From Ianthella basta (taxonomy: Eukaryota > Porifera > Demospongiae > Verongiida > Ianthellidae): DNA of 64,000 nucleotides. Below are positions 1-64,000 of the stretch, piece by piece. A model generated the notes under the pieces. That model searched no databases and was not told where the DNA came from. It saw only the letters and a program-made list of their open reading frames with translations. Position 1 is the first letter of the stretch; every line of letters starts with the position of its first letter. The translations under genes were made by a program, and so were the position numbers. The stretch covers positions 23,875 through 87,874 of the forward strand of contig CAXHTE010000003.1 of the NCBI GenBank assembly GCA_964019415.1, read 5' to 3'.

Positions 1-1170
1 TTTTGGCTGCATGCATTCGGTACATATTATTATATTAGAAGCTATTCAAGTCTCTCTGCTTATGTCTGGCTGCATGTGCCTATGAATATGTCTTCCAGGG
101 CACTGTTAGTGGTACATAAATATGTCGCAAATATCAACTGTTGCAGATGCTCAAGCCAGATCATTTCAAACTAGAAACATGCAGCTACAACACAGTACCT
201 TAACAATGACAAAACCAAACTGTTTCGCTGTTTTGGACATGACAAAAGGAAGGTGCTGCCATTCAGTCCATAAGCCCAGCATCATGCTTTCAGCATTAGC
301 TCTTTGCACAGATGTGGAATTCTGTCAGTCAGTGTCTCTGACTGGCTTGCTATCCAAGAGAGCATCATTGTGTTGGAACCACTCAAATGAATTGTTTCAG
401 GTTAATATGCCTGTGTCAACTAGTTGAAAGTATGCTTTGAAGTGATTCATGTGACCTGTTAAATTCAATACCACAGATTATAGGTCATTAGTCAGAACTA
501 ATCAGATTATATACAACACATAAAGCCAGAAAAGTGTGCCCAATTTTGTTGCTAATCAGGTGGCCTTTCCACCGATCAGTTTTGTGAAAGCAACAGCTAG
601 GTAAACAATGAACTCACCTGGTTCTAGTGTCATTTGTACTATAGTGGAGCACGCCTTGAAAATCTCCTAGCCACTACTGCCTCAAACAAATTTATGACAA
701 GAGCAATGTATAACTTGGTGAGCACAAAACATGATCTTTTCCCCATGCATCTCTTAGATATGATGGCAACCATAAAAGTGACTGTAAAAAGCCTTCAACT
801 CTAGAGACAGCAACCTTAGCATGCACACATTTGTATGCTAAGATTGCCAACAGTCGTTAGAGTTGAATGCTTGTGTAGTTACCCTTCTAAATGGTCTTCA
901 CAATGCTCTGTGCATGTAATTTGCACTCAAGCAAACTGCCATTTTTCCAAATTGCCCTCACAGAACACTAGCCACAGTGTCTGTACAATATCCTGTTCAG
1001 ACACGCTAAAGTGTACATTATGTGAAATAAAGTACAGTCTTCTATATTTGCTTCTCATTGGCTAAAGGTCATGTAATCAGCAATAATGTTCTGTTGATTT
1101 CATTTTTACCACAACATGAGTTTTTCGCTATTATGCAAATACTGTCTCTTTAAATTGGCGGTTTATCAAC
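1..1170. other. non-coding stretch, nothing recognised
   Basis: AT-rich sequence with only short chance frames. I see no domain, no convincing splice-bounded exon and no RNA gene. The missing 5' exons of the downstream VWD/EGF gene could lie here or outside the window, but I cannot point to them. Confidence 0.5.
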
Positions 1171-1179
1171 AGGAACTTA

Positions 1180-1650
1180 TGCAGTAACCCAAAACACAGA
1201 AATGGTGACCAGAAGTCAATCATCCATTAATTATAAACGGCAGTGCAATGTGTGACCACGGATGTCCTTTGAATTGGCATACAACTTTAATTTGGCTGAA
1301 GCGGGCAACGTAGGCACCAGCAAATGGACATACAATGGCATTGAGTGGCTATTGTACAAATCTGATGTAAGACTACTTCTAGGTGAACAAATTAGCCAAA
1401 CTATTCACTTATGTCATATTAAAATGTTGTCTCTCACATAGCAACATCTTCTGAAAACTTGGATCTCTCATTTGTGAAACTTGCACGCCGAGGTTTCTAA
1501 CCTACAGAGGCATGCAGCCAGTGCAAAGCAGTGTAATACTATGATAAACATTTCTTTCTACTCTCAATGATTCATTCATGCACTACTCTGTCAGAGCAGA
1601 AGAACAAAGATAAGAATAAGAACAAAAACACAGAAAATGTTGAGAACTGT
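1180..1650 (+). repeat. partial copy of a dispersed repeat (related to 24.6-25.25 kb and 37.0-37.64 kb)
   Basis: The order of landmarks matches two better copies elsewhere: a segment with GACCAC/GACCGC followed by TCCTT, then TCTAACCTACA(G/A)AGG, then CTGTCAGAG followed by an A/G-rich AGAAGAAC run. Similarity is by eye and diverged. It does not appear to code for protein. Confidence 0.35.
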
Positions 1651-1870
1651 TTGTTTTCAGCCAGGGGCAAACCTATGCTTGGATGTAACGTTAGTCCTGT
1701 ATTGTATGTATATGCAACCGAAACTTCCTCAGCCTATTTTGCCAACTTTTAACCTTAAAATTATTAATGAAGATGTTACATACTGGTATATGTGTTATGA
1801 TTCAAACACATGCCGAGAAATTCTAATCAAGTTAGTAGATGACAGAATATGTAAATGTAAGTTTAGATTG

Positions 1871-4190
1871 TCAAATAGTATGATGTCTGCCCCCCATGCT
1901 TCCAAGGACTGCTACTGCATTTCCTCTTTGGACCACAACAGACAGTCTCTGAAGGAGGAACTGCCGGCTGCGAGGCTCTCCAGTGGCTTTGTAGATGGGC
2001 CTCGCTAGTTCCTGCGTAAATTCCTCTGCTGCCTTCCCTAACACTCCTGATATTTCCACCCCGAATGGCACAAAGTAGTGACTTGTGTCCAGATGTGCAT
2101 ACTTGGACACTTCCACCTGCTCAGCCTGTGCTGCCACAACTCTGTCCCCTGTCACCGCTGCTGAGATGTGTGAGGAGCAAATGTGTCTGGGCAGGTAGCA
2201 TCCCACACCAACACTTTCTCGCAACTCCATGTCAGGATTGAGCATTCATCAGGTAGCTTTCCATCAGAACAATACAGCCTGGAGGGCTCTAACCAAGATG
2301 GAATATTGGCTGAGGACAGAGAGCTGTGGATAATGTCATTCACAGCTGCATGGCGTGGGTGCCTTCCCTCACTCCACCAGCAACTGAGGCCATGGGTGCC
2401 AAGACGGTCCACTTCCAATCCACAGTGGCTGCACTCGTGTGGTCTGTAAAGAGGGTGCCGAGTCTAAGTCCCACTGCCACACGGACTGTCTCATCATCCA
2501 TTCGCAAGCCCAAACTTGACACAGGTAGTGCCTGAAACCAAGCACCAGATTCTTTCTTGCTGGTAGCTAGGAGTCTTGCTTGGGACCTTGCATTAGGTAC
2601 ATTATTGATCAGGGCCACTGCCATTGCACAGACTCTGGGAAGTCCCACAGCTTCTGGCGATGGGCAGCTGGGTCAAGAAGGGGTGGGCTGTCGTGCCCTT
2701 GTGCCCACAACATACCAGCCTCAGACCTACCTGTCAGGGTGGCATCCTGCAGGCGTGTTGGAAGGGTCAGTGACACAAGGCTGGAGGAGCCAGCAGCAGA
2801 TGCTAGGAAAGCAGAAGGGGCAAGCCTGACGGCACTTCGTATGCCTAAACCACCATTTTTCACAGGGAGTGAAGCCTGGGTCCAGGCTGTGTCTGAGTCA
2901 CTGAGGAAAACATTGGCTATCCTGCTTGTGATGGATCTCAGCAAGTCAACGTATGATCTGAGTTCATGTGCTAGAAAGCAGGGGACTGTTCGCATTGTGT
3001 AAAGGAGCTTTGGAATGGCAAAGAAGTGGTGAAGGAGGAGCAGGGCGTCTTGGGCGTGTGGAGGTAGGAGAGTCTGTCTCCCATGATATTCAAGGATGCA
3101 GCCTTTTCCTGGATAGCATGGTTGACGCACCTGATGTCTCCAATTGGAGAACCCAGAAAGGATGCACTGTCCGGGTCGGTCACACTGAGGTCTGGGGCAG
3201 CTGACAGCAGGGTTTCTCTGGCAATAGAGTCACGACTGATGACCTCCAACTTCTTGTGGTTCAGGAAAGCCCCAGTTCTGCCTCTCCCTGCTCCACCAAC
3301 TGAAGGTCCTGAAGGACCATGCACTTCTGGGTTTCCGCCCAAGGTCCCATCATCCAGGTATAATATGCACAGATCTGACTTCAACTGTGATATGAGTTCA
3401 TGGATCGTGAGACAGAAAAGCAGAGGCCCAAGCGGGTCCCCCTGCTGTACCCCCTCCCTCGACATCAGAGTTTGCGTCAGAGAATGGAAAGCTCACTGTA
3501 AGCAGAGTACACAAAATGGGTCAATTCTGGTGTCAGACTACTGACGGCCTTCATCATCTTGTCACGCCAGGTAGTGTTAAATGTGTTTTGCCTGTTTCAA
3601 GATGAACTCCTTGGGCTGGATGTTGTCCAAGAAGAGTCAGGCAGCAAAGATCGCGGCTTCTTCCCCATGAGGAGTGCCATAACTCAGTTGACGTGGTGCC
3701 AAAGGTGCTCCCATTACCTCCATGATGTGGCTACCAGCTGTCTTAGCGGCCAGGTGGCGGAGGGTGCAGCCAACCGCAATAGGTCTCATACCACCTTCCT
3801 TCTTCTGAAGTGCAACTAGAGAGCCCCCAAAGAAGAAGGGGCGGACTGCGCTGGTGATCTTCCCCTGAAGGATGATATTGGTCAGCAATGTGAAGGCTCT
3901 CAGCAATGCAGGGCCCCTACTTAGTGCAGAGGCTCCAGTCAAGTCATATAGGTGCTGTGGTGAGAGGTCATCTGGACCCCCAGCTGAGACATTTGGGAAA
4001 GTGAATGGCCTTAACCATCGCTTCCTCTGAAATGGAGGGAGAGAGACTGGAGTCCTCTGGTATGGGCGGCAGGTGAGAATCAGGGTGTGGAGGTGGGTGT
4101 TTTGATCAGTTGGAGGGTCGCCAGTGTCTTGTCATTCATGTCTGCAATGGACTCATATGAACATGCCAGGTGGACAGCACCCTTGAAGTT
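1871..4190 (-). mobile_element. decayed non-LTR retrotransposon, reverse transcriptase plus restriction-like endonuclease
   Basis: Minus-strand frames give the parts of one polyprotein in order, broken by frameshifts and stops. Near 4.15-3.64 kb are RT fingers with VALQKKEGGMRPIAVG. Near 3.47 kb is GVQQGDPLGPLLF and near 3.36 kb the catalytic-type YLDDGTLGG. FLGSPIGD and a thumb region with AWTQASLPVKNGGLGIRSA follow. The C-terminal part has a Cys/His region (LGTHGLSC) and a block with DGKLPDE and VLVWDATCPDTFA, which fits the PD-(D/E)XK endonuclease of R2/NeSL-like LINEs. The 5' end is truncated near 4.19 kb. It probably sits upstream of, or in an intron of, the plus-strand VWD/EGF gene. The clade assignment is inference. 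Confidence 0.8.
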
Positions 4191-4559
4191 CCTTCAGTTT
4201 GGCAGTAACCTGTTAGGCTAGTGACTCCAGAGGGTCATGGTGTTTTCTAGGAGCTTGGTGGTGTGGGGGGCCAGGAAGTCGCATGTGGAATATGTCAGTT
4301 CTGTTTACATAGGGAAATATGACACCTGAAAGGTGTGAATTTCTGTGTTGCCATGGATATGCGAGCATTGTCATGTGACATTCGTGTGACTGTACCGGAA
4401 GTTCTGTATGAAATTGCCTTAAGAAGTAGTGTTCAGCTACTACATACGTGCTTGAAGATGGGAGCAATCCTAAACATAAAGGTTTGATTGAATAGTTCAA
4501 GCGGAACCGCCGAATCGCGGGAAACAAAACCGTATTGTTGGCCATTTTCAGAAAATGTC

Positions 4560-5330
4560 ACACGAATGCCACGTAAATTTTGTTGTTTAACAGCCAGGTG
4601 ACAAGTACAGCCACTAAATCGCTTAGCAGACTTTTTGTATGAAGGATATTTGTATGCTGACGGCTAAAATGGCAAGCAAAAGGTACGATCTAGCGATCCC
4701 ATGTGGGGAATTTTTGTACTGGGTCTCTGTGTAGAGTTACAGCGCGCGCAGTGCATGAACGTGTTCGAAATATTCAGTTGCGCTGATGTAAATTTACGAC
4801 TGGTTGGTTTACGAAATCCCCCACATGGAAAAGTTAGGTAGTACGTTTCTGCACTTGCCTATGTCTTGCTTTGCCTCTTAACCGTCTCAAAAGGTCTGCT
4901 TCTGTAATAAGTGTTATTTATAGGGTTCGTTTACGGCAACATTTCTCGCTTCACAGAATGAATAACGATGAATAGCAGACATTCCATAAAGAAGAAAGTT
5001 TGGGCTTCGTCTTCATTTCATTCTTGCTTTCTCCAGTCTCGATTTAGAGGAGAAAAGAAAGAAAATACAAAGGTCAAAATCGGCCATGCACAGCAACCGC
5101 ATTGTTTACATGGCCATAACTCACATGTGAGTGGGTCAGTTTCTGACCTGATTTGTTCGTTGATGTCCCTGGCTAATGGAAGCATGGGGGGCAGACTGGA
5201 CTGCTGGGAGTGACTTGCACCCTATAGCATGTTGATTATATCATATACTATCTGACAATCAAAACTTTTAACTTTAAACTGTTATAGCACTACTTTAATT
5301 CAATTGTATTACAGCACACCACCCACCATC
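4560..5330. other. non-coding stretch
   Basis: No exon or repeat structure that I can support. One 81-codon open frame at 4,968-5,213 has no recognisable protein features. Confidence 0.4.
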
Positions 5331-5338
5331 CTTAAATA

Positions 5339-5368
5339 TATAGACAGCACTACTGGGCTGTCTATACA
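5339..5368. repeat. short palindrome TATAGACAGC...GCTGTCTATA
   Basis: An inverted repeat with a short spacer. The core TAGACAGCACTACTG(G/T)GCTGTCT occurs again at about 37,645-37,668, where it directly follows the 3' end of a dispersed repeat. It may be the terminus or footprint of a small mobile element just upstream of the first visible VWD exon. Confidence 0.5.
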
Positions 5369-5495
5369 AGCTAGTTATTGTTATGACAAGCATCGCCTTA
5401 CAGAACACCTAACTTTTGAGTAGAATTGTACATAATAATCATATAACGATGAAATGCAATGACAATTATTTGCTTATTTCTGCTTAATTATTTAG

Positions 5496-6059
5496 CATGT
5501 GTGTATGGTGACCCCCACATTGTGACTCTGGATGGTCACAAATACACTTTTAATGGGAAGGGAGAGTTTCTGCTTATTGAAGCCCTGGATGGCAGTTTTG
5601 TTCTTCAAGGAAGAATGGGTGATGCACCAGATGTTTCTGGTAGCACAAGTGCTGCCACTATATTCACAGCTCTTGTTGCTAAGCAAAGCAATTCTGACAC
5701 AGTCCAGATTAAATTGTCTGATACATCCCCAGTGTTAATCAATGGTGCAGTCTACTCATTCGATGTAGTTGATGAAGAGATGTTCAACAATGTAGTCATA
5801 AGAAAAATGGAGAACGACAGCTATTCTGCAACATTTTCAACTGGAATCTATCTTGAGGTTAGGATATCTCAAGCAACCAGTGGCCCTTACATTTCTACAT
5901 TCATTGTGAGTATGCCAGGGAGTTTCAAGAACAATGTTAAAGGTCTGATGGGCAACTATAATGGAAACATTTCTGATGATTTGGCACCAAAAGGAGGAGG
6001 AGATCCTTTGTCCTTGAATGCTTCACTTGAAGAATTGCACTGGAGCTTTGGTGTAACTT
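5496..6059 (+). CDS. VWD-domain exon of a multi-domain surface protein
   Basis: This 564-bp exon is bounded by an acceptor ending TTATTTAG and the donor GTGAGT. It starts and ends in phase 1. It encodes a von Willebrand factor type D domain: the opening YGDPHIVTLDGHKYTFNGKG, then beta-strand-rich sequence, then KGLMGNYNGNISDD and LHWSFGV near the end. VWD domains occur in secreted mucin, SUSD2-like and zonadhesin-type proteins and mediate extracellular assembly or adhesion. The next exon restores the expected Trp-containing continuation (codon TGG split across the junction), which confirms the splice. Because the exon begins in phase 1 there must be at least one upstream exon, not found in the window. 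Confidence 0.9.
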
Positions 6060-6459
6060 GTGAGTTTTTATGATATTTCTGATTTGCACCTGAGACCACT
6101 GTGTGATTTGTGATTTGTGTTAGTAGTGTTGTAGTTCAGGATAGTTAGCCAACTAGCTTATGAAGTTGGCACTGAATGTTTCACAAGCAACTACGTATGC
6201 ATGTCTGCTTGAATTTGGCATTTTTGGTACATATTCCAAAATTTACTACCCCTGTATATATCACCAAACGTTCACTCCTTGCAAGAATTCTTGTCATTTC
6301 TGTGTGTAACGTTTTCCTTTGTTCTTCTTACGGCATAGTTATACTACATTCTAGTCAGCATCTCCTCCACTTACAAGGCATAATAATGTGCTGTTCTTAC
6401 AAGATGTTGTGCATGTGCAGATTAGTTAAATACTACATTAAATTTTATTTAACTTACAG

Positions 6460-6717
6460 GGATACTCAGTGATCAGAATGAAAGCCTATTTGCTTATGAT
6501 AGCCAAGTTTCCTTTGAGGATCTCTACAGACCACTGTATACCCCAACATTTGAGGCCACATTCACCGATCCTGACCTTCGTGCTGTAGCAGAGGAGATGT
6601 GCCAGGGCAATCAATACTGCCTATTTGACATCGCAGCCACTGGGGACACCAGCATTGGAATGGATACACTTGTAGGAGTGCAGGAGCTGGAGGCCATAAT
6701 TAATGCATCGTGGCCAG
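6460..6717 (+). CDS. exon 2 of the VWD/EGF surface protein (post-VWD Cys segment)
   Basis: Acceptor AACTTACAG, donor GTATAT; 258 bp, phase 1 to phase 1. It continues the frame from the VWD exon (WILSDQNESLFAYDS) and has a conserved-looking segment with MCQGNQYCLFDIAATGDTS. Cys-x-FDIA-x-TG downstream of a VWD is typical of MUC4/SUSD2-like (AMOP-VWD) proteins. The two cysteines probably form an intradomain disulfide. Short exons with uniform phase 1 are typical of shuffled extracellular modules. Confidence 0.85.
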
Positions 6718-6880
6718 GTATATATGACTACAACTACTGTCGCATTCACATTGCTTCATTACACTGATGCTATGTTTCTTGCTTCACTGTAGCTAATGTT
6801 ACAATGTATTTGCTGGTGTTCACATTCAGTATAGTGTTTTGCTACTGTATACTGCACCATCCTATAGCTTGGTATAGGAC

Positions 6881-7460
6881 TAAAACCCTTTTCACATGGA
6901 CCAGTTAATCCGCATTGAAACCCAGATGAATGTGGGTTTCTGCATTCACACGGCGATCAAATACTGGATCCGAATCCGGGTTAACAACCTGCTAGCAAAG
7001 TGGTTTTAAATCCTCATTATACGGTGAATCCGGGGGTTGATTACGTTAACACACGTTAAACTGCATTTAGCGAAATGTTGCACGACTGAGCCGGAAATTG
7101 CACTTAAAGTTGTGATCACTCCAACCAGGAACAATATCTTGGAAGAATGCTGCGCTCCTGTGCTTAACCCACATTGACCTGTGCACTCTCGAACCTTGAA
7201 AGAGACGTCGCGCACTCGTTAAACTTGTGCAGACCAGCATTTGCTGCTGCAACCCCACTATCGCCATTGCCCATCGTCCTCTAGCTCGCCGCCTCCTCTC
7301 TCTCCTTGCGCACAGCCAAAACAACACCAGGATTAAAAGCAGCTCATCGAATGCTATGTTGCCAGCAATGAAAATCCTCTGTGTGAACACAAACCGGATC
7401 TAATCCAGATGCGAATCCAGTTCTTTAATCCGGAATAATGGTCCATGTGAAAGGAGTATA
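6881..7460. mobile_element. TIR element (MITE-like), about 0.58 kb
   Basis: The left end reads CCTTTTCACATGGACCA and the right end, read in reverse complement, CTCCTTTCACATGGACCA. Both are followed inward by repeated AATCCG/ATCC motifs. A TATA-type sequence flanks both ends, so the target duplication could be short (TA). It lies inside the intron between the Cys segment exon and the first EGF exon. No transposase is visible, so it is non-autonomous; the superfamily is unknown. Confidence 0.65.
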
Positions 7461-8815
7461 ACAGTACTTTACATGCCAAAATATGCTAATCCCAGAGGAA
7501 GTTTGATCATTACCATAATTATTATATAAATTTTAATACTTCAAATATGAACTCCATCCAGCATCTTTGTACATAGCAATAATTTATAGAATATATTCAG
7601 TAGTTTTTGGGTTAACGCTATGAGCAAATGTGAATGAAATGATGATTATTAAGGTTATAATTGGCATCATGAGCAGAAATGTACATAGCTATAGCCATTC
7701 AACAGGAAATGGAAACAGCACAAACACTTCTGCCCATACATGATCACGTTAAAGCCATGCAGATACCACCTTAAACCCATTCCCTGTCACAAGCTTAAGC
7801 AGTATTGAGAAGGGCAGTCAGAGGATTTGCTATTTCAAACTGTGGCTACAAATACCCTCTGCATGCAAGTGGAACATCCATGCATCTCTCTATATAGTTG
7901 TTGGCTGCTTTGTTTTTGTATTGTCCAAAGGGTATTCTGTATGCGAGTCGCAAGTAGAAATTGCACATTAGCGCATATTTGGTGATTTGGTGATTTAGAG
8001 ATACTAAGTTTAGATAGCGACAAGTGGTCTTCATACATGATGTCAGCAAGTTTAAAGTGAATCATGAGGGTGAATGACTCATCCTCAACACAATATTATT
8101 TACTCCTAGATTATAGAATGATTGCTGCATGAAACAGACTGAGGGGGAAAGAATTCCAAGCATAAGTGCAGCCAAGCCCATGCAATGAAAGGAGCGACGT
8201 CCGAAGACTTTGAAGGCCAATAATCAAAACCCAGGACATCAGGCTTTAGCTGCCAGTGCTCCAGTCACTGAGCTACAATGCCCCGCTGGCAACCACTCAC
8301 TTTACAGCCCTTGTAGACCATGCTTTGAGGTGATTTATTTGCTAACCTTATGTCATTTCAAAAGCCTATATGCTACGAAAGAATACAGTGCAGTTTATTT
8401 TCAGTAGTTTTGTATTGGAATTAGTTCGATTGGTAATTCTGTTCATCAGTTATGGCTGGCAAAGAAGGATATCATGAATATAAAGACAAAATTGATGTTT
8501 TGAGTGCCATTTTCTTGCTGACAGACCATGTTCTCTTGCCCTCCAGGTCAGTTTAGTGAAGTATAGTTTGTATTTAACACTATGAAGCCTTGTTTTGGCA
8601 TTTTTGGCAGTTTTTGTGGTTTTGTTCCTATACCAATGTATTGTGAATTTGAAACACCCTGCATGTGCCAACCCTCCACCTATACAACTTTATCTGCATG
8701 GGCTTCTGAACTGAGCCTTTGTGCACTGGCTGAGATTCAAAGTCATACATTGTATACAGTGCAAGTTACAATATGCACCACTAATCCAGAGTTAATAAAT
8801 AATATCAATAAATAA
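7461..8815. other. intronic, non-coding
   Basis: Intron sequence of the VWD/EGF gene with no exon, RNA gene or clear repeat boundary that I can support. Short open frames on both strands look like chance. Confidence 0.45.
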
Positions 8816-8819
8816 AACG

Positions 8820-9062
8820 CCACTACCACAATGACACAGTGCAAGTTGCAATGTCACAGCTACCACCACCTGTGCCAGTTGAGTATCTGTGCCAGTTGGT
8901 CATAGAAAAAGACCTCCAGTGCAAGTTTCAGTGGCCCTGTGCCAGCACACACACCATTCACACCACCACATGTGCCAGTAAGTAAATGCGTTCAATGGCT
9001 AAAAAGACCACCAGTGCAAGTTACTGCTGGCCAGAACCTACACTGCCGCCATTGGAGTGCAC
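8820..9062. repeat. degenerate repeats of a CCAGTGCAAGTT motif
   Basis: CAGTGCAAGTT and the variant TGTGCCAGTT recur in loose tandem fashion (for example near 8,836, 8,873, 8,918 and 9,012). The same motif, including ACCACCAGTGCAAGTT, recurs at 17,160-17,600, so this is a dispersed repeat family. Function unknown. Confidence 0.5.
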
Positions 9063-9074
9063 ACTGCAGCAAGC

Positions 9075-9161
9075 AAATGTAAGCTTGCCTAAGGGCATGC
9101 CATTGAATTTCTTCCCGCACACCCTGAATTCAATGGCATGCCCTTAGGCAAGCTTACATTT
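9075..9161. repeat. perfect 35-bp inverted repeat (hairpin) in intron
   Basis: Positions 9,075-9,109 are the exact reverse complement of 9,127-9,161, with a 17-base loop. The arm starts AAATGTAAGCTTGCC. It sits about 84 bases upstream of the first EGF exon. An error-free stem suggests recent origin or selection; transcribed RNA would fold into a strong hairpin. Confidence 0.9.
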
Positions 9162-9244
9162 ATGTAATATACATATGGTTTGTTGGCTGATTGCTAAACA
9201 TATTGACCTTACCATGTGTTATAGACACTCTCTTCATTATACAG

Positions 9245-9340
9245 TTGTATGCAGTCCTCCTTGTGTCCATGGAGCTTGTATTACCAATGACTCTTGTAGC
9301 TGCTCAGAAGGATATATTGGGAAAAGATGTGATGAAGCAG
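9245..9340 (+). CDS. EGF-repeat exon 1 of the VWD/EGF surface protein
   Basis: Acceptor ...TATACAG, donor GTAATC; 96 bp, phase 1 to phase 1. It encodes one compact EGF module with six cysteines: CSPPCVHGACITNDSCSCSE and then GYIGKRC. Spacing (C-x3-C-x4-C-x5-C-x-C-x8-C) is typical. EGF modules follow the VWD block in many adhesion or receptor proteins. The symmetrical phase lets modules be added or lost without breaking the frame. Confidence 0.88.
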
Positions 9341-9692
9341 GTAATCAATCAAAGTCTGATTACATATAATGTATTTTAACCCATTTTGAAGGCAGGAAAA
9401 CAGTTTGTTAGCCTGCACACCCTGATAGTTTAAGTGTGCCTTTCACTTTTATGCTACCCAGGATAAACCACCAAGTGCGGTGCAAAGGAGGGTACATACA
9501 GTCATGTTAAATGCCAAGGTTGCTGAAGAACAAAACTATAACAGCAGTTACTAAGATTCTTACTGACCTTTGATTGCATTTTGCAAAAGAATTCTTGGTT
9601 TCATCTCACTTACCATTTTAAGACATGCATGAAGTTTGTTTAGTTTCAGCATTCCAGCATTGCAGTGTTACTTTTCCATCTCTCTGCACTAG

Positions 9693-9803
9693 TTGTGAGT
9701 CCTTGTTCTGTCAATGTTTGTGGCAACGGAGGAAGTTGCTCAGTAGTTGGAGTCACTTCCACTTGTAGCTGCTACAGTGGATATAGCGGCCGTTTCTGTG
9801 AAG
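9693..9803 (+). CDS. EGF-repeat exon 2 of the VWD/EGF surface protein
   Basis: Acceptor CTCTGCACTAG, donor GTATGA; 111 bp, phase 1 to phase 1. It encodes a second EGF module: PCSVNVCGNGGSCSVVG, then TCSCYSGYSGRFC. The six cysteines and the G-Y-S-G-R-F-C ending are diagnostic. The next in-frame exon is the transmembrane tail 3 kb downstream, after a LINE-filled intron. Confidence 0.88.
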
Positions 9804-10462
9804 GTATGAATAAGGTTCTTTGTATGTGATGTCGAAATACTGGACTGCAATTAATACAATTGACTATATAGGATCAAACCATTACACCTGAATTTTATAA
9901 TTTGCGCCAAGCACCCAATGACAAAATAAGAATGTCAGCGCACATGAGCAATTATCAGATTCGTTATGTGTTCGCACTTCCGAACCTCTGTCTGTGCCTG
10001 AGACAGGTAGGAAGAAGAGCACCCTGTTTGCCAGTGTCAGACACAACAATGGAAGGGTCATCTCTTTATACTTCAAGACTCCTGTGTGCCCTGGCGTTGT
10101 GCTGCTAGCTTACCTTCAAGCAAGGCAGTAACTTAGAGATGGCTGCAAATTTCGGTGCTCAACTGTAGGCTGTCGAAGCAACTAGGGGGCAAAACAACCT
10201 GGCTGGTGAAAGCTCTATTGCTAAGACACATTACCGTGGAAGCCTCATAGAGGGGTATAACCAATGATTATTGCATACCTTTGGCTATGGCTCCTAAAGG
10301 TGTCATCAGGACTTAAATGCAAGCCATTTGATAATGCCAAAAGGCATCATCCGGCATTAGTGGGTTAACAGTATTACACTGGTGCTCCTGGCTTAAAAAT
10401 ACCACTGCAACCATGTCTATGAATAAATACTTTTCACGGTATCCTTCAGTGACATGTATTTT

Positions 10463-11445
10463 AATGGTTGAGAGTAGGAGAAAGGGAGTCATCACGATTT
10501 CAGTTTAAGAGTGGAGTAAGGCAGGGCTGTTCCCTATCCCCCTGGCTTTTTAACATCTTTATTGAAAGAATAGTGACAGAAGCAAGAAAGAAGTTCCATA
10601 TGGCAGTGTATGGCTATCTACAGGACAGTTGGAGGTATTACTTTTTGCAGATGACCTGGTGATGCTGGCGGAAACTGAGAAAGCACTGCAACACAATTTC
10701 CAGTAGCTGAATGAGAGATTGGTGAATGGGGAATGAAGGCAAACTGGCAAAAGGCGAGGGTTATGAGGGTTGAAAGAAAACATGAGGTGTGTAAGGTCAA
10801 AGTTAAGGATGAGAGAGTGGAACAAGTAAAAGAGATGAAGTACCTTGGGACGATCAGTACTGATGGATGTATGGACAGTGAGGTGGAGCAGAGAGTAGGA
10901 ATGGCGTCGAGGATGGTGGGAGCAATTGGAAGCACAATGCTGGGAAGGAAGGAATTGACAAAGGGGACGAAACTGAGGGTGGTGAATGCTACGGTGATTC
11001 CCACATTAACTTATGGGTGCGAAGCATGGGCATTGTAAGCAAGACATAAGGAAAGAATACAAACTACACAAATGAGAGTGCTACAATGGATAGAAGGGGT
11101 GTGAAGGTTAGATAGACTAAGGAACGTGGATCTTAGGGGGCAGATTGAGGCAGTAGGGAGTTTTGGGTCTTGTAAATAGAAGGCAGCAGACGTGGAAGCA
11201 AAGATTATAATTTTTATAGAGGAGATGAGCAGTGGTAGAGTGACTAAGATAGTGTATGATGGTGAGGTTCCAGGAAAGAGCCCTCGAGGAAGACCTAGAA
11301 TGAGGTGGACTAATAATTTTGCTTAACTTTATAGATTATAAACTGAGTTTTGACATTATTTTCTAGAAACTCCTGTTGTATCAGGGGCGACCTCCCACAT
11401 GGGAGATAAACCCTCATGTGCATTGATTGATTGATTGATTGATTA
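10463..11445 (+). mobile_element. 5'-truncated LINE (reverse transcriptase fragment) with ATTG-repeat tail
   Basis: Plus-strand frames give GVRQGCSLSPWLFNIF, then LLFADDLVMLAETE (RT catalytic FADD), then MKYLGTIS, QRVGMASRMVGAIG and IPTLTYGCEAWAL, in the order of a LINE RT. Several frameshifts and stops make it dead. Past the coding part is a short 3' segment ending in a (ATTG)n microsatellite at about 11,420-11,445, a common LINE tail. It is inserted, in sense orientation, in the intron before the transmembrane exon. The clade (RTE/L2-like) is a guess. Confidence 0.82.
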
Positions 11446-12861
11446 TGCAAACTCAGTGCAAAGCCACGTTTTGATGGTTTTGGATAGCACATGTGCCAAA
11501 CTACCCCATGCCAAAGTTTCAGATCAAAACTAGCTCATTAAGTAGTAAATATTCAATTATCAAACTGGGTCAAAATGCATCAAGTAAAATGGGAGCTGAA
11601 CCAATGCATGTCAATTACATCAGTTTCAACTGTCAAGCAAATAAACATGTCATATAAGCTTACAATGAGTGAGAAACAGCTGTAAATTCAGAGAAAAAAC
11701 TCAGGTAGGTAGTATGTAGCTGCAAGTTTCATGCCAATTTTTACAACAATCTTCTGGTGCATAGTTAGAGTACTTTTTGGTGCAGGTGTGCAGCCTTTGT
11801 CACTACCACACAGACCTCTTCAACTTTGTTCTTTTGTTTGTAAGCATCTTCACTGGAGGGGATAGCACTCTCCATTGCCAGGTGGCCCTTTGCAATTGTC
11901 ATTGGCATTTCCTCGAATTCTCCTTCAAAGCAATGTTCACGAATCTTCATAATAGTGTGACTAGTAGTTGGATTTCATCTGAATTGTCCTCCTCCATACT
12001 CGCACTGCTGTTCATTGTTCTCACACCATTGTCCATATTCTCACCATCGTTATCCGTGACTGCCTTCGTCCTCCATGTATTCTTTGTCATCCTTCCTGCC
12101 TGCCATGCCAGTTTGCTGCTTTTGGGCTCTCAATGCCAACAAGTAACTATTCACTCGAAAGAACCATATACTTGTTGCGCACACACAATAGCTGCCGAAG
12201 TTCACAAGCACAGAGTTTAACCATAGTACAGCCCAGTGACAAATTGTAGGGTTTGCCTCCTAAGCTGTAGCAACGACTATAATGTTACCATTTAAGTGTG
12301 ACAATGGCCATTTACGAGTGCAAATTTTGTAAAATATCATAATGTGCAGAAACTCCCATTATTACTTGATGCACCCACATATGTAACATGGGAGCCACTA
12401 TAACCAGTATTCATGCAGTCTTTTTCCTGTGCAGTTTGCAGGCAGGTCATACCTTATAACACGATAAATTGCAAATTCTTGTCAAAAACAACTTGGAATG
12501 TTTGCAAATTAAATCTTGCAAAGGCAACTACACTACAATGACAACTATTGCATCAATGACTGATATTAGGAGTAGTAGCCTCTGAAATTGAGCGAACAAG
12601 TACTTCTGTTGACTTTTGCTAAACTACCATCTTCCTAGGACATCATTCTACTTCGTATTATGTCAGGTGCATGGTTAAGTACATATATGTTCGTGATAGA
12701 AGTATTCATGACCGATTCAAGGCCATTTGCAAAATATGCAAACATTATTAATCGCATAATATTGTGCTATAATTATAGCATAACTTATTCATGCACGAAT
12801 TAGTTAGTCATATTGTACTCTTGGTATGCTTTTATTCAGAATTGTTTATCCCCAACCCTAG
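11446..12861. other. intronic, non-coding
   Basis: The remainder of the last intron of the VWD/EGF gene. A 147-codon open frame at 11,777-12,220 is hydrophobic and low in pattern; I could not tie it to a gene. Confidence 0.4.
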
Positions 12862-13133
12862 ATGTACATTCATCTGACTCCAATAACGGAACTATTATTG
12901 GAAGTGTTTTGGGTGGCTTGTGCCTCCTAGCCATTGTTATCATCACTGCTGTGATCATTGTGTTCCTTTGCATGAAGAGAAGAAGAATGAAAACTGGATC
13001 CCCCTCACGAAAGGGCATCCACAGCCACACCCAAGCTGCCAAAACTACCTGTACCACACAAGAGTGTGAAATGGCATCAGTTCCGCCAGCTGAGGCTAAT
13101 TTCTACTCCAATGCAGCCCAGTGTAAAGCCTAA
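12862..13133 (+). CDS. terminal exon: transmembrane segment and cytoplasmic tail of the VWD/EGF protein
   Basis: The acceptor after CCCCAACCCTAG is chosen because it alone restores phase 1 (the upstream CAG acceptor would hit a stop). The exon encodes a short stalk, a membrane span of about 25 residues (IIGSVLGGLCLLAIVIITAV...), a basic stop-transfer MKRRRMK, and a tail of about 60 residues rich in Ser/Thr that ends at TAA 13,131-13,133. This makes the protein a type I membrane protein with VWD and EGF modules outside the cell. No signalling motif is evident in the tail. Confidence 0.82.
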
Positions 13134-13735
13134 TGTAACCCCTGTGTGAATTAAGCTTCAATTAGTGTACCAGTACTAGACTAAGCACTTATAAGCAAAG
13201 CAGTATAACGATAGCTGTATGTAGCTCCCTGATCAGCCATGTATTGCATAGATACGTCAAATGTACATGTGTTACTTAGTCATAGCCTGCAGCTGTACAC
13301 ATGTATGCAGTGATGCACATTGTACTTATGATAGAGCACATATTATGTGCATGTATGGGAGATGAAAGAGTGAGTGTATGATATATTGTACGTAACCACT
13401 TGATACATTATGTAAGTAGTGAATGATGTGAGTAATGACAGTTGCAATTTGAATGCTACTGAGATTCAATCATGGCATTATACCTGAGTTTGTACAGGGT
13501 ATGTAATTGCCTCTGTTTGATGGCTATAGATGCTACATTGCACGTTCCTGTTGCATGACACATTTGAAAAACTTTAATAATTGAACATTAATTTAAGTAT
13601 AATGCATAATCTTTTGGACATACCAGTAACAAGTACTTATTTAATTTTCCAGTTAAAACATGTTGGGCTGCCACAACCAACTTCAAACACTTGCTCCTTT
13701 AAGTCGCTTCTCTGTAATATGTATTAGTTATAACA

Positions 13736-14095
13736 CCTCCTTTTCGGGATGTCGCTGATTTAAAAGCACCCCCCCCCCCCCTCGGGCGCTTCGCGCCCTC
13801 GGGCCTCGTGCTTATAAATCAGCGACATCTCGAAAAGCAGGGGGTGTTATAAGTGATTTATTTGCCGAATAAAGGGAAGCGTGGGTGCATGTTAATTGGT
13901 TTCTTGCCAAATAAGGAAAGCATTAGGGGAGCGCGGGCGAATCCAATGCATTTTCATTCGTTAGGAGAGCTAGCTAGCGAGCAGCCAAGCGAGTCAGGCA
14001 GAAACGTCGGTACGCTGCACCTTCGGAAGCCTCTTCCTCTACGGAGGAGACTTCTTGCCCCGTTCCTGCAACGCGATCGGAGGCGCCAACGAGAC
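13736..14095. repeat. dispersed repeat with hairpin end (copy 1)
   Basis: 13,733-13,855 forms a long imperfect hairpin (TAACACC...GATGTCGCTGATTTA paired with TAAATCAGCGACATC...GGTGTTATA) with a C-run in the loop. The following about 240 bases match, in inverted orientation, the sequence at 55,523-55,885: landmarks are GTTAATTGGTTTCTTGCC, AGGAGAGCTAGC, AGGCAGAAAC and GGAGAC..CTTGCCC. Copy 1 is more GC/CpG-rich than copy 2. A non-autonomous mobile element is likely. Confidence 0.75.
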
Positions 14096-14584
14096 TTGGC
14101 TGGTAAATCGTGCGTCGGCGGAAGGTTAGCCCGACGGCATTGGAGGCGGAGGGAGTCATGCTGGCTCAGAGGAATCTGACGGCGGGACAGAACGGTGGAT
14201 CGGTGATCAGCTGCGTCGGAACTGACCGTAATCTGAGTCTCTGTTTGTTCGGTAGCTAGCTAGCTACTTGAGATGTCTTTCCGCCGTGACCGGGTCCTCT
14301 CGTGCGGAAGAATCGGCCACCATTAATTGACGCACAAATTTCGACAGCTGCAGTACGGTAGAACGGCAGTAATCAGTTTGCGCAGTTCTTCCAATAGGAT
14401 GAAGCATTTTGCGCCCTTTTCCGTGACTGAAACTACAGTGGCACCATAGATATTCAAAACCCAGCCATATTAATAGTTGGGTAGTGTACGAGTTACTGTA
14501 TGCTTCGTTGAACTGTTCTTGTGTTTCATCTGAATGCAAGCACTTGCATGTGAAGTGTTGTTGCTGTTGATTGAATCACAGTGA

Positions 14585-14710
14585 ACCTGATTAGATATTT
14601 TCGTGAACCCGATTAGATATTCTTGCTCTCCAATAAGATATAATCGCTCCCCTATAAGATATAATCACTCTGCAATAAGATATAATCGCTGTCTGATAAA
14701 ATATTGTCAC
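14585..14710. repeat. short tandem array, unit about 22 bp
   Basis: Four to six degenerate units around CCTATAAGATATAATCGCT / GATTAGATATT follow one another. Likely a minisatellite; no function evident. Confidence 0.65.
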
Positions 14711-17150
14711 CTCTCACTGCAAGTAGCACTTTTATAGTCACTCGATAAACATAGCAACCACCTAGCAATGGCAAATGAATAAAATTTTTATTTAATTGTG
14801 CGTACACGAGTGAGCCTGTGAGCCCACTTACAGGAAAAATGAACATAAACAAATTCAAGTTGACTGAACACGGCATCACTTATAATTTTTTATTATTTGT
14901 ACACACATGCTAGCAGCAGACAACATATATGAGCAGCACATAAACATGCCCTACAAACAGCATCATATCTTGAAATTAAAATAAACACATCATGCACACA
15001 ATCATACTTTTCTCACAATAATCATGTGTGCATGCACACAGAAACACAAGGGAGCTAAAGTGTAGCTAAAGGAGGGAGGGATGGATGAAGGAAGAAGCAA
15101 GAGGGCTACAGACACAAACAGCACACATGCAGGGACTCAATCACCACAATGGTTGATGTTGTGATCATAAAAGCTATGATATCACAGAGATGAATAGACC
15201 AATTTCTTCACTGACAAATTACTATGCATGGGCATTGCCTGGGTCTTCCGCAATTGGGTGTCAACCTGGAAGTGTGCGCTCCCTCACAGATTCTGCTTTC
15301 CGTGCATGCACATAAGAGCTGGAATAGTGAATTATTTAAGATTATACATATAATGCAAGTTGTTGAATATTAGCTGAACTTAAATGTACATACCTTAAAA
15401 AAGATCTCTTCATTCTGCATTATCTAGTTAATTTGAAAGCTCTCCAGCCAGCTGGCAAGTATATGTAAAACATCAAGGGGCTTGAAATCAGAGGAGCTGT
15501 CTTAGAGATATGAAGTTCACTGTATACAGAGGTTAGACAGTAAGGAAGCGAGGCACAGTCAAACACTTCTGTTAATCATCGTCCTATATACTACAGCAAT
15601 AGTACTAATCCATAAAGCTTGCTAATTACTAGCTGTAGCTAATGGTTACTAGTTTGCAGTGATTCCAAAACTGGTTGCTTTTGTATCTTCCTCTTGCCCA
15701 CCCAAGGTCTACTAGCTACAGTAGTTGCTTGGCTAAACCATCCACAGTGAACCTTCCTGCCTTGCCCTCTTCACTTTCTTTCTCTGACTATATATAGTCC
15801 CCCACCAAGCCCTCCCTTAGCTAGCTAGCTATTTCCTCTTCTGCTCCTTCTAGCTAGCTAACGTTCCCTCACTGAATTTTTAGTTTGTTTTAGTCTCATC
15901 TTTCTTTATTCTTCACAGTAGATCCGCACTCTATTTTTAAAATAGAGAGGGGTCATTTACAATTTGGAAAGTAATGAAACTTGCACAGATTAGACGGACA
16001 GAATTCATAACCCTACAATAAGTATTGTACTCATGATTGATTGGGAATTTGTGTTTCTTGTTTGTCTGTTTTCCACAATGGTTATCCACATGATGGCACA
16101 AATCAATTCAACTTGCATCATATTGGATGATGTGAATCTGGGGAATGTTCTATAAGATGGTTTTTGTTTGGCTGTCAGACCATCAGCAACGAATAAGTGT
16201 TCCATCAAAAGACTACAAATTGTAGAGGCAACGAAATTTAACATTTTATACAGTCCATGATTTTGGTGGCTACTGATTTAGTGATTTCAATTAAGTTCAT
16301 GAAAAGTTTTTCCTTTACCAAAAGGATGATAGTAAAATTTTCATCACTTGGTGAATTTGCCATGCATAATCTGTACCTGTTGAATTATAGGTTACTCTAA
16401 AGTTACAATATAAGGTTAGACTGCTAGAATATGCAGTTCCAATTGCAAGTGGTTGAGGTTTGGTCTCACAGTAATCCCCCAATAGTAATACCTAGAGTAC
16501 ATACCTTGATACACATTGGTCAGCTAATACACTCTCTATGGGTATCTATATACGAGCAAGCGCTCGCTTCGGCCGCGCTCGCTTCGCGTCGCATCGCCCA
16601 GTGGACAGCGCAGGCCATCCATTGGCATTTGGGTGATTGCAGCTGGGTGACACTGCCTGCGTATAGTGCTAATCTTGCTTGCACTGACGTTGTCCACTGT
16701 CATGCACTTGCATGCACATATACATAATTATAGCTACATCTACACCATGTTAAAGTATTGCATGGTCATGGCATTCCTTAGCCAATAAGGCAGTGCCGAA
16801 GCCAAGCAAGCTTTATGCGCAATAGCTTACTTCGCGCGCGCGAGTGGGCTTTCAGAAGCCAAGAATGCTAACAACTAAAGTACCCAAATAGCGCAACAGA
16901 AATACTCACGTACCGATAGCCAGAGCAGTTCCCTCGCACCAGAAAATAACAGCAAGCTTCTGCGCAAGTGTGCGTCAGGCCTTGGAGACCCAACCTGAGG
17001 CGCGCAGAGTGTCTAAGAGACGGCTGGCTGCCAGGCACATGCGCACCGCCAAAGCGGCCATGTTTGCGTTACGTCATTGCGTCGTCCAATCAAATGCCCG
17101 TTTTAAACGCCACGCACAAGCATACGAACGAACGAACGCACCGACTGGAA
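14711..17150. other. non-coding stretch
   Basis: No exon with supporting splice sites or domain could be found. The sequence includes AGCTAGCTAG runs near 15,810-15,860 and GC-rich CGCTCGCTTCG and GCGCGCGCG islands near 16,560-16,600 and 16,828. These may be repeat edges. Confidence 0.4.
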
Positions 17151-17159
17151 AAGATTCAA

Positions 17160-17600
17160 TATATTAAATAAATATAGTAGACCACCAGTGCAAGTTGACA
17201 AGGGTAACCACCCTGAGTGCAGGTAGAGTGTATGCTACATATAAACCACCACCACCACACAGTGCAAGTTGTAATCTGCACATGCAGTATATGTGCCCGT
17301 GCTTATATGAACAAGGCCACCAGTGCAAGTGTGAGAGTAACCACCTCGAGTGCATCAGTATTTGCACTAGTTGATGGAAAGAAGAACACCAGCGCAAGTT
17401 GCTGAAGGTCGGGGGGGGGGCAGGTTCCAGCGTCGATTGGCATGCAGTGGGGGACCATATGAATGCAAGTGCAGTGTTGGTGCTAGTCAAATGGCACAAA
17501 TTGGCAGCAACAGGTATGCAACTTGCACTTGGGCAGAACACAATTCACATATAGTGCCCAAGTGCAAGTTGCAAAGCTGTTGCTACATCTTGCTCCAACT
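17160..17600. repeat. CCACCAGTGCAAGTT repeat cluster
   Basis: The motif seen at 8.8-9.06 kb recurs here about six times in both orientations. The last two copies, 17,518-17,534 and 17,556-17,572, are exact 17-bp reverse complements and can form a hairpin. A G-run (about 10 G) lies near 17,410. Confidence 0.6.
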
Positions 17601-18458
17601 TGTGCTGTCATACGCTTCAGCCTAATTATATATACTGCTACTTAGTGCTAAACAGCCCTAGCCAACAGAGCGATGGGTATAATTTGCATGTACGGCTGTA
17701 TGCGCCTAGGCATTTCCAGCACGGTATTATATTTATATAACACTGATAACCAGCCATCCCTATAATTATATTTTCGCCAGCCACCGTGCAAGCTAACCCC
17801 CACAATGGTTCACATTTGTCTAGTTATATTGATTGATGCAAAACTGTTAATTACACTTAATTATAACACATACAGATACACAGTCATACATTGTTCATAA
17901 CACAAGAACAGGTTCTGAATTAGCAGTGCACATGGAGACAAGAGCAAGTGCTGTGTGGTGCATGCTCTTTACAGTGCATGAGCTGACAAGCAGGGTATAT
18001 ACACCACATCAGATCTAGTCCACGTCTAGCAATGTGGGGGGACCAGTGTTGAGCTGTAAACCTAAGGGGGGGGGAGCAAAAGCAACTAGTGAACATGTAC
18101 TAACATGTGTGAATGAGGGATGGGGCCTAGTGATGGTTGCCATGACTACAGCTTGTATGTCGACAGACTAGCATTGGTTGGTGCATTTCAGACAGACAGA
18201 AATAATGAATGTGTGGGGTACCTGAGGGAGGTCCCCTAATGTGTGGCAGGGTGGGAGACCAGCTCACCAGGTGCTGAGCAGGTAGTTGGACAGCTGCAGG
18301 AAAGAGACAGAACCATGGTCAATAAGTTCAGTATGTACTATGAATAATATTGAGGTCATGCTAGAACCATGACTGCACACAGAGTGTGTTTACACATCAC
18401 CATGCAATGAGTCACTATAATTCCCTTGTAGCTGCATGGACTTTATAGCTGCTGGACA

Positions 18459-18515
18459 TTTGGGTACTTGCAGCTGCAAGGAAATTAGGAATGCAGAGTG
18501 AACTTCGCAGAGATA
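18459..18515. repeat. single arm of the foldback repeat seen at the window's right edge
   Basis: The segment from ACATTTGGGT through AAGGAAATTAGGAATGCAG to AACTTC matches the right arm at 63,938-63,995 closely. This shows the family is dispersed. Confidence 0.6.
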
Positions 18516-18661
18516 TGGTTTATCAGGGTATTGAGTTAGCTACTCTTGCTTGTTTCTATGCTTTTCTGCTGGCCATTCCAAATCCCTATTAATTCTAAAG
18601 GAATTTTTATACACTAGTTTGTACACTTTTTGCATATCCAAAGGACTATATCTACATTAGA

Positions 18662-18800
18662 TTAAGTAGCAGGATAGCCCGCTATCAGCGGGCTTTCCTG
18701 CTCCGGCGCCCCCACGACGGCACTTCCACGACAGCTACTCGGCACTGGTCTGGCAAGGCCAGAGTGTGTGATGACAGTATGCTAACGTCATCTGGTGGCA
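18662..18800. repeat. dispersed repeat with terminal hairpin AGCAGGATAGCCCGC (copy 1)
   Basis: AGCAGGATAGCCCGCT folds onto AGCGGGCTTTCCTGCT. Sequence beyond it (CCGGCGCC..ACGACGGCAC) matches 58,140-58,290 in inverted orientation. Two copies show a small mobile family. Confidence 0.6.
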
Positions 18801-20290
18801 TGCATGCATATGCACTTAACAGAACAAAACAGTGATCAATGAATCACGTGGTCATGCACATGGTCTAAATCAAAAATGAGTCGTACATGTCTGACAACAG
18901 AGCCAGTTAATGTCCATAATGCGATGCTTGCTCTTGCCTTTGCTGTAGCAAGTGTTGACCTTGGTGGGATGTTCCTAAAGACAGTGTCATTCATGCAGCT
19001 TTGCATTTTGTTGGGTGTATAAGAAATGCACTGAGAAGTAACCTGACGCGATCATGTCCCCGTCCATGTTGTTGCATGTGATTCCGACACTGGTCAGGAA
19101 CTTTACTTTCCCCTCGCTCTTGTTGCTGATCGTCTCATAAGTCCCTATCCTTTCCGTAGCAACGTATCTCGTTGGTATGTGCGTACCAAATCCTTCCCTG
19201 GCAAATGCGGTCAATGAGAAAAGATCGCCAAGGAGAATCATTGCTCTTCTGCTCTGCACTTGTATTGCACGTGGCTTGTTTCGTTCGGCAGATGCGACGA
19301 TTCAATCACTGAACTTCGGAGGCATTTCGCACTGAGGTGACAACATACAAAATGGCTTCGGTATCCGAGAATAATGGCCGCTTTCAGGTAGCTCCTTCCC
19401 TTTCTTCTCCGCACCGGAGCCGAACGTTGCTGTTTTTGCAATCCCATTGTTCCGAACTGAAGTAGGGCGAAGTGCAGACGAACGGAGCTGGCAGAATGCA
19501 CAGCGCAAACCCCTAAACGCTGCTAAGAATATGGAACACAGCCAAGAATACAGAACGGTGCCAAGAATACGGAACACGGATACTCGGGCTTAGCTCCATT
19601 ATATATAGGATACTCGCATTGAGTATCCAGACGTCACGAACGTGACGTCTGATACAGTAGCACGCAACAAAATGGCAGCATTGGGGTATGTTTAATACAC
19701 GGGGGCAAGAAACTTCGCGCTTGCTCCAATGCTGTATGAATTGGATTGCCACCAGCGCTCAGATCTTTACCCTTCAGGTACGTATGCAAGTCCTGGTACG
19801 TGACTTAAGTCTATAGATGTCATGTGTCTTGCATTAGGAGTGCACACAAACTCAGTGGGAAGGAGAATAAGAATATGAAAAGAACGGGGTAACAGCGGGG
19901 TAACAGCGACATGCAACACTTTCTTCTTACATGTACTCCAGATTGACTTTGGGTACATTGCGGTACTTAACCCTTTGATAAAAGCTTATCCATGACCTTC
20001 TATTATTCTTCTTCGCCGCGGTTCGGCTAGCTTCGCCAAAGCATGCTAATACATTAAGATAGGAGTAGCCATTTTTATCAATTACATTCCTAAATAGACG
20101 TTACGAGTGTGATGTCTGATACACCAGTATTGTACATAGGTACACACCATCCATAGTGCACTCCAGCTAGTAAAGCCATACAGGGACTGGAGTAAACAAA
20201 CACCAGCAAAGTGTATTGTGGTGTGACCTACAGTACAAGTGTACAGTGAATACTGTGTACCATTCATACAACGGTACTGTCGGTACTCAC

Positions 20291-20513
20291 CTGATGTAGA
20301 GAGGCAGATGCAGGGGAAGGTGCGACCGTGCTCATAAGTGTACCTCCTTGTTGTGAACATGTCTCTCTCATCATGTGGTAGTCTTAATAACATGTCCTGG
20401 AGTAGGTCTTCCCTCCTATACCAGTCATACAGTACAAACTCTACCATGTTGTGCTGCTTTAAAATACCTTTCAATACTGACATGCCAAGTCTCATCATCA
20501 GTGAGTCTGACAC
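20291..20513 (-). CDS. NLR exon 12: LRR-region exon
   Basis: Acceptor GATTGTTAG, donor GTGAGT; 223 bp, phase 0 to 1. It encodes LGMSVLKGILKQHNMVEFVL and a charged segment LLQDMLLRLPHDERDMF, compatible with a terminal LRR or cap. Phase 1 at the end means the gene goes on towards lower coordinates. An AG-bounded segment near 18,280 is a weak candidate for a further exon. Confidence 0.65.
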
Positions 20514-20728
20514 CTAACAATCAAGGAAGGAGCAATGTAAGTCCAATGTGAGCAGACACAAAACATAAAGCAAATTAATACAAATTTAAAGAAATGCACA
20601 CACACTACACTAACCCTCTACTGTGTATGTACCAGTGTCTAGTCCCCTCTGCACAATGCCTTCCTCTGCCCCTCCCTTCTTTCCCTTCACTTACCACTTC
20701 CTTCTCTTTCCTTCCATCTAATCCACAG

Positions 20729-20790
<62 letters not shown>

Positions 20791-23700
20791 CAATCAGTGG
20801 TCGGTTGGTTGATGTGCCAACTTCCTTGTTAACCGTGGCATGTGGTAGGAGCTCAAGTTCATCCCACAAAGGAGTGGGACAGAAGTAGTGCCACATTATA
20901 CTTACATACACATACGAACACTAGCTGGCACTCGGACACACATATCACAATCATATGCATTGTGCACTAAGCACTTGGCAATTAGTCATTCAAGTGTAAT
21001 GCCACCTCAAACTTACAATACCATCCATTCTCAGCACCAGCTTCTCCAGTCTACTCATCCCAGCCAGAGTCTGTTCCAACTTCAAATCCGTTTCTCTCAC
21101 TCCATACTGCATGAAGAAGCGACTCTGGTTAGAAACATGTTACAGACACACCAACACAATTGCTCATAATGTGCTGAGTCAGCAAAAACAAGGTCAACAC
21201 AACATTCTACTGAAGAGACCAATGCCACACACCAACTGACTCACAGACAACAAGGCCATGTGTACCTCAAGGGTGGAAAATTGCCCTCCAGGTCACACAG
21301 CACACTCTGACACACAAACATGCAGGGTACACACAACATATAACAAACAACACACCTACACACAACACATGCAAAGAGCACAAATGAAATACAGCACTAG
21401 CTATCACCACCAGCAACTTGGCAACACCCTTTCAATGGGCAGCAGTGGGATGGGGCACAAATGGACAGTAGACATGAACCCAGTGAACAGTGAACAAACC
21501 TGTATTATAAAAGAGAGACTCCTGAGACACTATGTGTAGATGGTTGGTAGACGGAAAATCCAGTGATTAGCTACTATTTCAGCCCAGCCTGTCCAATACA
21601 GTGGCCAACTGTAATGAACTGACCTTTCAAACATGCATTACTTCCACTTGATAATAAATGAACAGCGTTGTAGGGGTGAGTGTCTCCTGGAGAGGCTCTG
21701 CTGCAATCTTCTCTCATGCAAGAATACTTTGGTGCTGCTACCAACTCACCTCTCAGGTGACTATTACTGCAAATGTGAACAAACTGTTTGCCATCAGTGG
21801 CCATTATCCAAGCTGTTACATGTCTGCATACATCTGCTACTGAACTACCCCAAAATGTGAGGTGACCTTACACATACCATAAAACAGAAATTTAAAACAG
21901 AACAGTCATTCCTAGAACAGTTGCTATGTTATAATGTCATAATCAAACACTGTCAAATAGAGATTGGTACAAACGACTAGAGCATGCCAAGCTACGCTGT
22001 ACATGTGCACACATTGTACCTTTTGTGGGGGATAGATGTTATCACACTTCAGTACTTTCACTTCACTAAAGGAGGACAACAATTTTGCGAAGACATCTAC
22101 CGGGATACCCTCCAGAGTAAGATGTTGTACACTCCCATGATCACCTGCAGGCACTGGATAGGGAAACAGGTGTAGAGCTGAACACGTAAATACAATACCT
22201 ACGTATATATACTTAACTTCACATAGACATCCTCACAATTGCTCGTTACACACTATACATTATAGTCAACTGAGTCACACAATATGCGACTGACATACAC
22301 CAACCTACCATCATCAGGACAATACCAGGACTGTGGGTTAAATGACAGGTTCACTTCTGTTAACGATTTGTTTCTTCTGATTCCAAGGAGAAGGTGATGA
22401 CAGTACTGCTTGGGTAGAGTCACACCTGCACTATCACTCAGTGTCAGCTTGTTCATGGTCTTATTTCCCGAGAGTGACCTTTCCATTTCCATCAGTGCCT
22501 CATAGTCCATTGCCTGTAGCTGTCAACACAGTCCATCATGCAGTGGGATGGGGACAAACACCATTTGACACTATCACCATTGTTTGCTATCAGTGGACAT
22601 CATCTAAGCTGTCATGTAGTAAATTTACCACATTTGAGGGGATGTATTAGTGGGTACTTCCCAAGGTTACAAGCCGAGGAGTACATTGCATAACTGTGTA
22701 GTATGTATGAGCGCAATTAAGGTTACCATGGAAACCATGTACAGATGAGTGTTTCAGGCGAAAAAACACTGTTTCCATGGTAATGGTACAGCTACATATC
22801 TATGCATACCTGCTACTTAACTACCCCTAAAAGTGAGGTGATCCTACACGTGCCACAATACAGAACAACAGAACAGTCATTCCTGGACTGTCTTGCCAAA
22901 TTTTGACCCCCCCCCCTCTCCAGAGCCAAAACAGTAACCAAATCAGTTCCCCAATTTAGTTGCTGTTTTGGGCCCCCTGTACACTTTGGTTCCCCCCTCA
23001 TATGTACACCCTAACCTAGTATTAGAAATTCAGGAGTGGTAGCATCTTCTTGAACTTCAGTTCCTTCAAAGTTGGAAAGGGTTCTACTCTCTTTGGTCCA
23101 GGCACATTGCACAGGCATCCCTTCATCTTTCCCTGGTCGAAAGTAAGTGTGGCAGGGCCTTGGCCATGGGCTAGTACCACAGCAAAGACTTCTTCCTTGC
23201 CTTTTTCTTCTTGTAACGACATTCACACTCCTCACTATCACTCTGTCCGCTCTCTTCATGTTCTTGTCCCATCCTTCTGGGTACATATTCGTGAACCCCT
23301 TAGATGCCGCTATAAAGTATCTGATCGATTCTTCTAGTATCTCGTCTTCGCCCCAAACTTTCATTACAGGTATTCTCATTCATATGGCCTTCACAATCGA
23401 ATTCATTCGACGAAACGACAATTACGCTTTATATACTTCTGTGCATTCTACAGGTCACACCATATTAAATGGAACGAAAGGGGGGGCCCAATTCAGCAAA
23501 GTGGAACCAATTCAGCAAGTGTGCTGTTGCCGTTCTCGGCTGGAGGGAACTAATTTGGTGGGGAACTTTTACTCCATGACAGGGCAGGTTGCTCTGTTAT
23601 ATATAATGTCATAATCAAACACTGTCTAATAGTGATTGGTATAAAAGACCAGTGCATCCTAAGCCACACTGTACATGTGCACACACTGCACCTCTTGTGG

Positions 23701-26700
23701 GGGACGGGTGTCATGACAACCCAGTGACCAGATCTAAACACATGCATGGTATGCAAAGGAACAGTACAGACATCTCCATACAGTATGTTTTGGGTCGGTT
23801 GTCCCAACTGGATGGTTGCAATTGGTCATCGGTTATCAATTATCAGCCTAGTGACATCATTTTTGCATGACCTTTAGTATACTCAATCTATTGGCGGACG
23901 ATAGAGATTCAGGGTATGTGGTGAAGGTGGGCGACCTGAATCACCGACTAGTCGTGATTTGACAGTTATCCCAGTGGTCTGGAATGCAGGTTACAGAAAA
24001 TCATTGCACGTGATTGGTACGAATCTGTTTAGCCCTGTGCTGTCTGTTCACTTATTGTGGAGGTGATTTCCTGTTGGTACAGAAATGTCCCCACCATTCT
24101 TAGCCTTAAATCATTCGAATACACTTTATTCCAGTCTTCCTCATTACAAACGCTGCTAATTCAGCTAGACTTGTAGCGGCCATAATGATGTCACCAGGTT
24201 GATAATTGATAACCGAAGACCGATTGCATATATCTAGTCAGGACAACCAACCCAAAAAGTACTGTAATGTGAGGTGACCTTACACATTCCACAATACACT
24301 AGAAATAATAAACATTTTCTACAAAAATTGTAAGGATGTAGGGATGGCATAAAAAAGAACAAAAACAAGTAAAGGCTGTTACACAGTGGAGCATTAGCCA
24401 TGGTCCCAACATGCAAGAACGTTGCACCTTATGGTCCTACATCCTTGAATGTAGGGACGATGGTTAATGCTCCACTGTGTAACAGCCTTTACTTGTTTCT
24501 GTCCTTTTTCTGCCATCCCTACATCCTTACAATTTTTGTAGAAAATTTTTATTATTTCTAGTTTCTGTACTTTTTATAGTGGACAGCTAAGCTGAAGCAA
24601 CACAAAGTCACTTAGTCTCAACCATAGGGCATTGATGCAGGCATTATACCTCATTTCTGTAATCCTGGAGCTCAAGGTGTGGGCTAGCACCTAGGTTCCC
24701 AGCGAGGAACGGCGACCGGAAGCCAACAATGGCTGGGAAATGCACGCACGACCGCAAAAGTCCTTCAAACGGCGCGCAAGTTAACTGCTGCAGCTGCTAA
24801 CAATGGCACCAGTCACTCTGGTTTCATCCGGTTTAATTACATAATTTGAAAATGGTGTGCGTCCCGCTTGGCCAAGCAACACGGCAGGAGTCGTGACAAG
24901 CGCCGTCTTCCGCACTAACTCGTGCCGCCTTCTAACCTACAAAGGAATGCAGATAGCCAAAATTGATGCAATATGGTGCAAGAAGTATCCTCCTGGTCCC
25001 TCTGTTTTGTGCGCTGCAGCTGTCAGAGAAGAAGAACAAGAAGAAGAAGAAGAAGAAGAAGAAACGTGGGTAATGTCCAGGGCACTCTCTACATGTAGGC
25101 ACACCTTCGCTGAGAAGTAAGGTTAGCTATGCGCACTGTTCAGTCCTGCTTCATCATGGTAAGCTTCGTTTGCCAGTTTTCAGCCCTGTTCAGGAGTAGT
25201 GCGACTTTTCGTTTGTATTACAGCATACAAACAACCACTGCCATCCCTACATATTGTATATACACTACATTCCTGATTAAGGTCATTCTTAGAGAAGCTG
25301 CTATGTTTTAACATCCATAACCAAATCGCTGTGTAATAGTGATTGATCCAAAACACTGTTGCATCCCAAGCCACGCTGTACATGTGCACACACTGTACCT
25401 CTTGTGGGGAGCAGATGTATTGACACTCCAGTTTTTTCACTTCACTAAAAAAGGACAACAACTTTGTGAGGACATCCACTGGAACACCCTCGAGAGTGAG
25501 ATGTTGTACACTCCCTTGATCACCTGCAGGCACTGTGTAGGGAAACAGGTATATAGTTGAACGTGTAAATACAATACCTATGTATACATATTTAAATTCA
25601 CATAGACATCCTCATTATTGCCTGTTACACACTATACACTACATCCAACTGAGTTACACAATATGTGACTGATATACACCAACCTACCATCACCAGGACA
25701 ATACCAGGACTCTGGGTTAAAGTTCAGGTTCACTTCTGTTAACGATTTGTTTCTTCTGATTTCAAAGAGGAGGTAACAATAGAACTGCTTGGGTAGAGTC
25801 ACATCACCACCATCACTCAGTGTCAGCTTGTTCATGGTCTTGTTTCCCGAGAGTAACCTTTCCATCTCCATCAGGACCTCATGGCCCATTGCCTGTAGTA
25901 GAAGACATCAACACAGTCCATCAAGCAGTGGGATGGGGATAAACACCATTTGACACTGTCACTACTGTTTGCTATCAGTGGACATTATCTACGCTGTTAT
26001 GTAGTAAATATACCACACTTGAGGGGATGTATTAGTGGGTATTTTCCAAGGTTGAAAGCCGAGGAGTACATTGCATAAATGTGTAGTATGTATGAGCGCA
26101 CTTTAGGTTGCCATGGAAATCACATACTAATTAGAGTTCCAGGCCTGAAAATATTGTTTCCATGGTAACAGTACAGCTATATATCTGTGCACAATTTGCT
26201 ACTGAACTACCCCATAATGTGAGGTGACCTAACGCATGTGCAGTTAGCCTTGCGTAGATGACTGCTATTCCTGCCTCCATTTTTATATGCTGATGTCATC
26301 AGTCAGCAGGAATAGGGTCAGGTGAACATCCTATACAACTCTGTGGCTTATTATTATTATAAGCAGTTACCACTGAAATAGCAATATTCATAGTGATTAA
26401 TGCGTTGCAACCGTGAAAGACATGAAGAGTACTAGGGACAATAAACTGGAGATTATTGGCATGCAGAAGGAGTTCGCGTTGCATTGGTAGGAAAGATTAA
26501 ACCAGATGAAACCTTACAGAAGACAGACAATGCGGTTAGTGGACGAATGCATGGACACACAAGTACAAAGTATGCACCTCTGTCGTCAACGCATTCAAAG
26601 CATGCAGTATTGCAGGAGACCTCTAGCTGGGGCAGTGCTGCTGTCCTAACGAGTGCAACCAGAACAATGCCATTTCAGCCTTTCTAAGGTGTGCACACAA

Positions 26701-29700
26701 GCCGATTACTGTATTTGGAACAATTGTGTATATACACATTACAGTGGAAGTGACTAATTGGGGTTGCGCTCTGTACAATAACGATATAGGCTGTTCACCA
26801 ATCCCTTTCTCCACAATTGATGACATAAATTAAGAATGGAGGCGAGAAAGCGGTCAGTTATGTGAGACTAATGTGCAATTGGGTTGAAATTTGCATGCAG
26901 GAATCATCATTACATCACACACTGATGCTTACCTCACATCCTTGTATGAGCTCACACTCAACCTCTGTCACATGTTGTAGACACAGCAACTTCACTACTG
27001 TACTGAGGGGAGGTCTCCTCAAGTACACCTTGCCAAAGTGTCCTTTGAAGGCACCATCTGTGATGGGCAAACATAACAATATGTCATGCACTCAGTGAAC
27101 TCTAAACATGGCAGTCACATTCTGCAGCTCATAATGACATTCATTGCTCAACACCACACCGCAACAGTGACTAGTGGTACACAGTATCAGAGCTACTCAT
27201 GCAGTTAAAGAGCTCTAAACACAAACAACATCTGTAAATCTATGTATGACTCTGTAAAACACAACACTGACACTCTCACTAAAACATGAAGATTACAAAT
27301 CATGTAAGCACCCCACAAGCTCTCAGCAGGAGTCGTACTATACCACTGATACAACTGTGGATGTGTCCACCGCCACACGTTCCATGTGTAGAGGTGGATA
27401 CTGGCTTCAACTCCATCCAACCAAGGAGTCATACATCCGTAGCACTCTAAAAACATACACAGATTGGAAGACATTGTGGATACCTTTCTGACTGTCACCT
27501 TTAGAAGCTTCCCTCTCCAGAGGTACTAGTCTGTCCAAGGCAACTTCTAGTTCTCTCCAGTCAGTGTCTAAAACACAGCACAGCACAACATATGGTTAGT
27601 TCAATACATGGGGGTGAGTAAAGTGAGGCAACATTCTGATTTACAACAAACCATCATACAGTGACATGCTAGCCATTTTTCCCTTCCCTTTCTCTTTCCC
27701 ACCATGTGTAGTTCACAATGTTGTCTTTCACTTGTATAACCATGGTACCTAGACCATCTTCATCTGTTGCTTGCTTACATACAATACTAATATATAGGGC
27801 AGTGGTTATGTACAAGGTCTATGTTTATGAGATGAAAAGTTTGGACTTTATCTCTGAAAAAGGAAAGTTTGGCCAATGAAAAACAGAGAAATGCTAGCCA
27901 ATACAGTACTCTGAAAATGAACTCATGAAGGCTTCACCACTCTCTCAACATTTCCATACACATAGTATATTTACATGCATAGACATGTAACACACATTAG
28001 TGAGGCAGTGTTTTGACACATACATATCTGAAAACCACACAACTATGCTAGTTTATTTAATTTATTATGCAGCAGAGCACAAAAATTGATGAAACTACAG
28101 CTCACCCTTATTTGTTTGGTGCAATGTCTGCAGTGTTCCACTGGCATAGACTGGCTCCAGCAAGCGATGGATTTCTGCAGAACCTGTACTATTCTCAATG
28201 GTGAGGCGTTTCAATGAGGGGAGCACAGAGAGGCAATAGCCATAGGCTGTGCAGTCATAAGCTGTCTTGGGCCTCACGTTCACCTCTTCTCCTGCAATAT
28301 GTGGCATTTGGAGGCGGACCAGTGAAATGTCTTGCGTCTCATAAAGGCACTGCATTTGAAAGTCTAAGGGATATACGTTTATCTTCATTTTAAGGTGATC
28401 AAAGTGCTGTAATTTAGTCAATCCACAATAAAAGCGCCACACCTGTGCCATGTGGGGCTCACCAAGATATCTGGCCCAAATCTCACACTGTTTGTCTGTC
28501 GTCAGGAGAGACACATAAACAGCCGCTAGAAATTCCTGTACAGTCAAGTGGATGAAGAAGAAGCTTTCAATGGCCCCTTTCCTGGACTTTGGGTCACATC
28601 GAATGGGCCTAGCTGTTAAAACACCACACCCTCTCTGACGATTTGAGAAGCGCTCACCAAGAACATGGAGATCGCCTGAATCAAACACTACTTTTTGCTT
28701 TTGAATGCAGTTATAAGCAATTTCCCCGAGTTTATAGATATCATGGTCTTTTGGAAGATCCAGGATGGATTTCAGTTCACGCAAGTCGTCATTGTACTTG
28801 AGGATTTTCACACAGAGGTAGTCATTGTAGATTTGTGTCAATGTTGGTGGAAGGTCCTCTCTAAATAGAAACACTTGACAAATGATGGATAGAACAACAG
28901 GGATTGAACAGAGACCTCTAATATGTGGGACGGAACCTATCTTCTTGACAAATATGTCAAACAGGTCTGGCTGACCTTGATCAGAGAAATATTGCTTTGC
29001 ATAAATCTTGATCTGGTCTTGAGTGAAACCAAGCACCTCAATATTAGCTAGACTAACTTGGCTACGAGACCTCTGCTCACTACGAGATTTCTGCATTTGG
29101 TGGTAGATCTCACATGTTACAATGGAGCGAGATGTTATAATAACATCACAGTGTCGTAGAATGGAATCACGGTTGTGTGATAAAAGGCTTACAAGGAAGT
29201 CAGACTGTCGAAGGTGAGGAGGCAGCTCATCAAATCCATCCAGGATGAAGAGCACACCTCCCCCTAGGTTGCTATATATTGTCTCAGACAATTTCTCAAG
29301 TGAAACATCATGTGTCATCATTGTTCGGAACAGCTGCAGAATGTCCAGTAATTTGAAGTCCTTCTTAAAGTGGAGCAAGTCTCGCAATTCAACTAAGATA
29401 ACTGACATGTAACCATGACAACCAGGGGGTTTACAGATGTCTTGGCAAATTTTCCGAGCCAATGTACTTTTACCTACGCCAGGAGCACCGCTAATGATTA
29501 CAAGTTTATGCTTCTCCACTAATCCTGGGATTGCCTCAAGCTCTACCTTACCAGTCCGGTAAGTGTAAACGTTATCGGCACCTTCCCTCACAGCCTCGAC
29601 AAACATCTCCTGAGCATGCTGAGCACTTAAATGGAAACGAGCAAGGGCTAAGTTAACGAATGGTAAGGCCTGATCGGCAGGGAGCCACTCATCCTCAACA

Positions 29701-32700
29701 ACCTTCATGTTCATATAGAACTTCACAAGGCAACTGGAAAAGAAGTCTACCTGCTCTCTTTCTCCTCCTCGCCCACCTTCCTCAACTGCAGAGTACAATG
29801 GTAGAAAGAGATACATGATAGTACATATTTAATTAACCCAACAAGTTCTGACACTGCAAATTAGAAAATTTAATTCTTACTACAAATGTCAATGCAAGTC
29901 ACAACTAGCCTCAATACTATTGGGTGTCTTCTGTACAAATATTACGTAAATGTTGATGTATTTCACATGATAGGAGCAGATATATCACATGACATATGCA
30001 TAATCACATGATGTATGCACATATCACTCAATGTTATACATATCATTCGATATATGCACATATCACACGATGTTTGCATATATCACATGATATGTGCACA
30101 TATCACTTGATATGTTATACAGTGGGCTCTGATTTATCTGACGTCTATTTATCCAGAAGCTTGATTTATCCGACGGAAGACTGAGGAACGGAATTGCTAC
30201 ATTCTATTGTAAAGATACCTTTTATGTGACATCTGATATATTCAACAAGTTTTGAGGGAACAGATGATGTCGGAAAAATCAGAGCCCACTGTACATATCA
30301 CTCGATATATGCACATATTACATGATGTATGCATAATTATATCACAAGGAATATGCACATATCACTCGATATATGCACATATAGTATGGTGATTGTGCAA
30401 CTATAGGGAGCTAAACATTGGCAGGTGGTCCCCTATATATGCGATATAGACCTGAGGAGTCAGTTGGACAATATACCAAAATACATGCATATAGGGACGT
30501 GTTCTAGGAACCGAGCACTGTGTCCGGCTCTGTTGCACGAAACTATGGCGTGGAAGACGTGCAGACACGGTCTGTTGAGCGACTTCTCCAGATGAGGAAA
30601 AGTAAAATCCAGCTGGATATTGTCGAAAGCTCCCACATGTGATTAAAATTGCCCCTTCTAGTTCTGATTCTGCATCAAAGACGGTCTTCCTCCAGAAAAG
30701 AAGCGTTTTCAAGACTCTCCATGCAGTACCCTGTCACGGCCACAACCAAACTGCTGACTGTGCATTAGTTTGATTTCGGTTCCCTGTCATGTCACTGGTC
30801 AGCTTGCTGCCAAAAGGCACGCAGTATTCTCATTGGTCAGCCCTGAAGCCTGTTGTGACGTCACGGAGGCGTCTGTTGAATGCAATGGTGCCATGGCCCA
30901 TTCCCAGAAGAAACAGTGACGTAAGGCAGGCGCTTATCAAATGTAAATGGCGTCGTCTCGGGAGAGGTCTGGCCTCAATATTGCTGCGGGGGAAAGTTCG
31001 TTCCTGTTACGCACTCGCCATACTATATATCACATATAGTACGGTAGGTCTATCAGTTGAACAATATACCAAAATACATGCATAAAGGGACGTGTTCTAG
31101 GAACCGAGCACTGTGTACTGTACTAACTGTACTTTACTGCACTGTACTGTACTGTACTAACCTCGGCGCTCATATTTACCTCAGTGCTTCACGCCTTGGT
31201 AAATATGTAAGCACCTCGGTCCTATATATCAGCTATAGACCTCCCTACCGTACTATATGTTATATGCACATATCACACAATATAAGCAGATATCACACAA
31301 ATAATGTATGCATAGATCACTTGATGTGTGCATCGATCATATAATGTAACAAAAAGCTTGTGGTCCATGATGTCATAAGTGGTCACATGGTCACAATGTG
31401 ATGTGCATGTGATACACAGCATGATCCAAGCTTGCATCAGATACCGCAGATATTTAAGGAACTGTGATTGCCCCCAGGTACTGATTTTGTTAGCTAAAAA
31501 GAGTTTGGCAACTCACTTCGAGAATTTCAGCAATTGTTCTCTTGGTAAAACCTTTAGACAAGAGAAACTGAACTTCTCCTGCATGAGTCAACTTCATGAG
31601 AAGGACACCCCCTCTGGCTTCCTTGCAGTTTCCCTTGGGTGTTACCAACTTCAGCCTTCTTGCTAACCTCAAAGACATGTGCTCATTACACAGTTTCACT
31701 TAAATCTTGTTGTGTATCACATGCACATCACATTGTGTCCACTTACAACATCATGGACCACAAGCATTTTTGTACATTATATTCTATGCATACATCAAGT
31801 GATGTATGCATACATCAAGTGATCTATGTGCATACATCAAGTGATCTATGCATTCATCAAGTGACATCTGCAGACATCAAGTAAGTGCTTATATTGTATA
31901 ATGTGTGCCTACATCGTGTGATATATGCTTATATCGTGTGATATACATAGCATATCGTGTGACATGTGCATGCATCGAGTGATATACGCATATGTCATGT
32001 GATATATCTGCTCCATTCATGTGATATATACAACATCGACATTTTACATAATATTAGTACAGTCGGCACCTCACACAAAACTTTGCAAGGTGTATGGAAA
32101 CTGTGATACTTGAATAGATTAGGCCATCTGCTGACAGCATAAAGTAGATCAGAGTTTAAGGTGAGTCACTTTACAATTCATGTTTCAGCTCATCTTTGGC
32201 TGCCATTAATCAAAATGTGTGGTCAGAAGCGGCTGTGTATGTGACGAGCGTAAATGCAAACTGCATGTCCACATAAGCAATGGAATAATAGTGCTGGAAT
32301 GCATGAGTATGCAGCTGGATGATATGGTTCCTTTTTATTTGACATCATGCAGTAGCTCAGGTACTTATCCAGCCTAAGACAGGTTTACACATGTGGGACA
32401 TGTACTATGTAAACAATGCAGAATGCGCGTGGCCAATTTTTCTAACTTTTGTCTCCCTCCTGCAACGCTTGCGCCTTTCAACTCCTGACAGGAATCGCCA
32501 ACAAAAAATGCATGACTGGAAAACCTAGATTATTTCCTTAGCATGCTAAATGAGCCATTGAAGCACCTCTACACAGCCCTTCTGCTAACACTCGCTGCAA
32601 AACCTCCCTCAGGGGGCAGGTCTCATGATGTCCTTGTGATTTTCCAAAAATGGCTGACGACATTATGGTACATTGATCGTACAAAACTGCACAGTATATA

Positions 32701-35037
32701 GCTTGTTTCAGTGCTACACCAGGGCTGGGGAAGCAAGTTTTTGTCACTAAGGCAGTGCTGAAAATAACTATTCAGTTATGCTAGGACATATGTCCAAGCA
32801 AACTCAGTTATGGTCGGACACTCAGATATTATGGTCGGACGTTATATTTCAATAATTTATGAATGTGAGCACTCTTTAATAGTAATCTGCATATAAGTCT
32901 GTCAAGTAAACATGAGCAAGTGACAAGATACAGCAATACAATCAGCAATATATTTCAATAATTAATGGGGGCATATGAAGCGACCCCCTAGCCTGCAGCT
33001 CTTCCTTGCTCCTTTTTTAGCAGCAGCATTGCGTGCGCGTGCTGGTCCGACTGGGCATGGTCTTTGACGTTGCTTGCGTGAACTGAATCGGCACCGACGA
33101 TCCATCGTTCGCTGAAATTGCGTCCGCCCCTGATGCTCGCCTTAAACTTGCTGCAGACGGAGCACCTCAGTCGCTTGACAGCTTTCTTCCCGCATTCTGA
33201 GACTCTGTCGCAGTCGAGCCATGACACGGTTTGATACTCGCGATCTAATTCCGTGCGCCACTTCTTGAAGGTTTCGTAAGTGACAGCTCGCTTCTGTGCA
33301 GGTTCGCTCTCGATCGCTTTGCCAGGGCCCCTCTTCATCTTACCGCTAATACTCGATTCAGGCGCAAACAAAGGAACAATGGGTAAAACGTCTGCGAAAC
33401 GTTTTACACTTTGTTCCTCCGTTACAGATTAACAGTCTGCCATTTTGTGTTCGGTCAAAATGGCCGACCATTGCCTGAAATGTCCGCACCAATGGATTTT
33501 TGCGCGGAAATTGACCGATGACCGACCGTTATTTTCAGCACTGCTAAGGCTGGTGGATGAGAACGACTCCATTTTACAGACACGTGTCGAGTTGGACTAT
33601 TGTACAATAGTGATTTGACAGGGCTGTGTGTGGTTTCAGTTACTGTTGTGGACGTTCAGAATTTGTTATTGTCTGTCAGACAAGCTTAAGGGTTCCTTTC
33701 CTATTTCTGCTCTATTTTAAAGTTAAGCTTAGCCTAAAAGTGACTACGGCCACGACCATAGTGGCTGTAGTGCTTCCCCCGGCCCTGTACACTTCATGTC
33801 TAGCTGCCAGATACAACATGATCTGAGTGCCTCTCAGATCATGCACACATCACATGACTTCGAACCGTAGCCACTGCAACGGAGGAATTCGCACTTTTGG
33901 TGACAATTTAGCTATGTAAACAAATCTGGACATGTCCCACAAGCGTATGTGAAAATGTGAGGCCCACCCATGTACGTGTTTTGTATACAGTCAGTATATG
34001 GGCAAATATTGAGGGATTAAAGCAACTGTACGTTAATTGGTATGCACAGTGCCCTAACAATCTCCTCAATACACAGTATTGACAAATGAAGTGATAGTAC
34101 AACATATTTTACTTCAACAATTAATAACTGTGATATCACCCAGCAAAAACCAACAGCCAGTGTTACATCCAGCCTAACTAGCATCAACGTGCTGCCCAGA
34201 TGTTGTAGGCATTGTACACGTAAACTAAACATTAAGCATGCATTGAATGTAATAAGAGATGTGAACACAACATGGTACATAATGTCCACCTCCTCCTACA
34301 AGAGCTATTTCCTTTACCTCTCTTGAACTGCTCTGCCACCCTCTCCAGCTCATCTGCCCAGACCACTTGGTTGCTGTCACGCAGGAGCTTACAGAATTTC
34401 TGAAAGCTCTCATCATTTTTCCTTTGCAAAATCTCAATGACTCTATCTATCTGGGCACTGTTGTTAGGCAACTCTCTTACTGTCATTGCTTCATTTTGGC
34501 TCATAAATCCATCCGCTGCAATCTCTAGTTTACCAATCAGGCCTGTGTTCATTAAAACTTTGAGCTTTAGCTTTTCTCTCAAGAAGAGCAATGCGTCATT
34601 GTTCCATGAACTCAGTGGACACGTACCACCACCTGAGATGGTATACAGACAAAGGAAAAGAGGACAGAATCACTGACTGGCAGTCTAGCTGTAATTATGG
34701 TTTTCCACAACATACACTGGACAGTGCCTGCAAAGTGATACAAGTCTATGCATATGCATGCACCACATTACGTATAATTATATCCCATACTACAATAGTA
34801 CAATTGTTTACACATCATATTGCCAGATACTGTGCACAATTGCTGACCTGAAGGTGCCCTCTCATTACCTTGGGTAGGTCCAGGGTTGACCTCCACATCT
34901 CCTGCCTGGAGCAGCAGGCCACACAGAAGGACAGAAGGCATAACAGACACTGATTGAGCCAACACGTCTTTGACAAGGTGTGCAATGCATCTTAGCAGTG
35001 CAAGGAAGAAGCTGGGGGGTCTGAACTGTGCATCCAT
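20291..35037 (-). CDS. NLR-type gene: 2A leader - CARD - NACHT - LRR (whole locus, multi-exon)
   Basis: Twelve minus-strand exons can be joined without a phase conflict: 35037-34869, 34632-34318, 29785-28106, 27567-27499, 27446-27312, 27057-26933, 25892-25688, 25532-25399, 22513-22309, 22153-22020, 21124-21017 and 20513-20291. The last ends in phase 1 so at least one more exon follows; I could not fix the 3' end. The product is an NLR: a death-fold CARD for signalling, a STAND-class NACHT ATPase for nucleotide-dependent oligomerisation, and C-terminal leucine-rich repeats for sensing. These proteins act in the cytosol in innate immunity, and sponges have large NLR families. The 2A-like leader is unusual and is described separately. 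The introns are rich in transposons. Confidence 0.85.
20729..20788. repeat. (CA)n microsatellite
   Basis: About 29 uninterrupted CA dinucleotides within an intron of the NLR gene. Confidence 0.97.
21017..21124 (-). CDS. NLR exon 11: LRR exon
   Basis: Phase 0 at both ends; donor is a perfect GTAAGT. It encodes LEQTLAGMSRLEKLVLRMDG, a clear LRR pattern. Two acceptors keep the frame (first base 21,124 or 21,106); the upstream one gives 36 codons. It joins copy B exon 10 upstream and the exon at 20,513 downstream. Confidence 0.7.
21880..22870. repeat. segmental duplication unit B (about 0.96 kb)
   Basis: Matches 25,280-26,235 across both LRR exons, the intron between and flanking intron, down to landmarks such as AGCCGAGGAGTACATTGCAT and GTTTCCATGGTAA. 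A truncated third piece is at 23,597-23,700. Confidence 0.85.
22020..22513 (-). CDS. NLR exons 9-10: LRR exon pair, copy B
   Basis: Exon 9 (22513-22309) and exon 10 (22153-22020) have exactly the same lengths (205 and 134 bp), phases and splice sites as the pair at 25.4-25.9 kb and closely similar products (MNKLTLSDSAG, NKSLTEVNLSFNP; GSVQHLTLEGIPVDVFAKLL). Sequence identity continues through the introns and beyond, so this is a genomic duplication of an LRR-coding block. Both copies are open, so both probably contribute to the protein. Confidence 0.85.
23022..23379 (-). pseudogene. intronless small ORF with TATA box, split by a frameshift
   Basis: From the ATG at 23,379 a frame runs about 55 codons (MRIPVMKVWGEDEILEES..., then KRADRVIVRSVNVV). 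The plausible continuation is in the +1 frame from 23,222 (EEKGKEEVFAVVLAHG...; PFPTLKELKFKKMLPLLN) and ends at TAA. Each half looks protein-like (charged, patterned), and the overlap is A-rich (AAGAAGAAAAAGG). A TATATAAAG box lies about 50 bases before the ATG on the same strand. It sits within an NLR intron between the LRR duplicates. I do not recognise the protein. It could be a broken retrogene or an element-borne gene. Confidence 0.4.
24299..24561. repeat. large near-perfect palindrome (arms about 108 bp)
   Basis: 24,299-24,407 is nearly the exact reverse complement of 24,454-24,561, with a 46-base loop. The arms contain AAGGATGTAGGGATGGCA, a motif also found at the ends of the 0.65-kb and 0.25-kb repeats nearby. 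It is a foldback or MITE-type element in an NLR intron. Confidence 0.9.
24590..25250 (+). repeat. 0.65-kb dispersed repeat (copy 1), with GAA microsatellite
   Basis: Shares with 36,985-37,640 an ordered set of blocks: GCACGACCGC, AATGGTGT, TCTAACCTACAAA, TGTCAGAGAAGAAGAA, CAGGAGTAGTGCGA(A)CTTT, TTTGTATTACAGCATACAAA and a final CCATCCCTACATA. A GAA run lies at 25,028-25,062. Confidence 0.75.
25280..26235. repeat. segmental duplication unit A (about 0.96 kb)
   Basis: Partner of 21,880-22,870 in the same orientation. Intron and exon sequence are both similar, so the duplication is of DNA and not of a transcript. Confidence 0.85.
25399..25892 (-). CDS. NLR exons 7-8: LRR exon pair, copy A
   Basis: Exon 7 (25892-25688, 205 bp, phase 0 to 1) encodes MNKLTLSDGG and later NKSLTEVNLNFNP, two leucine-rich repeat starts. 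Exon 8 (25532-25399, 134 bp, phase 1 to 0) encodes GSVQHLTLEGVPVDVLTKLL and SEVKKLECQYI. The donor of exon 7 is set at GTAGGT because the paralogous copy lacks the other candidate. LRRs form the ligand-sensing solenoid of NLRs. Confidence 0.85.
26933..27567 (-). CDS. NLR exons 4-6: short linker exons after NACHT
   Basis: Three small exons join in phase. Exon 4 (27567-27499, 23 codons) encodes WRELEVALDRLVPLERE. Exon 5 (27446-27312, 45 codons) has CMTPWLDGVEA and several Trp. Exon 6 (27057-26933, phase 1 to 0) encodes FGKVYLRRPPLSTVVKLLCL. They have AG acceptors and GTGACA, GTGCTT and GTAAGC donors. The donor of exon 5 is weak, so that boundary is less sure. The region links the NACHT block to the LRRs; I do not recognise a named domain in it. 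Confidence 0.7.
28106..29785 (-). CDS. NLR exon 3: NACHT NTPase domain
   Basis: One 1,680-bp exon (560 codons, phase 1 to phase 1) with acceptor CTCTGCAG and donor GTGAGC. The Walker A motif is GAPGVGKST (exon residues about 100-108), Walker B LFILDGFDEL (about 179-188), sensor-1-like IITSR (about 216-220), and a late HLTVQEFLAA (about 413-422), which marks the end of the winged-helix region in NLRs. The first about 90 residues link to CARD. Both the double-acid character of Walker B (D-G-F-D-E) and the Lys of Walker A are intact, so ATP binding and hydrolysis are expected. The exon has no stop or frameshift, which argues for a working gene. The open frame runs on into the 3' intron to 28,095. 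Confidence 0.95.
30120..30291. mobile_element. 172-bp Tc1/mariner-type MITE (TA target duplication)
   Basis: Ends are CAGTGGGCTCTGATTTATC and its near-exact reverse complement, with TA dinucleotides at 30,118-30,119 and 30,292-30,293. CAGTG ends plus TA duplication fit the pogo/Tigger branch of Tc1/mariner. It is inserted into the satellite arm of the larger foldback element, so it is younger. Confidence 0.85.
31517..31699 (-). CDS. exon-like fragment with helix-turn-helix motif, inside the foldback element
   Basis: The minus-strand frame encodes GEVQFLLSKGFTKRTIAEIL and ends at a consensus donor GAA|GTGAGT. The L-L-S-K-G-F-x-x-x-x-I-A-E-I-L pattern resembles the N-terminal helix-turn-helix of transposase or integrase-like proteins of animal DNA elements, in which LGVS-R-x-T normally follows. 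No catalytic domain was found, so the host element looks non-autonomous or gutted. Confidence 0.4.
32070..32740. other. intronic, non-coding
   Basis: NLR intron between the foldback and hAT-like elements. Nothing recognised. Confidence 0.4.
32753..33543 (-). mobile_element. hAT-like TIR element, 791 bp, carrying a zinc-finger exon
   Basis: TIRs CAGTGCTGAAAATAAC are exact 16-bp inverted copies at 32,753-32,768 and 33,528-33,543. They are flanked by the direct repeat CTAAGG (32,747-32,752 and 33,544-33,549). CAGTGCTG termini resemble hAT ends, though hAT normally makes an 8-bp duplication and I see only 6 certain bases. The interior carries one open minus-strand frame. It lies in the big NLR intron. 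Confidence 0.8.
32988..33371 (-). CDS. N-terminal ZNF862-/hAT-type zinc-finger domain (truncated)
   Basis: 127 codons. Visible: a basic start (KMKRGPGK), FKKWRTELDREYQTVSWLDC, LRCSVCSKF, a GRNFSERWIVGADSVHASNV segment, and DHAQSDQHAHAM. The C-x2-C...H-x4-H arrangement (C-S-V-C; D-H-A-Q-S-D-Q-H) is the zinc-binding module at the N-terminus of ZNF862/C17orf113-like, hAT-derived proteins. It ends at TAG right after KKEQGRAAG with no splice donor, so the dimerisation and transposase part is missing. The TIRs just outside show it is element-borne. Confidence 0.7.
   Translation of the reverse strand: MFAPESSISGKMKRGPGKAIESEPAQKRAVTYETFKKWRTELDREYQTVSWLDCDRVSECGKKAVKRLRCSVCSKFKASIRGGRNFSERWIVGADSVHASNVKDHAQSDQHAHAMLLLKKEQGRAAG
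33550..34317. other. intronic, non-coding
   Basis: NLR intron between the hAT-like element and the CARD exon. Short open frames only, no repeat boundary seen. Confidence 0.4.
34318..34632 (-). CDS. NLR exon 2: CARD (death-fold) domain
   Basis: Acceptor ACCATCTCAG, donor GTAAAG; 315 bp, phase 1 to phase 1, exactly matching exon 1. It encodes about 100 helical residues with the CARD pattern: REKLKLKVLMNTGLIGKLE, then QIDRVIEILQRKNDESFQKF, then CKLLRDSNQVVWADELERVA. The R-x-x-Q-I-D-R-V-I-E-I-L / F-x-x-F-C-x-x-L signature separates CARD from Death and DED. CARDs recruit downstream adaptors or caspases by homotypic contacts. Placed directly after the 2A site, this would be the N-terminal domain of the skipped cytosolic product. 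Confidence 0.82.
34869..35037 (-). CDS. NLR exon 1: hydrophobic leader ending in a 2A-like motif
   Basis: From the ATG at 35,037 the exon encodes 56 codons: MDAQFRPPSFFLALLRC, an amphipathic middle, then VMPSVLLCGLLLQAGDVEVN followed by PGP, and a GTAATG donor in phase 1. D-V-E-V-N-P-G-P is the canonical 2A motif, at which ribosomes release the chain after Gly and restart at Pro. The motif lies at 34,876-34,899. The hydrophobic stretch before it is signal-peptide-like. 2A-like leaders are known at the N-termini of NLR-like proteins in sea urchin and sponge, where unskipped product can be routed to the secretory pathway. An in-frame ATG 13 codons upstream (35,076) is an alternative start; the downstream one is preceded by CCTTCCC and looks as good. 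Confidence 0.85.
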
Positions 35038-35136
35038 GGGAAGGTAAGGGAAATACCATTGGAGACACTGACACATGATAGAGAGGAGGTCGAAAGAGAT
35101 GGAGGAATGTGTTATAATAAAGAGGGCAAACTTCTC

Positions 35137-35390
35137 AAGCAAAGGTGTGTAAAAATGTTTCCTCCAAAAGCAAGGGCAGATGTAGGGATGGTGCAGTGGG
35201 TACCTGCAACGTATGGCAAAACCACCTGGCGGCAAAACTGTAGAAACAAGGAGGGGGGTGGTCCATGCAAAGAGGGGGCCAGCCAGTCCATGCAACAAGG
35301 AAGAGGGATGGTCCATGCAAAACCCAGGTCATTAACATGCGCTGACCTTGAATACATTTTCACCATCCCTACATCTGCCAACATTTTGCT
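35137..35390. mobile_element. MITE with GCAGATGTAGGGATGGTG ends (copy 1)
   Basis: About 254 bp. Internal inverted ends GCAGATGTAGGGATGGTG ... CACCATCCCTACATCTGCC. It matches 36,293-36,549 in inverted orientation, including the GTCCATGCAA tandem motif. It lies just upstream of the NLR start codon (100 bp) and could affect its promoter. Confidence 0.8.
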
Positions 35391-36292
35391 GTGCTTGTGG
35401 TCTTGCTACCATCCCATGTTTCTCCGCCTGTGTATTATAGTGCAATTGTAGTGTGCAATAACATGGGCTGCCACAGGAGACTATCTTACTGCATGCATAT
35501 GCCCATTCCAGCTATATATTTCCATGTAAATATATACCACCATGCTGCATGCATACATTCATGTACATGACTAAAGCATAAATGTGGAAAGCCTGAATAG
35601 ACAGACATTCCAGTCTGGTGTGCACCATGGCACATGTACAGCTGCATGCACTCTGTATGCTGTATAAGCCACTTGCAACCTGGATATAGGGAGTTGTAAC
35701 TTCACAAGTGTTGACAGTGAAATGTACAATGTTTGTGCTAGTCTACCCTGAAAAACAGTGTTGGATTCAAACCGCCATTGGTGGTTTCTCAGGGACTAAG
35801 GCGGTAAAGTAGTTGTTTGAAACCAGTGCTTGTCCCTGAGAATCTCCACTAGTGCCCCGAAACCACCACTGTTTTACAGTGTAGAGCCAAACAGAGAGGG
35901 CCTGAAAGTGGGTGCACCGGTTTGCAGGCAGCAATGTAGTGAAGAGCAATGGTAAGCAATGACATGTACTAGTAGCTGAGCTGGGTGGGTTTCCAGGGGC
36001 TCAAGGTGGAGCAAGATGCATAGATACATAAGTGATGAATCCAAAGAATATGGGTCCAGCAACTAGCTGATACATGGAAACACATAATGGATTGCATGGA
36101 AGAACAGGAGGGCCTAGATTCTAGAGCACAGCAAAGTAGATTGAGTAGCAGGCAATTTGCAAGGATAAACCTAATAGCTAGTGTACAGAGCACATGCAAC
36201 AAAGCAGAAAGATAGGAAAATTGTAAGGCTGTACTTGTTGTTGTAAAGGAGAAGCTGAGGAGCTGGAATGGGCACGCAGTAGTAGGAGGTGC

Positions 36293-36549
36293 AGCAAAAT
36301 GTTGGCAGATGTAGTGATGGTGAAAACGTATTCAAAGTCAGCGCATGTTAATAACCTGGGTTTTGCATGGACCGTCCCTCCTCCTTGTTGCATGGACCGG
36401 CTGGCCCCCCTCTTTGCATGGACTGCCCCTCCTCCTTGTTCTTATGGTTTTTCCGCCAGGTGGTTTTGCCATACCTTGAAGGTACCCACTGCACCATCCC
36501 TACATCTGCCCTTGTTTTTGGAGGAAACATTTTTACACACCCTTGTTTC
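36293..36549. mobile_element. MITE with GCAGATGTAGGGATGGTG ends (copy 2, inverted)
   Basis: Inverted partner of 35,137-35,390. One end carries GCAGATGTAGTGATGG (one mismatch), so its ends are slightly decayed. The two copies flank about 0.9 kb of unremarkable sequence and could also act as a composite. Confidence 0.8.
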
Positions 36550-36984
36550 TCTACTTTAATGGAATGCAAATTACACATGAGCTGGTCAACTTTTAAGGCT
36601 ACCAAACAACAGTGGCAACAAAGGGACGTTCTCTGAATCATGGCAGGGTGTGTAGCACAATGTGGGTTGTGTCTGGGTGGACAGCCTAGGATAGGCTGTG
36701 GCAAGTGGGGCAAAGATATAATTATTATAATTACCTATGTTTGGATAGGCTGAGAGTTCTATTAGTTGTGATGCAGGCTAAGGCGGCAGAACAGGAGGAT
36801 TAGGGGCTGTAGCCCCACAGAAATACTTGATCCAGAAAATCTTGTCCATAGGTCTAGCTGGCTTCCTCAACTAGCACCGCCTATAAACCCAATCTTCTTT
36901 CACAGTCAGGAGGGATATACTGGCTTTATGTAGCTATACAGCTGCCCACACTACAGGTGGTCGAGATGTATGGCCACTTCATAC

Positions 36985-37640
36985 AAGAGTGTTGTACCAT
37001 ATATACCTACACCCCTGATGTAGGTTGTGGAGTGGAACTGAAAGTGGCAGGTACTAAAGCGCCGGCCGGAAGCAAAGCGCAGTAATTGCCAATGGATGTC
37101 AACTGGCACGACCGCGGATAACCTTCGATAATGGCGCGCAAAGCTTGTTTTGTATTCACCTTGGAACAGTCATCTGACCAGGCTGTGGAAGAATTAATTC
37201 GAAACTGAAGAATTAGGCGAATCACGGTGGCCAAAACGTTGGTGACGTCAGTGTAAAATGGTGTCTTTCTTCCAGGAATGCCTTTCTAAGTTCTGGAAAC
37301 CTCCATTTGTGAACTTGCTCGTGGAGTCATCTAACCTACAAAAGGCACTTAACCGTCGAAAGCGATGTAGAACTTTGGGTAAATTATTCTCTTGCTCCCT
37401 ATCGTTTACCCACTACAGTTGACAGAGAAGAAGAAGACGAAGAATAATAAGATAAGACATGGAAAAAGGCGTCGGCACTTTCTTCACAATGGCACGCACG
37501 GGCGTGGAAGTAAGGATAGCTCTGTATACCGTACAGCATCCCTTCCTTGTAAGCAGTTTCTTGTGTTGGTTCTCACTACTATTCAGGAGTAGCGCAATTT
37601 CCGTTTGTATTACAGCATACAAACAACCACCACCATCCCT
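36985..37640 (+). repeat. 0.65-kb dispersed repeat (copy 2)
   Basis: Same block order as 24,590-25,250 and same orientation, ending in CACCATCCCTACATAG. The TAGACAGCACTACTGTGCTG motif follows immediately. Confidence 0.75.
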
Positions 37641-37809
37641 ACATAGACAGCACTACTGTGCTGTCTGATAACGCAGCACAAATACATTCAGGACTTTTGG
37701 CCGTATATATAGGCCTTCGTCAGCTGAAACATTGTTAGGAAAGTGTTACCCATGACACTGTGACAGCTGCAGGGTATGCAGAGCAGTGCGTGTGGTAGAG
37801 CTCACTTAC

Positions 37810-39451
37810 CCTAATGCGCATCACACAGGACCTCCGGATGACAAACGACACCACTAAATGACCATGTATCCTCCTTCCACTTTTGAACCCCCTCTTCAGC
37901 TTCAGTGAAGGAAACTTCACCAGCAGACTGTGAAGTTGCTTGGACACTGCTCGGCACTCATACCTGCAAATCATAAAGCGTACCCTTAAACCTGCCTTAC
38001 AATGCACAGACACATGTACAAAATGTTGAGTGAGTGCAGTTATACCAGGGCCCACCTGTTCACAATTGCCACACAGATAGTGAATGGACTGGGTACAAAG
38101 ATAAACTTGAAGACACGTTTCATTCGGCATGGAGAAGGGATGTCTCTCTCACCTATATGCATGTGACATTGAAGAAAGGTTTCATCAAACTGTACTACAC
38201 TTGCACCAACGATAGGGAATAGAATTCCATAGCATCCACCATGCATACCTGGTGATGAAGCTGCATTCTTGCCTCTTCTTCTAGCTGAGGAAGCGAGCAT
38301 TTCTTCATGGAGTAAAGATGATAGGCTTAGAAATACAACAAGGATGGCAAATGCCATTTGTCGAAGGAAAGTGTTGATCAGAATAGCCATCCTCCTTATC
38401 ATGGCGTTGAAGGCTGTGCAGCGCTTCATTGACAAGAGATGGGTTGGTCTCACATATACAGGAGTCATGGTCACCTGTACAGGAAGAGGACAATACAGTA
38501 ATACATACCACCTCCCGACACACAGTGGGCGTGTACATGCACAATTCAGGAATGCAGTATGATTAGAATAGCATGCTGAGTATTGGATCAATGAGTTCAC
38601 GACACAAACACGAAACGACTCCTAGCTGGTCGTGCTGTGACTATAATATTATACTGTCTAAAGCATGCAGAAAAGATGACAATACACTCCTCCTTACTGC
38701 ATCATGGAAGGGGCAGCTCAAAAAGTTGCCCATTCTTGAGGCAACTGTCATCCAATCTTCAAAGAGGCAGTGGAGGTGGTCATCATTCAGTTCAGTGTAA
38801 GTGCAGGCGTCATCCATCAGGTAACTACCCAGGTGAGGGTTGGACAGCTTGGACCAGATGGTGTCTGAGTACAGAATGTAGTATACATAGGTTTCTCAAC
38901 AGCAGTAGGTGTCTAGTAGTTATACACATTCATAATTAAATTTTTATATGAATCATTAAGGATAATTTGTACACAGCATGACACAACTTACACAGAAAAC
39001 ACTCTATCATCAACCCACCAACCTGACACTGGTGTCTTTACTCCTGATGATGGAGGAGTGATGAGTTGTGTTGAGATGCACACAGCCAACAGCAGGATTA
39101 GATACAGGAAGAACACACGTACTACTGTTCGCAAAAGGTGAGCAACATGTCCTGCCGCAATTCTCAGTCCTGCAATGCTTAAGATGCTTCGTGGATAAGT
39201 TGGGTGTTGAAGACACACTTGATCTCTATACCAATTGTGGGAGTGCCTCATGTTCTACCATGGGACAGAATGAGGGAATTGGTTGAGCAGTGCTTGCATG
39301 TTTGTACAACTAGAAGATAAGTGGTCAGTATAGGAATGATCCACCAGTAAAGTATGCAGTACAGGAATGAGATGAGCAGCACTCTTAGATGAGGGATGAC
39401 ATGTACTGAGTGACAATCACACTTCACAAAATTCACATGAACAGGTCCCAA
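37810..39451 (-). CDS. unidentified multi-pass membrane protein (six exons)
   Basis: Six minus-strand exons join with matching phases: 39451-39259 (0-1), 39217-39023 (1-1), 38864-38698 (1-0), 38474-38249 (0-1), 38194-38056 (1-2), 37963-37810 (2-0). All have AG acceptors and GT donors, including two strong GTAAG donors. Visible membrane spans: LRVLLISFLYCILYWWIIPI, VRVFFLYLILLLAVCIS, MAFAILVVFLSLSSLL and possibly FIFVPSPFTICVAIV. Between spans two and three is a Cys-containing loop (DDACTYTELNDDHLHCLFED; GNFLSCPF). The last exon is basic and probably cytoplasmic. I do not recognise the family. Neither the start nor the stop is identified. Confidence 0.7.
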
Positions 39452-39677
39452 CTGCTCAAGTGAGATGGTGGATCAGTTGTTGGCTAGCAAGATAAATAAG
39501 CTTGGTAAACACACTGTGTGATGGCTAGTGGTATATAGACCATGATGATTGGGAGTGTTTGGAGAAAGTGCTGTAAGTGTCCAAGTAGTAGCCATAACGT
39601 AGCCCCATACCAACTACAGGTCCATCTGATCACACTCATACATCAATCACTAGTGTGATTGTTCACGATACAAGACT

Positions 39678-39797
39678 AACATTGACACCAATCCTGGTGA
39701 TGAGACAATAGCAGTCTTGTCCCAGCACACTTCCAGCTGCCATTCTAGAAATGGTCCATAAAATGACCACCAGAAGTGGGTTAAGGATGAGAATAAC
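39678..39797 (-). CDS. possible further exon of the multi-pass membrane protein
   Basis: Acceptor CTCCTCTAG; one frame encodes VILILNPLLVVILWTISRMA, a membrane span, and could end at GGT|GTCAAT in phase 0, as the next exon needs. A second frame is also open, so the call is uncertain. Confidence 0.4.
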
Positions 39798-40769
39798 CTA
39801 GAGGAGGGTGGCTACATAGCTAATTCATACACATACAGACTGTATTACAGCAATATTCTGTACTGTAAGGTGACCCTCTCTTACTCGTTCGAGCTTGTAG
39901 GTACTCGCACACATTGCACACTGACGCTGAAACTAAATAAAATTCTGGCCCTCTTATACCCCTATGTTGCTGAGGCGGTAGACATTGGAGAAGGGGGGAC
40001 CATTTTCACGTAAAAGTGAAAATCGCAGGACACACAGGGGCTAGGTGTGCAAAACTGATCACCACTTCTTCAGGGCTGACACGTAAATAACTGCTAACTT
40101 ATTCCTTTCCTGGTCACTTGCAGCCATCGTGCAACATACTGCTTAGTAATATTCTTACACAGTGACGTCATAAATGGGCTGCACAATCAGATTCGTGGCC
40201 AACCTCATCTACGGCTACTGTGTAAGCTCTAATTATCGCGGGACTTTTTTTCGCAAATATGGTGAGGCAGTGAACACTCGCGAAAATATATTCTTGCAAA
40301 CATTTTGTGCTTTACACTTCCAGTATTTAAATACATGGCATAAGTTATCAATACAAATAGCTAACATGGTGACCATTCGTGAAATTAAAATAAAATCGCA
40401 AATTACCCTTCCAAGTGGTGATTTGTGAAAGTTTGTCTTTAGAGCTTACACAGTAACTGATCCATGCCGCAACACCAATTTTCAAAGAAAAATGGTGGTA
40501 CAGTACTTTCTAATCTAACTGCTAGTCTCGTACCCATCCCACATCAGCGGCCATTTTGACAAAGGTGCCTAGCTTCTCGCCTACACGGCTGTTTTGAGGT
40601 TGAAACTTAGTTTTCCCAAATTGTAACTGGGAACTGGGATTGGGATGGCCTACCGTTGGAACATTGGTTGTTTTTAGCCTTATTCCCGTCGAACGCAGCA
40701 GCAATCTCAAGTTTACATGCACTGACATACAACTGACACAAGGCAATCGTGCTGTAGTGATTGTAGCCT

Positions 40770-41560
40770 GCTTTATGCTCTCCTGGCAGCAAGATAATTG
40801 CTGATACATGCGGCACTTAATTGCCCTATAGTGAACATCTCCGAGTTTTCTTGCCAGTTTGCTGGGTATTGAAGGACAGCCAAAGAAGTGCTGAACACTG
40901 CCCTGTATAGTGTATTCTGTTGCCATTTTTGTACTTCAAGTTTTGAACACCTTTATTAACACTGTTTTTAGCCGTATTGTAGCATAGGCCAATAAATGTG
41001 ACGGATAATATTGCTAATAAAGGCTTTTGAATTGCGACATACGAATGTGGCAGCAGAATTTGCAATACAGGACAGTGTTCTGTACATTTTCAGCTTTCCT
41101 TCAATACACAGTAAACTGGCAGGAAAGCTGGAGCGGGTATGTTATGTAGCAATTTAGTACAGCCAGTGAAAGTCATTATCTTGCTGCCCAGAGAGTGCAA
41201 AGCAGGCTTATTGGATCATACTACACTTGCCTGGTACCCGTTCTATGCCTGTACACCGTTCGGTAATGATTGCTTTGGTGTCTAAGGAGAAAAAGGTTAA
41301 ATACAAACGTCTATTCCAACGATTGCCGAGGCCATATTTATAGGCTATGCTACAATATGGCAAAAAACAGTGTTAATAAAGGCGTTTGAAACTTAAAGTA
41401 CAAAAAAGGCAGCAGAATACGCTATACAGGGCAGTGTTCAGCACGTCTTCGGGTGTCCCTCAATACCCAGCAACCTGGCAGGATAACTCAGAGATGTTCG
41501 CTATAGGGCGATTAAGTGCTGCAAGTTACAGCGATTATCTTGCTGGCAGGAGAGCAGGCT
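40770..41560. repeat. set of inverted and direct copies of a segment of about 180-200 bp
   Basis: 40,790-41,010 reads on the minus strand as 41,340-41,560 reads on the plus strand (GTGTTAATAAAGG, TACAGGGCAGTGTTCAGCAC, ATTATCTTGCTG). 41,040-41,210 is a further direct copy of 41,400-41,570. This gives a foldback arrangement. Confidence 0.65.
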
Positions 41561-42651
41561 AACTTGACTATAGCAAACTCGCCTTATGTCATTTATACTT
41601 CCTTGTCAAGTAAATTGTACCTTCTTGAAGTGTCCAAAGAGAAAATGGCTAAATATATCATGAGAATCTTTCCCTCGAGAAACCCAATTTTCCTTGTTCC
41701 TGGTTTCCATTCCAAACTAAGGTTCCGCCATATATATAGTGCGAAACAGCTGTGCCTAGCTTTTGACCAGGGGGGGTCGGACAAGGTCCTAGGATTGTGC
41801 AATACCACCACCTCAATAAATTGCATTCCTGACATTCCAATCACGATTCTATATGTTAGCTGACTGTGTTCCAAGGCCGAATGTGCCTACCCTGAGCTAT
41901 GGCAAGGCCTTGTACTGCATTCGCGCCCCTGGTAAGACCGGACCTGTACGTACGTAGCCAAGGAGCCATACGGCAGATTGGGCTTTGTTGTCGGGCCGCT
42001 TTCACAATTGAGCTGTTGCAAATTATTGTTGTTTCTTGAAGATTGCCAGCACGCTTAAGCCATTTCTAGCATTCCTGCTATCGAATGTGACAAATCGTGT
42101 ACAGAACCAAGATGATTACATGGACGTGGCTGCCGATTGCACTCCCATTTCAGAAGCAGTCAACCTAACAGTCTTGCAGTCCTGAAGTGATCAATGAGGA
42201 CTTGCTACCAGCTTATAAGGAGTCACTTCCACAGCAGCACTTGCTCAGTACTCCAGATTAGGCTTCATCTGCCTCGTAGCCAGCATCAGCGAACACTCGT
42301 ACACCGGTATTGGGAAATGCTTGCAAAACCTACCTAGATACTGGGGAACGGCGGGGAACGGTCCATTTTCTGAAATTCCTTGTCCAACTGTGTGCTCAGA
42401 AGCGAAGAAACAAGCGATACGACGTGTTTCTCAAAATATATCTGCTCTTAGCTAGTACAGGTAAAATACACAGTAAAGAGGGATGGGCTAGATATCGGAG
42501 ATCTGATGTTGTGACATCAGAGCGGCCGTGACATCATAAACAGCAGTCCTAGGGGCCAGGGCACAAATGCCTGTATGAATCCATGGCCTATTGGTATACC
42601 AGGCCTACCATATAGGATGACTAAGTGTATAGAAGAGACGAAAAATAAAAC

Positions 42652-42674
42652 TAGCCCTAACCCTAACCCTAACC
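42652..42674. repeat. interstitial telomere-type repeat (CCCTAA)n
   Basis: About three to four units of CCCTAA, the animal telomere motif in C-rich orientation, adjoin the 22-bp tandem array. Too short for a chromosome end and located inside a transposon-like unit. Confidence 0.85.
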
Positions 42675-42836
42675 TCAGTGGCCGAGCAAGTTAACCTCAG
42701 TGGCCGAGCGAGCTAACCCCAGTGGCCGAGCGAGCTAGCCTCAGTGGCCGAGCGAGCTAACCTCAGTGGCCGAGCGAACTAACCCCAGTGGCCGAGCGAG
42801 CTAACCTCAGTGGCCGAGCAAGCTAACCCCAGTGGG
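42673..42836. repeat. 22-bp tandem array (CCTCAGTGGCCGAGCGAGCTAA), seven units
   Basis: Seven consecutive 22-bp units with one to three substitutions each; every unit ends in CTAAC/CTAG, so the array merges with the telomere-type repeat. The core TGGCCGAGCGAG resembles a pol III A box, which may be chance. Confidence 0.92.
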
Positions 42837-43064
42837 GGCAAGCCAGATGAGTAGATTCCAAGCGAGCCACCAGCGAGGACAGCGAACGATAACGGTAATA
42901 ATACCACCATCAAGTGCTCCTGTCCTACTCTATTGCGACAACGTAGCTAAACAAGCCAGGAAGGCAGCAAGGAGTCGACCAAACGAACCACCAGAACGAA
43001 CCGCCAAAACCACCCGGCCACTGTGAGCAACGGAATTTATACAGTTTACTGCAGTAAGTTAATG

Positions 43065-43108
43065 TATTAATATAGTATAGGGTCCTCTTCGGGGACCCTA
43101 TACTATAT
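43065..43108. repeat. 17-bp perfect hairpin AATATAGTATAGGGTCC
   Basis: AATATAGTATAGGGTCC, a short loop, then GGACCCTATACTATATT. It lies within the Mutator-like element near its right TIR. Confidence 0.85.
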
Positions 43109-43891
43109 TCTATATATAAAGGACTGCTGTTTATGACGTTACGGCTGTTCTGACGTCACAGCATCAGATCTCCGAGATTTACTAAGCCCAGCCCACAGTA
43201 AAGAGCAGCCGCGTCGGCTATTTTGCGAACACACGTGACTTTGACCGACCCCCGCTTTTGACCTTACGCGCCTGTCAAAATGGCGGCCGGAAGAGGGCTG
43301 GGTACGAGACTACCCAACTGCTCACTCCACTTGCACATGCGGTGGACGGAATCCAGCCACAGATCTTACTTTAACCTGATCATCCCTGCATTCACGAATG
43401 AGGACTATGTCGTTTACTACACTACAAACTGTTCGAACCTCTCTAGCAGCACTACAGTTTAATTTGACAGCTGTGTGAATCATTTCGTGCTTTCGTCATC
43501 GCACTTGAACAAGTCTCCTAGACAAGAGTCCCTGCACTACCACATCCTTCTGCAGCGGCAGTACAGCCATTTCATCATTAGCTGTCGCGGATGATCTAGC
43601 CTCAAGTTGGGTCTTCAGTCGCCATTCTTTCGTGGCTCGTGCTTAGGTCTTCCACGTCACAATTGAGGGAAAGTCATTGTTCATCACCAGATAGTGTAGT
43701 AGTCGCCTAACCCACAGTGCAGCTAACAACCTTCAAGGTAGCCAAAGCACGAATCGAACTTGTGTGAATGTTGTGTAGTTAGCTGAGTACTGCGAGGGGT
43801 AGGGAGAGTTGACCTAAGGCATAACGTACTTTTAGACATTATAGTTACGTACAACAGTACGTTCTTCAGGCATAACAGACAACCAACGAAC

Positions 43892-45349
43892 TCACCTAGC
43901 TAGCTCGTATACATTGGCCCACTTACTACGGAACTCTGTCGAAGTACGGATCGGAGCTCGAGTCTGCGTGGTCGGATAGAGGCATGTAATTACCGCGTGG
44001 GAGTATACGCGGGTAATCACCACAACTGACAATATTAGATAAAGCAATACAAATTGTAAAGCCATGTAGTCCCTCCACGATTTGGAGGTCAATGTTGTCC
44101 TGCCCCTGAAGCCGTGCCTTGCATGAGGATCTACATTCTCCGATGCACAAAATGGCAGTCCTCAGAAGTGCAAAGCTCAGTTTGCATCTGACCCATTGAA
44201 TGGTCTTGCTGTAGGGCGAGGCGTGCTTGTCAGCTAGCATGGAAGCTAGGCAGCTGTAGAAGGTTGTGGCAAGTGGACCCATACCACCTGTGGCGGACAT
44301 GACGAGGGGTGTAAAGGAGGATTGTTCGACCTCCAGGATCCTTTCTTGGTCTCTTCTCCAATTCGTGCCTGCGGTAGGTGGACTTCAAAGAGGTGGCGTG
44401 ATTTGATCGGGTGTTTGGGTTGAAAATCCTGACATCGAAGAATGTCCTTTCAAATCGGCCACCCCAGACACCACAAGCTGCAATATCCAGCCGAGCACCA
44501 GGATCTGTGTTGGCGGTCTTACATATGTGCCATTGTTTCCCCTGTTAGTGGTTGTAGGTGGGGTTCTACTTGAACGGCGTGGCAAGCCTCTCATAAGCAT
44601 GGATGCTGTCAAATCTTTCACTTCGTTGTGCCTGATTGCAGTGTAACTAGCCCCCTGTGGGACATGATAGTGCATGATCCACACTGAACTTGTGGCCACA
44701 TACACAGTGGGAAGGGGTATGTTGCAAGGGCAGGTCATAACGAAGAGCAATGGCATCTTTGAAGTCCGACTTGTGCAAGCTGAAACCATGTCTCTCAATT
44801 GGCAGGGATGTTAGCCACAAAGAAGAACCCTTCTCTTGGCCCAGTGCGACACAATGCTGCATGCAGCTGAGAGGGGAGTATGGGTAGCAGCTCCTCCACT
44901 TGCTGTTTCAGATTTGAGGTTCTCGCTGCCCTTACCTCTGTCTTGATCTGCCCCTGGAACAAGTCTGGTTGTGTGACGGTTGACTGCTGTTGGACAATCT
45001 CAACCAGGGGTGCAGTGACCTTGACAGAGGCATGGTGTTGTTCGCTGGCAGTTGGTGTGGGGTCGATGATGCCCAAACCTCCAAGCTTGGGTGGAAGGGA
45101 GAACACTTCGCATAGAAGACCATTGGGTGGTGGTTGACTTGACAAAGCTGGCAAAAGTTTCAATTGTATGGTGGCCTCAAGTGTTTGTAGGAGGTCTGCA
45201 GTTGAGGCAGCTTGAAAGTCCATGATGCAAAAGTCGTAATTCCACTTTGATACAATTCCATGGGTGAATGCCGCATAAGCGGCTTGTAGCTGGATCTGTG
45301 CGATGTTGACTAGCATGTCTGCTTCTTCTTGCACTGAGAGGTCAGTCAA
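43892..45349 (-). mobile_element. second decayed retroelement fragment (RT C-terminal part)
   Basis: Minus-strand frames, in order: FCIMDFQAASTADLLQTLE, FSLPPKLGGLGIIDP, SLWLTSLPIERHGFSLHKSD, HCVCGHKFSVDHALSCPTGG, IRHNEVKDLTA, then MSATGGMGPLATTFY and IQWVRCKLSFALLRTAILC. This is the thumb to C-terminal part of a retroelement protein family common in sponge and cnidarian genomes, distinct from the one at 1.9-4.2 kb. The catalytic RT core upstream is absent (5'-truncated near 45.35 kb). Stops and frame changes show it is dead. Confidence 0.75.
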
Positions 45350-46470
45350 ATATTACAAACAGACTCTCCAGGTCCCTTGGGGACAGACCAGCCATTTAAT
45401 GCTAACTGTGTTAGAAAAGCTCTTCCTGGTTAGGAACTAGATAATCCAAACAGAAGACCCTCCTCCATGAGTCTCTTGGGATATAAAGCAACAGGTTATG
45501 ATAGGCAATGCAAACAGACTCCCCCCGGTTCCTGTGGGAAGGTCAGACTGAGTCACACAATAAAGTACACAAAGGAACAAACTCAAGCACTCTCTGCACA
45601 CATTCAGGCCACAACTCCTCTGGACAGTACTCAGATCAGAATACGAAAGAGACTGCAACGTGTGGTATTTAGGCACTTCTTCATTTTCACAATTCCACAT
45701 ACAGTGGGGTTGGTAGGGTCTGCAAAGTCACCATTTTCCACTAGCCTTTTGTACACAAGTACAACTGATCAGTGCCCAGTGACTAGTGTGGATAAAGCCA
45801 CCTCACTTCTAAGTGCCCCACAAGATATTAGAGGATGTTCCAGCAACAGAAGAATCAGGACACCAGACACCCGTGTTGCCCACATTCTCATTGTATCCAA
45901 TCAGACGCGATTCCCACTCTCACACACACACTGGCTAAACACCATCACAATAGATTTTACTATAGCCAAATGACAGCAGAACAACAGAACAGTCAAGAGG
46001 AAGCACTTCACAGTTGGTCAGACCAAGGTAAAACAATATTTGTAGTCTGCTGTCACTGAGAGGATCCCACACGGCAAGGAGCTAGCTATTAAATGGTAGT
46101 GGATTGACCTAACATCTGGTCAGGCCATGTCCTGATCAGCTGGACAGCTCCACTGTGCACGTAATTAAGATGGATGATTGTCAGGTACACATTGTATTAT
46201 GCCAAAATGACACTTTGCATAAAAAGTATAAACATATATACAGGAGTCCAATAGTTCAGTCCAGTGACTACAGACCCTGTGATGGCCAATACTATATATG
46301 TATATTATAGGTACATGTACACAGTTTAGTGTAGAATACACAGCCAATGTATATACATATGTAGGTACATACATACATGTACACATGTGTAGTGTTGACT
46401 CTGAACACGCAGACATTGAGTGGTCAGCCACACAGCCAAACAGTACACACTAGATGTGTATGTGGAAGTA
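45350..46470. other. no recognised gene
   Basis: Contains a 168-codon plus-strand frame (45,467-45,973) without domain, transmembrane or repeat pattern, and a duplicated CAAACAGACTC motif (45,358 and 45,509). I would not call a gene on this alone. Confidence 0.4.
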
Positions 46471-46478
46471 TTGTACAT

Positions 46479-46650
46479 AGGGGAGGGGGAGGAGGAGGGG
46501 AGGGAGAGGGGAAGGGGAGGTGAAGGGAGGGGGGCGGAGGGGGAGGGAAGGGAAGGAAAAGGGTAGGGGTGGATGAGGGGAGGGGGGAGGGAAGGGGAGG
46601 GGAGGGGAGGGGGAGGGGAAGGGGAGGGGAGGGGAGAGGATAGGAGGGGA
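46479..46650. repeat. purine tract, (GGGGAGGGGA)n-like
   Basis: About 170 bases almost only A and G on the plus strand, with dozens of G-runs of 3 to 6. It can form G-quadruplex or triplex DNA. The proline-rich open frames on the minus strand are an artefact of this composition. Confidence 0.95.
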
Positions 46651-46943
46651 GGATGAGTGCAAAAGAAAGGGAGTGACCAGACACTGGTACATCCACAGTA
46701 GAGTGTTTAGTGATACACTATTGCACGCATACACTAATACCCACTGCCTCACAATCTGGTATGAAGCAATAAAGAAGGGCACACACATCACAGGATTCAA
46801 TAAACACATCCCACAGGGCACACTGAGAGAGGGCAAGAAATACTAAACAATAAGGGGTCCAGTGAGAGCACTGCTGCTACAGTGAGGGACACACTGGAAG
46901 AAGACAACCAGGTCAACAACCAAACCAATGGTGCACTGCACAC

Positions 46944-47144
46944 CTTTAGGACCCAGCAGTTTCTCCACACTGAGCTCATCCTGTGCAGTGTCCAATGTCT
47001 GTTGCAAGTTGTCCAGTGACATAGCCTCATGCACTTGGATGGTGTATACAGTGGAGAATGATGGAATGGTGGTGATGGAGGATGGAGCAGAGCACAGTGC
47101 CAACACCCCAACTGGAGGTAAACTTGGCCACTTCAACCTCTTAA
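46944..47144 (-). CDS. orphan exon, phase 1-1, unknown protein
   Basis: 201 bp between acceptor CTCTACAG and donor GTGTGC, open and in phase 1 at both ends. It encodes VKRLKWPSLPPVGVLALCSA, then STVYTIQVHEAMSLDNLQ and LDTAQDELSVEKLLGPK. Amphipathic and protein-like, but no family recognised. No neighbouring exon could be assigned; it may belong to the membrane-protein gene further down the minus strand. Confidence 0.5.
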
Positions 47145-47231
47145 CTGTAGAGGGAGCCAACAAGACACATCACACAATACATTAGAAAGCAGAACAATAC
47201 ATTACAGCACAACAAGATGATATGGGATTAG

Positions 47232-47320
47232 GACTACAGTGAAACCTGTCTCTTGAGATCACAATTGGACCAGAAATGTCTGACTGTGATGTCGTCGACC
47301 GATAAACCGTCACAGTGAAC
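47232..47320. mobile_element. partial CAGTGAAACCTGTCT-type MITE
   Basis: Begins TACAGTGAAACCTGTCTCTTG and has a TGTGATGTCGTCGACCGATAA interior and CACAGTGAAC at the other side. Resembles the common Tc1/mariner-like CAGT(A/G)NAACCTNTCT ends. The right end is uncertain. Confidence 0.4.
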
Positions 47321-49270
47321 AACGACAACAATCACAACAATTGAACTATCAATCAACTCAACTGAACAAGTACAAGAAGTCGGAAAAGCAGCAAGTACAC
47401 TCAGTCCAAGCACACTGAACCAAACACTACAACTCAGTCCAGGAACGTGACCACTTAAAAGATGAGTACACAGGTGAGCACTCGATCAGATAATAACAGG
47501 TGACAGGTAAGCAATCAGAACAATTAATAAATAACACACATGACACTGACCTTACCAAGCATGCATTCACTGTTGCAATACGGTGTGATTGTCACTCCAA
47601 TCACCAAGGATGTGACAGTCGCACATTTTTTAGTGTGACAGTCACACTGATGTCAGTATTAACACTGTCGTTGACACCATTTCTGACTGATTAAGAGAAG
47701 CAATTACTCACAGACACAAAGACGCGGATTTAATACAAATTCTACAAGATCTAAGTCCATAGCTGCATCTTGGACACAGCTCAGCCTGTGTGCAGTGGGA
47801 GGATCTCCTCAAGCTATGTATGCAACTTTATATAGTTTGGTGTTCCGTGAGGTACACCAGCTATCCCATGTGGAGGTATGCTGTGTACTATGTACCTATA
47901 CACAAATCCCCAAAGCAGTGTAGTTTAATTAAAAAAAGCAGTGTACCACATATCTGTAGTGAAATGTACTGTGAAGTGATTAGAACTTCCCACAATGTGT
48001 CCCAATTGATGGCATGTGGTGTTTGTACCCATGCAGTCTCTTGTGATGGTTGGAGTGAACATCACACTGCAAATGGGTGTGCTCATACTGGCAACCAATT
48101 CATACCAATTTTTGGTGTGAGAATCTCACTCCTTAGTTCTAACAGTGTGAAGGGGAAGTGGCACTGAGGGCAATTGTAATGGTACAGGGGAGGAGTGGAT
48201 GTGTTGGGAAGTTGGGTGAAGATTGACAATGTGTGGGGGTAAGTGTCATGGATGTTGCAAAATGTGCGAAAGATATTGAGGTTGTTGGTTTAGTGTGTGT
48301 ACTGTGTAGGATGAGGTTGGAGGTGACGGTGGATAACGAGTGTAGAATATAGCTAGTGAAGTGGCTGCCATTCCTCCACCAACCCACTCCCATCTCCTTC
48401 CTTCCCTCACTCTCCTCAGATTGTGTCTGTAGGATAGATTGTAGTGTCAGCCAGTCCCAGACCAATGTGATGTATAAGGTGGACGACCGCACCGGTCCAC
48501 TGGTGGCGTTAAAGTGGTTGGATGACTAGGAGTTGGGGGTGGGGTCAAGTGCAGCTGTGCATGTATGTATTTTGGTGTCAGTGTGTACATTGAAGTGAGT
48601 GGTGTGAATGTTGACCAGTATAAGAAGGAGGGTATGTGGAAGTGAATGGACTGCCTGCTTATTTGCATTGTATGCAAGTGGACTCCACTTGTGTTGTCAT
48701 GGAAACATCCCATTTGCTTAAAAAGTGGTTGAGATTTAATCTGTCCTTAATTCAATCCGGTCTTAGCTATACCACACTGTAGTGCTACCACAGTACAATC
48801 GTAGATTATAGCGTGTAGTGTGAGTAAAGGGGACATCTGGTGCACATGTAGAGTATAGCATGTAGTGTGAGATACCACAGGGGACATCGGGTGTACACAG
48901 CCAGTGAACCACGCCTGTTGATGATGGAATGTAGGGGGTGGAGAATAGGTCATTACAATGAGAATATAGTACTGGTCATTACTTGTATAGTATTGTACGT
49001 ATAATAAAATGTATAGCATTGTGTAGTGAATATAGTAAGCTATGCTATTGTTACCATATTGTGGGTGTGTTATAGTATTAATGTATTCTGTGTAGTCCTG
49101 CTCTTCCCAACACTGTTGTGTGTGTCCTCTACACAGGGAGGGTATATTGGTTGGTGTGTAGGGTCACATCCATACCTTCACTCAGCACCACAGTGAGCTG
49201 GGGTCCTCATCCACAGCTCTCACTGTCCGTGCTGTTGCGTCACTGTTATCACTCTCCTCCCTCCATCACT
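47321..49270. other. no recognised gene
   Basis: Mixed sequence with GTGTG-rich plus-strand bias around 48.1-49.1 kb. No exon pairs or domains found. Confidence 0.4.
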
Positions 49271-49274
49271 TTAG

Positions 49275-49418
49275 CCAGAGAAGTTCAGTAATGTAGCAGT
49301 GACCACAACCAGGGCTCCTGGAGGAATGAGAGGGACCTGGGGAAATCCCATGGCAACCAGCACCCCTGCTTCTGGGTACTTTGGAAACAGCGCTGATGGA
49401 TTTGGGGATACTATGTAA
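49275..49418 (+). CDS. possible terminal exon with short hydrophilic tail
   Basis: After the acceptor CATCACTTTAG an open plus-strand frame runs 47 codons to TAA (PEKFSNVAVTTTRAPGGMRG...; TPASGYFGNSADGFGD). It resembles a cytoplasmic tail by composition only. The opposite strand is also open, so this is weak. Confidence 0.25.
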   Translation, partial: PEKFSNVAVTTTRAPGGMRGTWGNPMATSTPASGYFGNSADGFGDTM

Positions 49419-50835
49419 TTTAGGAAGTGACAAGCCACCAAAGAATGGCTACTATGGACACTATGTCGACCACAGCATCGACAACGTGATGTGATCAAAT
49501 GTTACAAAGTGTTACTATCTCCATGTCATGTTCTTTGTGTGTGTGTGTGTGTTGTATTCTTATTCTTCAGAGCTGCTGTTGAATTGCTCTGCAATGAAGG
49601 ACACATCTACTCCACTATTGATGATGAGCGCTTCAAGTCCACTGATGTGTGAACAGTATACACTGGTAATGTTCCATTTACCATACTACATACATTCACA
49701 CCGTGCATCAGAGAACGGATCATTTGGGTGTCTTTTTAATATTATTATGTATTAATTTTGTTACAGTTTAATTTGTCATTAAAATTTGTCGAGACAATAC
49801 AGCTGACCTGGAGCAAATGCAAGCTTGATGTAACGTTGACACATGACCACACACATCCCCATTATGTTCACACAGAATTTTGCATGTATGCACTATATAA
49901 ATCAATATCATTACAATCATGCAGTGATAATTGTAATTATCATGATATGCACAGCATAAAATACATGTAGACATGAAACTGGATTCAGTTAAACGTATAT
50001 ATGCATAATAGCTACGTACGGTCGTGTGGTGCATGACTGGCCTATGTATATACATAGCCAGGATATAGGGCCAGCTGGGTTATATCAGTAATTTTCATCA
50101 CACATGCTTTGAGGATGTTGGAATTGTCTGTACTAGCGGTAAGACTTGGTATTCTTTTGCATGAAGTCATTAATGTGGCCCTTTCATGTCATGTCATGAA
50201 TCCATAAACACCTGATAATGATATTGTAGAGGCTCATTGTTGCATCATAATTTATGGAACAAAGAAGCTTTTGAGCAATTCACGCAACATAAATGTCATG
50301 CAGCAATTCATGATGTTTCGACCTGTGGGTCATCGCCAGCTGAACAACTGAAGAATGATGGAGAGGGAGCTAATGAAATTAATTGGAGTTTAACGAGTTA
50401 AACAAGATTAATGGTGTTGTCGTGACTGGCTAATCAAAAGCGAGGGGACTCGCATGTGACCTACACGATGACCAATGATAGGAGTAGTACCTTAACCAGT
50501 GCCCCGCATAAAGGGGCGGTAGCACGGTACCGGGCATGCGCAGTGGACCGGCGGGTCCTCACTCTGAGCATGCACAGCCCGCCACAGCAATTGCAAGGTC
50601 CAGCAGTCGGACAAGTTTACAGCTAGAGTTTTTCTTTTCTTTTTTTCACTGTTTTTGTTTTACTTACTTTTCTCTAGTTCAACCATGTACATACTCAACT
50701 AGGCACCTTATTACCTTAATGTTTGTAAGTTTGTGTTTCCTCTCCGTCCTCCTTGGAGAGCATGAAAGTGTGGCTGGGCCAGTCCCCCAGGGGTAACCTA
50801 GTCTTGAAGGTCAACTTAGTGTGTGGACCCCTAGG

Positions 50836-50862
50836 AGGTCAAAGGTCAAAGGTCATGGGACC
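50836..50862. promoter_or_regulatory. tandem AGGTCA half-sites (DR1-type)
   Basis: AGGTCAAAGGTCAAAGGTCA gives three direct hexamers with 1-base spacing, the DR1 arrangement bound by RXR/HNF4-class nuclear receptors. Additional AGGTCA/AGGTCG copies lie within 60 bases. No adjacent gene start is known, so this may be an element's own sequence. Confidence 0.35.
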
Positions 50863-51149
50863 CTTAGGAGGTCGTAGGTCATGGGGTGGGCCCAGCCCAC
50901 TTAAGACCAAGCCAGTGCATCACCAGTAGGTTGGCTCACTGGTAATAGTTAGGTGTATGGAATTAGGTATTAGCTATATATAGGGAGCCCAACTATAGGA
51001 CAGGGAAAGGGTGTGTGCAACAGACGGACACCCCAACAGGCTGAGGGTGTTCGGCTAGTGCACGAATGGGAGGCGTGAGACATTAATACTCAGTGAGCTA
51101 ATAACGTCATGCAGTGAGATGAGTGAAAAGGCAGGAAGTTTTTAAATGA

Positions 51150-52180
51150 ATGAATATAATTAGATGATGGACTGGTGGGAAAGGACAGTCATGGCAGGAA
51201 AGGATGTTGACTATGCGCTGTCAAGGATGGGGTTCCATATTGATGGGAGATGGAGTCTTTATTGGGGTAGGTTCACGGTGGGACTCTGCTGCCTGATGAG
51301 AATGACTTCTGCAGTTCTCCTTCTCCAGTACTTGGGGATTGCCTGCTCAATTCGGGCACCTTCCCAATCAATGGGGTGATTGCACTTCTGTATATGCACT
51401 GCAATTCCAATCTTGTCATCTCCTTGTCATATTGCTTGTCTGTGCTCAGCCAATTGGGTCTTTATGTTCCTCATTGTCTCTCCAATGTATACCTGGTCAT
51501 ACCCTTTGCAGGGGACCTGGTGGACCACCATTCTCTATCTTCTTCACCAGGAACTGTCTCTGAGTGTTGGGTTACTTGAAGATGGCCTTGATCTCAAAGA
51601 GTGCACACACCTTCTCTAGCTTCTCACTCGGCCGATGGACATAGGGGAGGCAGAGTATCTTAATTTGGGCTCTTGTGGGATGGGGTGGGGTTCTCCTGGG
51701 ATGCCCCTTCCCATGTGGCCATATGATGAATGTGTCATCAACATATTGAGCCATGTTAGGGTTGGAGCACTGCTGATTGAATGGCCTTCTGTTCCAGGTC
51801 TTCCATTAACAACGACTGGTGAGAGAGGAGAACCCATGGCTGCACCATCCATCTACTCAAAGTAGTCATCTTGAAACTGGAAGTACATGGTTTGAAGGCA
51901 CAGTTCCACAAGTCCTACCAATTGGCTAACAGGGATGCTGGTTCTTTCACTCAATGTCTGATCCTTGTTTAGCTGTTCTTCCACTACCCTCAGGGCTTCA
52001 CTGATGGTGACTTGGGTGGAAGGGGTGGTCACATCAAAGCTTACCAGCTGATCCTCTGTATCGAGTTGGAACCCTCAGATTCTTTCAGTGAAGGCAGTGG
52101 AGTTCTTCGCCATGTGTTCTATGTGCCCATTCAGTGGGGCTAAGATCTATGATTGCTCTTTTGCAAGACCATACAAAGAG
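51150..52180 (-). mobile_element. decayed Penelope-like element (RT plus GIY-YIG)
   Basis: Minus-strand fragments in order: QLVSFDVTTPSTQVTISEAL, TYFQF-type segment, DGAAMGSPLSPVVVN, AQYVDDTFIIWPHGK (RT catalytic YVDD), LPYVHRPSEKLEKV, and a VYIGETMRNIKTQLAEHRQA-like stretch matching GIY-YIG endonucleases. The order RT then GIY-YIG defines Penelope-like elements. At least three frameshifts or stops, so inactive. Confidence 0.82.
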
Positions 52181-52199
52181 GAACCAACAACCTATTAAC

Positions 52200-52988
52200 T
52201 TATTACTAGGGCATACATTGGAAATGCAAAAATTTCACTGGCCAATTAAAGAATTGTGAGTGCAAAAAGTGCAGAGATGAGTTAAGAAGCTGGCAGACAA
52301 AATAGTTGATAGATGCAATGCAATTTAAAATGCACATGTACAGAACTTTGTAATGCTAAAACGGTGGATAGCCCTATAACAAACGTATACGCATGATATA
52401 ACTAGCTGTCCTGGCAAATTAACACAGTAGTAACACGTAGTAAGAAGAAGGAAGCGCTCTTTGTTAGGACATCACCTGATTTTTCCTTCTGCTGTTCTGC
52501 GGAGGCATTGGCCTCTGATCAGTGCATTTGAGCGCATGTTTGTTCTGTGCTGTCTATAGTGGCTCAAGTGCAGGTGCTGTAGCGACAGTTGTTAGCAAAG
52601 GCAGCTCCAAGCAGTTGATGTAGTGTTCGTGTGCATACTTGCTGTGTCACAAGTCCTAAATGGTATGTCCAACTATTGTCTTACTGTGATGAAAGCTCCT
52701 TTGTCCTTAGCCTAGCTATAGTGCACCAGTGCAGCAGAGAGCACTATATAAGCGTCTATAGCAGCCAGATCACTTGCTGTACAAACCTGCCTCTCAACAT
52801 CCTGCAGTCAATCCCCAGGGCATGATTAGCATCGGTGTTGTGCAAGCATTGCTACAAAGAGTAACGAATTACATATGCGAGTATAGGATAGTATTGCACA
52901 AATCATGCGGAAATGTCGTACACAGCATATAGAACTGCATCGTGCAAGCTGCGGATGCTAAACCCAGCTGCAGATATACATAAATACA

Positions 52989-53020
<32 letters not shown>

Positions 53021-53110
53021 CATACGTACATACGTACATGCATGCATGCAACATGCCCACAAGAAATGACAACACATCATGAATACGTATGTCGCTTTTC
53101 ATCTTGGCAA
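52200..53110. repeat. CATA-tailed repeat, copy 1
   Basis: Starts ACTAGGGCATACATT, contains ACCAGTGC, ACCTGCCTC and CCCCAGGGC landmarks, and ends in (CATA)n at 52,978-53,035 followed by ATGACAACACATCA. Copy 2 is at 53,430-54,250. Confidence 0.65.
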
Positions 53111-53429
53111 TTATATATAAATACCACAATTGTGTCATCTAGCGAATTTGCTTGTTAGCTAGTGAATTGGTCATCTTCACATGAAATGCATTGAACTGGT
53201 CCAAGACATGGGCATGCAGTGAAGGAAGCAGTGTGTATGTGTAGGCTGTAGCTATTGCATTTCAAGAGTGAATTTTAGATTAATCATCACTTCACTTGGG
53301 TGGCTACAGACTACAATGGAGAAGCTGTCAAAAGCATACTGTACCAGTTTGTGTTTTCTGTATAATATTCAGTGGTCCACACATATATGGGGTGTGCTAT
53401 ATAGCAGGCATACACCATCACTAAGTTTC

Positions 53430-54250
53430 ACAGTATACTAGGGCATACATTCAAAATGCAAACAGCCCACTGGGCAGCTGCAAAATGTAGACTGTGTCTG
53501 AGAACATGAGTAAGAAGGCAAAGTAAAGTGCATTAATTGTGGGAAGTGGACAAGTTTCCCATCTGATGGAAAGACATTGTCACCATGCATGAGCCTAGTG
53601 AATCAGATTGATAGCTGCTGGGTGACAAAGTTGTGTGAACGTGGCTCTTAAGTTGGTGCGTATATATATATATAGTGGCTGGACTTGTGGCAAGCACAAG
53701 CGACATGGCTGGGTGCTGGAGGCATTTGGCAGGTGATTTTGAAGGCAACAGCACCCTTGAGTATGAGTCCAAGTGTGCGAAGGTGCACGGAATCGTAGCT
53801 TCATTGGTGTTCATCAAAGGCAATTCATTCGAGAGTGTTAGGTTTTTCAATGGCCAACTTATGGATGAGAAGACGGCTTGCAGGATAGTGGGCTTCGCCT
53901 TTGTTCATAGCATAGTACACCAGTGCGGCCATGAGAGGTGTCTAAGCAGCCAAAGGGCCAAATAACTTGCAATCGGCACTTGCTGTGTGCGGACCTGCCT
54001 CCAGTGCAATCGTCTCCCCAGGGCTCATTTTGGCCTCGTTGCTGTGCAAACATTGCACAAGTGTGACAGATATACATACACGAATATAGGATTGTATTGT
54101 GCAAGCATTGTAGATATACATACACAAGCATAGAATTTCATTGCACAAGCTGCGGATATACATACAACATACATACATACATACATACATACATACATAC
54201 ATACGGGGGATGACAATGCATCACGATTACTTGCCTCGCCTTTCAGCTTG
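53430..54250. repeat. CATA-tailed repeat, copy 2
   Basis: Parallels 52,200-53,110 with the same start and a (CATA)n tract at 54,160-54,204 followed by ATGACAATGCATCA. The 96-codon open frame inside (53,675-53,965) lies in this repeat and has no counterpart frame in copy 1. Confidence 0.65.
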
Positions 54251-54492
54251 CCAATTAATATGAATAGTGAACCCATTGGGCATTTTATTCATCATGTTAC
54301 AATTTTGACGTACATGCATGCCTGCCTGTGCATGTGATAGCTTGCTTCAAAGCTATATTGTATCCATGTAATGTTTTACTCTTGTGGACTTCACACTGTA
54401 CTGAGATGTTTTGATAGGTTAGGTTTGCACATCACTGTTATTATGTATCTTTATGTATATCTCTGTTACTCAATTCCCCATTCATTTTACAG

Positions 54493-55058
54493 TGAATGTT
54501 GCAGCCATTGTTGGAGGAGCAGTGGGTGGTGTAGTAGCTGGTGGACTGTGTATCTGCTTGGCAGTATGTGTATGTGTTGCTGTTTGCTGCTGCTATCAGA
54601 AGAAGAAGAAGAACAGTCATTCTGACAGCAGCACAGCTAGGGTGACCATGGTACAACCACCTACTGTGGCCATTGTCAGCCAGACAACTACTCTTGATGT
54701 ACAGCACAGCACCAAAATGCCTGACTACAACCTGAGCTGTGATCGTATGTGCACTCTGCAGGGAGACTGCTCTGTCACTTACACTGTTCCTGCACCTTAC
54801 CCCACAGCAGGAGATGCCCTTCCTCCTTCCTATCCCCCAATGCATATGGCTGCTGAAACGCTGCCCCCCATCTACCCCACAGCAGGAGGTACCCTCCCTC
54901 CTTCCTACCCCGCAGTAGCTGGTGGAGCACTGCCCCCAGCATACTCCACTCCAGGCAGTACCCTCCCCACAGGCTACCCCCCACAGCAGCCATACCCTGC
55001 TCAGCCCCCAGATATGCCTCTACCCTATCCACAGGCACACTTCACTGCACCACAGTAA
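54493..55058 (+). CDS. terminal exon: transmembrane span and proline-rich cytoplasmic tail
   Basis: Acceptor CATTTTACAG, phase 1 start, TAA at 55,056-55,058. It encodes a Gly/Ala/Val/Cys membrane span (IVGGAVGGVVAGGLCICLAV...VCCCY), a lysine stop-transfer (QKKKKNS) and a tail of about 140 residues with repeated LPPSYP / LPPAYS / LPPIYP motifs. PPxY-like tails bind WW-domain proteins such as HECT ubiquitin ligases. The exon must have upstream partners with phase 1 ends, but none was found in the preceding 8 kb, which is repeats. Its phase equals that of the VWD/EGF gene exons. Confidence 0.78.
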
Positions 55059-55522
55059 CTATAGCAACCACTGTAACTAGCCACCAGTGTGGCTATTGAT
55101 TTTGCTTTCATTTCATTTAGGAACTGCAAGTATGAATTGTATTAATAACTAAATATACCATACAGAGTGATTATAATTAAGGGTTACATTTATTCTACCA
55201 TAATTAACTTAAGCCTGTATTCATGTGCACCTTGCTAAATTTGGCGAGTACTTTGAGCATAATTTTCAAATTTACTGTGTGCACAGATGAAATGAGGTGT
55301 TTCTTTGACCTTCATAGCTATACAGCATGTGTATGGCGCAGAAATTTGCAATCTTTAAGAGCGAGCAGCATATACTACTATATGTACTTATGCTAGTCTA
55401 TAAGGATAGTGCAGATACAGTGATATTGGCCTACTTGACCTTCGAATTTCGGCTGAGGTCATGACCATGATCACTGCCCCTATTCAGGGACTGATGAATG
55501 TCTTTCGAGGTTCATTCTCTGT

Positions 55523-55885
55523 TCTTAATTAAAGAAGTCTTGTTGGCGCTTTCGATCACATTGCAGGAGATGGGCAAGATGTCTCCTTCATAGAGGAGGG
55601 GTAGTGTACAGATGTTTCTGCCTGGTTCGCTTGGTTCCTTGCTAGCTCTCCTAAAGAATGATAATGCATTGAATTTGCCCGTGCCCCCCTATATAACACT
55701 TTCCTTGTTAGGCAAGAAACCAATTAACATTTGCCCACACTTCTGTTTGTTCAGCAAATACATATCACTTATAACACCTCCTTTTTGGGATGTCACTGAT
55801 TTATTACTACTCCCACTCGGGTGCTTCACGCCCTCAGGCCTTGCGCTTATAAGTCAGCGACATCCCTCAAGAAGGTGTTATAACT
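55523..55885. repeat. dispersed repeat with hairpin end (copy 2, inverted)
   Basis: Inverted partner of 13,736-14,095. Its hairpin (TATAACACC...GGGATGTC paired with GACATCCC...GGTGTTATA) is at 55,770-55,882. Confidence 0.75.
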
Positions 55886-57484
55886 AATCATAGTGCACTC
55901 ACCCATGAGTGATAAAATGTGCCTTATACTGACGATAGCGCACTGCTGAGACTCCTTCCTGTTTATTACTGGTCTGATGATAGTAGTAGAACACTTTACG
56001 CAAACTCTATGCAAGACAACGAGATGCATTGTAAATTTCTTTTTGACAGTTATAGAAATCATGGAAACTATTCAGTGGATACACGGATATGAGTCCATCC
56101 CTAAATACATTCTGTACATTTGCAGCCACCCACAAACAAGGAGGAGTCAAAGTAGGAACTAGTGGCCAGACTGCATCATCCACTTTTGTCACCTGCTTCT
56201 TATCAAAGAGGATAACCATCCAAAGTGACTCCTTTCACAGGTTCCACACCCACCAGTTTCATGATTGTGGGAAGGAGGTCCAGTGTGGAGGCCATCTGGA
56301 ACAAGAGGCAGACTACAAAAGTCATTGTTAACTAGTGCCAGTCTCGTATATAGGGACATAATGATAGTGAGTCACAACTCACCTCAATGGTTTTATCAAG
56401 ATTGATCATTCCTGGCCACCAAGCTATTCCTGGTACTCTTTGACCACCTACATAGGTGGTCACTTTGCCATACTTCAGGATACCTGCATTTCCACCTTGT
56501 ATCCCTTCCTTCAAAGCAGGCCTATATATATACAGGTGAGATTATAGAATACAACATTCCCAAGGTAAATGATCATTTTCATTCCAGAGCTACTATAGCT
56601 CACCTGTTATCCGAAGTGAAAAGAACAAAAGTGTTCTTGTCAATTCCAGTTTCATTTATAACTGTTCTGATGCTACCAACTGCACTATCTAACTCATTCT
56701 ATAAGCAGAAGAAGGATTATATATTACATTAGAACACCATGCAAGGTGGTGTAAAAAGCTGTCATAATACTTGCAACCTTCCATACAGTCATCGATAATG
56801 CTACAAAGTATTGATCTGAATCATGGTAGACTAGAGCTTCTGCAAATCAATGGGTAGCTAAAATATGGGGAACAACTATAAATTTTACCAGCAATCAATA
56901 TCATTCCTTTCTGTTTTACTGCTACCACTTGGTATAACCGAACACTTTTGTTGTAGTGATACTACCTACAACCTCCCCTCACACATGTAAATCTACCAAA
57001 GCGTCTCCATATATTTTCCCCTAATGCTACTACCGGTAAACTTCTCTCCGGCATACTGCGAAGTACAAGAAAAATGGATTCTGCAGTGCTGATATCATGA
57101 GTGGGCAGAAGAATGCACCATTTAACTTGTCATTGTTAGGCCAAGCTGCATGTACATTTATCTCTCATACATGCATACCTGATTCACTCCTGATGAAGCT
57201 GGTAGCTGCATCGACATACTGGTCATGCAGCGTTAGAAAGTTGGCAGGTTGTTCAATAATTGTAGTGTTCTCATAAAGTGGACAGGGAGGATACAATGGA
57301 TCTAGACAATGTACAGCAACAATTGGACAAGTGCCTTAATTGCCTACCAATGCTGTCACAGCGTGTGTAACATATAATGACAGCCAGGATACATTTCATC
57401 TTACTATAATGCACCGAATCTCGGATTTTTATGCTTGTTTGTTACCTCATAAAATCTGTGTCTTGCAGGGAATCGGCTCAAGAC

Positions 57485-57770
57485 GCTCCATGCCAGTTGA
57501 GGGACTCGGGTTCCAGGTTCTTAGAGGGGTGCCGTTCGCCTAGCTGCCTTGCGGCCGAAAAGCGAGATGTCCTTCGTCCGTACTCCGCGGGCCGACCTGC
57601 CATTTTTACAATTATCGACCGGCTCTTCCATTACCGGTCATTGGCGGACTTGATGCGCGCCATGCCAGTTAAGGGAGTAAAGGGACACATGTTTAGAGGG
57701 GTGCCGGCCACCTAACTGCCCTGCAGCCGAAGAGCGCGCTTCCATTTTTTCGGCGGGCCGAGACGCCATT
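57485..57770. repeat. two tandem copies of a GC-rich unit of about 180 bp
   Basis: CCATGCCAGTTGAGGGA...CTTAGAGGGGTGCCG...CTAGCTGCC and CCATGCCAGTTAAGGGA...TTTAGAGGGGTGCCG...CTAACTGCC follow each other within a sulfatase intron. CpG-rich compared with its surroundings. Confidence 0.7.
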
Positions 57771-58139
57771 TTTGACCACTCTTGCAGCCCTTGACAACGT
57801 ACAGTATTTTATTCCGCCACAAGAATGTGACGTCACTTCCTGTTGGCATCGGTGCATGCCAATGTGACTAATTTAAGGAATTTTCAAATGCTCTTTCAGA
57901 CAGTCAATCTACATAGCTATACACCATATCATTGCACAGCCTCATCCTCAGTACATACATGAATCACCACCATGCACATGCATGCCTTTACCCAGTATGT
58001 TTAACATGATATTACATACACTAAATTGCAGGCATAGCATTGTCCCTTACTATGTGCACTGGCATGTGCTCCACTTGCTGGTACTGCATGCTATATAATG
58101 GTACAGACTGCTTAATGCTCCCCCATGCATACTCACATG

Positions 58140-58295
58140 CCATGCACACATGACGCCGCAGATACCAGCATACTGCTTAGCTGGCATCAACGCACCGTCA
58201 CACAACATGCTGGCGTCAGCAGACAGGTGCCGGCGTGCCGTCATCGTTGCACCGGAGTAGAGAAGCTCGCCGAAGGCGGGCTTTTCTGCTAGTTT
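58140..58295. repeat. dispersed repeat with terminal hairpin (copy 2, inverted)
   Basis: Inverted partner of 18,662-18,800: hairpin AAGCTCGCCGAAGGCGGGCTT and flanking GTGCCGTCATCG...CACCGGAGTAG. Confidence 0.6.
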
Positions 58296-58891
58296 ACACA
58301 ATACATAACATTCAGTCACAAAGGTGTTATTTCAATTTTTGATATGCACACAAATGCAAGCACAGTTGGGCTACACATCTCTGTCATGGACATTTGGTCC
58401 AGAATAACAAGCCCTAAGGAATCATGGTTTGTCTGGCTAATGGTACATATGCAGAGATCATGGCAGGATAGTAGTAAGCTTTATACATTAGTCCAGAGAG
58501 AGTATCAATAGTACAAGCTCAAGGACTGACTCAGCAATGTCACATGTCAGCATGATAGCTTGTCTAGTTCGTGGCTCTAAGCAGACAATCACACAAGACA
58601 TGACAAAAACAAGAATTAAATGTATGCACAAAACATAGAAGCAATGACAGGGTATTATGTTCATTGCATTATGCATGCCATTGCATTTGAGTACCCTGCT
58701 GTAGCAGGGATGACCTCAACAGTTTCATCTTTGACCATGCAAAAACAGTTGCAGCCTTCCCCACATTTGTATGACTTGCCATGGTGCAGCAGAAAGCACG
58801 AATATTCTGATATTCTTTTTAAACAATAATGTACATGCAAATAAATGAACTAATAGATACTTAGCATCTCTTCCTACATTTGGTCCTGCAT

Positions 58892-59943
58892 CTAGCCTCG
58901 TCCCCAGACCCTTCGTGCTAATCGTGGGGAGGATAAAAGTGCCTGAGAGCAACTGTTCTGTGATGTCGTAATTCCTTGCTGAAATGGCAGGTTGACAATG
59001 GATTGCATAAGGTTGAATGATCAATGGACGGCAATGTGTGCTGCCTTCGTGTGGCTCTGCTCATTGGATGTTTCCTCATTGTTCATGACTAGCCGAAAGG
59101 GTCTGAAGGAAGACTATCTTTGGAGCCTTAGTCGATTGCTGTTCGTGGCTGCCGTAACCTTAGGCGTCAGCAGGCAAACACGGACAACATAGGCTTTCGC
59201 GAACTGCGTTCATGCAACGGACATTCAAGGTCAGAGTTTCAGCTTCAATCAATAGCAGCCCAGCCAAACAGCTGCTTACAGCTTAAATAGTCAAATGATT
59301 GCATGACAGCAGGAAAGGCAACATAGATCAACTACATATAATAGACAAGCTGTTACATTACAACACACATAGTTCACAGCCATCAAGTCTCTGTCTCACA
59401 ATCACTACAATGGCAATCGAGAATGACGACGGTTTACCGTTGTACGTGTGCAGGAACTGCCTAGCAACAGCTCTGTCCATTGGTTCCATTAGGTGTCTCA
59501 GGAAAGCTTGCAAAAGTTACAGGTGCAAGAAATCATGCAAGCGCTCCAAGTACTCTAGTGGGGTAGGATCTTCACCTTATGATCAGAAACGTTAGTGGAG
59601 GCGAGTGGTAACACCTCGTAGCAAACCAACTGAACGAAACTAGTTGGAAGAAGCCAAATAAGTTCTTCCGGTCATAGATAGCGGTAATGAATAGCAGTCA
59701 ACTGTTCTCCTTAAGGGTGATACCAGGAAGTCCAACACGAGAAAGAGTGTAAGATAGAGCTTCAGCTTCTGTCGCCTGTGAAGTAGCCATTTGTCATAGT
59801 TAAGTTTTAAGGATAATATACAAGCATGTCAGTTTACATTCCCATACTTTTGGGTAAAAGTTACACATGCGCTAATAGTGCATACCAGGCCGTCCTTTTT
59901 GCCCATGTTAATGTTCGTGAACAGCCTGGGGACGAGGCTAGTC
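58892..59943. mobile_element. possible 1-kb element with TAGCCTCGTCCCCAG inverted ends
   Basis: TAGCCTCGTCCCCAG at 58,892 and its reverse complement CTGGGGACGAGGCTA at 59,928-59,942. The ends resemble those of the 40.5-43.3 kb element (TAGTCTCGTACCCAG). A 98-codon plus-strand frame inside (59,299-59,595) has a Cys-rich basic stretch (VCRNCL...RCLRKACK) but no identified domain. It lies in a sulfatase intron. Confidence 0.5.
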
Positions 59944-60889
59944 CAGCATCCAGTCCAATTCATTCGCTATATAGCTTAAAAGGGACCAGAATTCCAGGCT
60001 AGCACCACATTGTTCCTGTAATTCTGGTTCGCAAACCAATTTTTTTCACTGAAGACATTGGCCATAGGACAAGACCAATTATTCAGTGACAGTTCAATAG
60101 GGAAAGATATCTTCATGCATGATATGCACACACCAGTCACAAAATTACTAATTCATCACTTACTGCACAAGCCACAGCAAGATATGTTGGAATAGAAGCA
60201 GGTTGTATAGGAGCACTGGTCATGCGAGTAATAAGGAATACCCTGGACACAACAAAGGGAATGTGCATAACACAACAAAGCTACAATTTAATATAAGTAA
60301 GAGCAAATTTGGAAATTGAAGGCAGTCTCGGCTTAGCACATACTGCAAAAGGAGATATATAACAGCAACAAATACATTCTAAGCAATGACATACAATATG
60401 TATAATTATGTATTGTTATGCTGATCATGAGTTATGAAATGTTTGTCATCCATGTACATCTGTAACAGTATGCATATACATTACATACCAGGTAGTAATC
60501 AAACCCTGGTGAGCTGGGAGATACTCTCCATTAAGGCCTGCTCCCAAGTGCCACTTTCCAACCATGGCAGTGCTGTAACCAGATTGCTTGACATACTCTG
60601 CTATTGTAGTCTCATTCCTTTGAAGACCTGTATGAGTGAATTATTGGGTACATGCATGTATAGCTAAATTATCACACAATTGGCTTTCAATTAAAGGGTG
60701 TACACATATATTATTATAACATAACAGTTATATACTGTCTACAATTTCTTCTTTATATATTATATTTGTACATATATAATAACTTGTCACTGAAGATAGG
60801 ACACTGCACCTCCAATGCCAGATGGTTCAAATACGTCAGGGTACACACCAGACCTTGTTTGATATCTTCCTGTCAGTAGAGCTGCCCTA

Positions 60890-62370
60890 TAAAATGCAAC
60901 AAGACGAGGGTGGTTACTGGATGGCATATAATATTATAGGATTCAAACGGCTGCCATATATACTGGATGATTGGAACACTGACATGTAATTAATATCATA
61001 TGGTTGTGATGTCAGCATATAGGACATAAGTGCTGTGGTCAGGTTTGATATATGGTATATCAACCTGCAAGCAGGTTTGATGCAAGCAACCAGGTTTTGA
61101 TATATGCATATCACACCTGGGACCACCAGGCACCTGGAGATGCGGTATTCATGCACATTTCTCTAGGAACTCGTCTATTCACAACTGTTTGGAGACACCG
61201 TGGACGTCTGCTTAGGTAGTGACAACAACTGAGCGACGGTCTACAATCGATTCTAAGTGGAAGTATTGTGCGAGACTGACATGGAAGAAAACAGCACACA
61301 AAACACAGAAACACAAAAATGAGGGAACAGCACCTAGAAGAAGTAATCTGGGAAGAACCAATGATGTAGCTGTGGCGATGAAAGAGATCTGAATTGCTAT
61401 GAGGTAGCTGTGTCCATGCCAAAGGAGAAAATCGCTGTGACACTTTTGTAGTAGCACTCTCTTAAAGCCTATCTGCCTTTTCCCCTTTGTTTCGGAAGAA
61501 GATTCTTCCAGCAATTACTGTAGCCTTTCCGAGAGCCTTCCCATAATGCCATCCAAAGGGAGCCACCAAAAGTAACTTAAAAGTAATTTTTATCATACTT
61601 ATAGCCACAATGCAAATGAGTTTGAAGCTACCACAAAACATATCTGACTAGATCATTAACTTGTTCAGCATTTGCCATATAGTCCAACAGCCTGAGCATA
61701 ATAGAAATGGTGTATATAATACGACCCATACCACTCAGGTCAACATGGGTGGTATTCACGTTTCCAGGATACCCCGGACTAGTCTAGCCCCTATTTTGTC
61801 ATCTCGCACAAAATGACTAAGTAGGGGCTAGTAGGATGTGATAAATGAAGCTCAATGCTAGAATGCTGAATGTTCAGAGAAACACCTGAATATCCAAGAA
61901 ATCAAGGCATCCAGGGATGATGAGAGCTTTCAGGAGCCGTCAACACGAGTCAGCTTAATTGACAAGCAGTTGAGCAGGCATTTAAAGGGAAGATCAGACA
62001 ATACTATATGGACTAGTATGCTGTTTTAATTTATTATCATTTTGTCATGACAATTAATTGCCATTTTACGCTATGGACTATTCCCTGTGCGTTTTAATGT
62101 GTATTCAGTTTATTGTATCCTCTGTGTTTGGGTCCCCCATTTATATATACCAGCCAGTGCTGAAGGGGTTACCCTATAATTATAATTACAATAGCAATAA
62201 CAATACAGAAGAGCATGCACCACCTTGCTTTGAATTATCCTCAAAGAATACTTTGGACTTGCCACGGGTTCATGAAACCGTAGAGAAATATACATAGAAA
62301 GTAATAATTATAAACATCCATGTTATTTATGCCGAGTGGCCCATTGAATGTACCATTGTACTGTGGAGAC
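60890..62370. other. intergenic, no exon found
   Basis: I searched both strands for sulfatase 5' exons (DDLG, C-x-P-S-R) and found none. Repeated CAGGTTTGATATATG motifs are near 61,040-61,105. This is the gap between the broken sulfatase and the next plus-strand gene. Confidence 0.45.
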
Positions 62371-62374
62371 AAAA

Positions 62375-62444
62375 ATGATGGGAAACGTCTGTATGTATCT
62401 GTTTTGGCTCTACTGTGTCTTATTCTTCTTGTGCAAAGGTCAAA
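62375..62444 (+). CDS. first exon with signal peptide; gene continues out of the window
   Basis: ATG ATG at 62,375/62,378, then MGNVCMYLFWLYCVLFFLCK and GQ, a typical secretory signal peptide, directly followed by a perfect GTAAGT donor in phase 1. Phase-1 signal-peptide exons usually lead into extracellular modules. No second exon is recognised before the window ends, so the intron is at least 1.5 kb. Confidence 0.6.
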
Positions 62445-62522
62445 GTAAGTGTCCTGAGTATGTCTGCTTAACTGTCCACATACAGCTGGCTGCTATCTAG
62501 TTACATACATAGCTACCGAGCC

Positions 62523-62690
62523 GTTAATACAGCAGAACCTGTCTAAGATGGTCATGCACTGTGTTAGGCAGCCACCTCTCTAAAACAGCCAGCCTCCCTG
62601 GCCCAAAGAGTACTAAAACATCCCAATGTACTTCTGTAGGGCAACCACCACTCATTAAAGGTCAGTCAGAACTGGCCAGAGACGGTTGCT
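62523..62690. mobile_element. partial CAGAACCTGTCTAAGATGGTC-type MITE
   Basis: TACAGCAGAACCTGTCTAAG followed by GGTCATGCACTGTG and CAGCCACCTCTCTAAAACAG resembles the ends of Tc1/mariner-like small elements. The right end is not clear. Confidence 0.35.
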
Positions 62691-63866
62691 GTTGTTGTCG
62701 TACGTGTTCACACGGGCATTAAAACCATGCTGGCACGGTTCGGTTTGGTTTTCTAGTCGTGTGATAGATAAGCGAACAAGACAAACCAGACAAGCCATGC
62801 TCCGGCTACCTCACCAGCTGGTTTCTCTGTAGGCATCAAACCGTTTGTGTATACGTGCTTTCGGCAGAGACGCTTCCCTGCATGGTGTCCTGCCATAGCT
62901 AGCGTTGCGTGAAGCTAGGACATCTATATCGGTAATATAATAACTGCCCGCTCAGGTGAGTGTCTACACGAACGGCACCGTATTTAGGCCAAACCCATAG
63001 CTGCGCGGGAAGGTACAGTGAATTAAGAGGATTTAGGCATGGTGCTGCCTCCCGCTTCCTTGCTTGTATTCTTACCTGTAAATGCTGCCGTCAATTCACT
63101 GAGAGTCGCATAATCCTATTTCTGATTAAATCATGCACTGCTTGAGAGCCATTTGTAGGACACTGTTAGGCTAAATTGCAGTGCACGAACATGGGATATA
63201 GTGCACCCAGTGAAATGCAGTGTTACCAAAACAAAGAGGGATCATTAATGGTATGCAGTTGTGCGTAACCAACTACACATTAAGCATTCACAATTCCAAA
63301 CAATCCTAGCCAGGCCCGGCCTCTTCACTGTTGTTGAGTAAGTTTTAACTACAACAACACAGCAAGGTTAGCGCTGGTTGTATGATAGCCTAAGAACAAG
63401 AATATCGGCAGCCATTTGCAAACAGAGTGATTTTATTTCCTAATGAACTTTTTAGTCGCTCCACAAATCCAATATATAGCCCATGCAGCTTACCAACACA
63501 TGTTAGTCACATGTCAAAGACATACAAGTTCATCAACTGATCATGACTGCTGAAAATTGATGTATAAGTTAGTGCATGGCTCTAGTTTCATTATTCGCAA
63601 ATGCTGTTGATACAAAGCCTACCCTGTGACATAGGCATAGGCCCTGGATATTCAGCGGTAGGAAAGTAGACAAATTGTATGAGGGTCCTGAGTTTAGTTT
63701 CTTTACTAATCCTTAAGTGCCAAGAAGAAGGTGACCATGCACTCCAGAGCACAGAAAATGGCTCCAGGAACAGCACAATAGGCTACACTAGTGCTACCAA
63801 TCATGTATGTGTGGCCACTGACATGTGACTGTTTCTTCCTAAACTGTTAGTCTGCTGTCAGTATAC

Positions 63867-64000
63867 CCACATTTCCGTGAAGTTTGCTCGGCATTCCTAA
63901 TTTTCTTGTCACTACATGAGACTAGCTAGCTAGCTAGACATTTGGGTCCATGTAGCGACAAGGAAATTAGGAATGCAGAGCTAACTTCATGGAACTGTGG
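63867..64000. repeat. foldback repeat at the right window edge (arms about 50 bp)
   Basis: CCACATTTCCGTGAAGTTTG...CATTCCTAATTTTCTTGTC is inverted as GACAAGGAAATTAGGAATG...CTTCATGGAACTGTGG, with an AGCTAGCTAGCTAG loop. A related single arm is at 18,459-18,515. The element may extend past the window. Confidence 0.75.

Follow-up and report, generated by a model that had tools for sequence, protein, structure and literature searches.

Does the 2A motif encoded in this stretch of Ianthella basta DNA (64,000 nucleotides, hereafter the window) divide an NLR-family gene into two proteins and, if so, what lies on each side of the division? 2A elements are most familiar as features of RNA viruses and retrotransposons and as a tool of biotechnology. 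Here the motif stands on the minus strand ahead of exons for an immune receptor, and the gene can be followed in both directions from it.

The 2A exon and the receptor exons downstream

The exon at 35025-34869 (minus strand) has a translation ending in MPSVLLCGLLLQAGDVEVNPGPTQ and a donor GT at 34868, confirming the exon that the initial annotation had seen to end in DVEVNPGP. This exon (FRPPS...LLLQAGDVEVNPGPTQ) has 98 genome matches at E <= 10 and, among these, 63 at E <= 0.001. The core itself, DVEVNPGP at 34899-34876, has the C-terminal form D(V/I)ExNPGP that defines 2A (StopGo) elements. That the motif is a chance occurrence can be excluded: the exact codon pattern D(V/I/M)ExNPGP has 360 sites in the 209 Mb genome and the reversed-pattern control has none. 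The core is kept in 29 of 30 related loci, L004 being the single one with an NPGS ending, and in 18 distinct copies the residues LL at -14/-13 and A at -10 are invariant before it. Across the copies with an intact core, the nine 2A codons have a pooled dN/dS of 0.067, compared with 0.55 over the 21 codons ahead of them, and because of this contrast the core looks to be under selection. Variable columns are distributed likewise (18 of 21 before the core versus one of nine within it; Fisher p 2e-4, the copies being related), and the 5' part of the exon is near neutral (dN/dS 0.88).

The next exon, at 34632-34318 (minus strand), has an AG acceptor and is joined to the 2A exon by a phase 1 junction. 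The in-phase splice proposed earlier thus stands, while the identity of this exon as a CARD is weak: its Pfam CARD score of 22.6 bits is under the cut-off of 23.9, its best PDB matches are Apaf-1 CARDs at E about 0.2, and a single-sequence fold is of low confidence (mean pLDDT 48.5). It is called CARD-like here. Its dN/dS is 0.25 (three copies). In paralog C3_6664 the CARD acceptor is lost, and this paralog has a Death exon scoring above cut-off.

The NACHT exon, delimited at 29785-28106 (minus strand) by Pfam NACHT and its splice sites, is intact, as had been claimed: it is open, contains the Walker A motif GAPGVGKST, and has a phase 1 acceptor before 29785. Its NACHT domain (Pfam E 5.5e-18, 65.8 bits, cut-off 26.7) is the one expected of an NLR. 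The LRR exons of the initial annotation were not confirmed. Two similar minus-strand candidates lie downstream, one at 25523-25392 (phase 1, LRR-like by eye only) and one at 22144-22013; Pfam matched neither of them, and a non-exhaustive test with two loose LRR patterns gave nothing on the window gene.

Exons ahead of the 2A exon

The initial annotation took the 2A exon for a hydrophobic N-terminus. Four predicted minus-strand exons precede it, however, at 38864-38698 (Ea), 38474-38249 (Eb), 38152-38056 (Ec) and 37963-37810 (up), and phases are compatible at every junction of the window gene from Ea through NACHT. The 2A exon was accordingly rejected as the first coding exon; since the upstream exons are in phase with it, the polypeptide predicted ahead of the 2A would be some 250 residues long. 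Similarity in tblastx searches was spread over all frames and did not identify the coding frame, so splice phases, stops and dN/dS were used to judge the coding status of these exons. Third-position bias is seen in close pairs for Eb; none is clear in Ea, up or the 2A exon.

Ea is open, with a candidate ATG at 38817-38815 as a tentative start and a donor, GTAAGG, that the aligned paralogs share. An AG acceptor for this exon is visible only in the window copy, C2_4232 and C3_6664; the acceptor is not AG in C12, C2_15331 and C7. The dN/dS of Ea is 0.47 (six copies). Upstream of Ea, the first coding exon found, a block at 39491-38942 (minus strand) shares 75-90% identity over aligned parts with eight paralog regions. 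Stops in every frame of most copies rule it out as coding, and it may be a promoter or 5' UTR.

Eb (phase 0 in, phase 1 out; dN/dS 0.67, eight copies) carries the main hydrophobic segment. It has 30 matches in the genome, all but one of them on the same strand as a type-A 2A exon and at most 7 kb upstream of it. The donor GT is at the aligned place in five of eight regions, and the other three have an in-phase GT 24 nt earlier; of the 18 loci matching Eb over its full length, eight lack GT at the aligned donor. Ec (97 nt, bounded by AG and GT; dN/dS 0.64, eight copies) keeps these splice sites and is stop-free in 21 of 28 testable loci. The frame of the window copy also reads through from Eb into Ec. 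The exon up, found by homology immediately ahead of the 2A exon, has a dN/dS of 0.45 (10 copies), and up plus the 2A exon is open with AG/GT in 25 of 28 testable loci, L015, L025 and L026 being the exceptions. The whole chain Eb+Ec+up+2A is open in eight of 11 regions, three of these eight missing the aligned Eb donor. When 120-160 random substitutions were simulated, such a chain stayed open in 3.8-1.7% of 2000 trials.

The intron between up and the 2A exon measures 2784 nt in the window copy and 81-288 nt in nine paralogs. It is enlarged because of an inserted element at 35137-36548, with inverted-repeat arms of 122 and 118 nt that are 91-94% complementary.

The polypeptide predicted from Ea, Eb, Ec and up is basic and has an internal hydrophobic segment. 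The hydrophobic peak falls within the Eb part in all eight chains, and the six chains with a readable Ea all lack a hydrophobic start; entry into the secretory route, if any, would therefore need the internal segment. A Pfam search with the polypeptide gave no significant match, the only hit being DUF4010 at 15.7 bits (cut-off 30).

Recurrence before NACHT exons and comparison with known 2A genes

How general is this arrangement? The genome has 442 candidate NACHT exons, of which 92 were scored and 89 compared. A 2A exon or motif lies on the same strand within 20 kb upstream of 72 of the 89: all 26 on C2, and 46 of the 63 outside it. No leader was found within 20 kb of the other 17 outside C2. 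At least two leader types, mutually unrelated, stand before related NACHT exons. A homology search with the leader, CARD and NACHT together returned unnamed NACHT exons and yielded no gene model.

Among cellular genes, sea urchin NLRs are a documented case of 2A use: Roulston et al. 2016 (PMC4981915) describe 2A sequences D(V/I)ExNPGP before NLR proteins of Strongylocentrotus purpuratus (SpNLR2A), with leaders of this kind on 85 of 241 NLR genes. The same source already reports dual targeting by these leaders, and the present gene is therefore a variant of a known arrangement. The earlier statement that 2A leaders had been reported on NLR-like proteins holds for sea urchin; a limited literature search found no such report for sponge. 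The likeness to SpNLR2A lies in the motif before NLRs, the many genes per genome and the hydrophobic residues before the core (PMC4981915). SpNLR2A differs in that its 2A has 26 residues and stands at the extreme N-terminus, where most are predicted signal peptides (PMC4981915). The present 2A ends a predicted multi-exon polypeptide, and this genome has a second leader type unrelated to the first. In our gene model, then, the 2A does not lie at the protein N-terminus within a signal peptide.

Leaders of non-LTR retrotransposons, named in the same paper (PMC4981915), share the core motif and occur in this genome too, ahead of an endonuclease-like start (L052). In contrast to these, the window 2A exon has conserved splice sites and is followed by CARD-like and NACHT exons where those have an endonuclease-like frame. 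The CARD-like and Death exons of the window gene and its paralogs recall the animal NLRs in which CARD or Death precedes NACHT; the predicted pre-2A polypeptide and the 2A set the window gene apart from these.

A two-product reading and its alternatives

The motif, the compatible phases, conservation, selection on the core and recurrence before NACHT exons are evident from the sequence itself. They are probably best read as one gene of a large NLR family with two products, a pre-2A polypeptide and a receptor divided by 2A. Exons Ea to up, the 2A exon and the CARD-like and NACHT exons would form one mRNA, with the 2A at the end of the last exon that encodes the pre-2A polypeptide. At the Gly-Pro bond most ribosomes would skip, so that a membrane-like pre-2A product is released apart from a receptor that starts with Pro and is free in the cytosol; where skipping failed, the receptor would stay fused to the pre-2A part and might be membrane-held. 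Membrane insertion and function are likewise putative.

We extend this more tentatively, at somewhat short of even chances, to most members of one NLR family. These would be two-protein genes, with at least two unrelated cassettes placed ahead of receptors of one kind and perhaps of a Roc-COR-like protein too; skipping efficiency would set the ratio of free to membrane-held receptor. The 2A would then be a common immune-receptor front end in one genome, apparently selected and carried on two unrelated cassettes. Ribosome skipping as an animal control of free versus tethered immune sensors becomes testable, as does a role of the split-off polypeptide itself.

Could the 2A instead be a short N-terminal leader like that of SpNLR2A, with translation starting at a Met inside the 2A exon or in the short frame just ahead of it? 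The upstream exons would then be a 5' UTR or part of another transcript, and skipping would divide the receptor pool between the cytosol and the secretory route. The window copy has a Met 22 codons before the core end followed by a hydrophobic stretch, the 26-residue N-terminal leaders described in PMC4981915 are a precedent, and periodicity is weak in Ea and up. However, the Met so required is present in only 11 of 18 distinct copies, and in most of the loci examined the upstream exons stay open and keep their phase, at dN/dS 0.45-0.67; we consider this reading unlikely. Of the gene drawn by the initial annotation, the two products stand as the best reading, with a core that looks selected, and the short N-terminal leader probably does not hold, an upstream exon being in frame in 25 of 28 testable loci.

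That moderate constraint on the pre-2A exons also implies that the pre-2A polypeptide itself may matter. The 2A might then, as in an operon, simply yield two independent proteins at a fixed ratio, the pre-2A polypeptide with its own role and the fusion with none. The two unrelated cassettes ahead of related NACHT exons agree with this, but the pre-2A sequence lacks a significant Pfam match, and its last exon, the one ending in the 2A, evolves almost neutrally over the 5' part. This version cannot be told from the two-product reading with a fused form by sequence alone, though we rate it as quite improbable. Least credible of all is a 2A exon without function, left over for instance from a non-LTR retrotransposon leader such as that of L052, since the strongly constrained core, the invariance of its columns relative to those before it (related copies notwithstanding) and the conserved splice sites around the exon all argue against it. 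An old capture of a retrotransposon leader, later put to use, is possible.

The 2A exon within the window gene

The last residues encoded by the 2A exon of the window gene (35025-34869, minus strand) are GDVEVNPGPTQ, with a GT donor next to them; the CARD-like exon (34632-34318, minus strand), preceded by AG, carries on its frame in phase 1, so the sequence agrees with the in-phase splice predicted in the initial annotation. The NACHT exon (29785-28106, minus strand), joined in phase 1, is open and intact as proposed, with the Walker A motif GAPGVGKST. As to the rest of the proposed CARD-NACHT-LRR layout, the CARD-like exon is open and in phase, its Pfam CARD match (22.6 bits) is below the cut-off of 23.9, and a non-exhaustive search for LRR exons of this gene confirmed none.

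The initial annotation took the 2A exon, with its hydrophobic N-terminus, for the leader of the receptor. On the predicted gene model, the 2A is not N-terminal: the minus-strand exons Ea (38864-38698), Eb (38474-38249), Ec (38152-38056) and up (37963-37810) precede it in compatible phases. Exon up, just before the 2A exon, was first seen in paralogs and placed in the window by homology to them. Junction phases in the window are, from Ea on, 0-0, 1-1, 2-2 and 0-0, then 1-1 into the CARD exon and 1-1 into the NACHT exon. The 5' end and start codon are tentative: at the Ea acceptor the window, C2_4232 and C3_6664 have AG, which C12, C2_15331 and C7 do not have at the aligned position.

We compared the window with ten paralog regions. 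The joined Eb-Ec-up-2A chain is open in eight of the 11 regions (window included); in those eight, exon lengths differ by a net 0, +6 or -3. The alignable part of C4_3661 and C2_1421 comprises up and 2A only, open in both; in C4_11436 exon up is broken. In simulations of 2000 trials, the window chain stayed open after 120-160 random substitutions in 3.8-1.7%. The aligned Eb donor is canonical in five of the eight open-chain regions; it is not GT in C4_11503, C7_1044 and C4_11705, where a GT in the right phase stands 24 nt before it. Reading on from Eb in the window, the frame also stays open across the 96-nt intron into Ec.

A wider set comprised the 30 small loci that best matched the leader query, less L004 (no intact core) and L001 (stops short of up). 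In 25 of these 28, up plus 2A is open with AG/GT at up (L015, L025 and L026 fail), and Ec is intact (97 nt, AG/GT, stop-free) in 21. Full-length Eb matches occur in 18 loci, ten with GT at the aligned donor and eight without. A protein search with Eb found 30 places, 29 of them within 7 kb upstream, on the same strand, of a 2A exon of the window-like leader (type A); the remaining one, on contig C6, is upstream of a second, unrelated leader type. A minus-strand frame in the window (20082-20513) resembles by eye the post-2A sequence of L015 and L026 (DER...TY.YGR.F); it has no Pfam match.

Counted from the Ea methionine, the predicted pre-2A product is 251-253 residues long in six chains, with K+R exceeding D+E. 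These six chains, the ones with Ea, do not begin with a hydrophobic segment; all eight chains have a hydrophobic peak near residues 71-95. Skipping at the 2A would release this polypeptide and leave the receptor free; on failure the receptor would still be joined to it. The window gene probably has both outcomes. The two forms are proposed because of sea urchin work, in which the skipping rate of one such 2A sequence was about 80% in vitro and unskipped protein went to the Golgi (PMC4981915); another paper cites this case as useful incomplete separation (PMC12846837). The window copy has an up-to-2A intron of 2784 nt that contains an inverted-repeat element (35137-36548; arms about 120 nt, 91-94% complementary), whereas this intron spans 81-288 nt in nine paralogs, so the window copy may not be the best one to test.

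Frequency and conservation of the 2A core

The 209 Mb, 96-contig genome has 360 exact matches (places listed for 100) to the codon pattern for D(V/I/M)ExNPGP, against none for the reversed-pattern control. The window motif is not a chance occurrence. Some sites lie in retroelements; at L052 (C1:9522100-9523300) a 2A leader is followed, by eye, by an in-frame endonuclease-like start typical of non-LTR retrotransposons. Used as query, the window leader gave 98 matches at E <= 10, of which 63 reach E <= 0.001; the second leader type accounts for three of the weakest.

Pooled pairwise Nei-Gojobori dN/dS (pairs not independent) for 18 distinct copies among the 29 with an intact core was 0.067 for the nine core codons, 0.55 for the 21 codons before them and 0.88 for the 5' part of the exon. 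Requiring an intact core favours a low core value; of the 30 loci it excluded L004 (NPGS) alone, and these 30 were themselves the best query matches. Within DVExNPGP, x is the sole varying residue; variable columns number 18/21 before the core versus 1/9 within it (Fisher p 2e-4; copies related). Values for the pre-2A exons were 0.47 (Ea, 6 copies), 0.67 (Eb, 8), 0.64 (Ec, 8) and 0.45 (up, 10), with 0.67 for the whole 2A exon (10) and 0.25 for CARD (3). CARD and close Eb pairs show a clear third-position bias; Ea, up and the 2A exon do not.

2A leaders and NACHT exons across the genome

The initial annotation had called for a genome-wide search, which, besides the 360 sites, places a 2A upstream of many NACHT exons. 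Of 442 NACHT candidates 92 were scored; leaving out three on contig C95 whose scores duplicate C4 ones gives 89. These three matches have scores exactly equal to those at C4 12.07-12.17 Mb, which suggests that C95 is a duplicated haplotype contig. On C2, each of the 26 scored NACHT exons is preceded, at 2.5-14.4 kb and on its own strand, by a 2A motif, which belongs to the second type in 14 cases; with 55 motifs packed into the stretch from 1.1 to 4.3 Mb, single distances weigh less here than the full set. Outside C2, 46 of 63 are preceded on their own strand, at no more than 20 kb, by a leader (18 type A, 28 second type), weak leader matches counted. Controls outside C2 gave 4/63 for a downstream same-strand leader and 0/63 for the opposite strand, the latter weakened by the mostly one-stranded clusters. 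C4 carries, at 3.9-8.3 Mb, a same-strand array of over 4 Mb with many units of 2A leader plus NACHT.

The second leader type, found upstream of NACHT exons (e.g. L051, C2:1145700-1148100) and unrelated to type A, is a basic sequence of about 143 residues encoded by one exon, in which a strongly hydrophobic stretch precedes GDVEANPGP. Counting partial ones, 109 matches to it lie on C1, C2, C4, C5, C6, C7, C11, C21 and C51.

Domains near the 2A

Between 2A exon and NACHT, the paralogs have CARD-like frames (C2_15331: 21.0 bits, below the 23.9 cut-off) and one Death exon (C3_6664: 26.3 bits, cut-off 22.6). Among paralog regions, homologs of the window CARD exon were found in C2_4232 and C3_6664 only, with the acceptor lost in the latter. 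A 741-residue Roc/COR-like frame lies downstream of a type-A 2A exon at C7:1044 (L047:4870-7092, minus strand), its Roc and COR-B matches (19.2 and 17.1 bits) sub-threshold (cut-offs 27). The type-A leader may serve another receptor class, the one-gene link being putative. The CARD-to-NACHT interval of the window has a zf-C17orf113 match (32988-33428, minus strand; 25.9 bits, below the 29.5 cut-off). Elsewhere in the window are frames resembling, by eye, reverse-transcriptase remnants (2609-4131, minus strand) and a von Willebrand type D frame (5453-6073, plus strand; Pfam VWD, 1.4e-16).
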